Assembly (NCBI GenBank): GCA_903861645.1
Contig: CAIOVE010000025.1
Coordinates: 1 to 64,000 of the forward strand
DNA: 64,000 nucleotides
Direction: 5' to 3'
DNA from: an uncultured Hyphomicrobiales bacterium
GTDB lineage: Bacteria; Pseudomonadota; Alphaproteobacteria; Rhizobiales; Beijerinckiaceae
Positions 1 to 64,000 of this stretch are shown piece by piece (position 1 is the first letter of the stretch; every line of letters begins with the position of its first letter). Under the pieces are notes generated by a model. It saw only the letters and a program-made list of their open reading frames with translations, did no database searches and was not told where the DNA came from. The position numbers and the translations under genes were made by a program.

Positions 1-18
1 CGTGTGCTCTTCCGATCT
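1..18. other. Illumina adapter remnant
   Basis: The first 18 bases, cgtgtgctcttccgatct, are identical to the 3' end of the standard TruSeq read-2 adapter. They are not genomic. They sit where the sucB reading frame enters its Ala/Pro linker, so the window begins at an assembly contig end with untrimmed adapter. The ORF-track entries that start at positions 2 and 4 use these bases and are artefacts. Confidence 0.95.
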
Positions 19-350
19 GCGGGCGGCATCGGCGCGGCGACCGGAGCCGCGGGCTTGGGAGCCGGAACCGGCGCGGGGGCCGCGGCGGGAGCGGGCGCGG
101 CGGCCGCGCCCGAACCTGCGCCGATCTGGCCAAGCAACGCGCCCGGCGTCACGGTTTCGCCGTCCTTGGCGACGATCTCGGCCAGCACGCCAGCGGACGG
201 CGCGTTGACTTCAAGCGTCACCTTGTCGGTTTCTAGCTCGACCAATGGTTCGTCGGCCTTGACCACGTCGCCGACCTTCTTGAACCAGCGGCCGATCGTC
301 GCCTCGGAAACGGATTCGCCGAGGGTGGGAACACGAATTTCATTTGCCAT
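19..350 (-). CDS. sucB: Dihydrolipoyl succinyltransferase E2 (partial, N-terminal end)
   Basis: This is the E2 component of the 2-oxoglutarate dehydrogenase complex, which moves the succinyl group to CoA on a swinging lipoyl arm. Only about the first 110 residues are present. They start [13 protein letters not shown] and contain a complete lipoyl domain with the ETDKV motif, whose lysine carries lipoate (about residue 43). An Ala/Pro-rich linker follows and runs into the contig end, so the E3-binding and catalytic domains are missing from the window. The ORF track misses the gene because it has no stop. It follows sucA by 57 bases on the same strand. The ATG at 348-350 is preceded by a weak purine-rich stretch. 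Confidence 0.93.
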
Positions 351-407
351 TTCTTTTCGCCCGCGGGAGCCGCGGCCCTTCAGGTTGGAGTCGATCCGCC
401 GGACCGG

Positions 408-3368
408 TCAGTTGGCGTAGGCTTCGTCGAGGAAAGCCTTGAGCTGCGCGAGATGCTTGGACATGAGGCCGGTCGCCGTGGCGGCCGACGCCGGACGACC
501 GACGTAGCGCGCGCGGCGCGACTTGCCGCCGACCTGGCCGATCACCCATTCAAGATAGGGTTCGACGAAGGCCCAGGCGCCCATGTTCTTCGGCTCTTCC
601 TGGCACCACACCACGTCTGCCTTCTTGAAGCGGCCGAGTTCGTTGACCAGCGCCTTGAGCGGGAACGGATAGAGTTGCTCGACGCGCAACAGATAGACAT
701 CGTCGAGACCGCGCTTCTCGCGCTCCTCGTAAAGATCGTAATAGACCTTGCCCGAGCACAGGATGACGCGACGGATCTTGTCGTCCTTGACGAGCTTGAT
801 CTTCTCGTTCTTGAGCGACTCCGCGTCGTCCCACAGCAGGCGGTGGAACGAGGTTCCCGTCTTCATTTCATCGAGTGTCGACACCGCGCGCTTGTGGCGC
901 AACAACGACTTCGGCGTCATCAGGATCAGCGGCTTGCGGATGTCGCGCTTCAGCTGACGGCGCAAGATGTGGAAGTAGTTGGCCGGCGTCGTGCAGTTGG
1001 CGACCTGCATGTTGTCCTCGGCGCACAGTTGCAGATAGCGCTCGAGACGCGCGGAGGAGTGCTCCGGACCCTGACCCTCGTAGCCATGGGGCAACAGGCA
1101 CACGAGGCCAGACATGCGCAGCCACTTGCGCTCGCCCGACGAGATGAACTGGTCGAACAGCACCTGCGCGCCGTTGGCGAAGTCGCCGAACTGGGCTTCC
1201 CAGAGAACCAGCGTTTCCGGATCGGCCAGCGAGTAGCCGTATTCGAAACCGAGAACGGCTTCCTCCGAGAGCATCGAATTGATGACCTCGTAGCGGCCCT
1301 GACCGTCGCGGATGTTGTTGAGCGTCACCAGACGCGCCTCGGTCTCCTGATCGATCAGCACCGAATGGCGCTGCGAGAAGGTGCCGCGTTCGCAGTCCTG
1401 ACCGGACAGGCGCACGCGATGCCCCTCGTCGACGAGCGTGCCGAAGGCGAGCGCCTCGCCCATCGCCCAGTCGATGCCCTCGCCGGTCTCGATCATCTTC
1501 TTGCGACCGTCGAGAAAGCGCTGGATCGTCTTGTGGACGTTGAAGCCCTCGGGCACCTCGGTCAGCTTGCGACCGATGTCCTTGAGTTTGTCGTGTTCAA
1601 TGCCGGTCTGGCCGCGGCGCGGATCGTCGCCAAGCTCGCTGGCGGCGCGCAAGCCCGCCCAACGGCCATCGAGCCAGTCCGCCTTGTTCGGCTTGTAGAC
1701 GGCGCCGGCCTCGGCCTCGGCGTCGAGACGCGAGCGCCAGTCGGCCTTCAGCTTGTCGATCTCGCCCTGGGTGACGATGCCCTCGGAGATCAGTTTGTCC
1801 GAATAGATTTCGAGCGTCGACTTGTGCGCCCGAATCTTCTTGTACATGAGCGGCTGCGTGAAGCCCGGTTCGTCGCCCTCGTTATGGCCGTAGCGGCGAT
1901 AACAGAACATGTCGATGACGACGGGCTTGTGGAACTTCTGACGGAACTCAACGGCGATCTTGGCGGCGTAGACCACCGCCTCGGGATCGTCGCCGTTGAC
2001 GTGGATGATCGGCGCCTCGATCATCTTGGCGACGTCGGACGGATAGGGCGACGACCGCGAATACCGCGGATAGGTCGTGAAACCGATCTGGTTGTTGATG
2101 ATGAAATGCAGGGAGCCGCCGGTGCGGTGACCCTTGAGGCCCGACAGGCCGAAACATTCCGCCACGACGCCCTGACCGGCGAAGGCCGCGTCGCCGTGAA
2201 TCAGCAGCGGCAGCACCTTGGAGCGCTCGACGAAGTCGCCGAGTTGATCCTGCTTCGCGCGCACCTTGCCGAGCACGACGGGATCGGAAATTTCCAGATG
2301 CGACGGGTTGGCGGTCAGCGACAGATGGACGTTGTTGCCATCGAACTCGCGATCCGACGACGCGCCCAGATGATACTTGACGTCGCCCGATCCCTCGACC
2401 TCGTCGGGGGCGAAGGAGCCGCCCTTGAACTCGTGGAAGATGGCGCGATGCGGCTTGGCCATCACCTGCGCCAGCACGTTCATGCGGCCGCGGTGCGCCA
2501 TGCCGAGCGCGATTTCGCGCACGCCGAGCGCGCCGCCGCGCTTGATGATCTGCTCCAGCGCGGGGATCATCGCCTCGCTGCCGTCGAGACCAAAGCGCTT
2601 CGTGCCCGTGAAGCGCAGGTCGCAGAACTTCTCGAAGCCCTCGGCCTCGACAAGCTTGTTGAGGATGGCGCGCTTGCCTTCCTTGGTGAAGGTGATGGTC
2701 TTGTCCGGACCTTCGATGCGTTCCTGCATCCAGGCCTTTTCGGCCGGATCGGACATGTGCATGAACTCGAAGCCGATCGTGTCGCAATAGGTGCGACGCA
2801 GGATCGCCAGCATTTCGGGAATGGTGGCGAAGTCGAGGCCGAGCACATGATCGATGAAGATCTTGCGATCGTAGTCGGCGGGGCTGAAGCCGTAGCTCGA
2901 GGGATGCAGTTCCTCGTGATCCTTGGGCGGCGCAAGGCCGAGCGGATCGAGGTTGGCGTGGAGATGTCCGCGCATGCGATAGGCGCGGATCATCATCAGC
3001 GCGCGCACGCTGTCGCGGGTCGCGCGCATCAGGTCGTCGTTGGTGATCGCGACGCCCTTCGCCTCGCCCTTGGCCTTCAGCTTGTCGCCGACGGTCTTTT
3101 CGACCTCGCCCCAGTTGCCGTCGAGGGCGGAGACGAGATCGTTGCGCGGGGTGGCGGGCCAGTTGGCCTTTTCCCACGACGGGCCGCGCGCGTTGCGCTC
3201 GACCGTCGCCGGATCGTCCTTGAGGGCGGTGAAGAAGTCACGCCATTCGGCGTCGACGCTCGCGGGGTCTTTCTCGAACCGGTCGTGAAGGTCCTCGATA
3301 TAGCCCGCGTTCGCTCCATAGAGGAACGACGTCTGCAGCAACGATTGGTTGAGTTCCTGGCGTGACAT
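408..3368 (-). CDS. sucA: 2-oxoglutarate dehydrogenase E1 component
   Basis: This thiamine-diphosphate enzyme decarboxylates 2-oxoglutarate and succinylates the lipoyl arm of E2 in the TCA cycle. The protein has 986 residues, the usual size for the family. The N-terminal segment FLYGANAGYIEDLH is the E2-contacting region. GDAAFAGQG and the later INNQIGFTT form the diphosphate and metal site. The C-terminal transketolase-like part contains LPHGYEGQGPEHSSAR. I start it at MSRQELNQ rather than the TTG six codons upstream, because an AGAGAGG ribosome site sits correctly before this ATG. It lies 14 bases after sucD in the mdh-sucC-sucD-sucA-sucB order, so it is probably cotranscribed. Confidence 0.97.
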   Translation of the reverse strand: MSRQELNQSLLQTSFLYGANAGYIEDLHDRFEKDPASVDAEWRDFFTALKDDPATVERNARGPSWEKANWPATPRNDLVSALDGNWGEVEKTVGDKLKAKGEAKGVAITNDDLMRATRDSVRALMMIRAYRMRGHLHANLDPLGLAPPKDHEELHPSSYGFSPADYDRKIFIDHVLGLDFATIPEMLAILRRTYCDTIGFEFMHMSDPAEKAWMQERIEGPDKTITFTKEGKRAILNKLVEAEGFEKFCDLRFTGTKRFGLDGSEAMIPALEQIIKRGGALGVREIALGMAHRGRMNVLAQVMAKPHRAIFHEFKGGSFAPDEVEGSGDVKYHLGASSDREFDGNNVHLSLTANPSHLEISDPVVLGKVRAKQDQLGDFVERSKVLPLLIHGDAAFAGQGVVAECFGLSGLKGHRTGGSLHFIINNQIGFTTYPRYSRSSPYPSDVAKMIEAPIIHVNGDDPEAVVYAAKIAVEFRQKFHKPVVIDMFCYRRYGHNEGDEPGFTQPLMYKKIRAHKSTLEIYSDKLISEGIVTQGEIDKLKADWRSRLDAEAEAGAVYKPNKADWLDGRWAGLRAASELGDDPRRGQTGIEHDKLKDIGRKLTEVPEGFNVHKTIQRFLDGRKKMIETGEGIDWAMGEALAFGTLVDEGHRVRLSGQDCERGTFSQRHSVLIDQETEARLVTLNNIRDGQGRYEVINSMLSEEAVLGFEYGYSLADPETLVLWEAQFGDFANGAQVLFDQFISSGERKWLRMSGLVCLLPHGYEGQGPEHSSARLERYLQLCAEDNMQVANCTTPANYFHILRRQLKRDIRKPLILMTPKSLLRHKRAVSTLDEMKTGTSFHRLLWDDAESLKNEKIKLVKDDKIRRVILCSGKVYYDLYEEREKRGLDDVYLLRVEQLYPFPLKALVNELGRFKKADVVWCQEEPKNMGAWAFVEPYLEWVIGQVGGKSRRARYVGRPASAATATGLMSKHLAQLKAFLDEAYAN

Positions 3369-3382
3369 CGGATTTGCCTCTC

Positions 3383-4269
3383 TCAATTGCCCTTCAGCAT
3401 CGCGGCGAGCGTCTTGCCAAGACGCGCCGGCGACGGCGACACGCGAATGCCAGCCGATTCCATCGCCTCGATCTTGTCCTCGGCGCCGCCCTTACCGCCT
3501 GAAATAATGGCGCCAGCATGACCCATGCGGCGTCCGGGAGGCGCCGTGCGGCCGGCGATGAAGCCAACCATCGGCTTCTTGCGGCCGCGCTTGGCTTCGT
3601 CCTTGAGGAACTGCGCGGCGTCTTCCTCCGCCGAACCGCCGATCTCGCCGATCATGATGATGGATTCCGTCGCCTTGTCGGCGAGGAACATCTCCAGCAC
3701 GTCGATGAATTCGGTGCCCTTGACGGGGTCGCCGCCAATGCCCACCGCCGTCGTCTGGCCGAGGCCTTCCTGCGTCGTCTGGAACACGGCTTCATAGGTC
3801 AGCGTGCCCGAGCGCGACACGACGCCCACGCTGCCGCGCGAGAAGATGTTGCCGGGCATGATGCCGATCTTGCATTCGCCGGCGGTCATCACGCCGGGGC
3901 AGTTCGGCCCGATGAGACGGGACTTCGAGCCCGCGAGCGCGCGCTTCACCTTGATCATGTCCTCGACGGGAATGCCCTCGGTGATGCAGACGATCAGCGC
4001 GATTTCGGCGGCGATCGCCTCGCAGATCGCGTCCGCCGCACCCGGCGGCGGAACATAGATCACGGAAGCGTCGCACCCCGTGGCGCTCTTGGCCTCGACC
4101 ACCGTGTCGAACACGGGCAGGCCGAGATGCGTGGCGCCGCCCTTGCCGGGCGACGTGCCGCCGACCATCTTGGTGCCGTAGGCGATGGCCTGCTCGGAGT
4201 GGAAGGTGCCGTTTTTGCCGGTGAAACCCTGGCAAATGACCTTCGTATTGGCGTCGATGAGGACGGACA

Positions 4270-4270
<1 letters not shown>
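3383..4270 (-). CDS. sucD: Succinyl-CoA synthetase alpha subunit
   Basis: This subunit binds CoA and carries the phosphohistidine of succinyl-CoA synthetase, which makes succinate and ATP or GTP from succinyl-CoA. The protein has 295 residues. It opens with [18 protein letters not shown], the CoA-binding Rossmann fold, and ends with [12 protein letters not shown], which holds the catalytic histidine. The longer ORF in the track (to 4468) is an out-of-gene extension inside sucC. The true ATG at 4268-4270 shares bases with the sucC stop codon (ATGA overlap), a typical sign of translational coupling between the two subunits. Confidence 0.97.
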
Positions 4271-5469
<1,199 letters not shown>

Positions 5470-5495
5470 CGGTTTTCCCTTCGGAATCGCGGGTG

Positions 5496-5521
5496 GGCGC
5501 GGCGCGAAGGCGCCGCGCGCC
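5496..5521 (-). other. GC-rich hairpin between mdh and sucC
   Basis: An inverted repeat of about 9-10 bases (GGCGCGGCGC, loop GAAG, then the complement with one extra GC step) lies in the mdh-sucC spacer. No T run follows on the minus strand, so it is unlikely to be a full intrinsic terminator. It may protect an upstream mdh transcript or cause partial attenuation; that role is inference. Confidence 0.4.
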
Positions 5522-5526
5522 TGATA

Positions 5527-6576
<1,050 letters not shown>

Positions 6577-6718
6577 TCAAGTGATGCATTAGTTCAAATA
6601 TACGGCGCCCGGACGCCCGCGCGGCCCGGGCTTTGCCATTGATCGGAATTTGGACGCAATATGAGCGGGTTACATATTCTTAAGCGTTGCGCGACATCGC
6701 CTGGAATTCGTATAAATA

Positions 6719-6742
6719 ATTACAAATTTTGTAATTTGTAAT
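6719..6742. promoter_or_regulatory. Palindrome with extra direct half-site, candidate operator between tetR and mdh
   Basis: ATTACAAA and TTTGTAAT form a perfect 8-base inverted repeat around one T (6719-6735), and a second copy of TTTGTAAT follows directly (6735-6742). The site is AT-rich inside a GC-rich region, immediately 3' of tetR and about 230 bases upstream of the mdh start. The symmetry and length suit a dimeric repressor such as the adjacent TetR protein. No experiment links them; binding by that protein is inference. Confidence 0.5.
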
Positions 6743-6749
6743 AGTATCT

Positions 6750-7367
6750 TCAGCGTACGCCGCTCGTCAACGCGCGCCGGATGAGTCTCGAAATCCGTTC
6801 GAATCTGGCGTCGATCTGCGTGCGTGGCGCGGCGGCGTCGAGCCTGACAGCCGCCGGATGGATGAATCGATGCGCCGCGTCGAACACCAGGGCGATGGCC
6901 CGGCGCTGCTCGCCCGCCTCGAACACGCCGCTCGCCATGCCCTCGTCGATGACCCGTTGCAACTCCGTATGCAACCGGTGTCGGTGCCGCCGGGCGATGG
7001 CCTTTTCGCCGAGCGACGCCTCGACGAACAACTGAAATATATTTGGATCGGTCTCGAGCTTGCCTCGATAGGCGCGATGGATGGCGCCGAGAATACGCTC
7101 CAGCTTGTCATAGGCGGGATCGGGCGCGTCGGCGATATCCCGCAAGCCGCTTTCGACCGGTTTCAGCCACTGATCGGTCACCGCCTCGATAAGCGCGTCC
7201 TTCGAGGGAAAATACCGATAGACATTGGCGTGCGACATGCCCGCCTCTCGGGCAATCGCGACAACGGTCGTGCGCTCGACGCCGTGGCGACGAATGTGCT
7301 GGGTCGCCAGATCGAGAATGCGGGCGTCGTTGGGCTGCGGTTGGCTGGTTCGGGAATCGCTCGCCAT
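6750..7367 (-). CDS. TetR/AcrR family transcriptional regulator
   Basis: This is a 205-residue one-component repressor-type regulator. The N-terminal helix-turn-helix is clear: ILDLATQHIRRHGVERTTV, then AREAGMSHANVYRYFPSKDAL at residues about 40-60, the most conserved part of the family. The remainder is the helical ligand-binding and dimerisation domain, whose ligand cannot be predicted. It lies 42 bases downstream of zapE on the same strand and may be cotranscribed with it. The usual Rhizobiales order has zapE next to mdh, so this gene looks inserted into that junction. A palindrome just past its stop codon is a candidate target. Confidence 0.9.
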   Translation of the reverse strand: MASDSRTSQPQPNDARILDLATQHIRRHGVERTTVVAIAREAGMSHANVYRYFPSKDALIEAVTDQWLKPVESGLRDIADAPDPAYDKLERILGAIHRAYRGKLETDPNIFQLFVEASLGEKAIARRHRHRLHTELQRVIDEGMASGVFEAGEQRRAIALVFDAAHRFIHPAAVRLDAAAPRTQIDARFERISRLIRRALTSGVR

Positions 7368-7409
7368 CGCCTCGAACCCATGTTTCCGATCGACCCGGAC
7401 CTGGCCGGG

Positions 7410-8669
7410 TCAGGTTTCCACCAGGCCACTCGTGTCGCCCGACGCCGCCGAGGTCGCAAGTCCATGCGGACGTTCTAGATATTCACGCGAGCGCATCTCG
7501 ATGAGCCGCGACGCGGTGCGCTCGAACTCGAAGGCCTCGCGGCCCTCGCCGGCGATATAGAGCCCATCCGGTTGCGCGCCGGCGGAGGCAATGACCTTCA
7601 CATGCAAATCATAGAGCGAGTCGATCAGCCAGATGAAGCGGCGCGCCTCGTTGCGCTTCCAGAAGTCCATCACCGGGATGTCGTCGATAATGAGCGTATG
7701 GAACTGCCGGGCGATGGACAGATAATCAGCGGCGCCCAATGGTTGCTCGCACAATTCCGCGAAGGTGAACCGCGCCACGCCATTGGCCGTGCGGGGAGCG
7801 ACGAGCGCGCGGCCGGACATGTCGATTGTCGCAGGCCGGCCCTTGTCGTGACCGGAAAGGCTTTTGAACGCGCGATCGAGCGCGGCGCGCGCCTCGGCGT
7901 CGACCGGCGTGTAATAGACCGGCACGCCGGAAAGCTTTTCGAGGCGGAAATCGGTGCGCGCGTCGAGCGTCATCACCTGCATGCGCTCCTCGATCATGCC
8001 GATGAATGGCGTGAAGAGCGCCCGGTTGAGGCCGCCTTCGTACAGACGCGCCGGCTCGACATTGGAGGTGGCGACCACCACGACGCCCCGCTTGAACAGG
8101 GCCTGAAACAGGCGCCCCAGAATCATCGCGTCCGCTATATCCGTCACCGCGAATTCGTCAAAACACAGCAACCACGCCTGTTCGGCCAGCGCCTCGGCGA
8201 CCGGCGCGAGGGGATCGTCGCCCTTCACGGCGCCGATCTTCTTTTTCTGCCGCCATTCGTGCACGCGATGATGCACGTCGGCCATGAAGGCGTGGAAATG
8301 CACGCGGCGCTTTTTCCGCGCGGGAACCGCATTGAAAAACAGGTCCATCAGCATGGTTTTGCCACGCCCGACCGGCCCCCAGACGTAAAGACCGCGCGGC
8401 GCGGCGGCCGGGCGGCGGGAGCCGAACAGCCAGCCCAACGCGCCGGACTTCTGGCCCAACTGATGTTCCGCCAACGCGTCGGCCAACCGATCGAGTTCAG
8501 CCGCCACGCGCGCCTGCGCCGGGTCGGGCTCGATCGCGCCGTCGCGGATCAGGGCGTTGTAGGGATTGAGAACGTAAGACGACACGAAGACCGCGGGCGC
8601 GAGAGACGATTTGTCCTGACTAACGGGTGACCGCCCCGCGACGCAAGCGGCGTTGGCCAAAATGGGCAA
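7410..8669 (-). CDS. zapE: Cell division protein ZapE (AFG1-like P-loop ATPase)
   Basis: ZapE is a P-loop ATPase of the AFG1 family, described in E. coli as a Z-ring-associated division protein and in mitochondria as a quality-control factor. The Walker A motif GPVGRGKTML lies near residue 95, and LLCFDEFAVTDIADAM is the Walker B region. The conserved family start corresponds to about SSYVLNPYNALIRDG. The track ORF begins at a TTG about 30 codons earlier, without a good ribosome site, so the true start may be the GTG just before SSYVLN. It is divergent from the GNAT gene and upstream of tetR. Confidence 0.88.
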   Translation of the reverse strand: MPILANAACVAGRSPVSQDKSSLAPAVFVSSYVLNPYNALIRDGAIEPDPAQARVAAELDRLADALAEHQLGQKSGALGWLFGSRRPAAAPRGLYVWGPVGRGKTMLMDLFFNAVPARKKRRVHFHAFMADVHHRVHEWRQKKKIGAVKGDDPLAPVAEALAEQAWLLCFDEFAVTDIADAMILGRLFQALFKRGVVVVATSNVEPARLYEGGLNRALFTPFIGMIEERMQVMTLDARTDFRLEKLSGVPVYYTPVDAEARAALDRAFKSLSGHDKGRPATIDMSGRALVAPRTANGVARFTFAELCEQPLGAADYLSIARQFHTLIIDDIPVMDFWKRNEARRFIWLIDSLYDLHVKVIASAGAQPDGLYIAGEGREAFEFERTASRLIEMRSREYLERPHGLATSAASGDTSGLVET

Positions 8670-8813
8670 TGAAAAATTTAATCACATAATTACAGCAAGA
8701 TAAAACAGAACGCGCCATCATGGCCGAACTTCTTATTGTCGCCCATATTGCGCTGCACAATTCAAAAGATCATCATCCGGGCGTCCGTTTCGCCCAATTG
8801 CCGGAAAATGCCC

Positions 8814-9413
8814 ATGGACGCCCACCCCGCCCCCGATGGTCTGATTCGCCGCCTCTGGCCTTCGGACACGGCCGGTTTCCGCGATCATCTCCTGCGTCTG
8901 GATGTCGACAGCCGGCACAGCCGTTTTGGCGGCGCCGTATCGGATGATTTTCTCATTGGTTACGCCGACCGCTGCTTTGGCATCGACGACGTCATTTACG
9001 GCTACCTCGTCGATGGCGTGGTGCGCGGCGCCGGCGAACTGCGTGGCGTTGGCCATAATCTGCCATTGGGCTTCGGCGGGTCGGCGGAAGCCGCGTTCAG
9101 CGTCGAGATGGACTGGCGACGACGCGGCGTCGGATCGGAGCTCATGGCGCGGATCGTGCGCGCCGCGCGCAATCGCCGGGCCGACACGCTCTACATGAGC
9201 TGCCTGACGAGCAATCAGGCGATGGCCAGTCTCGCGCGGAAATTCTCGGCTGAATTGCGCCGCGAACCGGACGAGGCGGTGGCGGCTCTTGACCCCAAGG
9301 GTCCGAGCGCCGGGTCTGTGTTTGGCGAATTCAGCGATGATTTCGCTGGCTTCACCACGGCGATGCTCGATCTGCATCGCCGCGCCTTTTCGATGCGGCC
9401 GGCGGCGCGCTGA
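8814..9413 (+). CDS. GNAT family N-acetyltransferase
   Basis: This roughly 199-residue protein has the acetyl-CoA-binding core of the GNAT fold: FSVEMDWRRRGVGSELM near the middle contains the R/Q-x-x-G-x-G/A type loop (RRRGVG). The opening DGLIRRLWPSDTAGFRDHLLRLD matches the usual first strand and helix. The substrate is unknown. I start at the ATG at 8814 because GGAAA lies about eight bases before it; the track start at 8736 adds an unlike-family leader. It is divergent from zapE and convergent with sdhB, and the operon context does not suggest a substrate. Confidence 0.82.
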   Translation: MDAHPAPDGLIRRLWPSDTAGFRDHLLRLDVDSRHSRFGGAVSDDFLIGYADRCFGIDDVIYGYLVDGVVRGAGELRGVGHNLPLGFGGSAEAAFSVEMDWRRRGVGSELMARIVRAARNRRADTLYMSCLTSNQAMASLARKFSAELRREPDEAVAALDPKGPSAGSVFGEFSDDFAGFTTAMLDLHRRAFSMRPAAR

Positions 9414-9423
9414 AGGCGCCGCC
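9401..9423. terminator. Hairpin between convergent GNAT gene and sdhB
   Basis: GGCGGCGC and GCGCCGCC form an 8-base stem around a 7-base loop. The hairpin overlaps the GNAT stop codon and lies just past the sdhB stop codon on the other strand. There is no T run on either side, so it is a possible bidirectional transcript end rather than a classical intrinsic terminator. Confidence 0.4.
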
Positions 9424-9430
9424 TGTCCGA

Positions 9431-10210
9431 TTACATCTGCCGTTCGATCATCATGTTCTTGATCTTGGCGATGGCCTTGGCGGGGTTCAGCCCCTTGGGA
9501 CAGGCCTTCGCGCAATTCATGATCGTGTGGCAACGGTAGAGGCGGAAGGGATCCTCGAGATTGTCGAGACGCTCGCCGGTCGCCTCGTCGCGCGAATCGA
9601 TCAGCCAGCGATAGGCCTGCAACAGCGCGGCGGGACCAAGATAGCGGTCTCCGTTCCACCAGTAGCTCGGGCACGAGGTCGAGCAGCAGGCGCACAGAAT
9701 GCACTCATAAAGACCATCGAGCTTCACGCGGTCTTCGTGCGATTGCAGCCATTCCTTTTCAGGCTTTGGCGAAACCGTCTTCAGATAGGGCTCGATCGAC
9801 GCGTGCTGCGCGTAGAAGCGCGTCAGGTCCGGCACGAGATCCTTGACGACGGGCATGTGCGGCAGCGGATAGATCTTCACCACGCTTGAAATGGACAGCG
9901 TGTCCTTCGTGCAGGCCAGCGTATTCGTGCCGTCGATGTTCATCGCGCAGGAGCCGCAGATGCCCTCGCGGCAGGAGCGGCGGAACGTCAGCGTCGGATC
10001 GACCTTGTTCTTGATCCACAGCAGCGCGTCGAGAACCATCGGACCGCAGTCGGACATGTCGACGTAATAGGTGTCGATGCGCGGATTCGCGCCGTCGTCC
10101 GGGTTCCAGCGATAGATGCGGAACTCGCGCACGTTCGTCGCTTTTTCCGGGCGCGGCCACGTCTTGCCGACGGTGGGGCGGGAGTTCTTGGGGAGCGCGA
10201 GTTCGACCAT
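9431..10210 (-). CDS. sdhB: Succinate dehydrogenase iron-sulfur subunit
   Basis: SdhB carries electrons from the flavin of SdhA to the quinone site of SdhCD. The protein has 259 residues. The three Fe-S cluster cysteine sets are visible: [15 protein letters not shown] for [2Fe-2S], [16 protein letters not shown] for [4Fe-4S], and [17 protein letters not shown] for [3Fe-4S]. It is the last gene of the sdhC-sdhD-sdhA-sdhB order, 68 bases after sdhA. The start at MVELALPKN is the only sensible ATG. Confidence 0.97.
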
Positions 10211-10278
10211 CTTCTCACTTCCATGGGCGTCGCGAGGGCGTCGCCGATTGACGTTTCAAGACAACGGGACGGCGCGCG

Positions 10279-12120
10279 TCAGTACACGCGCGCCTTGGGC
10301 TCGATGTAGCTGACCTCGTTCGACATCGTGTAGGTGTGAACGGGGCGGAAATCGATCGTCACCTTCTTCCTGGCGTCGTCGGCCCACGCCAGCGTGTGCT
10401 TCATCCATTCCTTGTCGTCGCGGTTCGGATAATCCTCGCGCGCGTGCGCGCCGCGGCTTTCCTTGCGCTCGACCGCCGAGTCCATCGTGGTCACGGCCTG
10501 GATGATGAGGTTGTCGAATTCCAGCGTTTCCAGCAGGTCCGAATTCCACGTCAGCGACCGGTCGGTGACGCCGATGTCGCCGACGCCGTTCCAGACCTCG
10601 TTGATCAGCTTGGAGCCTTCCTCCAGAACCTCGCCCGTGCGGAACACGGCGCAGTTGTTCTGCATGGTCATCTGCATCTTGTGACGCAGCTGCGCGGTCG
10701 GCGTACCGCCCTTGGCCCAGCGGAACCTGTCGAGGCGCGACAGCGCGAGATCGGCGGAGTCGGCGGGCAGGTCGGGCTGCTTCTCGCCGGCCTTGACGAG
10801 TTCGGCGGCGCGCAGGCCCGCGGCGCGACCGAAGACGACGAGATCGATCAGCGAGTTGGAGCCGAGACGATTGGCGCCGTGAATGGACACGCAAGCCGCT
10901 TCGCCGAGCGCCATCAGGCCGGGCACGACATAGTCGGGGTCGCCGTTCTTCTTGGTCAGAACCTCGCCATGATAGTTCGTGGGGATGCCACCCATGTTGT
11001 AGTGCACGGTCGGCAGCACCGGGATCGGCTCCTTCGTCACGTCGACACCCGCGAAGATGCGCGCGCTCTCGGAGATGCCGGGCAGGCGTTCATGCAGGAT
11101 CTTCGGATCGAGATGATCCAGATGCAGATAGATGTGATCCTTGTTCTTGCCGACGCCGCGGCCTTCGCGAATCTCGATCGTCATCGCCCGCGACACAACG
11201 TCGCGGGAGGCCAGATCCTTCGCCGATGGCGCGTAGCGCTCCATGAAACGCTCGCCGAGACCGTTGGTGACATAGCCGCCCTCGCCGCGGGCGCCCTCGG
11301 TGATCAGGCAACCCGAACCGTAAATGCCGGTCGGATGGAACTGCACGAATTCCATGTCCTCGAGCGGCAGGCCGGCGCGCAGCGCCATGGCGTTGCCGTC
11401 GCCGGTGCAGGTATGGGCCGAGGTCGCCGAGAAATAGGCGCGGCCATAACCGCCGGTCGCCAGAATGGTCAGCGCGCCGCGGAAGCGGTGGATCGTGCCG
11501 TCATCCATCTTGATGCAGACGACGCCGCGACAACGGCCGTCGGCGTCCATGATCAGATCGATGGCGAAATACTCGATGAAGAACTCGGTGTTGTTCTTCA
11601 GCGCCTGCCCGTAGAGCGTGTGCAGGATGGCGTGGCCCGTGCGGTCGGCGGCGGCGCAGGTGCGTTGCGCCGTGCCCTTGCCGTAATCGGTGGTCATGCC
11701 GCCGAAGGGGCGCTGGTAGATCTTGCCTTCCTCGGTGCGCGAGAAGGGCACGCCCCAGTGCTCGAGTTCGTAAACCGCGGCCGGCGCGTTGCGGCACAGA
11801 TATTCAATCGCGTCCTGATCCCCGAGCCAGTCGGAGCCCTTGACGGTGTCGTACATGTGCCAGCGCCAGTCGTCCGGACCCATGTTGCCAAGCGAGGCGG
11901 AAATGCCGCCCTGCGCCGCGACCGTGTGCGAGCGCGTGGGAAACACCTTGGAAATGCAGGCCGTGCGCAGGCCCGCCTGCGAGCAGCCGACGGTGGCGCG
12001 CAGGCCGGCGCCGCCGGCGCCCACGACGATGACGTCGAAGGTGTGATCGGTGATCGGATAGGCTTTTCCGTTGACGGCCGGCCCCTTGCCAGCGCGCGCG
12101 GTCTCGGAGGTGTTCGCCAT
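10279..12120 (-). CDS. sdhA: Succinate dehydrogenase flavoprotein subunit
   Basis: SdhA oxidises succinate to fumarate with covalently bound FAD. The protein has 613 residues when started at [11 protein letters not shown]. The FAD dinucleotide-binding loop is [12 protein letters not shown], and [11 protein letters not shown] contains the histidine that carries the flavin. [10 protein letters not shown] and [11 protein letters not shown] are conserved active-site segments. The track ORF extends 27 codons further into the sdhA-sdhD spacer; the chosen ATG matches the family. It follows sdhD by 28 bases. Confidence 0.97.
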
Positions 12121-12148
12121 GTTCTCGCCTCTTGCTCCCGTTCCCGGG

Positions 12149-12541
12149 TCAGACAAAACCAATGCGCAGGACCGCGTAGATGCACGCGAGGCCAACCGCA
12201 TAGCAGAAGAATTCGTTCAGCAGCAGCGTCCAGGTCTTCGAGTGCTCGCCATGCACGTAGTCCTCGATGATGACCTTCATGCCGAGCTTCATGTGATAGA
12301 CGCCGGCGCCGATGAACAGCAGCATCAGCAACGACGGCAACACCCCGCTCATGATGTCGCGCGCAGCCTTGTAGTCCTTGCCGACCACGCTTAGCACGAG
12401 CCAGACGAAGCCAAGGGTCAGCGGCACGAGCGCGACGGAGGTGACGCGCATCCACCAGATGTCGCGCGTGCCGGAACGGGCGGAGCCGAGATGACGAACG
12501 CGCGCGAGCGGCGTGCGGATCGAATTGGCGTTGTTCGACAT
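12149..12541 (-). CDS. sdhD: Succinate dehydrogenase hydrophobic anchor subunit
   Basis: SdhD is one of the two membrane anchors that bind haem b and ubiquinone. The protein has 130 residues with three hydrophobic segments at about 33-53, 65-85 and 108-128. [18 protein letters not shown] contains the conserved histidine and the following acidic and tyrosine residues of the haem and quinone region. The track ORF runs upstream into sdhC in another frame; the true ATG at 12539-12541 gives [15 protein letters not shown]. It lies 11 bases after sdhC. Confidence 0.93.
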
Positions 12542-12552
12542 GTCGTGACCCC

Positions 12553-12966
12553 TCAACGAACCATGTAGGCGACGATCCACACGAGGACCGTCAGAACGAG
12601 GCCGCCCGCCAGCGTCGCCTGCGCGAGATATTCGCGCTGCGGATGCTCCATGCCATGGCCGGCTTCCCAGACGAAATGGCGCAAGCCGCCCATCAGGTGG
12701 TGGAACAGCGACCAGGTGAAACCGAACATCACGAGACGACCGATGATCGACGACAGGAACCCGTTGGCGATGGCGAAGGCGTTGGCGTCCTTGGCGAGCG
12801 CGATCAGCCACCAGGCGAGCAGAAGCGTGCCGACATAAAGCGCGCCGCCCGTGATTCGGTGCATGATCGACATCATCATCGTCAGCATCGGACGATAAAT
12901 CTGCAGATGCGGCGAAAGGGGACGACGCGATTCGGGAGTGCCGGACACGGAGTTGGCTTCAGCCAT
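12553..12966 (-). CDS. sdhC: Succinate dehydrogenase cytochrome b556 subunit
   Basis: SdhC is the second membrane anchor and haem ligand donor. The protein has 137 residues when started at MAEANSVSGTPESRRPLSPHLQIYRP. That ATG has a GAGG ribosome site eight bases upstream, whereas the track start is a TTG. HRITGGALYVG and LFHHLMGGLRHFVWEAGHG are the family signatures, with the haem-ligand histidine in the latter. Three membrane segments are visible. It is the first gene of sdhCDAB and lies 96 bases downstream of tlpA on the same strand. Confidence 0.95.
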   Translation of the reverse strand: MAEANSVSGTPESRRPLSPHLQIYRPMLTMMMSIMHRITGGALYVGTLLLAWWLIALAKDANAFAIANGFLSSIIGRLVMFGFTWSLFHHLMGGLRHFVWEAGHGMEHPQREYLAQATLAGGLVLTVLVWIVAYMVR

Positions 12967-13062
12967 CGGGTAAACCTCGTTCATGGAACGCAGCGCTTCA
13001 CTAATCGAAGTGTTGCGGACGCGCAACGTGTCGCCATGCCGCCTTTCGGACCAACAGCGATA

Positions 13063-13722
13063 TCAACGCCCGAGCGCGGCCTCGATCAGCTTGACCGCGT
13101 CGTCGGAGGACCAGTCGGCGGGGCCCGGCATGACACCAAGCTCGCAGCCTTTCGCGTCGAGCAAGATCGTTGTCGGCAATCCCACGACCTTGCCGGCCTT
13201 TTTCAGAATCTGGAAAACGTCGGCTGTCGGATCGGCGTAGAAAGCGAGCGATTTCACGCCGATTTCGTTCAGGAACGCCTGCCGCCGCTCCAGCCGCGTG
13301 GTGTCGATGTCGACCGCCACGACCTCGAAGGCGGGGCCGCCGAGCCGCGCCTGCAGGCGATCAAGCGAGGGCATCTCCTCGCGGCAGGGCACGCACCATG
13401 TCGCCCAGAGGTTCAGCAGGATCGTCTTGCCGTGAAAACCCGCCAGCGAGGTCTTGGCGCCGTCCGGACCAAGAAACGCGGCCGCCGGAAGCGGTCGCGA
13501 CGAACGCGAAACGCCGAGCGCGGCGACCTCGCCATGGGCGAGCGGGGCGATTCGCTTGACGGTTTCGACCGCCGGCGCGCATTCCACGCCGCCGGTTTCC
13601 TTGCCGCCCATGCCGAACCCGTATAGGACCGCGACGCCCGCCAGCACGATCGCCGCGAGAGCGAGGCCGCTCCGTCGCGCGACGGAGGAGCGGGCGGGCT
13701 TCGGATTTTCAGCGTCTGTCAT
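13063..13722 (-). CDS. tlpA: TlpA-like thiol:disulfide oxidoreductase
   Basis: This is a periplasm-facing, membrane-anchored thioredoxin of the TlpA/ResA type, used for cytochrome oxidase or cytochrome c maturation. The 219-residue protein starts [13 protein letters not shown], has one membrane anchor at about residues 18-38 and a thioredoxin fold with [13 protein letters not shown] (CXXC, about residue 110). GLPTTILLD is the cis-proline loop. It is divergent from argH with only 27 bases between the start codons, so both promoters must overlap. It is also upstream of sdhCDAB on the same strand. The specific substrate cannot be read from the sequence. Confidence 0.9.
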
Positions 13723-13749
13723 GACGGACCAGCACCTCGGGGGCGACCC

Positions 13750-15156
13750 ATGAGCAACAAGATGTGGGGCGGCCGTTTCGCGACGGGCCCCGATGCGATC
13801 ATGGATGAAATCAACGCATCCATCGGTTTCGACTACCGCCTCGCCGCCCAGGACATCCGGGGCTCGAAGGCCCATGTCGCCATGCTGGCCGACACCGGCA
13901 TCGTTTCCCGGGAAACGGCTTCCGCGATAGACGCGGGTCTAGACCAGGTCAGCGGCGAAATCGAGAGCGGCGCCTTCACGTTCTCGCGCGCGCTCGAGGA
14001 CATTCATATGAATGTCGAGTCGCGGCTGGCCGAGATCATCGGGCCGGAAGCCGGGCGTCTGCACACCGCGAGGTCGCGCAACGATCAGGTGGCGCTCGAT
14101 TTCCGCCTCTGGGTGCGCGACACGATCGACCACCTCGACGGACAGATGCGCGACCTCCAGTCGGTTCTCGTCGACAAGGCGACGCTTCACGCCGGCGACG
14201 TCATGCCCGGCTTCACCCACCTTCAATCGGCCCAGCCGGTGACCTTCGGCCATCATCTGCTCGCCTACGTGGAAATGCTGGGCCGCGACCGCGGACGGCT
14301 CGCCGACGCGCGCAAGCGCCTCAACGAATGCCCGATTGGCTCCGCCGCCCTCGCCGGAACCTCCTTCCCCATCGACCGCGAGCAGACGGCGCGGGCGCTT
14401 GGGTTTGATCGCCCGACAGCCAACTCGCTCGATAGCGTGTCGGACCGGGATTTCGTGCTCGAAACCCTCTCCGCCGCGGCCATCTGCGCCACGCATCTGT
14501 CGCGCTTCGGCGAGGAAATCGTCCTCTGGGCCACGCCGCAGTTCGGTTTCGTGCATCTGTCGGACGGTTTCACCACCGGTTCGTCGATCATGCCGCAGAA
14601 GCGAAATCCCGACGCGGCCGAACTGGTGCGCGGCAAGGCCGGGCGCGTCATCGGCGCCCTCACCGGCCTGCTGATCGTGATGAAGGGCCTGCCTCTCGCC
14701 TATTCAAAGGACATGCAGGAAGACAAGGAAGGCGCCTTCGACGCGCTGCACACCCTGTCGCTCTGTCTGGCGGCGATCACCGGCATGGTGCGCGACTTCC
14801 AGCCCGATCTTAAACGCATGAAGGCCGCGGCCGGCGCGGGTTACGCGACCGCGACCGATCTCGCCGACTGGCTGGTGCGGGCGCTGGGCCTGCCCTTCCG
14901 CCGCGCCCATCACGTCACCGGCGCGCTGGTCAAGCTCGCCGCCGATCGCAAGATTGGTCTGGAGAAACTGACCCTCGAGGAGATGCGGGCCGTGGAGCCG
15001 GGCATCACCGAGGCGGTGTTTGGCGTGCTGGGGGTGGAAAAATCCGTCAAAAGCCGGAAGTCCTACGGCGGCACGGCGCCTGCCAACGTCCGCGCCCAGG
15101 CGCGGCGCTGGCGCGCCCGTCTCGACAAGGAACGCGCGATGGCGGGTTCCCGTTGA
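13750..15156 (+). CDS. argH: Argininosuccinate lyase
   Basis: ArgH cleaves argininosuccinate to arginine and fumarate, the last step of arginine synthesis. The protein has 468 residues and starts [15 protein letters not shown], as family members do. [20 protein letters not shown] is the substrate-binding segment, and [12 protein letters not shown] is the fumarase/lyase superfamily signature loop with the catalytic serine. It is divergent from tlpA and is followed by lptM and lysA on the same strand. Confidence 0.97.
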
Positions 15157-15204
15157 GCGGCCATCGGCTATAGTGCCTCTTCCGGGATAAAACGCGCGCG
15201 GCCC

Positions 15205-15426
15205 ATGACAACATATTCGCGACTCGCCATCATAATATTTGGACTCGCGACACTCGCGCTGGCGGGTTGCGGTCGCCGCGGGCCCTTGGAGCCAGCGACC
15301 GGCGCCGATCCGGCGAGCAAACCGGTGACCCGGACGACCAGGGGGCCGGATGGCACGACCTCGTCGACCTTGCTGCGGGGCGTCACGGCGCCCAAGCAAC
15401 CGTTTTTCCTTGATCCGCTGCTTTAA
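15205..15426 (+). CDS. lptM: LptM-type small lipoprotein (YifL family)
   Basis: This 73-residue protein has a lipoprotein signal peptide ending LALAGC, with the lipidated cysteine at about residue 22, directly followed by GRRGPLE. The GCGxxGPL motif is the hallmark of the LptM/YifL family. In enterobacteria this lipoprotein assists LptD assembly. Position is also telling, as the family is commonly encoded just before lysA. The rest of the protein is a low-complexity linker ending KQPFFLDPLL. The assignment rests on signal, motif and neighbour, and the function in this lineage is inferred. Confidence 0.85.
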   Translation: MTTYSRLAIIIFGLATLALAGCGRRGPLEPATGADPASKPVTRTTRGPDGTTSSTLLRGVTAPKQPFFLDPLL

Positions 15427-15441
15427 GGCGCCGGCCCGCTC

Positions 15442-16713
15442 ATGAACCATTTCGAATACAGGAACGGCGTGCTGCACGCCGAGGGCGTGGACCTCCGGCG
15501 CATCGCCGCGGAGGTGGGCACGCCGTTCTATTGTTATTCGACGGCGACCCTGACCCGGCATTTTCAGGTGTTTTCGCGGGCTTTCGCCGACGTGCGCGCG
15601 CTGGTCTGCTTCGCCATGAAGGCCAATTCCAATCAGGCCGTTCTCAAGACCCTCGCGGGGCTGGGCGCCGGCATGGACGTCGTGTCGGAAGGCGAATTGC
15701 GCCGCGCCCGCGCCGCCGGCGTACCGGGCTCGCGCATCACCTTCTCGGGCGTTGGCAAGACCGCCGCCGAGATCGCCCACGCGCTCGACGAGGACATTCT
15801 CTGTTTCAACGTCGAATCAGAGCCGGAATTACGGGCGATTTCCGAGATCGCCCGCCAGAAGGGCGCGACCGCCCGCATCGCGCTTCGGGTCAATCCGGAC
15901 GTTGACGCGCGCACGCACCACAAGATTTCAACCGGCAAATCCGAGAACAAGTTCGGCATCCCGATTTCCCGCGCGCGCGCCGTTTACGCGGAGGCCGCCG
16001 CCCTGCCGGGCCTCGTCGTCACGGGCGTGGACATGCACATCGGCTCACAGATCACCGATCTCGCGCCGTTCGATCAGGCCTTCGCGCTACTGGCTGATTT
16101 CGTCGGCCAACTAAGAGCGGATGGTCACGCGATCGATCACGTCGATCTCGGCGGCGGCCTCGGCATCCCCTATCGCGAGGGCGAGGATCCCGACTCTTAT
16201 CATCCTGAAAAATATGCGAAAATCGTCAAGGCCCATGCGCGCGCGCTGGATTGCGCGCTGGTCTTCGAGCCCGGACGGCTGATTGTCGGCAACGCCGGCG
16301 TGCTGGTCGCCAGCGTCATTTATATCAAGGAAGGGGAGGCCAAGTCCTTCGTGATCGTCGACGCGGCGATGAACGACCTCATCCGACCGACCCTTTACGA
16401 CGCGCACCACGACATCAAGCCCGTCGTCGCGCCGCCGGCGGCGCACCGCGCGATCATCGCCGATGTCGTCGGCCCGGTTTGCGAAACAGGCGATTACCTC
16501 GCGCAGGGCCGCGAGATGGCGGAACCCGCGGCCGGCGACCTCCTCGCCGTCATGTCGGCGGGCGCCTATGGGGCGACCCAGTCGGGCACCTACAATTCGC
16601 GTCTGCTCGTGCCCGAGGTCCTGGTCGACGGCGACAAATGGGCGGTGGTGCGGCCACGTCCGAGCTACGACGATCTGATCGGCCTCGACAGCCTGCCCGA
16701 CTGGCTGACCTGA
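15442..16713 (+). CDS. lysA: Diaminopimelate decarboxylase
   Basis: LysA makes L-lysine from meso-diaminopimelate using pyridoxal phosphate. The protein has 423 residues with the alanine-racemase-like barrel. CFAMKANSNQAVL holds the PLP lysine, VDMHIGSQITDL and LGGGLGIPYREGE bind the phosphate, and EPGRLIVGNAG and CETGDYLAQGR are substrate and dimer-interface motifs. It lies 15 bases after lptM, so the two are likely cotranscribed, probably with argH. Confidence 0.96.
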   Translation: MNHFEYRNGVLHAEGVDLRRIAAEVGTPFYCYSTATLTRHFQVFSRAFADVRALVCFAMKANSNQAVLKTLAGLGAGMDVVSEGELRRARAAGVPGSRITFSGVGKTAAEIAHALDEDILCFNVESEPELRAISEIARQKGATARIALRVNPDVDARTHHKISTGKSENKFGIPISRARAVYAEAAALPGLVVTGVDMHIGSQITDLAPFDQAFALLADFVGQLRADGHAIDHVDLGGGLGIPYREGEDPDSYHPEKYAKIVKAHARALDCALVFEPGRLIVGNAGVLVASVIYIKEGEAKSFVIVDAAMNDLIRPTLYDAHHDIKPVVAPPAAHRAIIADVVGPVCETGDYLAQGREMAEPAAGDLLAVMSAGAYGATQSGTYNSRLLVPEVLVDGDKWAVVRPRPSYDDLIGLDSLPDWLT

Positions 16714-16746
16714 ATCCACCCCCATAAACCATCACGAAATCTCGAC

Positions 16747-16765
16747 TGGCGCGTCTTTTGCGCCA
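16747..16765. other. Small hairpin between lysA and the DUF4175 gene
   Basis: TGGCGC and GCGCCA form a 6-base stem around GTCTTTT in the 85-base gap. There is no T run after the stem. It could be a weak terminator for lysA or part of the leader of the next gene; the sequence alone does not decide. Confidence 0.3.
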
Positions 16766-16798
16766 TGATAGGCTGTTGTTTGGCCAGAGGAGATCCGA

Positions 16799-19459
16799 TT
16801 GACGGAGCAGCCGGCGGGACCGTCGAACGCGGCGCTTGAACGCCTGAACCGGCTCGCCGCGCGGGCGGGACTGACGATTGGCTGGGAGCGCGTCTGGCCG
16901 TCGCTCGCCTGGGCGCTGGTCGTCATCGCGCTTTTCATTTCGGTTTCGTTTCTCGGTCTGTGGCTGGAGGCGCCTCGTTGGGGCCGTATCCTCGGCGTCG
17001 TCGTTTTCAGCGGCGCGCTGGCCGCGGCGCTGGCGCGGTTGGCGTTTCTGCGCGCGCCCCCTCGCGGCGAGCGTCTTGGCCGCCTCGACCGGGATTCCGG
17101 CCTTGCCCATCGGCCGGCGACGACGCTCGACGACCAACTCGCGAACGGCGGCGACGATCCGACGACGCGGGCGCTCTGGGCAATGCATCGCCAACGCGCC
17201 GAAAAAGCCTCCGCCAGCCTGAAACTGGCGCCGCCCTCGCCCCGCATGGTGGAGCGGGACAGGTTCGCCGTTCGGGCCGCCGCTGTGCTCGCGGTCGTCG
17301 CGACCGGCTTTATCGCCGGGCCGGAAAAATACGCCCGCGTCATCGCCGCCTTCGACTGGCGCACCCCCGGCGCGCTCTCGCAGGGATATCGGCTGGATGC
17401 GTGGATCGACCCGCCCGCCTACACGGGCCGCCCACCCATCGTCCTCAACCTGCGCGACGATCAGCCAGGCGCGGGCAAGACGGGGACGCGGGCCTTGTCC
17501 GCGCCGGTCGGCTCGACAGTCATCGTGCGCTCGTCCGAAGGCGCCAATGTCGCGGTCGAGGCCGATGGCGGCCTGAAAACGCTGGCGCCGGACGACGAGA
17601 CGCCCGGAGCCGGAAAGCCAAGGCCTTCGGCCAAAACGACCGACACGGAATTTCGCTTCGCCCTGCGCGGCGATGGCAAGCTGGTCCTCAAGCGATTCGG
17701 ATCGATCGTCGCGACTTACGCCTTGTCGTCCATCCCCGACGCGCCGCCCGTGATCACGGCGAAAGGTCCGCCCAAGGCCAACGCAAGGGGCTCCCTGACC
17801 CTCGGCTACAAGATCGAGGACGATTACGGCGTGGTCGGCGCGGAAGCGCTGTTTTCCCGGCCCTCCATCGCCGGGCGACCCGTAACCGGTCGCTCGCTGG
17901 TCGAGGCGCCCAAGATGCCGCTCGCCCTGCCCTCGGGACCGGGCGGTCTCGGCGAGGGCGAGACCACGGCGGATCTTTCCGAACACGCCTGGGCCGGCGC
18001 GCGGGTTCTGATGACCCTTTCGGCCCGCGACGAAGGCGGCAACGAAGGCCGAAGCGCGGCGATGGAGATCACGCTGCCGCAACGGCCCTTCACCAAGCAG
18101 CTCGCCCGCGCGCTGGTGGAGCAACGACGCAATCTGATTCTCGCGCCCGATGATCACTCCCGCGTCGGGATCGCGATGGACGCCTTGATGATCGCGCCGG
18201 AGACGTTCCGCACCTCCGACGCCATTTATCTCGGTCTGCGCGCCATCGCGACGCGCCTAGCCTCGGCGCGCAACGACGCCGACCTGATCGGCGTCGCGGA
18301 CTTCATGTGGGAAATGGCGCTGCGCATCGAGGACGGCAATCTGTCGGACGCCGAACGCGACCTGCGCGCCGCCGAACAGCAGTTGCGCGACGCCATGCAA
18401 AACGGCGCGACGCCCGAGGAAATCAAGCGGCTGATGGATCAGCTGCGCGCGGCGATGGACAAGTATCTCAACGAAATGGCCCGCCAGCAGCGGAACGACC
18501 AGGACGCCCAACAGGACCGGCAACCCAACGACAACGCGCGCGCCGTGACGCCGCAAGACCTGCAAGCCATGGTCGATCGCATGCAGGAAATGATGAAAAA
18601 CGGCGACGTCGCCGGCGCGCAACAGTTGCTCGATCAATTGCGCGACATGATGGAAAACCTTCAGACGGCGCGCCGACCGGGTCGCCCCGATCCGATGTCG
18701 CGGGAAATGAACCGCGCGCTCGACGAACTCGATCAACTGTCGCGCGAGGAGCAGGAGCTGCGCGATCAGACGTTTCGCGGCGACAAACAGAAGCGCCAAC
18801 GGGAACGCGCGCAACGCGATCCACGCCAACGCGGGCAGAACCAGCAGGGTCAACAGGGAAAGCAGCAGGGACCATCGCCGGGTGATCAGGCGGAGTCCGG
18901 CGACGAGGGCGACGACGACCAGATGGCCGACAATGGCGAGGGCGGCGACCAGCAATCCCTGAAGGAGCGTCAGGAAGCGCTGCGCCAGCGCCTCGAAAAC
19001 CTGAAGCAGCGCATGCGCCAGTTCGGCATGGACGGCAAGGAAGGCCTTGACGACGCCGAGAAGGAAATGCGCGAGGCCGAGGGCCAGTTGGGACAGGGCG
19101 AGCAAGGCCGCGGCAAGGCCGTCGACGCGGAAGGTCGCGCCATCGAGGCGCTGCGAAAGAGCGGCCAGCAACTCGCCCAGCAGATGCAGCAACAGGGTCG
19201 CCAGACGGGCCAGCAGGACGGCCCCGGACAACCCTCCGATGGACAACCCCGGCCCGGCAACGAGCGCGCCAACGCCGATCCCCTCGGCCGCGACTCCCAT
19301 GACCGCCGCGATCTCAACACCCAGCGTTACGATCCGCTGGGCACGCCCCTGGCGCAACGCGCCCAGCGGGTGCTGGAGGAGTTGCGAAAGCGCCTTGGCG
19401 ATCCCACCCGGCCACGCGAGGAGCTTGATTATCTCGAGCGCCTGCTCAAGCGATATTGA
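16799..19459 (+). CDS. TIGR02302/DUF4175 family membrane protein
   Basis: This is an 886-residue protein of a family found almost only in alphaproteobacteria, with no established function. Two hydrophobic segments lie at about residues 33-80 and a third at about 155-172. A large periplasmic-type region follows with DEGGNEGRSAAMEITLPQRPF. The C-terminal third is rich in Gln, Asp, Arg and Met (for example QQGQQGKQQG), strongly charged and likely coiled-coil. The start is TTG at 16799, supported by an AGGAGA ribosome site seven bases upstream. It follows lysA and precedes the twin-TM gene. A role in envelope or surface organisation is only a guess. Confidence 0.9.
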   Translation: MTEQPAGPSNAALERLNRLAARAGLTIGWERVWPSLAWALVVIALFISVSFLGLWLEAPRWGRILGVVVFSGALAAALARLAFLRAPPRGERLGRLDRDSGLAHRPATTLDDQLANGGDDPTTRALWAMHRQRAEKASASLKLAPPSPRMVERDRFAVRAAAVLAVVATGFIAGPEKYARVIAAFDWRTPGALSQGYRLDAWIDPPAYTGRPPIVLNLRDDQPGAGKTGTRALSAPVGSTVIVRSSEGANVAVEADGGLKTLAPDDETPGAGKPRPSAKTTDTEFRFALRGDGKLVLKRFGSIVATYALSSIPDAPPVITAKGPPKANARGSLTLGYKIEDDYGVVGAEALFSRPSIAGRPVTGRSLVEAPKMPLALPSGPGGLGEGETTADLSEHAWAGARVLMTLSARDEGGNEGRSAAMEITLPQRPFTKQLARALVEQRRNLILAPDDHSRVGIAMDALMIAPETFRTSDAIYLGLRAIATRLASARNDADLIGVADFMWEMALRIEDGNLSDAERDLRAAEQQLRDAMQNGATPEEIKRLMDQLRAAMDKYLNEMARQQRNDQDAQQDRQPNDNARAVTPQDLQAMVDRMQEMMKNGDVAGAQQLLDQLRDMMENLQTARRPGRPDPMSREMNRALDELDQLSREEQELRDQTFRGDKQKRQRERAQRDPRQRGQNQQGQQGKQQGPSPGDQAESGDEGDDDQMADNGEGGDQQSLKERQEALRQRLENLKQRMRQFGMDGKEGLDDAEKEMREAEGQLGQGEQGRGKAVDAEGRAIEALRKSGQQLAQQMQQQGRQTGQQDGPGQPSDGQPRPGNERANADPLGRDSHDRRDLNTQRYDPLGTPLAQRAQRVLEELRKRLGDPTRPREELDYLERLLKRY

Positions 19460-19542
19460 ACGCGGCCACGGCTTGCGAGGTCGGGACGCGCGGTCTAGTG
19501 AATCGCCGCCGACGATCCGTCCTCGCCCGAGAGCATCGCCAC

Positions 19543-19731
19543 ATGCCCGTTTCCGCCAATCTGCTCGTGTCCATCGCCGTTGGCGCGGTGTTCATCGTCC
19601 TGCTGCTCGGGCTGGCGAACATGTTGCGCGGCGGCGACCCCAACCTGTCGCAAAAGCTCATGCGCTGGCGCGTCGGACTGCAATTCGTCGCGGTCCTTGT
19701 CGTGATCGGCGTTCTCTGGTTCCGGGGTTAG
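19543..19731 (+). CDS. Twin transmembrane protein
   Basis: This 62-residue protein consists of two membrane helices, ANLLVSIAVGAVFIVLLLGLA and LQFVAVLVVIGVLWF, joined by a short basic loop with RGGDPNLSQKLMRWRVG. This HIG1-like pattern is seen in small alphaproteobacterial proteins placed before the PduO-type adenosyltransferase gene, as here. I use the ATG at 19543; the longer track ORF begins inside the 3' end of the DUF4175 gene. The next gene begins five bases after its stop codon, so they form one unit. Function is unknown. Confidence 0.82.
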   Translation: MPVSANLLVSIAVGAVFIVLLLGLANMLRGGDPNLSQKLMRWRVGLQFVAVLVVIGVLWFRG

Positions 19732-19736
19732 GATCG

Positions 19737-20318
19737 ATGGTCGCGCTGAATCGAATCTACACGCGAGGCGGAGACGCCGGCGAAACGTCGCTCGGCGATG
19801 GCCAGCGCCGTCCCAAATACGATCTGCGCGTCGAGGCCTTCGGCACGGTGGACGAAGCCAATTGCGCGATTGGCCTCGCCCGGCTTTCAACAGCTAGGGA
19901 AAATCCGGAGCTCGACGCGATCCTCGCCCGCGTCCAGAACGACATGTTCGATCTCGGGGCTGACCTCTGCACGCCCGACACGGGCAAGGAACTCGGATAC
20001 GAGCCGCTGCGTATCATTCAATCGCAGGTCGACCGGCTCGAACGGGAAATCGACGCCCTGAACGCCCGTCTCGCGCCGCTCAAGTCGTTCGTGCTGCCGG
20101 GCGGATCGCCCGCGGCCGCGGCGCTGCATCTCGCCCGCACCGTCACCCGCCGCGCCGAGCGCCTGATGGTCGACCTCGCCCGCCAGCCCGGCGAAAAGGT
20201 TGGCGAGGCGGCCATCCGCTACATCAACCGCTTGTCCGACCTGCTGTTCGTGGCGTCGCGAACCGCCAACGACAATGGCGCGGGCGACGTGCTCTGGACG
20301 CCGGGACAAAACCGTTGA
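19737..20318 (+). CDS. pduO: Cob(I)alamin adenosyltransferase, PduO type
   Basis: The enzyme transfers the adenosyl group of ATP to cob(I)alamin to form coenzyme B12. The 193-residue protein shows the PduO signatures: YTRGGDAGETSLGDGQR binds ATP near the N-terminus, FGTVDEANCAIG follows, and FVLPGGSPAAAALHLARTVTRRAER lies in the C-terminal helix bundle. The ATG at 19737 has TTAGGA just upstream; the longer track ORF starts inside the DUF4175 gene. It is cotranscribed with the twin-TM gene. B12-dependent enzymes are not encoded in this window. Confidence 0.93.
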   Translation: MVALNRIYTRGGDAGETSLGDGQRRPKYDLRVEAFGTVDEANCAIGLARLSTARENPELDAILARVQNDMFDLGADLCTPDTGKELGYEPLRIIQSQVDRLEREIDALNARLAPLKSFVLPGGSPAAAALHLARTVTRRAERLMVDLARQPGEKVGEAAIRYINRLSDLLFVASRTANDNGAGDVLWTPGQNR

Positions 20319-20368
20319 GGCGCGCGCTGGCGTGGCCATGCGCGCTTCGTCCGCGGCGCTGAACGTCC

Positions 20369-21058
20369 ATGTTTCTGCCCCTCCACGATGGCGCGCCGCT
20401 GCGGTTCATTCGCCGGCCGCTCGTCAATGACGCGCTGATCGCGCTGAACGTCGTGATCTTCCTCGCCATGATCGCGGGTCTGTTCGGCGACATGGAGCGC
20501 CTCGATCTCGCGCTCGGCGTGATTCCGGCCGTGTTGCTCGACCATTCCACGCTGGCCAAGGGCATCGCGCTCGTGCCGGCGCCGCTGACCCTGCTGACGA
20601 GCGTCTTCGTCCACGCCGGTTACGCGCATCTGATCGGCAACATGCTGTTCCTCTGGGTGTTCGGCGACAATGTCGAGGACGCCATGGGCTCGGGTCGTTA
20701 CCTGATGTTTTATCTCGCCTGCGGCCTGGCCGGCGGTCTTGTCTACGTGGCGACCGGACCCTTGTCCGAATCGCCATTGATTGGCGCGTCGGGGGCGATA
20801 TCCGGCGTTGTCGCCGCCTATATGCTGCTTTATCCGCGCATGCGGGTGTTCGGCCTGCTGTTCAATATCCTGCCCTTGCGACTGCCGGCGGCGTGGTGTC
20901 TTGGCGCGTGGATCGGCCTGCAATTGCTGTCGGCGCTTGGCGCGGAACACTCCGAAATCGGCTTCTGGGCCCACGTCGGCGGCATCGCCTGCGGCGCGCT
21001 GCTCACCCCATTGCTGCATCGGCCCGGCGCGCCGCTCTTCAGCTCGCGGATCGCGTGA
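20369..21058 (+). CDS. Rhomboid family intramembrane serine protease
   Basis: This 229-residue polytopic membrane protein carries the rhomboid catalytic pair: serine in GASGAISG (about residue 140) and histidine in AHVGGIACG (about residue 195). HAGYAHLIGNMLFLWVFGDNVED is the conserved second-helix region. About six membrane helices can be drawn. Rhomboids cleave membrane-spanning substrates; none can be named here. It sits 50 bases after pduO and 80 bases before etfB, an order common in Rhizobiales. Confidence 0.9.
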   Translation: MFLPLHDGAPLRFIRRPLVNDALIALNVVIFLAMIAGLFGDMERLDLALGVIPAVLLDHSTLAKGIALVPAPLTLLTSVFVHAGYAHLIGNMLFLWVFGDNVEDAMGSGRYLMFYLACGLAGGLVYVATGPLSESPLIGASGAISGVVAAYMLLYPRMRVFGLLFNILPLRLPAAWCLGAWIGLQLLSALGAEHSEIGFWAHVGGIACGALLTPLLHRPGAPLFSSRIA

Positions 21059-21138
21059 CCGCCCTTCGTCGCGTTGACTCGCCGTTTGGGCGCAATTACC
21101 AAAATGCGGCCTGACACAGCCGGATGGAGCCGTTGGCA

Positions 21139-21887
<749 letters not shown>

Positions 21888-21888
<1 letters not shown>

Positions 21889-22835
21889 TGAAGACCCTTC
21901 TTCTGGCCGATGTCGCGAAGGGCCAACTGGGCGACGCCGTCGCCAAGGCGCTGACCGCCGCCCGCGCGCTCGGCGCGCCCGTGGATATTCTGGTCGCCGG
22001 CCATGACATCGCCGCCGCCGCCGAGGCCGCCGCCCGTCTCGAGGGCGTCGCGCGCGTGCTCGTGGCCGACGCGCCCGCCTACGCCCACCAGCTCGCCGAA
22101 CCGGTCGCCAACCTCATCGTTGGTCTTGCGCCCGGCTACGCCGCGATCGTGTCCAGCGCCACCTCGGCGGCCAAGAACATCATGCCCCGCGTCGCCGCGC
22201 TGCTCGACGTCATGCAGATTTCGGAAATCATCAAGGTGGTCGCGCCCGACACGTTCGAGCGCCCGATCTACGCCGGCAACGCCATCCAGACCGTCCAGTC
22301 GAGCGACGCCACCAAGGTCATCACCGTGCGCGTCACCGCCTTCGCGGCGGCGGGCGAGGGCGGCCCGGCGCCGATCGAGGCCATTCCGGCCGCCGCGGAC
22401 CCCGGCCTTTCGACCTTCAAGGAGGAAGTGATCTCCAAGAGCGACAGGCCTGAATTGACCGCCGCGCGGATCATCATTTCCGGCGGCCGGGCGCTCCAGA
22501 ACGCCGAGAACTTCAAGACCTACATTGAACCGGTCGCCGACAAGCTCGGGGCCGCCATGGGCGCCTCGCGCGCCGCGGTCGACGCGGGCTACGCCCCCAA
22601 CGACTGGCAGGTTGGCCAGACCGGCAAGGTCGTCGCGCCCGAACTTTACATCGCCGTCGGCATTTCCGGCGCCATCCAGCATCTCGCCGGCATGAAGGAT
22701 TCGAAGGTCATCGTCGCCATCAACAAGGACGAGGAGGCGCCGATCTTCCAGGTGGCCGACTATGGCCTTGTCGCCGACCTCTTCAAGGCGCTGCCGGAGC
22801 TCGACGCCGAACTCGCCAAGCTACGCGGCGGCTAA
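21888..22835 (+). CDS. etfA: Electron transfer flavoprotein alpha subunit
   Basis: EtfA binds the redox-active FAD of the ETF heterodimer. The protein has 315 residues. The C-terminal FAD domain is clear: [20 protein letters not shown], then [20 protein letters not shown] and [15 protein letters not shown]. The ATG at 21888 overlaps the etfB stop; the track start one codon earlier is a GTG. It is followed after 64 bases by 3-hydroxybutyryl-CoA dehydrogenase, consistent with a fatty-acid or polyhydroxybutyrate-linked electron route. Confidence 0.96.
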
Positions 22836-22899
22836 AACTCTGGACGTCGACGCCGCATGACGTATGATCGCCGCGATTAATCAGCGGGATGATGGACGA

Positions 22900-23781
22900 A
22901 TGACGGTCGAAATCCAGAAAGTGGGCATCATTGGCGCGGGCCAGATGGGCAGCGGCATCGCCCAGGTCTGCGCCATGGCCGGTTTCGACGTCTACCTGCA
23001 CGATATCTCGCGCGATCGGATCAACGCCGCGCTGGCGACGGTCGATGGATCGATCGCGCGCGACGTCGCCAAGGGCCTCGCCCGCGAGGAAGACCGCAAG
23101 GCGGCGCTGACGCGCATCCATGCCGCGATCGAAACCGAAAACCTCTCCGTTTGCGATCTGGTCATCGAGGCCGCCTCGGAGAACGAGGACGTCAAGCGCA
23201 AGATTTTCACGCGCCTCAGCCCCGTGCTCAAGCCAGGCGCGTTCATCGGCACCAATACCTCGTCGATTTCGATCACGCGGCTCGCCTCCACCACGGACCG
23301 GCCCGAGAAGTTCATCGGCATCCACTTCATGAATCCCGTGCCCCGGATGCAGCTCGTCGAGCTGATTCGCGGCATCGCCACCGAGGACGCGACCTTCGAG
23401 GCCGCCAAGCTGTTCATCGCCAGGCTGGGCAAGACATCGACGGTCGCCGAGGATTTCCCCGCCTTCATCGTCAATCGCATCCTGCTGCCGATGATCAACG
23501 AGGCGATCTACACGCTGTATGAAGGCGTCGGCACGGTCGACGCGATCGACACCGCCATGCGGCTTGGCGCGAATCACCCGATGGGACCGTTGCAACTGGC
23601 CGATTTCATCGGCCTCGACACCTGTCTTTCGGTGATGCAGGTGCTGCATGAGGGCCTCGCGGACTCGAAATATCGTCCCTGCCCCTTGCTGGTGAAATAC
23701 GTCGAGGCCGGCTGGCTGGGTCGCAAGACCCAGCGCGGCTTCTACGATTATCGCGGCGGCGCGCCCGTTCCGACCCGCTGA
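22900..23781 (+). CDS. hbdA: 3-hydroxybutyryl-CoA dehydrogenase
   Basis: The enzyme interconverts 3-hydroxybutyryl-CoA and acetoacetyl-CoA with NAD(P). The 293-residue protein begins MTVEIQKVGIIGAGQMGSGIAQ, the NAD-binding loop. GIHFMNPVPRMQLVEL has the catalytic histidine and asparagine region. The C-terminal helical domain contains DFIGLDTCLSVMQVL. The track start 12 codons earlier is less likely. With etfBA upstream it probably serves short-chain acyl-CoA or PHB metabolism, which is inference from context. Confidence 0.94.
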   Translation: MTVEIQKVGIIGAGQMGSGIAQVCAMAGFDVYLHDISRDRINAALATVDGSIARDVAKGLAREEDRKAALTRIHAAIETENLSVCDLVIEAASENEDVKRKIFTRLSPVLKPGAFIGTNTSSISITRLASTTDRPEKFIGIHFMNPVPRMQLVELIRGIATEDATFEAAKLFIARLGKTSTVAEDFPAFIVNRILLPMINEAIYTLYEGVGTVDAIDTAMRLGANHPMGPLQLADFIGLDTCLSVMQVLHEGLADSKYRPCPLLVKYVEAGWLGRKTQRGFYDYRGGAPVPTR

Positions 23782-23907
23782 CGCATCGCCCCGACGCGCA
23801 CGACGGGCTTTTTCCAGTTGGCTATCGGCTGATTCGCGCCCCGAACGGGCGGAATCCGGTTGCGCGCGCCTGTGTCAAAATGAGTCAATTTTCCCCAATG
23901 CGCGGCC

Positions 23908-23935
23908 TTCACAAGGCCGTCATTCAACATATAGA
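23908..23935 (+). promoter_or_regulatory. Candidate sigma-70-type promoter of the HNH gene
   Basis: TTCACA and TATAGA are separated by 16 bases, a fair match to the housekeeping -35 and -10 boxes. The -35 box overlaps a small inverted repeat (GGCCTT, CAC, AAGGCC). The gene starts about 54 bases downstream. The call is by eye only. Confidence 0.4.
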
Positions 23936-23988
23936 CTATGCGTGTCGTTCCGGATGTTCGGAATGTTTGACGAAAGAGGTGTCGACTT

Positions 23989-24558
23989 TTGACCCTTCAC
24001 GTCCAGCCGCCGGTTTCGCCGGAAGCATGTCCGGCGCTCGTGCTCAACGCGGACTTCAGGCCGCTGAGCTATTACCCGCTCTCGCTCTGGTCCTGGCAGG
24101 ACACGATCAAGGCCGTGTTCCTCGACCGCGTGAACATCGTTTCCCATTACGATAAATGCATTCGAAGCCCCAGTTTCGAAATGCGCCTGCCCTCCGTCGT
24201 TTCGCTGAAGACCTACATCAAGCCATCGCGTCAGCCGGCCTTCACCCGCTTCAATGTTTTCCTGCGTGATCGGTTCGCCTGCCAATATTGCGGCGCGCGC
24301 GAGGAACTGACCTTCGATCACGTCATTCCACGCTCCAAGGGCGGCCTCACCACGTGGGAAAACGTGGTCGCCGCCTGTTCGCCCTGCAATCTCAAGAAAG
24401 GCGACTTGCTCCCGCGTGAAGCCAAGATGTTCCCGGCGAACAAGCCTTTCCAGCCATCCGTGGTCGACCTGCATCGCAATGGCAGGCTGTTTCCGCCGAA
24501 CTATCTGCATGATAGCTGGCTTGACTATCTCTATTGGGATTCGCCGCTGGAGCCCTGA
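23989..24558 (+). CDS. HNH endonuclease
   Basis: This 189-residue protein has a central HNH nuclease fold with two CXXC zinc knuckles: CQYCGA, then LTFDHVIPRSKGG (the His of HNH), ENVVAACSPCNLKKGD. The N-terminal part, ALVLNADFRPLSYYPLSLW, is the usual leader of a conserved alphaproteobacterial HNH family that stands alone in the chromosome, not in a restriction or phage cassette. The start is TTG at 23989, preceded by AAGAGGT at an eight-base spacing. Its stop is 12 bases from the stop of thpR on the other strand. Its DNA target is unknown. Confidence 0.88.
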   Translation: MTLHVQPPVSPEACPALVLNADFRPLSYYPLSLWSWQDTIKAVFLDRVNIVSHYDKCIRSPSFEMRLPSVVSLKTYIKPSRQPAFTRFNVFLRDRFACQYCGAREELTFDHVIPRSKGGLTTWENVVAACSPCNLKKGDLLPREAKMFPANKPFQPSVVDLHRNGRLFPPNYLHDSWLDYLYWDSPLEP

Positions 24559-24570
24559 CGCGCCACCGCG

Positions 24571-25140
24571 TCAGACCGACGCGCGCGCCTCGAATGATTC
24601 GCTTGTCGCGCCGAGCGGAAAACTCGCTTCCTCTATATAGGGGCCGCCGCCAACCGAATCGCGCGACGAGTAGAGAATGAATCGCTCCGCCTCGAAGGTG
24701 ATCGACGACGGCCGGCTGCGCGAACCCAGATAATCGGCGACGGCTTCGGGCGATACGCCGCGCAGGCGCGCAAGCGTCACATGTGGCGCGTATTTGCGCG
24801 TTTCCGGCGGCAGGCCGACGCGACGCGCGGCGCGCTCATGCTCCGCCTGCAACGCCATCAAGGCCGGCGTCGGTTTCGCCGTGGCGACCAGCGCGCGCGG
24901 ACGATCGCCGCCAAAGGCGCCGACGCCGGTCAGGGTAACGGTGAAGGCGGGCCGCCTCATCCGTTCGAGTTCATCGAAGAAATCGTGCGCGACGCGCGTG
25001 TCGACGTCGCCGATAAAGCGCAACGTCAGATGATAGAAATCCGGATCGATCCAGCGCGCGCCGAACATGCCGCCGCGTAGAAACGCGAGTTCGTCTGCGA
25101 TGTCGGGAGGAATTTCAAGGCCAGTAAACAATCTGGGCAT
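24571..25140 (-). CDS. thpR: RNA 2',3'-cyclic phosphodiesterase (ThpR)
   Basis: ThpR belongs to the 2H phosphoesterase family and hydrolyses 2',3'-cyclic phosphates on RNA. The 189-residue protein shows both HxT motifs: FYHLTLRFIGDVD near residue 45 and APHVTLARLRG near residue 125. PRLFTGLEIPPDI is the conserved first strand. The ATG at 25138-25140 has a perfect GGAGGAG ribosome site, so the 15-codon extension in the track is rejected. It lies 89 bases downstream of tesA on the same strand. Confidence 0.92.
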   Translation of the reverse strand: MPRLFTGLEIPPDIADELAFLRGGMFGARWIDPDFYHLTLRFIGDVDTRVAHDFFDELERMRRPAFTVTLTGVGAFGGDRPRALVATAKPTPALMALQAEHERAARRVGLPPETRKYAPHVTLARLRGVSPEAVADYLGSRSRPSSITFEAERFILYSSRDSVGGGPYIEEASFPLGATSESFEARASV

Positions 25141-25229
25141 GATGGCTCCTCCACGCGGGCGAAAGCCGCATCGCGAATCAGTCACCCTCGAAAGCTAACG
25201 GACTTCCAGGGGGCGCGACAGGGCGGACG

Positions 25230-25910
25230 TCAGGTTTTCGCCCGCGATCGTGACAACAGAATTTCGACGGTCGGCATGATCCGGTCGACGATCAGCTTCA
25301 CGCCAGCCGCGTTGGGGTGCAGTCCATCGGACAGGCCCAGCGCGGCGTTGCCCGCCACGCCATCGAGAAAAAACGGATAGAGCGGCGCGTCGAATTGCCG
25401 GGCGAGGTCGGGAAAGATCGCGTTGAACTTGCGTTCGTAGTCGGCGCCCATGCCGGGCGCGGCGACCATGCCGGCCAGCATGGGCTGAACGCCACGCGCC
25501 TTGAGCTTTTCCAGAATGGACGCAATGGCTTGCCTGGTGATCGCGGGATCGACGCCGCGCAACATGTCGTTGGCTCCGACCTCGACAATGGCGACGGCGG
25601 TGTCGCCGTCGAGCGCCCAGTCAAGTCGCTCCAGCGCGGCGCTGGCCGTGTCGCCGGAGACTCCGGCGTTCACGACCTCGACATCGTGGCCGGCGGCGCG
25701 CAAGGCGCGTTCGAGCACGACGGGAAAGGCGTCCTTCTCCGGCAATAGATAGCCTGCGGTGAGACTGTCGCCGAGGGCGAGAATGCGAATGGGCCGCGCC
25801 ATCGCCATGTTTACCATCCCCGGGCACATCAAAATCACGAGAGCGCCGACCGCCGTCGCGCGCACGCGTTGGACGAATCGGCTCGCGCCACCATATGAAC
25901 CTTCAGTCAA
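25230..25910 (-). CDS. tesA: Arylesterase / acyl-CoA thioesterase I (GDSL, TesA-like)
   Basis: This is a secreted GDSL/SGNH hydrolase of 226 residues. Its N-terminus is hydrophobic (AVGALVILMCPGMVNMAMA), a likely signal peptide. The four blocks are present: ALGDSLTAGY (catalytic Ser), GVSGDTASAA (Gly), VGANDMLRG (Asn) and DGLHPNAAG (Asp and His). TesA-like enzymes cleave acyl-CoA, aryl esters and lysophospholipids. It is divergent from the YbbA/YbbP-type exporter genes, the same arrangement as tesA-ybbAP in E. coli, with 80 bases between starts. Confidence 0.92.
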   Translation of the reverse strand: MTEGSYGGASRFVQRVRATAVGALVILMCPGMVNMAMARPIRILALGDSLTAGYLLPEKDAFPVVLERALRAAGHDVEVVNAGVSGDTASAALERLDWALDGDTAVAIVEVGANDMLRGVDPAITRQAIASILEKLKARGVQPMLAGMVAAPGMGADYERKFNAIFPDLARQFDAPLYPFFLDGVAGNAALGLSDGLHPNAAGVKLIVDRIMPTVEILLSRSRAKT

Positions 25911-25990
25911 GCCGATGCCTTCCCGCTTCTCTTTGCTGATTTAAGCGCGATCATCGGACCCGCAAGCCCCGCGCGGCCGGAGAACCATCC

Positions 25991-26719
25991 ATGCCTTCAT
26001 CCGCCGCCACGCCGTCGCGACCCGCGATCGAGTTGCGCGACGTCCACCTCAGTCTGGGACGCGCCGCCGCGCGTGTCCATATCCTGAAGGGCGTCAGCCT
26101 CGAGGTTGCGTCGGGGGAGGCGGTCGGCCTCGTCGGCCCCTCGGGGTCGGGGAAATCGACCATGCTGATGGTGATGGCGGGTCTGGAACGGCCCGATTCT
26201 GGCGTCGTCAGGCTGGATGGCAAGGACATCGGCGCGATGAGCGAGGACGCGCTGGCCCGGTTTCGCGGCGCGCGCGTCGGCATCGTGTTTCAGTCATTTC
26301 ATCTGATCCCGACCATGACGGCGCTTGAAAACGTCGCGATCCCCCTCGAATTGCAGGGCAGGGCCGACGCCGGGGCGATCGCCGCGCGCGAATTGCGCGC
26401 CGTCGGCCTCGGCGAGCGACTTTCGCATTATCCGGCGCAGCTATCGGGCGGCGAACAGCAACGCGTCGCGCTGGCCCGCGCGCTCGCGCCCAACCCGGCG
26501 ATCCTCGTCGCGGATGAACCAACCGGCAATCTCGACGAGACATCGGGCGAGTCGATTGTCGAACTGATGTTCGCGCTCAGGCGTGAGCGCGGCGCGACGC
26601 TCGTGCTGGTGACCCATGACGCGACGCTCGCGGCGCGCTGCGATCGGACGATCCGCATCAGATCCGGCGAAATCGTCTCGGATGGCCGCGAGACCACCGA
26701 CGCGGCGCTGGCGACATGA
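25991..26719 (+). CDS. ybbA: ABC transporter ATP-binding protein (YbbA/LolD-like)
   Basis: This 242-residue ATPase powers the permease encoded next to it. Walker A is GPSGSGKST, the signature is LSGGEQQR and Walker B is ILVADEPTGNLD. It groups with the MacB/LolD/FtsE class that drives FtsX-type permeases. A GGAGA ribosome site precedes the ATG. Its 3' end overlaps the permease start by four bases (ATGA). The neighbouring tesA homologue supports the YbbA identity. The exported substrate is not known. Confidence 0.92.
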   Translation: MPSSAATPSRPAIELRDVHLSLGRAAARVHILKGVSLEVASGEAVGLVGPSGSGKSTMLMVMAGLERPDSGVVRLDGKDIGAMSEDALARFRGARVGIVFQSFHLIPTMTALENVAIPLELQGRADAGAIAARELRAVGLGERLSHYPAQLSGGEQQRVALARALAPNPAILVADEPTGNLDETSGESIVELMFALRRERGATLVLVTHDATLAARCDRTIRIRSGEIVSDGRETTDAALAT

Positions 26720-29292
26720 CCGGCTCATCCGCCGTGGGCGCTCTCTGGCTCGCGCTGCGTTTTGGCGCGCGCGATCTGCGCGGCGGCATTCGCGGCTTCG
26801 GAGTATTTCTGGCCTGTATCGCGCTGGGCGTGGCGGCGATCGTCGCCGTGTCCTCGATCTCGCGTGGTCTGTCGGACGGGCTGGCGCGCGAGGGTCGGCG
26901 CATTCTCGGCGGCGATGTCGCCTTCTCGCTGATGCATCGCGAATTGAGCGGCGAGGAGCGCGCCTATCTGGCGAGCCGCGGCGATCTGTCGACGCTGGCG
27001 TCGATGCGGTCCATGGCGCGCAAGCCGGATGGCGATTCAACACTGGCAGAGTTGAAAGCCGTGCCGCCGGAATATCCGGCGATTGGCGAGGTCGTATTAT
27101 CGCCGCCCATGCCGCTGGCCGAGGCGCTGGCGACGCGCGACGGGCTGCCCGGCTTTGTCGCGGAAGCCGCGCTCGCGGCGCGACTGGACCTGAAACCCGG
27201 CGATGTCGCGATGATCGGCGACGCCAGGCTGATCTATCGCGCCGCGCTCGTCTCCGAACCCGACAAGCTTGGCGGCGGCGTGGGCTTCGGACCCCGCATC
27301 ATCCTGTCGCTCGACGCCTTCCGCGCGTCGGGGCTCGTGCAACCGGGCTCGCTGGTCCGCTGGTCGAACAGGCTCGTCCTGTCGAACCGAACGGACGGCG
27401 CGACCGCCAGCGACAAGGATGTCGTCTCGCTGATCGATGGCGCGCGCGCGGCCTTCCCGGAGGCCGGGTGGGAGGTGCGCACGCGAACCAACGTTTCCCC
27501 GCAGTTCGAGAAAAATCTTGAGCGCTTCACCCAGTTCCTCGTGCTCGTGGGACTGACCGCGCTGGTGGTGGGCGGCGTCGGCGTCGCCAACGCGGCGCGC
27601 GCCTTCGTTGATCGTAAGATGACGGATCTCGCGACTTACAAGGCGCTGGGCGCGACGGGCGGACGCGTTTTTCTCATCGCCCTGGCGGAAATCGGACTCA
27701 TCGCGGCGGGCGGCGTCGTCATCGGCCTTGGCCTTGGCGCGGCCGCGCCTTTTCTTGCCGCCTCCGGCCTGCGCGAAATCTCGCCGCTGCCATTCGAGGC
27801 CTCGATTTATCCGCGTGAACTCGCCGCGGGCGCGCTCTATGGCGTGCTGACCGCGCTGGCGTTCTCGCTGGCGCCCATCGGCGGAGCGCACGACGCGCCG
27901 GTTTCGGCCCTATTTCGCAGCAGGATCGAACCGGGCGAGGGTTGGCCGCGCCCGCGCTATCTCGTCATGCTCGGCTTCGTGGCGACCGCCCTTGTTGGCT
28001 CGATCGTTTATCTGTCGACGGACCGTCGACTGGCCGCGATCTACATCGGCGCGACGCTGGCCAGTTTCGTTTTCCTGCGCGTGGTCGCGACCGCGATCAT
28101 GTGGGCCGCCCGCCGCCTGCCAAGGCCATCCGGCGTCGAGGGCCGTTTGGCGCTCGCCAATATTCATCGTCCCGGCGCGCCGACGCCCTCGGTGGTGTTG
28201 TCGCTGGGCCTCGGACTCGCCCTGCTCGTCACGCTGACGCAGATCGACGGCAATCTGCGCGATCAATTGCAACAAACGCTGCCGGGACAGACGCCAAGTT
28301 TCTTTTTTCTCGACCTTCGCAACGCCGACGCCACGCGGTTCGGCGATTACCTGAGGGACCACGCGCCCGACGCGAAGGTCGAGCAGGTTCCGATGATGCG
28401 TGGGCGCATCGTGCGCCTCAAGGGCCAGCGGCCCGAGGACATCAAGGCGTCCGAGGACGCCGCGTGGGCGCTGGAAGGCGACCGGGGCATCACCTACGCG
28501 ACCGCCCTGCCCGAAGGCTCGAAACTCGTTGAAGGCGACTGGTGGCCGGAGACCTACGCCGGACCGCCGCTGGTCTCCATGGAGGCGGGCATCGCCCGGG
28601 GACTCGGCCTGAAAATCGGCGACGATGTCACGCTGAATGTGCTCGGACGCAACATCAACGCCCGCATCGCCAATCTGCGCGTGGTAAACTGGCGATCGCT
28701 CGGAATCAATTTCGTTTTTGTTTTTTCACCCAACACCTTCGCCGGCGCTCCCCACACCCTGCTCGCGACGGCGACCTTCCCCAAGGGAAGCAACGCCACG
28801 CGCGAAATCGCCTTGTTGCGCGACATCTCCAGGGCCTTCCCCACCGTCACCAGCGTGCGCGTCAAGGACGCGCTCGACGCGCTGGCCGACATCATGGCGC
28901 AACTGACGCTGGCGATACGCGCCGCGTCGGGCGTCGCGCTGGTCGCCTCCGCGCTGGTGCTGGCGGGCGCGGTGGCGGCCGGGCAGCGCACGCGGCTTTA
29001 CGAAGGCGTCGTGCTGAAAACGCTGGGCGCCACGCGCTGGCGATTGCTCCGCGCTCTGCTTTACGAATATGGCGCGCTTGGCGCGGTGACGGCCGCCTTC
29101 GGCGTTGGCGCCGGGGGACTCGCGGCGTGGGCGATTCTGACCCGTGTCATGAAGCTGGACGAATTCGTCTGGCTCTGGTCGTCGGCGCTGGGCGCGGTCG
29201 CCATCGCGCTGTTCCTGACCATTGGCATCGGCGTCGCCGGGGCATGGCGGGTGCTCGGGCAAAAGCCAGCCGCCTATTTGCGCGACCTCTAG
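26716..29292 (+). CDS. ybbP: ABC transporter permease, FtsX-type (YbbP-like)
   Basis: This 858-residue permease has the YbbP layout: one N-terminal membrane helix, a periplasmic domain, two FtsX-type helix bundles (about residues 270-400 and 730-850), and another periplasmic domain between them. Short motifs such as VGLTALVVGGVGVANAAR and VVLKTLGATRWRLLRALLYEY mark the two bundles. It overlaps ybbA by four bases. YbbAP with TesA has been proposed to extract or release hydrophobic compounds; here that role is by analogy only. Confidence 0.92.
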   Translation: MTGSSAVGALWLALRFGARDLRGGIRGFGVFLACIALGVAAIVAVSSISRGLSDGLAREGRRILGGDVAFSLMHRELSGEERAYLASRGDLSTLASMRSMARKPDGDSTLAELKAVPPEYPAIGEVVLSPPMPLAEALATRDGLPGFVAEAALAARLDLKPGDVAMIGDARLIYRAALVSEPDKLGGGVGFGPRIILSLDAFRASGLVQPGSLVRWSNRLVLSNRTDGATASDKDVVSLIDGARAAFPEAGWEVRTRTNVSPQFEKNLERFTQFLVLVGLTALVVGGVGVANAARAFVDRKMTDLATYKALGATGGRVFLIALAEIGLIAAGGVVIGLGLGAAAPFLAASGLREISPLPFEASIYPRELAAGALYGVLTALAFSLAPIGGAHDAPVSALFRSRIEPGEGWPRPRYLVMLGFVATALVGSIVYLSTDRRLAAIYIGATLASFVFLRVVATAIMWAARRLPRPSGVEGRLALANIHRPGAPTPSVVLSLGLGLALLVTLTQIDGNLRDQLQQTLPGQTPSFFFLDLRNADATRFGDYLRDHAPDAKVEQVPMMRGRIVRLKGQRPEDIKASEDAAWALEGDRGITYATALPEGSKLVEGDWWPETYAGPPLVSMEAGIARGLGLKIGDDVTLNVLGRNINARIANLRVVNWRSLGINFVFVFSPNTFAGAPHTLLATATFPKGSNATREIALLRDISRAFPTVTSVRVKDALDALADIMAQLTLAIRAASGVALVASALVLAGAVAAGQRTRLYEGVVLKTLGATRWRLLRALLYEYGALGAVTAAFGVGAGGLAAWAILTRVMKLDEFVWLWSSALGAVAIALFLTIGIGVAGAWRVLGQKPAAYLRDL

Positions 29293-29349
29293 CAAGCGCC
29301 GGCGTAGCTTGCCTCTTGTATGTCGGATGACCCGCCGCCATATTATCTA

Positions 29350-29406
29350 CGCTTGTTCCTTGTATCGGAACAGCACGAGGGGCGTCCCGCCCCGAACACG
29401 GAGGGA
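29350..29406 (+). ncRNA. ybhL leader RNA motif
   Basis: Two adjacent hairpins lie directly before the ribosome site of the BI-1 gene: GTTCC/GGAAC around TTGTATC (29355-29371) and GGGGCG/CGCCCC around TCC (29379-29393), followed by GAACACGGAGGG. Position and shape match the ybhL motif described as a cis-regulatory RNA before ybhL genes in Rhizobiales. The boundaries are estimated by eye, and a covariance-model search would settle them. Its ligand or trigger is unknown. Confidence 0.68.
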
Positions 29407-29409
29407 TAT

Positions 29410-30165
29410 ATGTCCGACTTCGACCGCAACGCCTCGGCCCGGTGGGGGTCCAGCGTCGCCCGGTCCGGTTCAGCCGAGATCGACCAGGGCCTGCGATCCT
29501 ATATGCTCGGCGTCTACAACTACATGACGGTCGGCCTCGCGGTCACCGGCGTGGTCGCCCTGGGCACGCAAATGCTCGCCGGCCCGGACATTCGTCATCT
29601 CACGGCCTTCGGCAATGCGATCTACCGCAGCCCGCTGCACTTCGTCGTGATGCTGGCGCCGCTGGCCTTCGTGTTTTTCTTCTCGTTCCGCATCGACCGC
29701 ATGTCGGCGGCCACGGCGCGCAATACGTTCCTTCTATTCGCCGCGGCGATGGGCCTGTCGCTGTCGACGATCCTTTATGTCTATACGGGCCAGTCCATCA
29801 CGCGCGCGTTTTTCATCACGGCGACGGCGTTCGGCGGATTGAGCCTTTATGGCTACACGACCAAGCGCGACCTTTCGCCGGTCGGCTCGTTTCTGGTGAT
29901 GGGCCTGATTGGCCTCATCATCGCGAGTCTCGTGAACCTGTTCCTGCAGAGCTCGGGATTCCAGTTCGCCCTGAGCTGCCTGTCGGTGCTGATCTTCGCG
30001 GGCCTGACCGCGTGGGATACGCAGTCGATCAAGGAAATGTATTACGCCAACGACGACGCCGAGACGGCGACCAAGAAGTCGGTGAATGGCGCGCTGCAAC
30101 TCTATCTCGACTTTATCAACATCTTCACGGCGCTGCTGCAACTGACGGGCAGCCGCAACGACTGA
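29410..30165 (+). CDS. ybhL: Bax inhibitor-1/YccA family membrane protein
   Basis: This 251-residue protein has a soluble N-terminus of about 35 residues and seven hydrophobic helices, as in the BI-1 family (pH-sensitive calcium-leak or stress-related membrane proteins). GLTAWDTQSIKEMY near the C-terminus is the characteristic motif with the conserved aspartate. The ATG at 29410 has GGAGGGA upstream; the track start 30 codons earlier runs through the leader RNA. A strong terminator follows. The physiological role in bacteria is not settled. Confidence 0.92.
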   Translation: MSDFDRNASARWGSSVARSGSAEIDQGLRSYMLGVYNYMTVGLAVTGVVALGTQMLAGPDIRHLTAFGNAIYRSPLHFVVMLAPLAFVFFFSFRIDRMSAATARNTFLLFAAAMGLSLSTILYVYTGQSITRAFFITATAFGGLSLYGYTTKRDLSPVGSFLVMGLIGLIIASLVNLFLQSSGFQFALSCLSVLIFAGLTAWDTQSIKEMYYANDDAETATKKSVNGALQLYLDFINIFTALLQLTGSRND

Positions 30166-30189
30166 CGCCAACGCCTGGCGAATACCAAG

Positions 30190-30216
30190 AACCCCGCGCT
30201 CCGGCGCGGGGTTTTT
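30190..30216 (+). terminator. Intrinsic terminator after ybhL
   Basis: CCCCGCGC and GCGCGGGG form a perfect 8-base stem around TCCG and are followed by TTTTT. It lies 24 bases past the ybhL stop codon. An A-rich flank (AAGAA) upstream gives it partial bidirectional character, which suits the convergent DUF2794 gene. Confidence 0.9.
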
Positions 30217-30220
30217 CGTT

Positions 30221-30616
30221 TCAGCCGGTCACGAGCCGAACGCGCTTGTCGAGCACGGCGATGACGCGCTCCAGATCAACGCCGCGCTTCATGATCAATC
30301 CCGTCGCCGCGATGACCGAATAGGCGCCCTGCTTGCGCGCGAGCTTGGGATCTTTCTCGATGCGATAGAGCGGCATTTCCGAGGTTCGACGGAAAATGGA
30401 GAAAACGGCGCGCTGGGCGCCGAAATCAATGGCGTAGTCGCGCCATTCGCCCGCGGCGACCATGCGGCCATACAGGTTCATGATGACGCGCAATTCGTGC
30501 CGGTCGAAGGAGACGATCGTCGGCGCGGAGGATCGCTGGACAGGCGCGACCGGCGCGACGGGCGACTCGCCGTCGGACCGCAACGCCTTGAATGGAATGG
30601 GCTGTATCTCCGCCAC
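30221..30616 (-). CDS. DUF2794 domain-containing protein
   Basis: This protein of about 131 residues belongs to a small alphaproteobacterial family without known function. The conserved core is TIVSFDRHELRVIMNLYGRMVAAGEWRD and SIFRRTSEMPLYRIEK, ending VDLERVIAVLDKRVRLV. I place the start at the GTG at 30614-30616 because ACAGGAGG lies six bases upstream, a much better ribosome site than those for the ATG at 30634 or the track start at 30718. It is convergent with ybhL. No membrane segment or catalytic motif is visible. Confidence 0.82.
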   Translation of the reverse strand: MAEIQPIPFKALRSDGESPVAPVAPVQRSSAPTIVSFDRHELRVIMNLYGRMVAAGEWRDYAIDFGAQRAVFSIFRRTSEMPLYRIEKDPKLARKQGAYSVIAATGLIMKRGVDLERVIAVLDKRVRLVTG

Positions 30617-30740
30617 GCGCGCCTCCTGTCCCATGTTCGCGCGAAGGTCGATTCGACGCAAGCCGCGGGAATCGTTCCTTCCTTGAGCGACGCCTCGCGG
30701 CTTCGTGAACGAATTCACATTTTCGCCCCTATCTGGCCGG

Positions 30741-30917
30741 ACCCCCGCCCCAGTGGCCCGTCAAGGTTTGATCATCGCCTTGAAGGTTCGGTTTGCCGCC
30801 TTCCCGGATTTGTCAGCCCCCCAGCCCTCCGGGGGGCGGCGTTAGCGGACCGCCCCAGTTGGGCCAGGGTTGATCCAGACCGGCGTGGAGCCTCCGCTCC
30901 CGCCGGTCTCTTTTTTT
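30741..30917 (+). ncRNA. Candidate small RNA ending at a strong terminator
   Basis: The 402-base gap between DUF2794 and htpG contains no gene, but two strong hairpins on the plus strand. The first is GCCCCCC/GGGGGGC with loop AGCCCTCC (30816-30837). The second, at 30878-30908, is an intrinsic terminator with loop CCTCCG followed by seven T. Both loops expose CCTCC, complementary to a Shine-Dalgarno sequence, as in several described alphaproteobacterial trans-acting small RNAs. A weak CTATCT -10-like box at 30729 suggests the 5' end. I could not match it to 6S, SRP RNA, tmRNA or RNase P RNA. Confidence 0.45.
30878..30917 (+). terminator. Strong intrinsic terminator upstream of htpG
   Basis: A 12-base-pair stem (GACCGGCG, a bulged T, then GGAG on the left arm) closes a CCTCCG loop and is followed by TC and seven T. 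No annotated plus-strand gene ends here: ybhL already has its own terminator 660 bases upstream, and DUF2794 is on the other strand. The terminator therefore implies a transcript from within the gap. Confidence 0.85.
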
Positions 30918-30933
30918 GATCGATCGCGAGGCC

Positions 30934-30962
30934 CTTGAATCCCGGCGCGCGGGCGGCGATAT
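30934..30962 (+). promoter_or_regulatory. Candidate heat-shock (RpoH) promoter of htpG
   Basis: CCCTTGAA contains an exact CTTGAA heat-shock -35 element. About 14 bases later comes CGGCGATAT, a weak match to the RpoH -10 element. It lies downstream of the strong terminator and about 55 bases upstream of htpG, where its promoter is required. The -10 match is poor, so the call stays tentative. Confidence 0.42.
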
Positions 30963-31018
30963 GAGCGGCGGTCGGTTTCCGATCCGAAATCCCGTCATTT
31001 TCGTCGAAGAGGTCAGCC

Positions 31019-32959
31019 TTGTCAGAGAGCGCCGAAACGAACGCCACCGCCAAATCCCATCATTTTCAGGCCGACGTCGCGCGATTGCTGCATCTCATGG
31101 TCCATTCCGTCTATTCGGAACGGGACATCTTCCTGCGCGAACTGGTGTCCAACGCGGCCGACGCCTGCGAAAAGCTCCGCTACGAGGCGCTGTCGTCGCC
31201 CGCCCTGAAAGCCGATGACAGGCCCTTCGCCATCGGCATCGAGATCAACAAGGAGGCGGGAACCCTGGCCGTTGTCGACAATGGCGTCGGCATGAACCAG
31301 GACGATCTCGTCAACGCGCTGGGCACGATCGCCAGTTCGGGCACGCGGGCGTTTCTCGAGCGCATCGCCCCGAAAAAATCCGACGACGAGGAGCGCGAGA
31401 CCGAAGGCGGCGCGGGCGATGACGCGGCGGGCCTGATCGGCCAGTTCGGCATCGGCTTCTATTCGGCCTTCATGGTGGCCGACCGCGTCACGGTCGCCAC
31501 GCGCAAGGCGGGTTCCGCGGAGGCGTGGAGTTGGGAATCCGAAGGCAAGGGCGACTATACCATCGCGCCGCTCGACCCGGTGTCGGCGCTCGCCCATGGC
31601 ACGCGCGTCGTGCTGCACCTCAACGAAGCCTCGAAATCCTATCTGGAAGGCTGGAAGATCGAATCGATCATCCGCGAGCACTCGGGCGGCATCGCCATTC
31701 CCATCGAACTGCGCGAAGCGCCCGACGCCGACGCGCGTTCCCTGACCGACGGCGCGGCGATCTGGACAAAGCCGAAAAGCGCGCTGACGGAAAAGGATTA
31801 CACGGCTTTTTATCAGGATCTCGCCAGCCAGTTCGACGAGCCGGCGCTCACCATCCACTGGCGCGCCGAAGGCCGCCATGAATACACGGTGCTCGCCTTC
31901 ATTCCCGGCTCGCGACCGCTCGATCTTTTCGATCCCGCCCGCAAGTCCCGCGGCAAGCTCTATGTGCGCCGCGTCCTGATTTCGCAGGACAGCGACCTGC
32001 TGCCCGGCTGGCTCCGTTTCGTCCGGCTGGTGGTGGATTCAGCCGACTTGCCGCTGAACGTCTCGCGCGAAATGATTCAGGAAAGCGCCGTTTTCGCCGC
32101 CATCAAGCGGGGCGTCGCCAACCGCGTGATGCAGGAGCTGACGAAGCTCGCCGAAAACGACCCGGAAAAACTCGCGAAGGTCTGGGAGAACTTCGGCGCG
32201 GTCATCAAGGAAGGTCTCTACGAAGACCCGATGCATCGCGACGCCATATTCAAGTTCGCGCGGTTCGCGACCTCGAACAGCGGCGACACGAAGCGCACGC
32301 TCGCCAATTATGTCGCCGACCTGCGCCCCAACCAGACGGCGATCTATTATCACACGGGCGAGGACGGGAAGCGCATCGCCGCCAGCCCGCAGCTCGAGGG
32401 CTATCGCGCCCGCGGCATCGAGGTGCTGCTGCTGTCGGACCCCGTCGACCCCTTCTGGATTTCCAATTCGGTCGGCTTCGATGGCAAGCCCTTCAAATCG
32501 GCGAGTCAGGGCGCGGCGGATATTTCGACCGTGCCATTCATCGAAGGGAAAGAGGCCCCGTCGAGCGAGGCGCCCAGCGCCGAGGTCGCGACGTTGCTTG
32601 CCTTCGTCAAGCAGACGCTGGGTGAACAGGTGTCCGACGTGCGCGTCTCCGAGCGTCTCGCCGAAAGCCCAGCTTGCCTGATCGCGGCCGACAGCGCGCC
32701 CGACCGCAGGCTTGAACGACTGTTGGCCGAGCATGGCCGTCTCGATGACATCTCCAAACCGGTCTTCGAAATCAATCCGAACCATGAACTGGTCGCCTCG
32801 CTGGCGCGCCGGTTGAAGGAGGAAGCGGACAAGTCGCTGATCGAGGATTCGGCCTGGCTGCTCTTCGATGAAGCCCGCCTCATGGATGGCGAACGCCTCG
32901 CCGATCCGGCGGCCTTCGCCGCGCGGCTGCGACGGGTGCTCGCCCGGGCGGCGCATTGA
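31019..32959 (+). CDS. htpG: Molecular chaperone HtpG (Hsp90)
   Basis: HtpG is the bacterial Hsp90, an ATP-dependent dimeric chaperone. The protein has 646 residues. The GHKL ATPase domain shows FLRELVSNAADACEKLR, DNGVGM and GQFGIGFYSAFMVAD. The middle domain contains YVRRVLISQDSDLLPGWLRFVRLVVDS and NVSREMIQ. The C-terminal dimer domain ends in a rather variable tail. The start is TTG at 31019, supported by AAGAGG six bases upstream, with no in-frame ATG nearby. A heat-shock-like -35 box lies upstream. The prmC gene overlaps its stop codon. Confidence 0.95.
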   Translation: MSESAETNATAKSHHFQADVARLLHLMVHSVYSERDIFLRELVSNAADACEKLRYEALSSPALKADDRPFAIGIEINKEAGTLAVVDNGVGMNQDDLVNALGTIASSGTRAFLERIAPKKSDDEERETEGGAGDDAAGLIGQFGIGFYSAFMVADRVTVATRKAGSAEAWSWESEGKGDYTIAPLDPVSALAHGTRVVLHLNEASKSYLEGWKIESIIREHSGGIAIPIELREAPDADARSLTDGAAIWTKPKSALTEKDYTAFYQDLASQFDEPALTIHWRAEGRHEYTVLAFIPGSRPLDLFDPARKSRGKLYVRRVLISQDSDLLPGWLRFVRLVVDSADLPLNVSREMIQESAVFAAIKRGVANRVMQELTKLAENDPEKLAKVWENFGAVIKEGLYEDPMHRDAIFKFARFATSNSGDTKRTLANYVADLRPNQTAIYYHTGEDGKRIAASPQLEGYRARGIEVLLLSDPVDPFWISNSVGFDGKPFKSASQGAADISTVPFIEGKEAPSSEAPSAEVATLLAFVKQTLGEQVSDVRVSERLAESPACLIAADSAPDRRLERLLAEHGRLDDISKPVFEINPNHELVASLARRLKEEADKSLIEDSAWLLFDEARLMDGERLADPAAFAARLRRVLARAAH

Positions 32960-33858
32960 GCGCCGCCGCGACGGCCATTCCCGGACTGACGTCCGCGACC
33001 ACGCGCCGGCGCGCCATGGCCCTGATGATCGACGCCTTCGAAGGCGTGGGCATCGATGACCCGGCCCATGACGCGAGGCTGCTGCTTTGCGCGGCGGCCG
33101 GCGTCGACCACGCGGCGCTGATCCGCGATCCCGAGGCTCCATTGGACGATGAGGCCAGCGAACGACTGGCCGGGTTCGCGGGACGACGGTTGGCGCGCGA
33201 GCCCGTGACGCGCATTCTTGGCATGCGCGGCTTCTGGAGCCTCGACGTCGAGGTCGCGGCGGGCGCGCTCGACCCGCGGCCGGATTCCGAAACGCTGATT
33301 GACGCGGCCCTGCGCCTGTTTGGCGACCGGCAGGAGGAAGCGCTCCGCCTCGCCGATCTCGGGTCCGGCTCGGGCGCGCTGATCTGCGCACTGCTGGATG
33401 TTTTCCCCAACGCGACCGGTCTCGCGGTCGACATCGCCCCCGCCGCGCGCGACCTCACAAGACGCAATCTCGCCAGATGCGGTTTTGCCGCGCGCGGCGA
33501 GGCGCGACTGGGCGACTGGACGGAGCTCGGGGAAGGAGATTTCGATCTCGTCGTGTCGAACCCGCCCTATATTGCTTCCGCGGAAATAGACGGACTCGAT
33601 CCGGAAGTCCGGAATTTCGATCCACGCATCGCCCTCGATGGCGGACCAGACGGATTGGACGCCTATCGCTCCCTCGCCTCGGTTCTGCCCCGCCTTCTCA
33701 AACGGGGCGGCCACGCGATCTTGGAAGTTGGATGGACGCAGGCGGCGGACGTGCTGCGGACCCTCGAATCGACGGAACTGCTTGGCGTCGGAACGCAACG
33801 CGATCTGTCCGGGGTGGAGCGCGCGGTGCTGCTGGAGCGCCCGAAACGGACTGATTGA
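32956..33858 (+). CDS. prmC: Peptide chain release factor N5-glutamine methyltransferase
   Basis: PrmC methylates the GGQ glutamine of release factors RF1 and RF2 with S-adenosylmethionine. The 300-residue protein has LADLGSGSGALICALL as the SAM loop and VSNPPYIAS as the NPPY catalytic motif. DPRPDSETLIDAAL is a family signature. The likely start is TTG at 32956, which overlaps the htpG stop (TTGA); an ATG lies further in (MALMIDAF). The gene usually follows prfA in this group, but prfA is not here. A 406-base gap follows. Confidence 0.93.
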   Translation: MSAAATAIPGLTSATTRRRAMALMIDAFEGVGIDDPAHDARLLLCAAAGVDHAALIRDPEAPLDDEASERLAGFAGRRLAREPVTRILGMRGFWSLDVEVAAGALDPRPDSETLIDAALRLFGDRQEEALRLADLGSGSGALICALLDVFPNATGLAVDIAPAARDLTRRNLARCGFAARGEARLGDWTELGEGDFDLVVSNPPYIASAEIDGLDPEVRNFDPRIALDGGPDGLDAYRSLASVLPRLLKRGGHAILEVGWTQAADVLRTLESTELLGVGTQRDLSGVERAVLLERPKRTD

Positions 33859-34264
33859 CGCTGGAGCTTGGCTTTTTGGCGCCTGCCCCTTGGCGAAGCG
33901 GCGCAAATGGACTACAAGATCGATAGTAATCGCTCTGAAGCGTATATCGCTCGAGCGTCGGCGTCCCGGAGAGCCCGGCTTTCCGAACCCAACGCCAAAT
34001 CAATCAGGAGATTAGACGCCGATTTGCCGCGATGTTGACTGGCTCTGGGGAGAGAGCGGGGTCGAGGCGATATTGGCGCGCGGGGGCCCGGACCGGGAAA
34101 TCCGTGACGGATTGATGTGAAACGGTTCCGACCTCAATCGCCATGGGCGGTCGGATAGCGCGGCGACGCCGCGAGCGCATGGCGAGTTTCTCAAATCGGA
34201 GCTGGGGCGTCCGCGCCAGACTCGAGTGGTTGATCGGCAGCGGCCAAACACGCAAGGATCGTAG
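33859..34264. other. Intergenic region between prmC and the DUF4167 gene
   Basis: This 406-base stretch has no ORF with family character and no tRNA-like fold. I see no strong intrinsic terminator for prmC. The part nearest the DUF4167 gene ends in AAGGATCG, a usable ribosome site, so the promoter and a leader of the DUF4167 gene must lie here, but I could not assign promoter boxes with confidence. Confidence 0.5.
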
Positions 34265-35203
34265 ATGAGACCTGGTCAGAATAACAAGCGCATGCGCGGT
34301 CGGAACAACAACAACAATCGCAAGAGCCCCAATCCTCTTACCCGTAGCTATGAATCCAACGGTCCCGACGTCAAGATTCGCGGCACGGCTCATCACGTCG
34401 CCGAGAAATACTTGCAGCTTGCGCGGGACGCCCAGTCTTCCGGCGATCCGGTCATGGCGGAGAGCTATCTCCAGCACGCCGAACACTATTTCCGCCTGAT
34501 CGCGGCCGCCCAGGCGGCCCAGCAGCAGGCGCAGATGGGCTATCAGCGCTCGCCCAACGATCCCATCCTCGAGGATGAGGACGAGGACGATGATTTCAGC
34601 GCCCTGCCGGATCGCTTCGCCTCGCCGCCCGAGCGGCTCGCGCCACCGCCGCCCTACGCCAATCCACAGCAGCCGATGATGCAGCCGCCGGCGCCCCAGC
34701 AGCAGCCCTATCAGGACCGCGCGCCCTATAATGGCGAGCGGCCGCAGCAGCAGGACCGCCAGCAACAGCCGCGCGGCGATCGCCCGAATGGCGACCGCCC
34801 CTATCAGGATCGCAACAACCAGAACCGCTTCAACCAGAACCGCGGCCCGCGCGACAACCGCCCGCCGCGCGAGTTCCGCAACGACGGCCAGCCGCAACCG
34901 CAGTATCAGCCGCAGCAACAGCCCCAACCCCAAGCTCAGCCTCAACCGCGCGTCGAACTCGCGCCCGAGCCGGAACCCGTTGGCCTGCCCTCGTTCATCA
35001 CGACGCCGGTTCGCGTTCAAGCCCCGGTCGAAGCGGCTCCGGCCCCCGTCGTCGAGCAGGCGAGGGATGAGCAACCGACCGGCGGCTATCACCTGCGACC
35101 CCGTCGGCGGCGCGCCCGGCCAGACGCCGAGCGCGCGGCGGGCGAGTCCGAGGCGCCTGAACAGGCTCCCGCGCCCGGCGAGACCTCGCTGTTTGGCGAG
35201 TAA
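34265..35203 (+). CDS. DUF4167 domain-containing protein (RNA-binding-like, low complexity)
   Basis: This 312-residue alphaproteobacterial protein has a conserved N-terminal DUF4167 domain. It begins MRPGQNNKRMRGRNNNNNR, a basic and Asn-rich tail resembling RNA-binding segments, followed by LTRSYESNGPDVKIRGTAHHVAEKYLQLARDA. Residues about 95-230 are disordered: an acidic patch EDEDEDDD, then Gln/Pro/Arg/Asn-rich stretches with repeated NQNR and QPQPQ. The C-terminus ends RPRRRRARPDAER and GETSLFGE. In many relatives it sits beside prmC. The function is not known; RNA binding is inference from composition. Confidence 0.88.
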   Translation: MRPGQNNKRMRGRNNNNNRKSPNPLTRSYESNGPDVKIRGTAHHVAEKYLQLARDAQSSGDPVMAESYLQHAEHYFRLIAAAQAAQQQAQMGYQRSPNDPILEDEDEDDDFSALPDRFASPPERLAPPPPYANPQQPMMQPPAPQQQPYQDRAPYNGERPQQQDRQQQPRGDRPNGDRPYQDRNNQNRFNQNRGPRDNRPPREFRNDGQPQPQYQPQQQPQPQAQPQPRVELAPEPEPVGLPSFITTPVRVQAPVEAAPAPVVEQARDEQPTGGYHLRPRRRRARPDAERAAGESEAPEQAPAPGETSLFGE

Positions 35204-35233
35204 CGCTTCAACACCGATATAGATTTAGATCAA

Positions 35234-35266
35234 AGGCGCGAGGATCGATCCTCGCGCCTCTTTTTT
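35234..35266 (+). terminator. Intrinsic terminator after the DUF4167 gene
   Basis: A perfect 26-base palindrome, AGGCGCGAGGAT with its exact complement, is followed by C and six T. It lies 30 bases past the stop codon and separates the gene from clpB. Confidence 0.92.
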
Positions 35267-35379
35267 GTTGCGCATTGGCCCCCTAGATAAGTCGCAACGA
35301 TCGTTTTCCGGTCGAATCAGTGCATCGTGACGCCAATCCCGCCGCTTCGGGGCGACTTTGGCGGTCCAGGAGGTCGATC

Positions 35380-38028
35380 ATGAATATCGAGAAATTCACC
35401 GAACGCGCGCGCGGCTTCATCCAGTCCGCGCAGTCCGCCGCCATCCGGGACGGACACCAGCAGTTCACGCCGGAGCATATCCTGAAGGTATTGCTCGACG
35501 ACGAGGAGGGCCTCGCGTCCGGTCTCATCGATCGCGCCGGCGGCCGCTCGCGCGAGGCGCTGGTGCAGACCGAAATCGCGCTGGCGAAACTGCCGAAGGT
35601 GCAAGGTTCCGGCGCTGGCCAGCTTTATCTCGCGCCGACAACCGTTCGCGTTTTCGACAACGCCGAGAAGATCGCCGAGAAGGCGGGCGATTCCTATGTC
35701 ACCGTCGAGCGCCTGCTGGTCGCTCTCGCGATGGAGAAATCCTGCGAAGCCGGCAAGATCCTCGCGAACGCGGGCGTCAATCCGCAATCGCTCAACGCGG
35801 CCATCAACGAGCTGCGCAAGGGCCGCACCGCCGACAACGCAACCGCCGAGAACAGCTACGACGCGCTCAAGAAATACGCGCGCGACCTGACGGAAGCCGC
35901 CCGCGCCGGCAAGCTGGACCCGGTCATCGGCCGTGACGAGGAAATCCGCCGCGCGATGCAGGTGTTGTCGCGACGCACTAAAAATAATCCCGTGCTCATC
36001 GGCGAACCCGGCGTCGGCAAGACGGCGATCGTCGAGGGCCTCGCGCTGCGCATCGTCAATGGCGACGTGCCGGAATCGCTCAAGGACAAGAAACTGCTGG
36101 CGCTCGACATGGGTTCGCTCATTGCCGGCGCGAAATATCGCGGCGAGTTCGAGGAGCGTCTCAAGGCGGTGCTGAACGAGGTGACCTCTGCGGAAGGCGG
36201 CATCATCCTGTTCATCGACGAGATGCACACGCTGGTTGGCGCCGGCAAGTCCGATGGCGCGATGGACGCCTCGAACCTGCTCAAGCCGGCCCTCGCGCGC
36301 GGCGAATTGCATTGCATTGGCGCCACGACGCTCGACGAATATCGCAAGCACGTCGAGAAGGATCCCGCGCTGGCGCGGCGCTTCCAGCCCGTGTTCGTCA
36401 ACGAGCCTACGGTGGAGGATACCGTCTCCATCCTGCGCGGCCTGAAGGACAAGTACGAGATGCACCATGGCGTGCGCATCACCGACTCCGCGCTGGTGTC
36501 GGCGGCGACCTTGTCAAACCGCTACATTGCAGACCGCTTCCTGCCGGACAAGGCCATCGACCTCGTCGACGAGGCGGCGGCGCGCCTGCGCATGCAGGTC
36601 GACTCCAAGCCGGAGGAACTCGACGAACTCGATCGTCGCGTCATCCAGCTCAAGATCGAGCAGGAAGCCCTGAAGAAGGAAACCGATTCAGCCTCGCGCG
36701 ATCGTCTGGTGAAACTTGAAATCGAACTTGGCGACCTCGAGGAAAAGTCGGCGTCGCTGACCACGCGTTGGCGCGCGGAAAAGAACAAGCTCGGCGCCGC
36801 GCAGAAACTCAAGGAGCAGCTTGAGCAGGCGCGCACCGATCTCGCCAACGCGCAGCGCAAGGGCGATTACGCGGAAGCGGGACGGCTGACCTACGCCGTC
36901 ATTCCCGACTTCGAAAAGCAGCTCGCCGAAACCGAGGCGCGCGGCGCGGGCGCGCTCGTCGAGGAAGCCGTCACCGCCGATCACGTCGCGCAGGTTGTCT
37001 CGCGCTGGACCGGCGTGCCCGTCGACAAGATGCTTGAAGGCGAAAAGGACAAGCTGCTCAAGATGGAGCAGGAGCTGGCCAAGCGCGTCGTTGGACAGGC
37101 GGAGGCGGTGGAAGCCGTCGCGACCGCGGTGCGCCGCGCCCGCGCCGGTTTGCAGGATCCCAACCGCCCCATCGGCTCGTTCATGTTCCTTGGACCGACG
37201 GGCGTCGGCAAGACCGAACTCACCCGCGCGCTCGCGTCGTTTCTCTTCGACGACGAGACGGCGATGGTGCGCATCGACATGTCCGAATACATGGAAAAGC
37301 ACTCGGTCTCGCGCCTAATCGGCGCGCCTCCCGGCTATGTCGGCTACGAGGAAGGCGGCGCGCTGACCGAGGCCGTTCGACGGCGGCCCTATCAGGTCGT
37401 TCTTTTCGACGAAATCGAAAAGGCGCATCCCGATGTCTTCAACGTGCTGCTCCAAGTTCTCGACGACGGGCGCCTGACCGATGGTCAGGGACGCACGGTC
37501 GATTTCCGCAACGTGCTGATCATCATGACGTCGAATCTCGGCGCCGAATACATGGTCATGCAGAAGGAGGGCGAGGACTCGGCCGCCGTGCACGACGAGG
37601 TCATGCAGGTCGTGCGATCGCGCTTCCGTCCCGAGTTCCTCAACCGCATCGACGAGATCATCCTGTTCCACCGGCTCCGCCGCGAGGACATGGGCGCGAT
37701 CGTCGATATCCAGATCAAGCGTCTGCTGACCCTGCTGGAGGATCGCAAGATCAAGGTGACGCTCGATGCGAAGGCGCGTCAGTGGCTCGCCGACAAGGGG
37801 TACGATCCCGCCTATGGCGCGCGTCCACTCAAGCGCGTCATCCAGAAGAACGTGCAAAATCCCATGGCGGAAATGATTCTCGCCGGGAACGTTCACGATG
37901 GCGACGACATCAGGCTGTCCGTCGACAAGGGCGCGTTGACGATCGGCGGCGCTCACGTGTCGTCGAGCGAGGAACAAGCCGGCCCGACGAAGGGAGCCAC
38001 CGTGGTGAACTTCCCCAAGGGCGCCTGA
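35380..38028 (+). CDS. clpB: ATP-dependent disaggregase ClpB
   Basis: ClpB is the Hsp104-type hexameric unfoldase that rescues aggregated proteins with DnaK. The 882-residue protein has the Clp N domain (residues 1-150), AAA-1 with GEPGVGKT and ILFIDEMHT, the coiled-coil middle domain (about 410-525) that distinguishes ClpB from ClpA, and AAA-2 with GPTGVGKTE and [13 protein letters not shown]. An AGGAGG ribosome site precedes the ATG at 35380; the track start is 20 codons early. A CCCCCTAGATAA box at 35279 resembles an RpoH -10 element, but its -35 is poor. A terminator follows. Confidence 0.97.
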
Positions 38029-38043
38029 AACGAAAATCGCGAA

Positions 38044-38071
38044 AGCCGGCGGCCTCGGTCGCCGGCTTTTT
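38044..38071. terminator. Intrinsic terminator between convergent clpB and uppP
   Basis: AGCCGGCG and CGCCGGCT form an 8-base stem around an 8-base loop, followed by TTTT on the plus strand. The same hairpin lies three bases past the uppP stop codon on the minus strand, so it may serve both genes. Confidence 0.85.
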
Positions 38072-38073
38072 CG

Positions 38074-38946
38074 TCAAGCCAGCCAGCCGGCGAAAAACGC
38101 GACGATCAGCAAAACGCCCATGGTCCCGCGATAGAACACGAAGGGCCAGGCGGAAAACCGCTCCAGAAAGCGCATCAGTCCCCAGATCGCCGCGAAGGCG
38201 GATATCGAGCCGACGACAAGACCCACGGCGAGAATGGACCAGCCGTGACCGTCGAGATGCGCCTTCCATAATTCATAGAATTCCTTGAGGCCGGCGAGCG
38301 CGATGGCGGGCACGCCGAGCAGGAAGGAAAACCGCGCGGCCTCGTCCCGCTTCATTCCTAGAAAGAGCGCTCCCGTCAGCGTCGAGCCGGAGCGGGAAAC
38401 GCCGGGGATCAACGCGCCGACCTGCGCGCAGCCGACGATCATCGCGTCGAGCAAATTGACATGATCGATGGTGCGCGTGTGCCGGGCGCGCAACTCCGCG
38501 ACGGCCAGCAAGATCGCCATCAGCAGGCTCGACGCGCCGATCACGACAAGCCCGCGCAGCGGCGAGTTGCACTGATTGAGCAAGCCCGAAAGCGCGAGAC
38601 CGACGATGATGATCGGCACGGTGGCCAACACGATCCAGACCGCGAAGCGGAAATGCCAGTCGTCGAAATCCCGCCGCAACGCCGCGCGGGTCGACCCGAC
38701 CACGATGTCGCGCATGTCGCCCCAGAAATAACTGATGACCGCCGCGAGCGCCGCCATCTGCATCGCGGCGGAAAAGGCCGAGCCGGGGTCGGGCCAGCCG
38801 AGCAGGGCCGGCACGATGCGCATATGCGCGGTCGACGAAATAGGCAGGAGTTCGGTGATGCCCTGCACGACGCCTAGGAAGGCGACCTTCCCATACCCCA
38901 GCGCCACGAAACCCGTGTCGATACCCTGCGTGCAGACGTCGGCCAT
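38074..38946 (-). CDS. uppP: Undecaprenyl-diphosphate phosphatase
   Basis: UppP (BacA) dephosphorylates undecaprenyl diphosphate to recycle the lipid carrier for peptidoglycan and other envelope polymers. The 290-residue membrane protein has the two active-site segments: VQGITELLPISSTAH with the catalytic glutamate and serine region, and IPGVSRSGSTLTG. About eight helices are visible. The first motif reads LLPISSTAHMRI instead of the more common FLPVSSTGH, a mild variation. I start at MADVCTQGIDTGF (38946); the longer track ORF is not supported. Confidence 0.94.
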   Translation of the reverse strand: MADVCTQGIDTGFVALGYGKVAFLGVVQGITELLPISSTAHMRIVPALLGWPDPGSAFSAAMQMAALAAVISYFWGDMRDIVVGSTRAALRRDFDDWHFRFAVWIVLATVPIIIVGLALSGLLNQCNSPLRGLVVIGASSLLMAILLAVAELRARHTRTIDHVNLLDAMIVGCAQVGALIPGVSRSGSTLTGALFLGMKRDEAARFSFLLGVPAIALAGLKEFYELWKAHLDGHGWSILAVGLVVGSISAFAAIWGLMRFLERFSAWPFVFYRGTMGVLLIVAFFAGWLA

Positions 38947-39029
38947 GTTGGAAACTCTATATGAGCGGCGGGATCGCCCTGATTCGGGGACGGCGTTGGC
39001 GTTTCTTTTTCCAGACCGGAAGGCGGCGA

Positions 39030-39896
39030 TCAATCGGGATTTTCGGAGGGGTTGGCGGCCGCCGCTCCCTCGCCCGCGCGACAACGGAGAAGCGCGGCAT
39101 TGACCTCGCCGCCAAGCAGGAAAATGGCGGCCAGCGAATAGAGGAACACCAGCGCGATCATCACCGACGCGAGACCCGCGTAGGTTGAAACATAATTGCG
39201 GGCGAATTCCGCGAGATACTGGCCGAAGCCCTCGGCGAAACCGAGGGACAGCAGGAGGGTCAAGGCGATACCCGGCAAGATATCCCGGAAGCGCCGGTGT
39301 CCGGCGGGCAGCCATTTATGCGCGATCGTCAATGTGGCGACGAGCGCAAGGGTCGTGATGAGAAAGCGCGACACGGTGAGCACGGTCCACAGCGGCGCGA
39401 GCGCCGGCGCGTAATCCAGTATTTTCAGCCAGATCAACGGGGCGAACACCACCAGAAACGCGAGCAGGAGCAATGTCACCGCGCCGACGATCACATAGGC
39501 GACCGACTCAAGGCGCAGGAGCCACCAGGCGCGTGTTTCATGGGTGTTGTAGGCCCGGTTAAGGCCGATACGCAGCGCCTCGATGGCGCTGGACGAGAAA
39601 TACAGGGCGAGAAATCCGCCGATCGTCAGTAGTCCACCGCGCGTCTGGGTAAGCACATTGTGGATTTCGGCGGCGATCGGCGCGGCGACCTTCTGCGGCC
39701 ATGAATCGAACAGGAGCGCCGCCGCCTCGTCGGCCAGTTCCTTGGAGCCGAAGAACCCGGCGAGCGACGTGACGAAAATCAGGAAGGGAAACATCGAGGT
39801 CAGCATGGACAGCGCGATATGGCTGGCGATGGCCCAGCCATCGTCCTCCAGAAAACCGCCATAGACCTCGTTCAGGAGGTTGATCCAGGACTTCAT
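39030..39896 (-). CDS. YihY/BrkB family membrane protein
   Basis: This protein of about 288 residues belongs to the YihY/virulence factor BrkB family (formerly mis-assigned as RNase BN). It has six predicted membrane helices. IASHIALSMLTSMFPFLIFVTSL and ALFFSSS-like LALYFSSSAIEALRIGLNRAY are conserved family blocks, and MIALVFLYSLAAIFLLGGEVNA closes it. I take the ATG at 39896; the track start is a GTG 23 codons upstream with no better ribosome site. It is upstream of uppP on the same strand by 83 bases. The molecular function is not established. Confidence 0.87.
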   Translation of the reverse strand: MKSWINLLNEVYGGFLEDDGWAIASHIALSMLTSMFPFLIFVTSLAGFFGSKELADEAAALLFDSWPQKVAAPIAAEIHNVLTQTRGGLLTIGGFLALYFSSSAIEALRIGLNRAYNTHETRAWWLLRLESVAYVIVGAVTLLLLAFLVVFAPLIWLKILDYAPALAPLWTVLTVSRFLITTLALVATLTIAHKWLPAGHRRFRDILPGIALTLLLSLGFAEGFGQYLAEFARNYVSTYAGLASVMIALVFLYSLAAIFLLGGEVNAALLRCRAGEGAAAANPSENPD

Positions 39897-39975
39897 GGCG
39901 CGACCCGATTGCGCCGGGGGGACGGCGATGCCACCGAAATATCGCGAGTGGCCACGAAACGCCACGCATGCGCCG

Positions 39976-40560
39976 CTATTTGCCCGCGAGCCCGGCGAAC
40001 TGAACCTTCACGTCCCGACCTTCCGAAGGCGGAGCGGCCAGACGGGCGCGAAAATAGACAACCTCTCCCGCGCCGATTTCCTTGGCGGGGGCCGGGGAGG
40101 TCCAGGCGTAGACCGGATGTCCGTCGGACGCCCGCACGGACACCTGAAGATCGGGCAATTTCCCGCGCGCCGCGCGCACGCTCGCGACCTCCACCTCGAT
40201 CGTCAGCACCCGCTGGTCGCCATCCTCGATCAGCTTCGAGGATACATGGCGGAACTCCAGTCCGCGCGCGTTCACGGGCAGGCCGATGGCGGCGAAGACG
40301 GACGCGCTGGCGGGAACCGCGCGCGTCAGCGCCTCACGCCTGGCGATCGCGCCCATTCCCGCGAACAGGGCCAGGACGGCGAGAAGCCCGGTGCCCGGCT
40401 TGGGGATACCCTTGCGCCGACGCGGCGGCGCGGGTCTTTTCGGTTCGACGCCATAAAGCATCCGATAGGAGTCCTCGACGCCACGATCGGTGCTGGCGCG
40501 CGCGTTGATCTCGGCGCCCGGCTCCCGCCCATCGGCCACATCGAATTCGGAAGCGGTCAT
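39976..40560 (-). CDS. Uncharacterised single-pass membrane protein, divergent from ftsE
   Basis: This protein of about 194 residues (214 if it starts at the upstream ATG at 40620) has a Pro/Arg-rich basic segment PKRPAPPRRRKG, one membrane helix around GTGLLAVLALFAGMGAIA, and a beta-rich C-terminal part (FRHVSSKLIEDGDQRVLTIEVEV, then VYFRARLAAPPSEGRDVKVQF). That C-terminal pattern resembles the DUF3426-type region of alphaproteobacterial proteins that carry an MJ0042 zinc ribbon, which are often divergent from ftsE. The zinc ribbon itself is absent here. No function can be given. Confidence 0.68.
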   Translation of the reverse strand: MTASEFDVADGREPGAEINARASTDRGVEDSYRMLYGVEPKRPAPPRRRKGIPKPGTGLLAVLALFAGMGAIARREALTRAVPASASVFAAIGLPVNARGLEFRHVSSKLIEDGDQRVLTIEVEVASVRAARGKLPDLQVSVRASDGHPVYAWTSPAPAKEIGAGEVVYFRARLAAPPSEGRDVKVQFAGLAGK

Positions 40561-40636
40561 GGGATGCGGCGAGCCTTGGCGTGGGGAGTGGGACGGCGGT
40601 TCTGGAACCCTTGAATCCATATGGCTTCGGATTTGG

Positions 40637-40651
40637 TTAACGTGCGGTTAA
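40637..40651. promoter_or_regulatory. Full CtrA box upstream of ftsE
   Basis: TTAA, seven bases (CGTGCGG), TTAA matches the binding consensus of CtrA, the alphaproteobacterial cell-cycle response regulator. It lies 67 bases upstream of the ftsE start and just before the divergent membrane-protein gene. TTAA tetramers are scarce in this GC-rich sequence, so the spacing is unlikely to be chance, though only a scan of the whole genome could quantify this. Confidence 0.6.
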
Positions 40652-40717
40652 AGTGCGCCTTGCCGCGCGAATCAGGCTGGACGCGCGTCGCGCACGTCGC
40701 GAAGAACGAGGAATGTC

Positions 40718-41380
40718 TTGGTCCGATTCGAGAATGTTGGACTGCGCTACGGCATGGGCGCCGAGGTTCTCCGGGACATCAGCTTCCAGATCGAGCCCCG
40801 ATCCTTCCAGTTCCTGACCGGACCCTCCGGCGCGGGCAAGACAACGCTGTTGCGCCTGGTGCTGCTGTCATTGAAACCGACGCGCGGTTTCATCAAGCTG
40901 TTCGGTCGGGAGGCCTCGACCCTCGACAAGGACGCGGTGACGGCCCTGCGTCGCCGCATCGGCGTCGTCTTTCAGGATTTTCGTCTGCTCGATCATCTGA
41001 CGACCTACGAGAATGTCGCCTTGCCGCTGCGCGTGCAGGGCCGCGATGAAGCCTCCTATCGTTCCGAGGTCGTGGAATTGCTGCGGTGGGTCGGACTCGG
41101 CGAGCGCATGCATGTCCTGCCGCCGGTCCTTTCGGGCGGCGAAAAGCAACGCGCGGCCATCGCCCGCGCCCTCATCGTGCGCCCCGAACTCCTGCTCGCG
41201 GACGAGCCGACGGGCAATGTCGATCCAACGCTCGCGCGCCGGCTGCTGCGTCTGTTCGTCGAATTGCACAAGACGGGCACCGCCGTCGTCATCGCGACAC
41301 ACGATCTGACGCTCATGGAGCAGTTCGACGGCGCGCGTCGCCTCGTGCTCGGCGAGGGGCATTTGCACATCTATGACTAG
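40718..41380 (+). CDS. ftsE: Cell division ATP-binding protein FtsE
   Basis: FtsE is the ATPase of the FtsEX complex that couples the divisome to peptidoglycan hydrolase activation. The 220-residue protein starts MVRFENVGLRYGMGAEVL and has Walker A GPSGAGKTT, the signature LSGGEKQR and Walker B LLLADEPTGNVD. The start is TTG at 40718 with GAGGAA directly upstream. A CtrA box lies 67 bases before it. The ftsX gene overlaps its end by eight bases. Confidence 0.95.
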   Translation: MVRFENVGLRYGMGAEVLRDISFQIEPRSFQFLTGPSGAGKTTLLRLVLLSLKPTRGFIKLFGREASTLDKDAVTALRRRIGVVFQDFRLLDHLTTYENVALPLRVQGRDEASYRSEVVELLRWVGLGERMHVLPPVLSGGEKQRAAIARALIVRPELLLADEPTGNVDPTLARRLLRLFVELHKTGTAVVIATHDLTLMEQFDGARRLVLGEGHLHIYD

Positions 41381-42359
41381 TTCGCGCTGGAGCCAGCTCA
41401 GATCGCGCCTGCCCGGTTCGACGTCCGGCGAGATCGGCGGTGAAAAATTCGCCGAACCGCTAAAGCGCAACATGCCGCTGATCCCCGCCGACACCATTGC
41501 CGGGCGCGCGCTCGTCACCGTCATCGCCATCATGACGTTCCTCGCCGCGATCTCGGCGGGGGCCGGCGTCCTCGTGAACGACGCGTCGCGCGGCTGGATG
41601 GACCTCGTGTCACGGGAAATGACAATTCAGGTCAAGCCGCGCGCCGGTCGCGACATCGAGGCGGATGTCGCGGCGGCGGCGAATGTCGCCCGCGCGACGA
41701 CGGGCGTTTCAAGCGTTCGCGTTTTCAGCAAGGGCGACTCTGAAAAACTGCTCGAACCCTGGCTGGGGACGGGCCTTGATCTCGGCGAACTGCCTATCCC
41801 CCGTCTGATCGTGTTCGAGCGCGACGCGAACCGGGCGGTTGATATCTCCGCCTTGCGCGATGAACTCCTCAGGAAATCGCCATCGGCCTCGCTCGACGAT
41901 CATACCCTTTGGATGGAGCGGCTGGCATCGATGGCGCGAACGCTGGTGTTCATCGTCATCGTGATTTTCCTGCTCGTGCTCACGGCAATGGGCCTCGCGG
42001 TGGCCTTCGCGACACGCGGCGCGATGGCCGGCACGAGCGAAATCGTCAACGTGTTACATTTCGTTGGCGCGGAGGATTCGTTCATAGCCGCGCAGTTCAA
42101 GCAACATTTCCTCCGGCTGGGCCTGCGCGGCGGCGCGATTGGCGGCGGCGCGGCCATGCTGGTTTTTGGTCTGTCCGCCACGCTGGCGGCGTGGCGGGCG
42201 CATACGCCGGCCGGCGACCAGATCGAGGCCCTGTTCGGCACGTTCTCGCTTGGCCTGCTTGGCTACGCGGTGATTGGCGCCATCGCCGTGGGCATCGCGG
42301 TCTTGACCGGCCTCGTGTCGCGATCGATTGTCTTCCGTCACCTGCGCGGACTGAGTTGA
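41373..42359 (+). CDS. ftsX: Cell division protein FtsX
   Basis: FtsX is the membrane partner of FtsE and passes ATP-driven motion to periplasmic murein hydrolases through its extracellular loop. The 328-residue protein has a basic cytoplasmic N-terminus, helix 1 at about 45-68, a periplasmic domain with VSREMTIQVKPRAGRDIEADV, and three further helices in the C-terminal half (LVFIVIVIFLLVLTAMGLAVAFA first). VLHFVGAEDSFIAAQF is the conserved coupling segment. It overlaps ftsE by eight bases and is followed after 22 bases by plsC. Confidence 0.93.
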   Translation: MTSSRWSQLRSRLPGSTSGEIGGEKFAEPLKRNMPLIPADTIAGRALVTVIAIMTFLAAISAGAGVLVNDASRGWMDLVSREMTIQVKPRAGRDIEADVAAAANVARATTGVSSVRVFSKGDSEKLLEPWLGTGLDLGELPIPRLIVFERDANRAVDISALRDELLRKSPSASLDDHTLWMERLASMARTLVFIVIVIFLLVLTAMGLAVAFATRGAMAGTSEIVNVLHFVGAEDSFIAAQFKQHFLRLGLRGGAIGGGAAMLVFGLSATLAAWRAHTPAGDQIEALFGTFSLGLLGYAVIGAIAVGIAVLTGLVSRSIVFRHLRGLS

Positions 42360-42381
42360 AACCGGACGGATCGCCATCGAA

Positions 42382-43140
42382 ATGCTTTTTATCCGCTCGC
42401 TGATCTTCAACGCGCTTTTCTACGCCAATCTCATCGTGTTGATGATTTTGGGGCTGCCAACCTTGCTGTTTGGTCACAGCGCGGTGCTGATGCTGGCGCG
42501 GGCCTGGGCTCGAACATCCAACTGGTTGTTGCGCGTCGTCTGCGGATTGAAGGCGGAATATCGCGGCGTCGAGAATATTCCGACGGGCGGCTACATCATC
42601 GCGCCAAAACACCAGTCGATCTGGGAAACCTTTTCGCTCGTGCCCTTCGCCCCCGATTTTTCCTACATCCTGAAGCGCGAGCTGACATGGATTCCCGTGT
42701 TCGGCTGGTATCTCATTCGGGGCCGACAAGTCGCGATCGACCGATCGAAGGGCGCGCTCGCCATGGCAGAGGTCAAGAGCCGCTCGCGCGAGGCGCTCGA
42801 GGGTGGCCGACAGATCTTCATTTTCCCCGAGGGAACGCGCCGGCCAGTGGGCGCGCCGCCAATCTACAAGTCCGGCGTCGGCAATATCTATGTCGAATGT
42901 AACGCGCCAGTCTTGCCGGTGGCGCACAACGCCGGACTGTTCTGGCCGCGTCGATCCTTCATGCGCCGTCCCGGCACCATTCTGGTCGAGTTTCTCGAAC
43001 CCATCCCGCCCGGCCTCGAGAAGGCTGAATTCATGCGGACGCTCACGGAGCGCGTCGAAACCGCGACCAACCGCCTCGTCGCGGAAGCCATCGCCAGGGA
43101 TCCTTCCCTCGCGGACGTCGTCACAAGGACCGCTTCCTGA
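42382..43140 (+). CDS. plsC: 1-acyl-sn-glycerol-3-phosphate acyltransferase
   Basis: PlsC adds the second acyl chain to make phosphatidic acid. The 252-residue protein has two N-terminal hydrophobic segments, then the acyltransferase motifs: KHQSIWETF (the catalytic HX4D/E block, with glutamate in place of the textbook aspartate), IPVFGWYLI, and FPEGTRR. It follows ftsEX on the same strand. In many Rhizobiales a ydcF gene lies between ftsX and plsC, but it is absent here. It converges with the ChaC-like gene, with six bases between the stop codons. Confidence 0.92.
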   Translation: MLFIRSLIFNALFYANLIVLMILGLPTLLFGHSAVLMLARAWARTSNWLLRVVCGLKAEYRGVENIPTGGYIIAPKHQSIWETFSLVPFAPDFSYILKRELTWIPVFGWYLIRGRQVAIDRSKGALAMAEVKSRSREALEGGRQIFIFPEGTRRPVGAPPIYKSGVGNIYVECNAPVLPVAHNAGLFWPRRSFMRRPGTILVEFLEPIPPGLEKAEFMRTLTERVETATNRLVAEAIARDPSLADVVTRTAS

Positions 43141-43146
43141 ACAGCC

Positions 43147-43674
43147 TTATGTCAAATGCGCGCAATACCATGCGAGGTCCGCGTCGTGGAGCCCAAGTTC
43201 CACGAGGTGAGCGTAGGTGTTGAGGACATATTCGGGATTGGCGCCCGATCCGCCGACGCCTTGCCGCACCAATTGCAGCGACCGCTCGCGACCGAGCTTG
43301 CCCGCGTATTGCGCGTGTCGACGATCAACGACATAGCAGAGCGCGGGAACGCGCGGCCGGCCATCGCCAAGGTCGACGCTTATCCATTTTTCCTCATACA
43401 CGGACGTCACGAGTTCCCGTTCGCGCAAATAGGCGACAGTCGCCGCGCGAAACGCGCCCGAAACGCGAAAGGCGACGCCCTTGCACGAGCCGCCGCGGTC
43501 CAGTCCGAGCACAAGGCCCGGATGCTCGGGCGTGCCGCGATGCACGTGCGAGTAAATGCACAGCGACCGATGGTAGCCGTGGACGCTGGCGATCCGACGC
43601 TCGATGAACTCGAAACCCGGCCGCCACATCAACGATCCGTATCCAAAAACCCAGAAATCCCCGGTATCATTCAT
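43147..43674 (-). CDS. Gamma-glutamylcyclotransferase, ChaC-like
   Basis: ChaC-type enzymes release 5-oxoproline from glutathione. The 175-residue protein starts with FWVFGYGSLMWRPGF, where YGSL is the glycine-rich substrate loop. SVYEEKWISVDL and ANPEYVLNTYAHLVELGLHD contain the conserved glutamate and tyrosine regions of the family. It is convergent with plsC and divergent from the DUF2125 gene. Glutathione as substrate is by family; other gamma-glutamyl substrates remain possible. Confidence 0.9.
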   Translation of the reverse strand: MNDTGDFWVFGYGSLMWRPGFEFIERRIASVHGYHRSLCIYSHVHRGTPEHPGLVLGLDRGGSCKGVAFRVSGAFRAATVAYLRERELVTSVYEEKWISVDLGDGRPRVPALCYVVDRRHAQYAGKLGRERSLQLVRQGVGGSGANPEYVLNTYAHLVELGLHDADLAWYCAHLT

Positions 43675-43789
43675 GGTGCGCGCCCGATTCCCGCCTTGGC
43701 GTACAGGGGCGCAAGCGCGCGAGCAATGGGCATTGGTGGACGCGGGAACCCGACATCCCTATGTAGAATCGATATCTGGAGTTCATGCC

Positions 43790-44797
43790 TTGCGACCGAG
43801 CCGAAAGGTTTACGGGATTGTCCTCGCCCTGGTCGCGCTGATCGCCGCGTGGTCGGCATTCTGGAAAGTCGCCGCGAGCGCCACGGACGCGGCGCTGGAC
43901 GAGTGGTTCGCCGCGGAGCGTTCGGCGGGCCGCGTCTGGACCTGCGCCGAGCGGACCATCGGCGGCTACCCCTTCAGGATCGCCATTCGCTGCGCCCGGC
44001 CCACGTTCTCGGGCATTGTGGCGCGCGCGCGCTTGATTGGCTCGACCGGCGACATTCTGGCGGCGGCGCATGTGTTCGATCCCAACCTCATCCTCGCGGA
44101 AATCGTCTCGCCACTGCGCGTGGAAGGCCCCGTCGAGCGAGGGAACCTGTTGCTGGAATGGCGCGATTTTCATGTCGGTTACCGTTCGAGGGATGGCGCG
44201 CCGCGGCTGGGCTCGCTTGATATTGTCGCGCCACGGCTCAAATTGACCCAGGGCGCGACCGAGATCGAAATGTCGGCTGAAAATCTTGACCTCGCCGCGC
44301 GGCCCGACCAGGCGCAGCCCGCGGATGGGGTTGTGGAATTGTCGATCAAGGGCGCGGTCGTTCCGTTTCTGGACGCGGTCGCGAGCCAGAACAGCCCGCT
44401 CGATCTCGCCGCTGTGGCGACCGTGGCGAAAATCGACGCCTTCTCCCATCCCTCCGGCGGGCCTCCCGCGGAGCGTTGGAGGCGCGCCGGCGGAAACCTG
44501 CGATTGACGCGCGCCGAATTCGCCAAGGGCGCTCTAAAGATCGACGCGACGGGCGCGCTCGATCTCGACGACGCGCATCGCCCTCGCGGCAATATCGATA
44601 TCGCCGCCGATGGCCTGTCGCCAATCCTCGACAAATTCGGGATACCGGCCAGCGTGTTGGCGATTGGCAGCCTGTTGAGCGGCGGACCGAAAAACGACGG
44701 AAGGCCAACCGGCGCGCGTCTCTCCCTAAGCCTCCGCGACGGTCGGGCCTCTATTGGCCCGATACGCCTGCCGATCGTGATCGCACCGCTCTATTAG
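43790..44797 (+). CDS. DUF2125 domain-containing protein
   Basis: This protein of about 335 residues has an N-terminal signal anchor (KVYGIVLALVALIAAWSAFWKVA) and a beta-rich periplasmic domain with CAERTIGGYPFRIAIRC, the best conserved part of DUF2125. The start is TTG at 43790 with TGGAG eight bases upstream; the track ORF begins 62 codons earlier, inside the divergent ChaC-like gene. Its stop codon overlaps the tyrC stop on the opposite strand by four bases. The two cysteines flanking the core may form a disulfide. Function is unknown. Confidence 0.83.
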   Translation: MRPSRKVYGIVLALVALIAAWSAFWKVAASATDAALDEWFAAERSAGRVWTCAERTIGGYPFRIAIRCARPTFSGIVARARLIGSTGDILAAAHVFDPNLILAEIVSPLRVEGPVERGNLLLEWRDFHVGYRSRDGAPRLGSLDIVAPRLKLTQGATEIEMSAENLDLAARPDQAQPADGVVELSIKGAVVPFLDAVASQNSPLDLAAVATVAKIDAFSHPSGGPPAERWRRAGGNLRLTRAEFAKGALKIDATGALDLDDAHRPRGNIDIAADGLSPILDKFGIPASVLAIGSLLSGGPKNDGRPTGARLSLSLRDGRASIGPIRLPIVIAPLY

Positions 44798-45738
44798 GGC
44801 TTGGCTGGCGGTGGGGAGCGGCGTCCGAAATCGGCCGCCGCCGTTTCCTGACCCTGTTCGATGATGCCGCGGCGAATGGCCCGCGTCCGGGTGAAGAGAT
44901 CGAACAACCCGTCGCCATCGCCCCATCGGATCATGCGCTGCAAGGCGGCGAGATCCTCGTTGAAGCGACCAAGCATTTCGAGCACGGCTTCCTTGTTGTT
45001 CAGGAAGACGTCGCGCCACATGGTCGGGTCGGAAGCCGCGATCCGCGTAAAGTCGCGAAAGCCGCCCGCAGAGAATTTGATGACCTCGGACTGCGTGACG
45101 GTCTCGAGATCGGCGGCGGTTCCAACGATATTGTAGGCGATGAGATGCGGGACGTGGCTGGTGATGGCCAGCACGAGATCATGATGCGCGGGCGACATGA
45201 CCTCGACGTTGGAGCCGAGGCGCGACCAGAACTCGCGAACGCGTTCGACCGCCGAGGCATCGACGCCTTCCGGTGGGGTCAGGATGCACCATCTGTTGTC
45301 GAACAGTTCCGCGAAGCCCGCGTCAGGCCCGGAGTGCTCGGTGCCCGCGACCGGATGAGCCGGGACAAAATGCACGCCCGCCGGCAGGAAAGGCTGCACG
45401 GCTGATACGACGGCGGATTTGACCGAGCCGACGTCGGACACGACGGCGCCCGCCTTTAGCCCCGGCGCGATTTCCCGCGCGATCTCGCCGGCGACGCCGA
45501 CAGGCGCGCAGAGAATGACGAGATCGGCGTTGGCGACTGCTTCAAGGGCGGTGTCGCGCACCTCGTCGGCGATGCCTAGCGCGCGCAATCGGTCGCGCAC
45601 GGCGGGAGAGGAGTCCGCCAAAACGGTCGTCGCGGCGATTCCACGTTGCCGCGCGGCGCGCGCGATCGAGGAACCGATGAGGCCAACCCCGATGATCGCC
45701 AACCGTTCAAAAACGGACGTGTTCGCGGACGTGTCCAT
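44794..45738 (-). CDS. tyrC: Prephenate/arogenate dehydrogenase
   Basis: The enzyme oxidatively decarboxylates prephenate or arogenate toward tyrosine. The 314-residue protein has an N-terminal NAD(P) loop, AIIGVGLIGSSIARAA, then DVGSVKSAVV and FVPAHPVAGTEHSGP with the catalytic histidine. FSAGGFRDFTRIAASDPTMWRD closes the active site. Two bases separate it from hisC upstream, so chorismate mutase, hisC and this gene form one aromatic amino-acid operon. Substrate preference between prephenate and arogenate cannot be decided from sequence. Confidence 0.93.
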   Translation of the reverse strand: MDTSANTSVFERLAIIGVGLIGSSIARAARQRGIAATTVLADSSPAVRDRLRALGIADEVRDTALEAVANADLVILCAPVGVAGEIAREIAPGLKAGAVVSDVGSVKSAVVSAVQPFLPAGVHFVPAHPVAGTEHSGPDAGFAELFDNRWCILTPPEGVDASAVERVREFWSRLGSNVEVMSPAHHDLVLAITSHVPHLIAYNIVGTAADLETVTQSEVIKFSAGGFRDFTRIAASDPTMWRDVFLNNKEAVLEMLGRFNEDLAALQRMIRWGDGDGLFDLFTRTRAIRRGIIEQGQETAAADFGRRSPPPAKP

Positions 45739-45740
45739 CG

Positions 45741-46853
45741 CTATTTTCCGGCCGCGCGTTTGGCGAAATCCGCCAGAGCCTCGACCACGAGCCGATTGGC
45801 TTCCTCCGTGCCGATCGTCATGCGCAAGGCGTCGGGCAGACCATAGGCGCCGACGTTGCGAACGACGAGACCTCGCTCGGAAAGGAACCGGTCCGCGTCA
45901 ACCGCCGAGCGTCCGGGCTCGCGCGGAAAATGGATGAGAATGAAATTGCCGACGCTCGGCGTGACCTTGTAGCCCAGCGCGGCGATGCGCTCGCTCACCC
46001 ACGGAACCCATTTTTCGTTATGCGCGGCGGCGGCTTCCAGATGCGCCGTATCCTCGAGCGCGGCGACGCCCGCCTCGATCGCCGCCGAATTGAGGTTGAA
46101 AGGACCACGAATGCGGTGCAGCGCGTCGCAGACATGATCTGGCGCGTAGGCCCAGCCGACTCGCAACGCGGCGAGCCCATAGATCTTGGAAAACGTGCGG
46201 GTCATCACGACGTTGTCGCTCGTCGACACCAACTCGATGCCCGCCGAGTAATCGTTGCGGCGGACATATTCCCCATAAGCGGCGTCGAGCACCAGAAGCG
46301 TGGTCGGCGGCAAGGCGGCGTGCAACCGCTTGACCTCCGAAAACGGCACATAGGTGCCCGTCGGGTTATTCGGATTGGCCAGATAGACGATCTTGGTGCG
46401 CGACGTGACGCGCGCCAGAATGGCGTCGACATTGGCGGTGTAATCGGTTTCCGGCGCCTCGATGGGCGTGCCGCCCGAAGCCAGAATTGCGATGCGGTAA
46501 ACCAGAAAGCCGTGCGTCGTGAAGACGCCCTCGTCGCCGGGGCCGACATAGGCCGCGGCGAGAAGATGCAGCAGGTCGTCCGACCCATTGCCGCAAACGA
46601 TGCGCGCGGGGTCCAGACCGTAGCGATGGCCGATGGCCTCGCGCAACTTGGTCGCGGCGCCGTCGGGATAGAGTTCCAGATGATTGGCGATCGAGCCGAA
46701 AGCCGCGATCGCCTTGGGCGAGGGACCGAGCGGCGTTTCGTTCGACGAGAGCTTGTAAACCTTGCGGGCGCCGGGAGCGGCGCTCTTGCCAGGAACATAG
46801 GCCTCGATGGCAAGGACACAGTCGCGTGGCGTGGGACGCGTGGCAGTGGTCAT
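45741..46853 (-). CDS. hisC: Histidinol-phosphate / aromatic amino-acid aminotransferase
   Basis: This 370-residue class I/II PLP aminotransferase reads as His[16 protein letters not shown] is the substrate segment near the N-terminus, [11 protein letters not shown] binds the cofactor, and [19 protein letters not shown] holds the PLP lysine. In this operon it lies between chorismate mutase and prephenate dehydrogenase, so it probably acts on phenylpyruvate, hydroxyphenylpyruvate or prephenate as well as, or instead of, histidinol phosphate. HisC-type enzymes with aromatic activity are known, but the split cannot be resolved here. Confidence 0.92.
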
Positions 46854-46909
46854 GGCGAGATGCTTTCGAAAATTCCGCGTTGTCGGCGGCGACCGGATCG
46901 CCGCGTCGC

Positions 46910-47761
46910 TCAGGAGCGCGATGGACGATGTGGCGCTTCGAAGCGCGCGGCATGGCTACCTATATCGCCCATGCGGATATCGCCTGCTCCCGCCTTGCGC
47001 AAGGCCTCCCGCAGCATGGCTTCGTCAAGCGCGCCGGGAACGGCGACCATCAGCGAAAGCCCGACGCCGCCCGCCGCGTTGCCGAGTATCTCGGCGCCGA
47101 CCTCGGCCAGCGCGGCGGGTACGCCGTCCCGCCATCGGTCCAGCGATATGGCGACGATCCGCACCTCGGTCGCCGCCGCCTCGGCCAGCGGCTTGCTGAC
47201 GACGAAAACGGGCATGCCCGCCGGATGATCGGGACGCTCGACGAACGGCAGGCGCGCGATGATCTTGGGCGCGGCCTCGCCCACAAGCACCGTCCACCAG
47301 GCGCCGGAAGCCGGGCCGCTGTCGAGGCGGACCATGCCGAGATCGCCCTCAGAACGCGCGACGGCGGCGATCACGGCCGTCGGCCCGTTGTGGGTTAGGA
47401 ACGGCACCGTGAAGCCGAAATGAAACCGGACGGAATCGCGCATGGCCGCGTCGCCGCTCGCCACGTCGGCGTGCACGGAGTAATTCGACTGCACGTAGGT
47501 GAAGGTCGAGATGATGATGCGCCAGATGCCTTCCACCGTGTCGAGCGGCAGCAAGCCCCGGTGGCGCTCGGCCATGGCGCGCATCATCGAGGCCTCGCGA
47601 CCGGGCCGGAACGCCGAGCCGCCACCCTGACGAGCCTTGATCTCGATCAGGCGATCGATGATCTCCCCGCGTTCCATGAGCAATTCGTGCATCGCCAGGT
47701 CGATGCGGTCGATATCGACGCGCAAATTCGTCAGGAGCTGCTGGGGGTCGACCGAGGTCAT
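46910..47761 (-). CDS. Chorismate mutase family protein
   Basis: The N-terminal 90 residues match the AroQ-type chorismate mutase fold, which converts chorismate to prephenate: [31 protein letters not shown] and [13 protein letters not shown]. The protein is long for the family (283 residues). Its C-terminal 180 residues contain [34 protein letters not shown] and resemble the extension found in alphaproteobacterial members; they could be a regulatory domain. It is the first gene of the chorismate mutase-hisC-tyrC operon and divergent from metX. Confidence 0.87.
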
Positions 47762-47867
47762 GGCGATTCCGGGGGTAACGACTGTTTAAGGCGATGCTGA
47801 TGTTTATCGTTGGCCCGGCGGGTTGGCAAAAGACGCGCGCCGGCTTCACGACCGCGCTGCGTCAGCC

Positions 47868-47896
47868 TTGACGCGTGACGAATTGAACACCTAAAT
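47868..47896 (+). promoter_or_regulatory. Promoter of metX-metW
   Basis: TTGACG, a 17-base spacer and CTAAAT give a good sigma-70-type promoter. Transcription would begin near 47903, about 30 bases before the start codon. I looked for a SAM-II riboswitch, common before this gene in relatives, and found none of its conserved core here. Confidence 0.6.
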
Positions 47897-47931
47897 AGCG
47901 TACGTTTCGTTCGGAATACAGAACAAGCCGG

Positions 47932-49131
47932 GTGGATCAAATGGGCCAGACGGCCAACCTTCTTGGCGGCGGTCGCGGCGAGGCCGACGATCCCCACAGC
48001 CTTGTGATCCGGTTCCCGGAGAGCGAGCCGCTGACGACGGACGCCGGCGTGGATATCTTTCCGCTGACGATCGCCTACCAGACCTATGGCGCGCTGAACG
48101 CCGACAAGTCCAACGCCGTCCTCATCTGCCACGCCCTGACGGGCGATCAGCACGTCGCCAACGTCAATCCCGTGACGGACAAACCGGGCTGGTGGTCGAC
48201 CATGGTCGGGCCCGGCAAGCCCATCGATACCGAGCGCTATTTCGTCATCTGCTCGAACGTGGTTGGCGGCTGCATGGGCTCCACCGGCCCGGCCTCCACC
48301 AATCCGCGAACAGGCCAGCCCTTCGGGCTCGAACTCCCGGTCATCACCATTCGCGACATGGTGCGCGCGCAGGCGAAACTGATCGACCATCTCGGCATCG
48401 ATCAATTGTTCTGCGTGGCCGGCGGCTCCATGGGCGGCATGCAGGTGCTGCAATGGGCGGCGTTGTTCCCGCGGCGGGTTTTTTGCGCGATGCCGATCGC
48501 GGCGGCCGCTCGCCATTCCTCGCAGAACATAGCGTTTCACGAGGTCGGACGACAGGCCATCATGGCCGACCCAGAGTGGCGCGGCGGGCGCTACTTCGAG
48601 AACAATGTGCGGCCGACCAAGGGTCTGGCGGTCGCGCGCATGGCGGCCCACATCACCTATATGTCGGACGAGGCGCTGCATCGGAAATTCGGGCGCAAGT
48701 TGCAGGATCGGGAATCGCCGACATTTTCGTTCGACGCCGACTTCCAGATCGAGAGCTATCTGCGCCATCAGGGCTCGACATTCGTCGAGCGCTTCGACGC
48801 CAATTCCTATCTCTATGTCACCCGCGCGATGGATTATTTCGATCTCGCGGCGGATTACGGCGGATCGCTCGCCAACGCCTTCAAGGGATCGAAGACCCGG
48901 TTCTGCATCGTGTCGTTCACCTCCGATTGGTTGTTTCCGACCTCGAACTCGCGCGCGATCGTGCATGCGCTGAACGCCGGCGGCGCGTCCGTGTCCTTCG
49001 TCGAGATCGACACGGACAAGGGCCATGACGCCTTTCTGCTGGACGTGCCGGAATTGCTGGCGACCACGCGCGGCTTTCTTGAAAGCGCGGCGCGCGCGCG
49101 TGGCCTTCCAGCGCCGGGAGCCGTGAAATGA
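47932..49131 (+). CDS. metX: Homoserine O-acetyltransferase
   Basis: MetX acylates homoserine at the start of methionine synthesis. The 399-residue alpha/beta hydrolase has the nucleophile elbow [13 protein letters not shown], the oxyanion segment [12 protein letters not shown], and the Asp/His pair in the C-terminal part (SDWLF and [10 protein letters not shown]). Whether it uses acetyl- or succinyl-CoA cannot be fixed by eye. The start is either GTG at 47932 or ATG at 47941. It overlaps metW by four bases, the usual metX-metW pair. Confidence 0.93.
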
Positions 49132-49775
49132 CCAAGGCGCCGGAACTATCTCGCGCCAATGAATCGCCAGGCGCCGCGCGTGTCGATCTCTTGCTGATTT
49201 CGGAAATGGTGGAGCCGAATTCGCGCGTGCTCGATATCGGCTGCGGCGAAGGCGAGTTGCTGAAATTGCTGGCCGAGACGCGCAATGTCGACGCGCGCGG
49301 CATGGAGCTATCGCAGCGGGGCGTGAACAATTGCGTCGCCAAGGGTCTGTCGGTGATTCAAGGCGACGCCGACATCGATCTGGTCGACTATCCCGCCGAC
49401 GCGTTTGATTATGTGATTCTGTCGCAGACCTTGCAGGCCACCCGTCAGCCGCGCGTCGTTCTCGAAAACATGCTGCGCATCGGACGGCGCGCCATCGTGT
49501 CGTTCCCGAATTTCGGCCATTGGCGCATCCGGACGCAGCTTGGCTTCAAGGGGCGCATGCCCGTCACGGAAAATCTTTCCTACGCCTGGTACAACACACC
49601 CAACATTCACTTCTGCACGATCAGGGACTTCGTTTCGCTGACACAGGAACTGTCGATCGTCATCGAGCGCGCCGTCGCGCTCGACACGATCGGCGCGCCG
49701 GTGCGCGTCAACGCGCCGTGGTGGGTATGGAACCTGTTCGGCGAACAGGCGGTGTTCTTGCTGCGTCGCGGCTGA
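49128..49775 (+). CDS. metW: Methionine biosynthesis protein MetW
   Basis: MetW is a methyltransferase-fold protein that works with MetX in methionine synthesis in many proteobacteria. The 215-residue protein has [12 protein letters not shown] as the nucleotide or SAM loop, and [25 protein letters not shown] and [22 protein letters not shown] are family signatures. ATGA overlap with metX indicates coupled translation. It converges with amtB copy 1, leaving 27 bases between stops. Confidence 0.93.
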
Positions 49776-49802
49776 CCGCGACGCGCTGGCGATCCCGCAT
49801 CC

Positions 49803-51128
49803 TTACTGATGAATACTCTCGCCATGTAGCGCGAGGTCCAGACCCTCGCGTTCATCCTGCTCGGCGACGCGCAGTCCGCAGACCAGCGAGACGAGCTTGA
49901 GCGAAACCCATGTGCCCGCGACGCACCAGACGATGGTGACCACGACGCCAATCGCCTGAATACCGAGTTGGCGCGGATTACCCTCGATCAGGCCCGCGAC
50001 GCCGTTCGGCGTATCCGGTCCGATGCTGAGCGACGCCGTCGCGAAGACGCCGGCCATCAATGTGCCCATGATGCCGCCGACGCCATGCACGCCAAACACG
50101 TCGAGCGAATCGTCGTACTTGAACCGATACTTGAGGAAGGTGCAGCACCAGTAGCAGACGCCGCCCGCGATGGCCCCGATGACAACGCCATGCCACGGCA
50201 GAACATAGCCGGACGCGGGCGTGATCGTGCCAAGCCCCGCGACCGCGCCGGAAATGACGCCAAGCACGGAAGGCTTGCCACGCTCGATCCACTCGATCAG
50301 GCTCCAGACAATGGCGCCCGCGCAGGCGGAGAGATGGGTTGCGACAATGGCGAAAACAGCGCGCGAACCCGCCCCAAGCGCAGAGCCGCCATTGAAGCCG
50401 AACCAGCCAACCCAGAGAAGCCCGGCGCCGACGACGGCGAGCGTGAGGTCGAACGGCGAAAGGTTTTCGCGGCCAAAGCCCTGACGGGCGCCAATCATCA
50501 CGGCGGCGACAAGGCCGGCAACGCCGGCGTTGATGTGGACGACGGTGCCACCGGCGAAATCAATCACCCCCATCGTTCCGAGAAAGCCGCCGCCCCAGAC
50601 CCAATGGGCCGAGGGAATGTAGACAATGAACAGCCAGACAACGCAGAACAGGGTGAAGGCTGAAAAACGCAGACGATCCGCCACCGCGCCGCCGACAAGC
50701 GCGCAGGTGATGACCGCGAAGGTCATCTGATAGGCCATGAACAGCATTTCCGGGATGGTCTTGGCGAAGGGGCTGACGGTCTCGAGACCGATTCCCGTCA
50801 GGAAGACCCGCGACAAACCGCCGAGATAGGCTCCGTCGCCCGTGAATGTCAGCGAATAGCCAACGGCGAACCAGAGGAGGGAAACAATGGCGGTGGCCGC
50901 GAGGCTCTGCGCCATGGTGGCCAGAACATTCTTCTTGCGCACCATGCCGGCGTAAAAGAGCGCGAGGCCGGGTAGGGTCATCAGCAACACCAACGCGGTC
51001 GCGATGGTCATGAAAGCCGTATCGGCGGCGTCGATTCTGGCCTCATCCGCCGCGCGCGCCATGACCGGCTCGAATGTCGACAGGGTCGCCGCCACCGGGC
51101 CGAGGACGCGAAAACCTAACTTTGTCAT
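49803..51128 (-). CDS. amtB: Ammonium transporter AmtB (copy 1)
   Basis: AmtB is a trimeric ammonium channel gated by GlnK. The 441-residue protein starts at MTKLGFRVLGP after a ribosome site AAAAGGT and has a signal peptide ending at about residue 24. Eleven helices follow. PSAHWVWGG and VFGVHGVGG hold the twin pore histidines. The cytoplasmic tail EQDEREGLDLALHGE is the GlnK-contact segment. It lies 2.7 kb from glnK-amtB copy 2 and is on the opposite strand. A sigma-54-like promoter stands upstream, so nitrogen limitation probably controls it. Confidence 0.95.
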   Translation of the reverse strand: MTKLGFRVLGPVAATLSTFEPVMARAADEARIDAADTAFMTIATALVLLMTLPGLALFYAGMVRKKNVLATMAQSLAATAIVSLLWFAVGYSLTFTGDGAYLGGLSRVFLTGIGLETVSPFAKTIPEMLFMAYQMTFAVITCALVGGAVADRLRFSAFTLFCVVWLFIVYIPSAHWVWGGGFLGTMGVIDFAGGTVVHINAGVAGLVAAVMIGARQGFGRENLSPFDLTLAVVGAGLLWVGWFGFNGGSALGAGSRAVFAIVATHLSACAGAIVWSLIEWIERGKPSVLGVISGAVAGLGTITPASGYVLPWHGVVIGAIAGGVCYWCCTFLKYRFKYDDSLDVFGVHGVGGIMGTLMAGVFATASLSIGPDTPNGVAGLIEGNPRQLGIQAIGVVVTIVWCVAGTWVSLKLVSLVCGLRVAEQDEREGLDLALHGESIHQ

Positions 51129-51179
51129 GAAACCTTTTCCGATTCGCGCGGACGGGCGCCCGCAAGATCGGCAGAAATA

Positions 51180-51195
51180 TACAAAAAATATGCCA
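51180..51195 (-). promoter_or_regulatory. Candidate sigma-54 promoter of amtB copy 1
   Basis: On the minus strand TGGCAT, five bases, TTGTA matches the sigma-54 -24/-12 consensus TGGCAC-N5-TTGCA with one mismatch in each box. It lies about 52 bases before the start codon. I did not find a clear NtrC site in the 120 bases upstream, which lowers confidence. Confidence 0.45.
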
Positions 51196-51313
51196 AATGA
51201 ATAAAATACAGGCAATATAGCGTTTAGACGCTCATCAACTGAACAGCATTCGTAATTGCCGAGTTAATGGCCCATTTTCTGATTATTAGATAATCATAAT
51301 GCTTAATATGTAG

Positions 51314-51577
51314 TCATTCGACGCGTATTTTTCCGCTGTCGAAATCGAGGGTCCGCGCCTCCTCCGGCAACATGATCGGAACGCCGTCGCGGATGGGATA
51401 GGCAAGGTTCGCAAGACGGGAAATCAGCTCATTGGCCGAGCTGGCATATTCCAGCGGACCCTTGGTTGCTGGACAGACCAGAATTTCCAGCATCCGCCGG
51501 TCCATGCCGGGACGCTCCTGCGCGGCGGCCAATTCCGGGCTGTCCGCGTGTCGCTTGGATCCATCGCCATCCGGCAT
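51314..51577 (-). CDS. Trm112/YcaR family small protein
   Basis: This 87-residue protein has the compact fold of the Trm112/UPF0434 family. In eukaryotes Trm112 activates methyltransferases; bacterial members are unassigned. [13 protein letters not shown] and [21 protein letters not shown] are the two signature blocks. The bacterial form here keeps only one cysteine of the zinc site seen in others. TTAGGAAG precedes the ATG at 51577. It follows the LON-domain gene by nine bases in the CnoX-LON-Trm112 order typical of Rhizobiales. Confidence 0.87.
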
Positions 51578-51586
51578 CCGCGCTTC

Positions 51587-52240
51587 CTAATGCAGTGTCT
51601 TGGGCGCGGACGCGGGATCGGCGATGGAGATCAGCGCGCGGGCCCGCGCTTGCAGGTCAATCGCCTCGATCAGTGTCTGTTTTTCGGCGGGATCGAATGG
51701 GCTCATCATGGACAGCATATTGACGAGGTCTTCCGTCGGCGCCGCCTCGACGCCCTGCCAGTCGACCTGCAATTCGCGCGCGCGCGCGAATTCACGGAAT
51801 GCCTGAATCACCGAAGCGCGATCGACCGCGCTAGCGCCAACGTCCGGCGCGAGGTCGTGGACGAAGGGCGCGACATCGATCTGACAGCGCCGATACGGCG
51901 AGACCGTTACGAGTTCCTCGATAACCCGGAAACGGGCGACGCCCGTCAGCCCGAGCACGTAACGGCCGTCGCCCGTTTCGGCGAACTGGGTGATGCGGCC
52001 GAGACAACCGATCTCCTCGAGTTTCGGGCGCGGCCCTCGTTGTGGCGCGGCGATCGCCGGCTGAATCATGCCAATCAGGCGGTCGCTCCTAAGCGCGTCA
52101 TCGATCATCGCCAGATAGCGCGGCTCGAAGATGTTCAGCGGCAACTCGCCACGCGGCAATAATAGCACGCCCGGCAATGGAAAAACCGGCACGGTTGTCG
52201 GCAGTTCCGCGATACCCGCGTAAGCGCGATTGATTGGCAT
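51587..52240 (-). CDS. LON peptidase substrate-binding domain protein
   Basis: This 217-residue protein consists only of the N-terminal Lon domain without ATPase or protease. VPVFPLPGVLLLPRGELPLNIFEPRYLAMI is the signature N-terminal stretch, and DGRYVLGLTGVARFRVIEEL follows. Such free-standing domains are common in proteobacteria and their role is not established; they might bind unfolded or nonnative substrates. It lies between the CnoX and Trm112 genes on the same strand. Confidence 0.9.
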   Translation of the reverse strand: MPINRAYAGIAELPTTVPVFPLPGVLLLPRGELPLNIFEPRYLAMIDDALRSDRLIGMIQPAIAAPQRGPRPKLEEIGCLGRITQFAETGDGRYVLGLTGVARFRVIEELVTVSPYRRCQIDVAPFVHDLAPDVGASAVDRASVIQAFREFARARELQVDWQGVEAAPTEDLVNMLSMMSPFDPAEKQTLIEAIDLQARARALISIADPASAPKTLH

Positions 52241-52258
52241 GCGACCCTCGCTTGCGAC

Positions 52259-53170
52259 TCAGGAATAGAGCAATACGGACAACTTGCGCCGTGCGGCCAT
52301 GGTTTCGGGCTCCATGAAACCCCAGGCCTCGAACAACTGAAGCAACTGTTTACGGGCGGCCTCGTCATTCCAGGTCCGGTCTCGGCGGATGATCTCGATC
52401 AGAGCGTCGGCGGCTTCCTCCCGCCGACCGGCCGCGTTGAGCGCCAGGGCCAGATCGAAGCGGGCCTGATGATTTTTCGGGTCGGCCGCGACGGCCTTTT
52501 CCAGATCGCCGAAATCGCCGACCTTGCCAGCTTCCCGGGCAAGCTCCAGCGCGGCCCGCGCCGCGGCGAGAACGCCCCCCGCGTCGGCGGCGCCCGCGAA
52601 GGGCGCCAGCGCCGCCTCGGCCCCATCGAGATCGCCCGTCTCGACGAGCGCGCGAGCGAGACCAGCCGAGGCCTTTGTGTTATCCGCCTCGAATGTCAGC
52701 GCTTCCCGATACAGCTCGGTCGCGCCGGCCGCATCGCCCGACGCCAGAGCGACGTCGCCCCGCGCGATCAGATCATCCGCCTCGCCGCCAATCGGTCCAA
52801 CCAGCCGTTCGATGAAGCTTTTGACCTGGCTTTCCGGGAGGGCGCCCATGAAGCCATCGAGAGGCTGCCCTTTCTGGAACGCGATGACGGCGGGAATGGA
52901 CTGAATGCCCAGCTGCCCGGCGATTTCGGGATATTGCTCGATGTTCATCTTAACGAGCGCGATCTTGCCGTCCGCCGCCTTCACCACTTTTTCCAGCACG
53001 GGGGTCAGTTGCTTGCAGGGGCCACACCACGGCGCCCAGAAATCGACGAGCACGGGTTGCCGCGCCGAACGGGCGATCACGTCCTCCCGAAAGGACGCCG
53101 TGCTTGTTTCGGTCACAAGCGCCGGGCCTGCTCCCGCCCCGGGGGCGGTGGGCGCGTTTTGTCCGATCAT
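52259..53170 (-). CDS. cnoX: Thioredoxin-like co-chaperone CnoX (YbbN)
   Basis: CnoX couples a thioredoxin domain to TPR-like helices and protects proteins under oxidative or heat stress together with chaperones. The 303-residue protein has a thioredoxin fold at residues about 20-125 with the active motif FWAPWCGPCKQL (CXXC kept, unlike the SXXC of E. coli YbbN), and a C-terminal helical-repeat region rich in Ala, Leu and Gly from about 130. GIQSIPAVIAF is the cis-proline loop. It starts the CnoX-LON-Trm112 operon. Confidence 0.9.
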   Translation of the reverse strand: MIGQNAPTAPGAGAGPALVTETSTASFREDVIARSARQPVLVDFWAPWCGPCKQLTPVLEKVVKAADGKIALVKMNIEQYPEIAGQLGIQSIPAVIAFQKGQPLDGFMGALPESQVKSFIERLVGPIGGEADDLIARGDVALASGDAAGATELYREALTFEADNTKASAGLARALVETGDLDGAEAALAPFAGAADAGGVLAAARAALELAREAGKVGDFGDLEKAVAADPKNHQARFDLALALNAAGRREEAADALIEIIRRDRTWNDEAARKQLLQLFEAWGFMEPETMAARRKLSVLLYS

Positions 53171-53404
53171 CCAATGGTCTCCCGCGTCTATGCGATCAAG
53201 CGTATGCTCGGGCGGATATCATGTCTCCCGCCCCGATGACGCAAGGCCATGGCGAGAAAATAAATTGCCGCGCCGCGCCAACCATCCGGATCGCGGCCAC
53301 GCGGCCGCGCGGACGATCGCGAAAATAGACGGACGCGACCGGTTGCAATCTGTTTCGCTTTGAGCGATATACGCGCCGACGGCGACGCCGTCTTGTCCTC
53401 GGAT

Positions 53405-53479
53405 GCGGGTGTAGCTCAGTGGTAGAGCACAACCTTGCCAAGGTTGGGGTCGAGGGTTCGAATCCCTTCGCCCGCTCCA
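53405..53479 (+). tRNA. tRNA-Gly (GCC)
   Basis: This 75-base gene folds as a full cloverleaf. The acceptor stem is GCGGGTG with CGCCCGC, the D arm is GCTCAGTGGTAGAGC, the anticodon stem-loop is CAACCTTGCCAAGGTTG with anticodon GCC at 53437-53439, and the T arm is GAGGGTTCGAATCCCTT. The discriminator T is followed by an encoded CCA. A weak hairpin (GACCGC/GCGGTC at 53490-53506) follows without a T run. Confidence 0.97.
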
Positions 53480-53583
53480 GGATGCTCCCGACCGCGAGTG
53501 GCGGTCCCTCTCACTGAAAATAATCAGCGCTGCTTTTCGTTGGCGCCGCGATTTCAGGCGGTTCTGATTCAACCGAGTCAGTA

Positions 53584-53600
53584 CGCACGGAAATTGTACA
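53584..53600. promoter_or_regulatory. NtrC-type site 1 (upstream, imperfect)
   Basis: CGCAC, seven bases, GTACA matches the NtrC palindrome TGCAC-N7-GTGCA in 8 of 10 positions. Its centre lies 42 bases, about four helical turns, upstream of the perfect second site, which suits cooperative enhancer binding. Confidence 0.55.
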
Positions 53601-53625
53601 TATAAAATGCTTATATATTGAGCAA

Positions 53626-53642
53626 TGCACCGTTTATGTGCA
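53626..53642. promoter_or_regulatory. NtrC-type site 2 (perfect)
   Basis: TGCAC, seven bases (CGTTTAT), GTGCA is a perfect match to the NtrC consensus. It lies about 60 bases upstream of the sigma-54 -24 box of glnK, the normal range for an enhancer. Confidence 0.8.
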
Positions 53643-53704
53643 ATATCAACGCATGTTTCTTACGTGAATCGTGGATTTTTAACTGTCCCGCTTCGCGAGC
53701 CAGA

Positions 53705-54166
<462 letters not shown>

Positions 54167-54197
54167 GCCCACTGTCCCCTTCATCCAGGAGTTTCAA

Positions 54198-55739
54198 ATG
54201 AAAACCGTCCCAACCCTGGGAACGGCCGCCAAAGCGGTCGGTCTCGGACTTCTCGCCGCCGCGCTGATGGCCGGCGTGGCCTACGCCGAGGACGCCGCTC
54301 CGGCGGCCGCGGCGGCCGCGGCCGCCGCTCCCGTGCCCAACAAGGGCGACACCGCTTGGATGCTCGTCTCCTCGCTGCTCGTTCTGATGATGTCGATTCC
54401 CGGCCTCGCGCTATTTTACGGCGGTCTGGTCCGCACCAAGAACATGCTTTCGGTCCTCACGCAGGTCATGGCGATTGTTTCCATGGTCGGCGTTCTCTGG
54501 GTTCTCTACGGCTATTCGATCGCGCTGGGCGACTCGAGCGGCAGCATGGTCGCCTACATCGGCGGCTTCGGTAAGGTCTTCCTGAAGGGCGTCGACGCCA
54601 ACGCGGTCGTTCCGACCTTCTCGAACGGCGTCGTCATTCCGGAACTCGCCTACATGGTGTTCCAGATGACATTCGCGATGATCACGCCCGCGCTGATCGT
54701 CGGCGCCTTCGCCGAACGCATGAAGTTCTCGGCTGTCATGCTGTTCATGCTGCTCTGGGTGACGTTCATCTACTTCCCGATCGCGCACTGGGTCTGGGCC
54801 ATCGCCGCTCCGGACGATATCGCGACCGCCGCCAAGGCGCTGGCCGCCGCTGGCGCGGATGAGGCCGCCAAGACCGCCGCGCAGGCGAAACTCGACGAAG
54901 TCACCGGCGCCGTCGGCTGGCTGGCGGGTGGTTCCGCTTCGTGGATGAACGGCGTTGGCGCCCTCGACTTCGCGGGCGGCACGGTCGTGCACATCAACGC
55001 CGGCATCGCCGGTCTGGTGGGCGCTCTCATGCTTGGCAAGCGTGTCGGCTACGGCAAGGAAGCCATGGCTCCCCACTCGCTCACCATGACCATGGTCGGC
55101 GCCGCCCTTCTGTGGGTGGGCTGGTTCGGCTTCAACGCCGGCTCCAACCTCGAGGCCAACGGCACGACGGCTCTGGCCTTCGTGAACACGATGGTCGCGA
55201 CGGCTGGCGCGGCGATCTCCTGGCTGCTCGTTGAATGGGCCGCCAAGGGCAAGCCCTCGCTGCTCGGCATGGCCTCGGGCGCGGTCGCCGGTCTCGTCGC
55301 CGTGACGCCGGCCTCCGGCTTCGCGGGTCCGATGGGTTCGCTGGTTCTGGGCCTGCTTGTCTCGCCGCTCTGCCTGTTCTTCGTCTCCACCGTGAAGAAC
55401 AAGTTCGGCTACGACGACGCGCTCGATGTGTTCGGCGTCCACTGCGTCGGCGGCATCTTCGGCGCGCTGGCCACGGGCATCCTGGTCAACCCCGCCTTGG
55501 GTGGCGTCGGCATCACCGACTACACCAACATCACCGGCAACAACGCGGGCACCTACGTCATGGGCGCCCAGATGATCGCCCAGTTGACGGCGGTTCTTTC
55601 GACCCTCATCTGGTCGGGCGTTGGATCGGCGATCCTCTACAAGCTCGTTGATCTGATCATCGGCATCCGCGTGCCGATCGACGCGGAGCGCGAGGGTCTG
55701 GACGTCGCCGAGCATGGCGAGCGCGCCTACAACTACTGA
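54198..55739 (+). CDS. amtB: Ammonium transporter AmtB (copy 2, GlnK-linked)
   Basis: This 513-residue ammonium channel has a signal peptide ending about residue 30 (AGVAYAED), an Ala-rich spacer, and eleven helices. IAHWVWA and VFGVHCVGG keep the twin histidines, and the tail IDAEREGLDVAEHGERAYNY is the GlnK-contact segment. Compared with copy 1 it carries an insertion of about 43 residues between HWVWA (His197) and the following FAGG, rich in Ala (TAAKALAAAGADEAAKTAAQ), in the outer loop. CAGGAG precedes the ATG at 54198. A terminator follows. Confidence 0.95.
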   Translation: MKTVPTLGTAAKAVGLGLLAAALMAGVAYAEDAAPAAAAAAAAAPVPNKGDTAWMLVSSLLVLMMSIPGLALFYGGLVRTKNMLSVLTQVMAIVSMVGVLWVLYGYSIALGDSSGSMVAYIGGFGKVFLKGVDANAVVPTFSNGVVIPELAYMVFQMTFAMITPALIVGAFAERMKFSAVMLFMLLWVTFIYFPIAHWVWAIAAPDDIATAAKALAAAGADEAAKTAAQAKLDEVTGAVGWLAGGSASWMNGVGALDFAGGTVVHINAGIAGLVGALMLGKRVGYGKEAMAPHSLTMTMVGAALLWVGWFGFNAGSNLEANGTTALAFVNTMVATAGAAISWLLVEWAAKGKPSLLGMASGAVAGLVAVTPASGFAGPMGSLVLGLLVSPLCLFFVSTVKNKFGYDDALDVFGVHCVGGIFGALATGILVNPALGGVGITDYTNITGNNAGTYVMGAQMIAQLTAVLSTLIWSGVGSAILYKLVDLIIGIRVPIDAEREGLDVAEHGERAYNY

Positions 55740-55793
55740 GACTGGCCGCCGGCGCCCCGCGCGCCGGCGACTTCACCGAGGTTCCTCCCAACT

Positions 55794-55823
55794 GGCGGCG
55801 CTCTAGCGAGCGCCGCCTTTTTT
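55794..55823 (+). terminator. Intrinsic terminator after amtB copy 2
   Basis: GGCGGCGCTC and GAGCGCCGCC form a perfect 10-base stem around TAGC, followed by six T. It lies 54 bases past the amtB stop codon and isolates the nitrogen operon from ftsK. Confidence 0.93.
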
Positions 55824-55844
55824 CGTGGGGTCGGGCGAACAAGG

Positions 55845-55859
55845 TTAAACAGACGTTAA
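55845..55859. promoter_or_regulatory. Full CtrA box upstream of ftsK
   Basis: TTAA, seven bases (ACAGACG), TTAA, followed by C, matches the CtrA consensus including the trailing C. It lies about 75-85 bases before the ftsK start codon and just after the amtB terminator, where the ftsK promoter must lie. It is the second such box in this window, also at a division gene. Confidence 0.62.
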
Positions 55860-55932
55860 CCGCGGCTGGACTACCTTCGACCCGAGCGCCCGCGACAGCG
55901 CTTTCGGAATTTCCGGGTCGAGACGACCCAGC

Positions 55933-58470
55933 GTGGATTCAGCGATGCGGACCAGTTCATTTTCGGCCCTGGACCATATTTCGGAGCCGGTAAGGTTCTT
56001 CATTGGCAACCGCCTCGCGGAATTGGCGGGCTTGGCGTTGCTCGTCGTCGACATCGCCTGCGCGTTGTCCTTGCTGACATGGTCCGTGCTCGATCCAAGC
56101 CTCGATCACGCCACGTCCGGCCCCATTCACAATCTGCTCGGAAAACCTGGCGCCATCGTCGCGGATCTCGTGACCCAATTGCTGGGCGTCGCCTCCGTCG
56201 CGATGCTGGTGCCCATTGCTTTCTGGGGCTGGCGTCTGCTGGCTCACCGCCGGCTTGGCTCCGTCGGACGGCGGGTGGCGCTTTGGATTCTGGGCGCCCT
56301 GCTGGTCTCCGCCCTGGTCGCCCTTTTGCCCGTGACCGATCGTTGGCCGCTGCCGACGGGCCTCGGCGGCGTTGTCGGCGACGGACTCGTGGCGCTGCCC
56401 CGTCGCCTCATCGGCGACGCCCGCGTCACGACGATCGTGCTGTTTCCGATTCTGGCGATTTCGGCCCTGCTCTCCCTTTCCGCGGCGTCCGGGTTCATCT
56501 TTTCCGCCGATGAGGAGGAACTCGAGGAGGCGCGCGCCGCCGACTTGTCGGCGCGCGACCAACGCGATGACGATTGCGCGGAGGAACCGGGCTTCGGTCT
56601 TGTCTCGATGGGAGCGATCGCCCATTCCTTCTTGCGGCTGAAAACCTTGATTGGCCTGCGCCTGAATCGTCGCCGCGACCTCGCGGTCTCCGTCTCGCCC
56701 CGCGGCCCGTCGCGCGCCCGAGCAGAAGCCGACGAGGAGATCGAACCCGATTTCGATATCGAGCCTTCCGTCGCCATGCCGCGATCAGGCTTCGACGACG
56801 CCACGGCCAAGACGCGCGAAGCGGCGCGGCCGCAGGCGTCGCCCGCCACGCGCGTGCTGCCGCCGGCGCCCGCCATCAAGACCGGCAAACGCGCGGTCAA
56901 GGAAGCCCAGCCCTCGCTGCTCAACGGCGCGGAATACGAATTGCCGCAGCTCACCCTGTTGAGCGAGGCGAAGAAGCAGGCGGTCGGCAAGATTTCCGAG
57001 GACGCGCTCGAACAGAACGCCCGCTTGCTGGAAGGCGTGCTCGATGATTTCGGCGTCAAGGGCGAGATCATCAAGGTGCGGCCCGGTCCGGTCGTCACGC
57101 TTTATGAACTCGAACCCGCGCCCGGCATCAAGTCGTCGCGCGTCATCAGCCTCGCCGACGACATCGCGCGCTCCATGTCGGCTTTGTCGGCGCGCGTCGC
57201 CGTGGTTCAGGGTCGCAACGCCATCGGCATCGAACTGCCAAACCAGAAACGGGAAACAGTTTTCCTGCGCGAATTGCTGGCGTCGGAGGATTTCGAGAAG
57301 AGCAAGCAGAAGCTCGCCATCGCGCTGGGCAAATCAATCGGCGGCGAACCGATCATCGTCGACCTCGCGCGCATGCCGCATTTGCTGGTCGCCGGCACGA
57401 CCGGATCGGGCAAGTCCGTCGCCATCAACACGATGATCCTGTCGCTGCTCTATAGGCTCACGCCGGATCAATGTCGCCTGATCATGGTCGACCCGAAGAT
57501 GCTGGAACTGTCGATCTACGACGGCATTCCTCATTTGCTGACGCCCGTCGTCACCGATCCGAAAAAGGCGGTGGTGGCGCTGAAATGGGCGGTCCGCGAA
57601 ATGGAGGACCGCTACAAGAAAATGTCGAAGGTTGGCGTCCGCAACATCGACGGCTTCAACGCCCGCGTGGCCGACGCCGCCGCCAAGGGCGAGGTCATAA
57701 AGCGCACCGTGCAGACGGGCTACAACCGCGAAACCGGCGAGGCGGTTTACGAACAGGAGGACATGGACCTAACCGTCCTGCCCTATATCGTCGTCATCGT
57801 CGACGAAATGGCCGACCTGATGATGGTCGCCGGCAAGGATATCGAAGGCGCGATCCAACGGCTGGCGCAGATGGCCCGCGCGGCCGGCATCCATCTCATC
57901 ATGGCGACGCAGCGCCCCTCGGTCGACGTCATCACCGGCACGATCAAGGCGAATTTCCCCACGCGCATCTCCTTTCAGGTCACGTCGAAAATCGACAGCC
58001 GCACGATCCTCGGCGAACAGGGCGCGGAGCAGCTGCTCGGTCAGGGCGACATGCTCTACATGGCCGGTGGCGGTCGCATTTCACGCGTGCACGGCCCCTT
58101 CGTGTCGGATGGCGAGGTCGAAAAGATCGTCGCCTATCTCAAGACGCAGGGCCAGCCGGACTATCTGGATTCCATCACGGAAGAGGACGAGGAATCCGCT
58201 GTCGCCGGCGGGGCGCAAGGCGGAGCCGGCGGCATGGACGCCGAGGAATCCGGCGATCTCTACGACCGCGCCGTCGCCATCGTGCTGCGCGACCGAAAGT
58301 GCTCGACCAGCTATATTCAGCGGCGGCTCTCGGTTGGCTACAACAAGGCGGCCTCGCTCGTGGAGCGGATGGAAACCGAGGGGGTCGTTGGCGCCGCCAA
58401 CCACTCCGGCAAGCGTGAAATCCTCGTCGGCGGCGGCATCGACCGCGGCGCGTTCGATCTGCCCGAGTAA
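55933..58470 (+). CDS. ftsK: DNA translocase FtsK
   Basis: FtsK anchors in the septum and pumps chromosome dimers toward dif. The 845-residue protein (or 841 from the ATG at 55945) has four membrane helices within residues 30-195, a variable linker at about 200-330, and a RecA-type motor with Walker [10 protein letters not shown] and Walker B-type [16 protein letters not shown]. The C-terminal gamma domain, [25 protein letters not shown], reads the KOPS polarity sites. The start is GTG at 55933 or ATG at 55945. It is followed by lolA and xthA, the usual Rhizobiales order. Confidence 0.95.
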
Positions 58471-58547
58471 CAGGTTGGCGATTCGACCCGGAATCGCCAC
58501 ATATCGACTCTAGTCCTTCAGGCAATTCGCGTCCGAGAGACCAATCC

Positions 58548-59237
58548 ATGCCAAGCTTGCGACTGACAATGCCAGCGGTCTTCCTTCTGATGGCGGCGAC
58601 CGGCGCGGCCTTCGCTCAGGGCGCGCCCATGCAATTGCCGAAGGGCGGCGCGCCCGCCGCGAATGCGATCAGCAAGGTCGTGCCGCCGCCGAAGGTCTCG
58701 ACGCAGGATGGAGCGGCCGCGATCCAGAAAGCCAACGTCTGGTTCAACGCGAACGCGACCATGGTCGGCGACTTCGTGCAGATCGCCGCCGATGGCAAGC
58801 GCACCGAGGGCAAACTCTATGTGCAGAAGCCTGGTCGCCTGCGTTTCCAGTACGCGAGCCCGGCGACCATCGACATCATCGCGGATGGCACATCAGTCGC
58901 GATCAGGGACCGCAAGCTCGCCACGCAGGATCTGGCTTATCTCTGGCAGACCCCGTTGAAATTCCTGCTTAAGGAAAAGATCGACATCTCCCGGGACACA
59001 AAGGTCATGGATGTGTCGACCACGCCAACGGCGACCACGATCGTCATCGAGGATAAGGCGACGCTTGGCGGCACGTCGCGGATCAAGCTCGTCTTCGATC
59101 CGCAGACCTACGTGCTCAAGCAGTGGATGGTCACCGATCCGCAAGGCTACGACACGCTGGTGTCGCTCTTCAATCTTGATTTCCGACAGAAGCCCGACCC
59201 CGAGCTGTTCCACATCAACATGGAAAAGTTCAACTGA
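58548..59237 (+). CDS. lolA: Outer-membrane lipoprotein carrier protein LolA
   Basis: LolA ferries lipoproteins across the periplasm. The 229-residue protein has a signal peptide ending FAQGAP (about residue 24), a low-complexity start, and the LolA half-barrel: WFNANATMVGDFVQIA, GKLYVQKPGRLRFQYASP, and a C-terminal LVSLFNLDFRQKPDPELF. It is longer than the E. coli protein, mainly through the N-terminal linker. It lies 77 bases after ftsK and 69 before xthA on the same strand. Confidence 0.9.
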   Translation: MPSLRLTMPAVFLLMAATGAAFAQGAPMQLPKGGAPAANAISKVVPPPKVSTQDGAAAIQKANVWFNANATMVGDFVQIAADGKRTEGKLYVQKPGRLRFQYASPATIDIIADGTSVAIRDRKLATQDLAYLWQTPLKFLLKEKIDISRDTKVMDVSTTPTATTIVIEDKATLGGTSRIKLVFDPQTYVLKQWMVTDPQGYDTLVSLFNLDFRQKPDPELFHINMEKFN

Positions 59238-59306
59238 TGGGACGGCTCGGTTGTCCGCGCGCGAGGCCCGTGCCATCGTATCGCGAATTCAAGCCCGGAA
59301 CCGCCA

Positions 59307-60119
59307 ATGTCCTTCAAGCTCGCGACCTGGAACATCAATTCCGTTCGGCTGCGCATGCCGATCGTCGAGAAATTTTGCATCGAACATCAGCCGGATATCC
59401 TGTGTCTGCAGGAAACCAAATGTCGCGACAGCGAATTTCCCGCCGCTGATTTCAAGCGGCTCGGTTATCCGCACCTCGCGATCAACGGCCAGAAGGGTTA
59501 CCACGGCGTCTGCATAGCTTCGCGCAGGCCCATTCTGGCGATCGAGCCGCGCGAATTCTGCGGCGTGGGCGATTCGCGCCACATCGCGATCACCATCGCG
59601 GGCGCGGGCGATAACGCGCCCATCGTCATTCATAATTTCTACGTGCCCGCCGGCGGCGACGAACCGGATGTCGAATTGAATCCGAAATTCGCGCACAAGC
59701 TGTCCTTTCTCGACGAGATGACCGAGTGGATGACGCGCGACGGCGTTGGACGAAGCAACGCGATCATGGTGGGCGATCTCAATATCGCGCCGCTGGAAAC
59801 CGATGTCTGGAACCACAAGGCCTTGCTGAAAATCGTCTCGCACACACCCGTCGAGGTCGAGCGTTTGGCGAAGGTCCAGAACGCCGGTCCGTGGGTTGAC
59901 GTCGTGCGCGAACACGTGTCGCCCGGCGAAAGACTTTTTTCCTGGTGGAGCTATCGTTCATCCGATTGGTCGAACGCCGACAAGGGTCGCCGGCTCGATC
60001 ACATCTGGACAAGCGCGAATCTCGCGCCGCGCGTTTCCGCCATCGAGGTCATCCGGGACGCGCGCGGCTGGGATCGTCCGTCCGATCACGTACCGGTCCT
60101 GGCGACGATCGACGGGTAG
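59307..60119 (+). CDS. xthA: Exodeoxyribonuclease III
   Basis: XthA is an AP endonuclease and 3'-5' exonuclease of base-excision repair. The 270-residue protein has the family blocks: ATWNINSVRLRMP, LQETKCRDSEFP (catalytic glutamate), GDLNIAPLETDVWN, and the C-terminal GRRLDHIW and RPSDHVPVLA (catalytic Asp and His). It is full length. It converges with the cyclic-nucleotide-binding gene, with 20 bases between the stop codons. Confidence 0.96.
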   Translation: MSFKLATWNINSVRLRMPIVEKFCIEHQPDILCLQETKCRDSEFPAADFKRLGYPHLAINGQKGYHGVCIASRRPILAIEPREFCGVGDSRHIAITIAGAGDNAPIVIHNFYVPAGGDEPDVELNPKFAHKLSFLDEMTEWMTRDGVGRSNAIMVGDLNIAPLETDVWNHKALLKIVSHTPVEVERLAKVQNAGPWVDVVREHVSPGERLFSWWSYRSSDWSNADKGRRLDHIWTSANLAPRVSAIEVIRDARGWDRPSDHVPVLATIDG

Positions 60120-60139
60120 GGAACGCGCTCGTTCCCGCG

Positions 60140-60604
60140 TCAGCCGATATCCGGATCAAGAAAGCGTCGCCCGCTGGTTTCGGCGATGTCGCGCAGATAG
60201 GCGGCGAGGCGCGTTTCGACGAAATCGCGCGTCTGCCTCGCGCTGCGTGGAAATTCACGCAAAACACGCTGGAAGAGGTCGCGTGAAATCCGCAAGACAG
60301 AGGATGGCGAACGCGCGACAAGCGTTCCCGGCCGCTCGGTCTCGGTGATCAGCGCGAGTTCCCCGACGAGCATCGGCGGCGTGATGGCGCGATGGGCGCG
60401 ACCAGCCGTTGGCGATTCCAGTTCGAGAAGCCCGTTGAGCAGGACATACCCGCCATCGGATATGTCGCCCTTGCGAAAAACGATATCGCCGGCGCGCAGG
60501 ATGCGCGCCTCGCCGGCGAAAGCGATCAACCTGAGCGCCTCGTATTCCATCGCCGCGAAGAGCGGAATACGACCGAGCTCGCGCAGATCGCTTTCAAGCG
60601 ACAT
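60140..60604 (-). CDS. Cyclic nucleotide-binding domain protein
   Basis: This protein of about 154 residues has a single cNMP-binding fold: IPLFAAMEYEALRLIAFAGEARILRAGDIVFRKGD, DGGYVLLNGLLEL and MLVGELALITETERPGTLVA (the phosphate-binding cassette, here without the usual GExA/L-R arginine arrangement of CAP). There is no DNA-binding domain, so it is not a CRP/FNR activator. It may be started at the ATG at 60604 or at a TTG at 60628 that overlaps the response-regulator stop (TTGA). The two genes appear coupled, which suggests a joint signalling role. Confidence 0.82.
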   Translation of the reverse strand: MSLESDLRELGRIPLFAAMEYEALRLIAFAGEARILRAGDIVFRKGDISDGGYVLLNGLLELESPTAGRAHRAITPPMLVGELALITETERPGTLVARSPSSVLRISRDLFQRVLREFPRSARQTRDFVETRLAAYLRDIAETSGRRFLDPDIG

Positions 60605-60624
60605 GGTATGTCGCCGCGCGTTGC

Positions 60625-61311
60625 TCAAGGCACAAGGCGATAACCCCCGGCTTCCGTGACGAGGGTTCGCGCGGCGGAAGGATCCTTCTCGATCTTCTGC
60701 CGCAAGCGATAGATGTGCGTTTCGAGCGTATGTGTCGTGACGTTGGCGTTATAGCCCCACACCTCCCGCAACAAAACCTCGCGCGTCACGACCTCTCCAT
60801 TGGCGCGATAGAGAAACCGGATGATGGCGGTTTCCTTTTCGGTGAGCCTGATCTTCTGGCCATTCTCGGCGACGAGAAGTTTCGATCCCGGCTTGAAGGA
60901 AAACGGGCCGATCTGAAAAACGGCGTCGTTGCTGGCTTCGTGCTGCCGCATGTGCGCGCGTATGCGCGCCAGCAGCACGGCGAAGCGGAAGGGCTTGTTG
61001 ATATAGTCATTGGCGCCGGAATCGAGACCAAGCACGACATCGGAATCGCTGGTCTGTCCCGTCAGCATGATGACGGGATTCTTGAATCCGTCCTTGCGCA
61101 GCAGCTTGACCGCCTCGCGCCCATCCATGTCTGGCAGGCCAACATCCATGATGACCATATCTGGCTGTTCGGCGCGAATATGCGCGAGGCCGCGGCCGGC
61201 GGTATCGGACTGCGAGATGGTGAATTCCTCATACAGCGCCAGTTGCTCGGCGAGCGTTCGACGCAATTCGTCGTCGTCGTCGACAATGAGGATTTTACGG
61301 ATTTGACTCAT
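60625..61311 (-). CDS. OmpR/PhoB-family response regulator
   Basis: The receiver domain (residues 1-125) has KILIVDDDDELRR, MVIMDVGLPDMDG with the phospho-acceptor aspartate and VIMLTGQTSDSD; the winged-helix domain (130-228) ends VTTHTLETHIYRLRQKIE and TLVTEAGGYRL. No histidine kinase is encoded nearby, so it is an orphan here, and it cannot be matched to a named pathway from sequence. It is divergent from an L,D-transpeptidase gene, with an inverted repeat between them. The cyclic-nucleotide-binding gene follows with overlapping codons. Confidence 0.9.
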   Translation of the reverse strand: MSQIRKILIVDDDDELRRTLAEQLALYEEFTISQSDTAGRGLAHIRAEQPDMVIMDVGLPDMDGREAVKLLRKDGFKNPVIMLTGQTSDSDVVLGLDSGANDYINKPFRFAVLLARIRAHMRQHEASNDAVFQIGPFSFKPGSKLLVAENGQKIRLTEKETAIIRFLYRANGEVVTREVLLREVWGYNANVTTHTLETHIYRLRQKIEKDPSAARTLVTEAGGYRLVP

Positions 61312-61329
61312 GCGCGCATCTTGAGGTTT

Positions 61330-61360
61330 GAATTCGCGGGACGATACCCGCGTCGAATTC
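61330..61360. promoter_or_regulatory. Inverted repeat between response regulator and L,D-transpeptidase genes
   Basis: GAATTCGCGGG and CCCGCG-TC-GAATTC form an inverted repeat around ACGATA, with one two-base insertion. It occupies most of the 66-base gap between the divergent starts. It may be an operator for the adjacent response regulator or simply a hairpin; the role is inference. Confidence 0.4.
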
Positions 61361-61377
61361 CCTGGAGAATTTAGGCA

Positions 61378-61983
61378 TTGAATCGAACCCGGTCAAAGGC
61401 GGGTTGGAACGCGCCGGGTGGATCACCGCTTTTGCGTCAAATCGTGGTGTCCATCCGCTGGGACAATCGCGCGCGCGGTCGGCTGATCGCGGGGCCGTTG
61501 GTCATTGCCTGCGCGCTCGGGCGATCTGGCGCGCGCGTCGACAAGCGTGAAGGCGATGGCGCGAGCCCCATCGGGCGTTTCACGATTCTCGGCGGGTTCG
61601 TCCGGCGCGATCGATTTTTTCCGGGCCGCGACACAATCCATCTGACAACGACGCGGCCATCCGATGGGTGGTGCGACGACCCGGCCTCGCCAGCCTACAA
61701 TCGGCGCGTGTCCCTGCCCTGCCGCGCCAGCCATGAACAACTTTGGCGGGCGGACGGCCTATATCATGTCGTTCTGGCGCTGGATCACAACCGCGTTCCC
61801 CGACGCAAGAATCGCGGCAGCGCCATTTTCTTCCATCTGACAAACGACGAATTTGGCCCCACGGCGGGTTGCGTGGCCATTTGCCTGGCCGACATGCGCC
61901 GGTTGTTGCCGCGCCTAGCCCCGCGCGCCGTCATGAGGATCGTTGGCCGCGGCGCCATGGGTCCGCGCCCCGAAAATCGCTGA
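61378..61983 (+). CDS. L,D-transpeptidase (YkuD domain)
   Basis: The YkuD domain of L,D-transpeptidases uses a Cys-His pair to link peptidoglycan peptides or anchor proteins. The 201-residue protein has the signature HLTNDEFGPTAGCVAI, with histidine at about 152 and cysteine at about 164. EGDGASPIGRF is the upstream family block. There is no classical signal peptide, so export is unclear. The start is TTG at 61378 with GGAGA about ten bases upstream. Its 3' end overlaps yggS on the other strand by 69 bases. Confidence 0.86.
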   Translation: MNRTRSKAGWNAPGGSPLLRQIVVSIRWDNRARGRLIAGPLVIACALGRSGARVDKREGDGASPIGRFTILGGFVRRDRFFPGRDTIHLTTTRPSDGWCDDPASPAYNRRVSLPCRASHEQLWRADGLYHVVLALDHNRVPRRKNRGSAIFFHLTNDEFGPTAGCVAICLADMRRLLPRLAPRAVMRIVGRGAMGPRPENR

Positions 61984-62646
61984 CCCGACCCGGACATGGG
62001 TGGCGCCCAATTGAATCGCCAGTTCGAAATCCGCGCTCATGCCCATCGAGAGGCCCCCGAGGCCATTGCGCCCGGCTATATCGGCGAGCAGGGCGAAATG
62101 CGGCGAACGCTGTTCGTTTTCGGGCGGAATACACATGAGCCCCGCGATATCGAGCCCGAGGGTTCCGACGCAATGGGCGATGAAGGCGTCTGCGGCATCA
62201 GGCAAGACCCCGGCCTTCTGCGGTTCCGCTCCCGTGTTGATTTCGATGAACAGGCGGGGATGACGACCCGATCGCTTGATTTCGGCGGCGAGCGCCTCGG
62301 CGATCTTCGGGCGATCCACCGTTTCAATGACGTCGAAAAGTTCGACGGCCTCGCGAACCTTGTTGGATTGAAGTGGCCCAATGAGATGCAATTCCGCGTC
62401 GGGAAAGCGCGCTTTCAAGGCGGGCCATTTCGCCTTCGCTTCCTGCACGCGGTTTTCGCCGAAAATCCGTTCGCCAGCCTCGAGCGCCGGCAGGATATCC
62501 TCGACGCCGAAAGTCTTGGAGACGCAAACCAGCGTCACGTCGCCGAACCGCCGCCCCGCGTCCTCGGCGGCGCGCGCGATGCGTTGGCGCACCAGCGCCA
62601 ACCGCTCGCCGACAGTGGTTGTTTCGGATTTTTCGCTGGTGTTCAT
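61915..62646 (-). CDS. yggS: YggS family PLP homeostasis protein
   Basis: YggS/PLPBP binds pyridoxal phosphate in an alanine-racemase-like barrel and helps balance PLP and amino-acid pools. The 243-residue protein has VCVSKTFGVEDILPALEAG with the PLP lysine, FGENRVQEAKAKW, and GPLQSNKVREAVELFD, and ends LGATHVRVGSAIFGAR. I start at the ATG at 62646, which has GGGA six bases upstream; the longer track ORF runs into the leuS promoter. It is divergent from leuS and overlaps the L,D-transpeptidase gene by 69 bases. Confidence 0.92.
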   Translation of the reverse strand: MNTSEKSETTTVGERLALVRQRIARAAEDAGRRFGDVTLVCVSKTFGVEDILPALEAGERIFGENRVQEAKAKWPALKARFPDAELHLIGPLQSNKVREAVELFDVIETVDRPKIAEALAAEIKRSGRHPRLFIEINTGAEPQKAGVLPDAADAFIAHCVGTLGLDIAGLMCIPPENEQRSPHFALLADIAGRNGLGGLSMGMSADFELAIQLGATHVRVGSAIFGARTHGAAANDPHDGARG

Positions 62647-62767
62647 GGACATTCCCGCCATCTGGTGTATCGCAAACCCGCGCGCGGGCGCATGTGTTGA
62701 CCTGTAAAACAAAAGCATGCTCCCTAGACGTTCCCTCCGCCCAGCCTCGAATGGTTCTTTTTCCAGC

Positions 62768-64000
62768 ATGATCAACGAACGATATAACCCTCGCGAAGCC
62801 GAACCCAAATGGCAGCGTATCTGGGAAACGCGCGGCACTTTCGTCACGCGCAATGACACGTCGCGGCCCAAGTATTATGTTCTTGAAATGTTCCCATATC
62901 CGTCCGGGCGGATTCATATGGGTCACGTACGCAATTATGCGATGGGAGACGTGGTCGCCCGCTATCGCCGCGCCAAGGGATTCAACGTCCTCCACCCCAT
63001 GGGTTGGGACGCGTTCGGACTGCCGGCGGAAAACGCCGCGCGCCAGAACAAGACCAATCCGGCGACCTGGACCTACGCCAATATCGCGACCATGCGATCG
63101 CAGCTCAAATCGATGGGGCTCTCGCTGGATTGGTCGCGCGAGATCGCGACTTGCGATTCTTCCTACTACAAGCACCAGCAGAGGATGTTCCTCGACTTCC
63201 TGAAAGCCGGCCTTGTCGAGCGCAAGCAATCGAAGGTGAATTGGGATCCCGTCGACCAGACCGTGCTGGCGAACGAGCAGGTCATCGACGGCAAGGCCTG
63301 GCGTTCGGGCGCCACGGTCGTCCAGCGCGAACTCACGCAATGGTTCCTCAAGATCACGGATTTCTCGAAGGATCTGCTGGACTCCCTCGACACGCTGGAG
63401 CGTTGGCCGGAAAAAGTGCGGCTGATGCAGAAGAACTGGATCGGTCGCTCGGAAGGCATGAAGGTCCGCTTCGAGGTCGCGGCGTCCAACTCGAATGTCG
63501 CGACGAAGGAAATCGAGGTTTTCACCACCCGCCCCGATACGCTGTTCGGGGCGCGGTTCATCGCGCTGTCGCCAGACCATCCTCTCGCGAAGCAAGCCGC
63601 CGCGGGCAATGCGGCGCTCGCCGATTTCGTCGCCGAATGCGCCAAGCAGGGAACCTCGGCCGCCGCCATTGAAACAGCCGAGAAGAAGGGTTTCGACACC
63701 GGCCTGCGCGTCACGCATCCGTTCGACCCGGACTGGACTTTGCCCGTTTACGTCGCGAATTTCGTCCTGATCGAATACGGCACGGGCGCGATTTTCGGGT
63801 GTCCCGCTCACGACCAGCGCGATCTCGACTTCTCCAACATTTATGGTCTCGGCAATACGCCGGTCGTTTGCCCGCCCGATCAGGACCCCGCGACCTTCGT
63901 CGTCGACAAGACCGCTTTCGACGGCGACGGCGTGTTGATCAATTCGCGTTTCCTCGATGGCATGCGCATTGAAGCGGCCAAGGAGGAAGTGGCGCGCCGG
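62768..64000 (+). CDS. leuS: Leucyl-tRNA synthetase (partial, N-terminal part)
   Basis: LeuS charges tRNA-Leu. The reading frame runs 411 codons to the window edge with no stop, which is why the ORF track lacks it. It begins [20 protein letters not shown], contains the HIGH-class motif [13 protein letters not shown], and continues through [19 protein letters not shown] into the editing domain ([22 protein letters not shown]). The C-terminal half, with the KMSKS loop, lies beyond the window. The start at 62768 is the only close ATG. Confidence 0.95.

Follow-up and report, generated by a model that had tools for sequence, protein, structure and literature searches.

A small RNA gene between DUF2794 and htpG

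The window (the whole 64,000-nt stretch of DNA analysed here) contains, between htpG and a divergent DUF2794 gene, a gap ending in a strong terminator, raising the question of whether this gap holds a gene of its own and, if so, of which kind. It is a real small regulatory RNA gene. Sequence comparison suggests, with a probability that we put at roughly 0.9, that its product is a stand-alone, intrinsically terminated RNA of about 143 nt that is orthologous to BjrC174 of Bradyrhizobium (Rfam RF02355) and PmaR/C10 of Agrobacterium (Atu_C10, RF02497), and is thus not ‘unassigned’, as a first-pass annotation had it. Features of the locus are listed in Table 1.

Table 1 Main features of the DUF2794-htpG region of the window.
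Feature	Position	Strand	Basis or remark
DUF2794 gene (PF10984)	30221..30634	-	Pfam 135.5 bits; divergent neighbour of the RNA
Promoter array (putative), 11-bp spacing	30716..30749	+	C30716, G30725-C30727, G30736-C30738, G30747-C30749
Small RNA, BjrC174/PmaR type (probable)	30773..30916, start +/- 3 nt	+	cmsearch, Rfam, fold
P1 closing stem, 5′ strand (AUCGCCUUG)	30774..30782	+	Partner about 30864-30874; fold, permutation
Stems P2 and P3 (spoon handle)	30785..30852	+	Covariation
Conserved C-rich loop TCAGCCCCCCAGCCCTCC; putative seed for target pairing	30813..30830	+	Conservation; PmaR CCCA
Intrinsic terminator hairpin and T run	30878..30917	+	Sequence and fold
Presumed RpoH-like promoter of htpG, CTTGAA-N17-CGATAT	30934..30962	+	Sequence; separate from the RNA
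htpG (Hsp90)	31019..32959	+	Pfam HSP90 329 bits

The span originally proposed for the RNA, 30741–30917, folds far better than chance (−86.9 kcal/mol, z −4.4; 0/200 shuffles as good), but its boundaries need to be shifted. Because of the comparative alignment and the start point of PmaR, the RNA is placed at about 30773–30916, with its start probably near 30773 rather than 30741 (fold of the trimmed RNA, 30773–30917, z −4.9), while 30716–30749 corresponds to the upstream array. As that annotation had noted, the terminator (stem 30878–30908; T run 30911–30917) lies outside the coding sequences of both neighbours. Use of an upstream GTG would lengthen the DUF2794 reading frame to 30718. Another terminator-like hairpin, readable on both strands (30190–30213), separates the DUF2794 gene from a convergent Bax1-I family gene.

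In the window, as in its genus and a number of further families, the RNA lies immediately 5′ of htpG, as would be expected of a cis-acting htpG leader or attenuator. However, the RNA ends in a terminator, and htpG appears to have its own promoter 3′ of the RNA, at a motif that we liken to the RpoH consensus, the CTTGA of which recurs at the same place in most same-genus relatives. Moreover, while htpG is downstream in many of the first 44 loci compared, it is absent from this position in Bradyrhizobium-type and many other loci, making a leader function highly improbable.

Relationship to BjrC174

At the gathering threshold, an Rfam scan of the window identified a tRNA only and nothing at the gap; none of the known housekeeping RNAs 6S, SRP, RNase P and tmRNA matched the window at this threshold. 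The Rfam search proposed in the first-pass annotation was informative at permissive settings, where the best match is to RF02355 (BjrC174) over its full length (1–201; 24.8 bits, E 0.016), but this falls below the gathering score of 45 bits. The remaining weak Rfam matches, to ctRNA_pGA1, BjrC80, DLEU2_6 and RNaseP-T, resemble terminators or are due to chance, the 10-bit RNaseP-T match on the other strand being a chance one.

BjrC174 is an sRNA of Bradyrhizobium and Rhodopseudomonas; its expression as an abundant RNA, from a promoter validated as active, is known for Bradyrhizobium only (PMC4842269). Searching the order with RF02355 gave matches in 65 of 249 genomes, 17 of them above the cut-off, and by tblastn almost all of the first 44 loci, including the seven best RF02355 matches (L015–L021), have DUF2794 next to the RNA. 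When 84,980 genomes were scanned for exact matches to the loop motif, at least 118 stretches were returned, and the matches listed are almost all from Hyphomicrobiales, many of them Bradyrhizobium; among the 118 stretches listed, 100 have a divergent DUF2794 gene within 900 nt, eight lie at a stretch edge and ten have no such gene. Among these ten, the matches in Halomonas, another gammaproteobacterium and Bacterium HR30 are probably due to chance.

The window RNA is positioned like BjrC174, beside a divergent DUF2794 gene, and has the conserved stems and C-rich loop of that RNA. A covariance model built from relatives of the window, excluding Bradyrhizobium (R2), recovered all seven Bradyrhizobium-type loci (L015–L021; E 1e-6 to 2e-4). 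A second model (R1), built from all 62 homologues, gave a single match in the window (62.9 bits, E 3.4e-10), the window copy being among its 62 training sequences. Orthology with BjrC174 is therefore based on the DUF2794 locus, recovery by R2 and covariation, and not on the Rfam score alone.

Conserved stems

Comparison of this gap among relatives, suggested as a check in the first-pass annotation, revealed strong covariation across 62 diverse homologues. In stems P2 and P3, 87.3% of cells are paired, compared with 77.5% in shuffles, and two-sided changes were found in 111 cells versus 40.6 in shuffles (0/500; given kinship among the sequences, not a strict probability). The covariation score of 0.404, compared with 0.225 after shuffling (0/500, again not a strict probability for related sequences), collapses when the pairing partners are slid. 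For P1, pairing of the 5′ box with its own pre-terminator linker has a mean energy of −9.4 kcal/mol, versus −6.8 kcal/mol with linkers of other species, an advantage matched in 0/5000 permutations (the sequences being related, not a strict probability). That this is a small RNA of the trans-acting type, as proposed earlier, is well supported; the comparisons made here themselves show homology, a conserved locus, structure, loop and promoter array.

Relationship to PmaR

PmaR of A. tumefaciens, formerly C10, is encoded between two hypothetical ORFs and is said to occur only in Agrobacterium and a single Rhizobium strain. It is described as spoon-shaped, G47 closing a C-rich loop that has CCCA at 58–61 and an accessible G62 (PMC6234868). 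Probable Rhizobiaceae in the genome sample were picked by ar45 (RF02347), and in 60 of their DUF2794 flanks the C-rich motif was found in a hairpin loop 33 times on the expected strand and 0 times on the opposite strand. The exact PmaR spacing was seen in one genus, including genome G746, identified as A. fabrum C58 because 3 kb of its smallest listed contig are 100% identical to the Ti plasmid record of that strain. At the C58 locus (L357), beside a divergent DUF2794 gene, the RNA has G18, G19, G47, CCCA58-61, G62 and G81, agreeing with all published PmaR positions, and the array is found at −47 to −23 of the RNA. Rfam identifies this RNA as Atu_C10 (RF02497; 120 bits), with its start at the same base (895), and it also gives a weak overlapping match to RF02355.

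The window RNA is likewise a spoon with CCCAG in its C-rich loop. RF02497 is absent from the Rfam matches of the window up to E 10, and PmaR itself obtains a low score with R1 (18.4 bits, E 0.06), so the link to PmaR rests on the locus, the array, the P2 sequence and the loop. An ar45 RNA (RF02347) is also present in the genome of the window (G000:C66:97025-97176; 68 bits, above the cut-off).

The C-rich loop

Two CCTCC strings, previously assigned to both hairpin loops and proposed to repress translation by pairing with Shine-Dalgarno sequences, are indeed present (30826–30830 and 30891–30895). In the fold, however, the three 3′-most bases of the first are paired in a stem (UCCGGG), and CUCC alone of the second sits in the terminator tetraloop. 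Neither is conserved: in most homologues the first site reads CCCCCC, and the terminator loop varies. The exposed element that is conserved among homologues is UCAGCCCCC(C)AGCCC, in the loop form CCCCC(C)AGCCCC. Selecting loci by the motif makes the loop look more invariant than it is, and DUF2794 flanks fetched independently of the motif were used as a correction; about 22 of 80 such flanks carry the TCAGCCCCCCAGCCCTCC loop with at most one mismatch.

C-rich hairpin loops are also found in the ar14/suhB and cuckoo RNAs among alphaproteobacterial sRNAs. Action as an anti-Shine-Dalgarno repressor through loop CCUCC, like these CCUCCUCCC RNAs, would fit the presence of CCTCC at both places in the window copy, and C-rich loops could pair with GGAGG. 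Such a role is unlikely given the lack of conservation of CCUCC at either place and of any match to RF00519 (ar14/suhB) in the window; in addition, in PmaR, the one homologue whose function has been studied, the C-rich interacting region has mostly positive effects, exerted at sites other than ribosome-binding sites, and is described as not anti-Shine-Dalgarno (PMC6234868). CCUCC-mediated repression is thus not supported as the family mechanism.

The loop could alternatively be bait for a protein instead of a seed for mRNA pairing, and Rho, for example, prefers C-rich single strands. That the C-rich loop is unpaired and yet extremely conserved is consistent with this, as is a search of four related genomes for strong, extended complementarity to targets, in which long complements of the loop, sought as dedicated targets, were no more frequent than in a reversed-pattern control. 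Nevertheless, PmaR binds murB and ampC mRNA in vitro via its CCCA stretch, and changing CCCA to UUUU abolishes target regulation and binding (PMC6234868), leaving a bait function very unlikely. Regulation of murB, ampC and other targets is an experimental result from Agrobacterium, and it is for PmaR that the pairing step has been demonstrated; trans-action through pairing of the C-rich loop to G-rich mRNA is the probable mode for the window RNA.

A second conserved, unpaired C-rich element, GUACGGUUCAAUCCCC or near variants, is found in the linker before the terminator (L049, L062, L083, L087, L106), and elements of this type occur in many Xanthobacteraceae-type homologues; UYAAUCCC or UAAUCCC is present in 15 of the 62 homologues.

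Upstream array and proposed mechanism

The pattern C-N8-GNC-N8-GNC-N8-GNC is found in 94 of 100 homologous loci, compared with 1.5% of shuffles, and in 86 of these 100 loci its last unit is 23–24 nt 5′ of the RNA 5′ box. Given so constant a divergent neighbour, the conserved upstream region and the RNA might both be parts of the DUF2794 gene, as its promoter or an antisense leader. This is highly improbable, as the distance between the array and the RNA start is fixed and loci without a DUF2794 neighbour (L264–L268, L272) retain both. Because these loci keep the array, it goes with the RNA and is probably the RNA's own activator site. L264–L267 and L128, with RNA and array but no DUF2794 nearby, have an extra conserved segment, GTTCGGTCATCCCCTCCGAC, before the terminator.

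Of the start sites tested in B. japonicum that lack a recognisable promoter motif, that of BjrC174 showed the highest promoter activity (PMC4842269), as would suit a promoter that depends on an activator. In its geometry the array resembles OmpR-family operators. CenR was rejected as the regulator, its motif (TGA-N8-TGA) giving no fit to the array (PMC9275681), and comparison with the ChvI and BvrR literature gave no usable match.

In the fold, P1 forms a closed stem and P2-P3 a long handle, UCAGCCCCCCAGCCC is exposed in a large loop, and the terminator comes last. For the organism of the window we infer expression, targets and regulator as follows. An activator would bind the four 11-bp-spaced repeats just 5′ of the RNA, probably leading to transcription, and the loop would most likely pair with G-rich stretches of several mRNAs, altering their stability or translation.

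Distribution and implications

Class-wide searches identified the RNA, again with DUF2794, in families outside the order, and divergent forms (array plus CCC-rich loop) occur in further families. In L229, also outside the order, two tandem copies of the array and C-rich spoon RNA (about 225–330 and 417–525, with the stretch oriented from DUF2794) lie upstream of a single DUF2794 gene. Whether BjrC174, PmaR and the window RNA are all one ancient alphaproteobacterial sRNA, linked to DUF2794, occasionally duplicated, reaching beyond Hyphomicrobiales and controlled by a single conserved regulator that reads four 11-bp repeats (OmpR/PhoB-type geometry), is a broader proposition on which we are evenly divided. 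If true, the sRNA would be the RNA arm of a core regulon, perhaps one for envelope stress. Joining RF02355 and RF02497 would extend the functional work on PmaR, with its targets in cell wall, beta-lactamase and motility functions addressed through the C-rich loop, to symbionts and methylotroph-like relatives as a testable prediction, and the 11-bp array offers a concrete handle for a regulator search.

Comparison with known small RNAs

BjrC174 and PmaR/C10 were discovered separately by two laboratories and appear in public catalogues as two unrelated families; RF02355 and RF02497 carry no Rfam clan. The link between them seems to be new, no report of it having been found in the literature searched.

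The window RNA differs from the ar14/suhB (RF00519) and cuckoo RNAs in its motif and in having no Rfam match to them. With BjrC174 it shares the DUF2794-divergent locus, stems P1–P3, the UCAGCCCCC(C)AGCCC loop, the terminator, the upstream array and a full-length alignment, but the first C run of the window copy has six Cs where BjrC174 has five, the 3′ side of its loop reads CCCTCC in place of CCCCCC, its score is below gathering and htpG lies downstream. With PmaR it shares the DUF2794-divergent locus, an upstream array with +1 where predicted, a handle with CCCGGU and a loop with CCCCCAGCCCC, while PmaR has a different 5′ hairpin, is shorter (89-nt Rfam model) and has ACCCUUUACC as the 5′ half of its loop.
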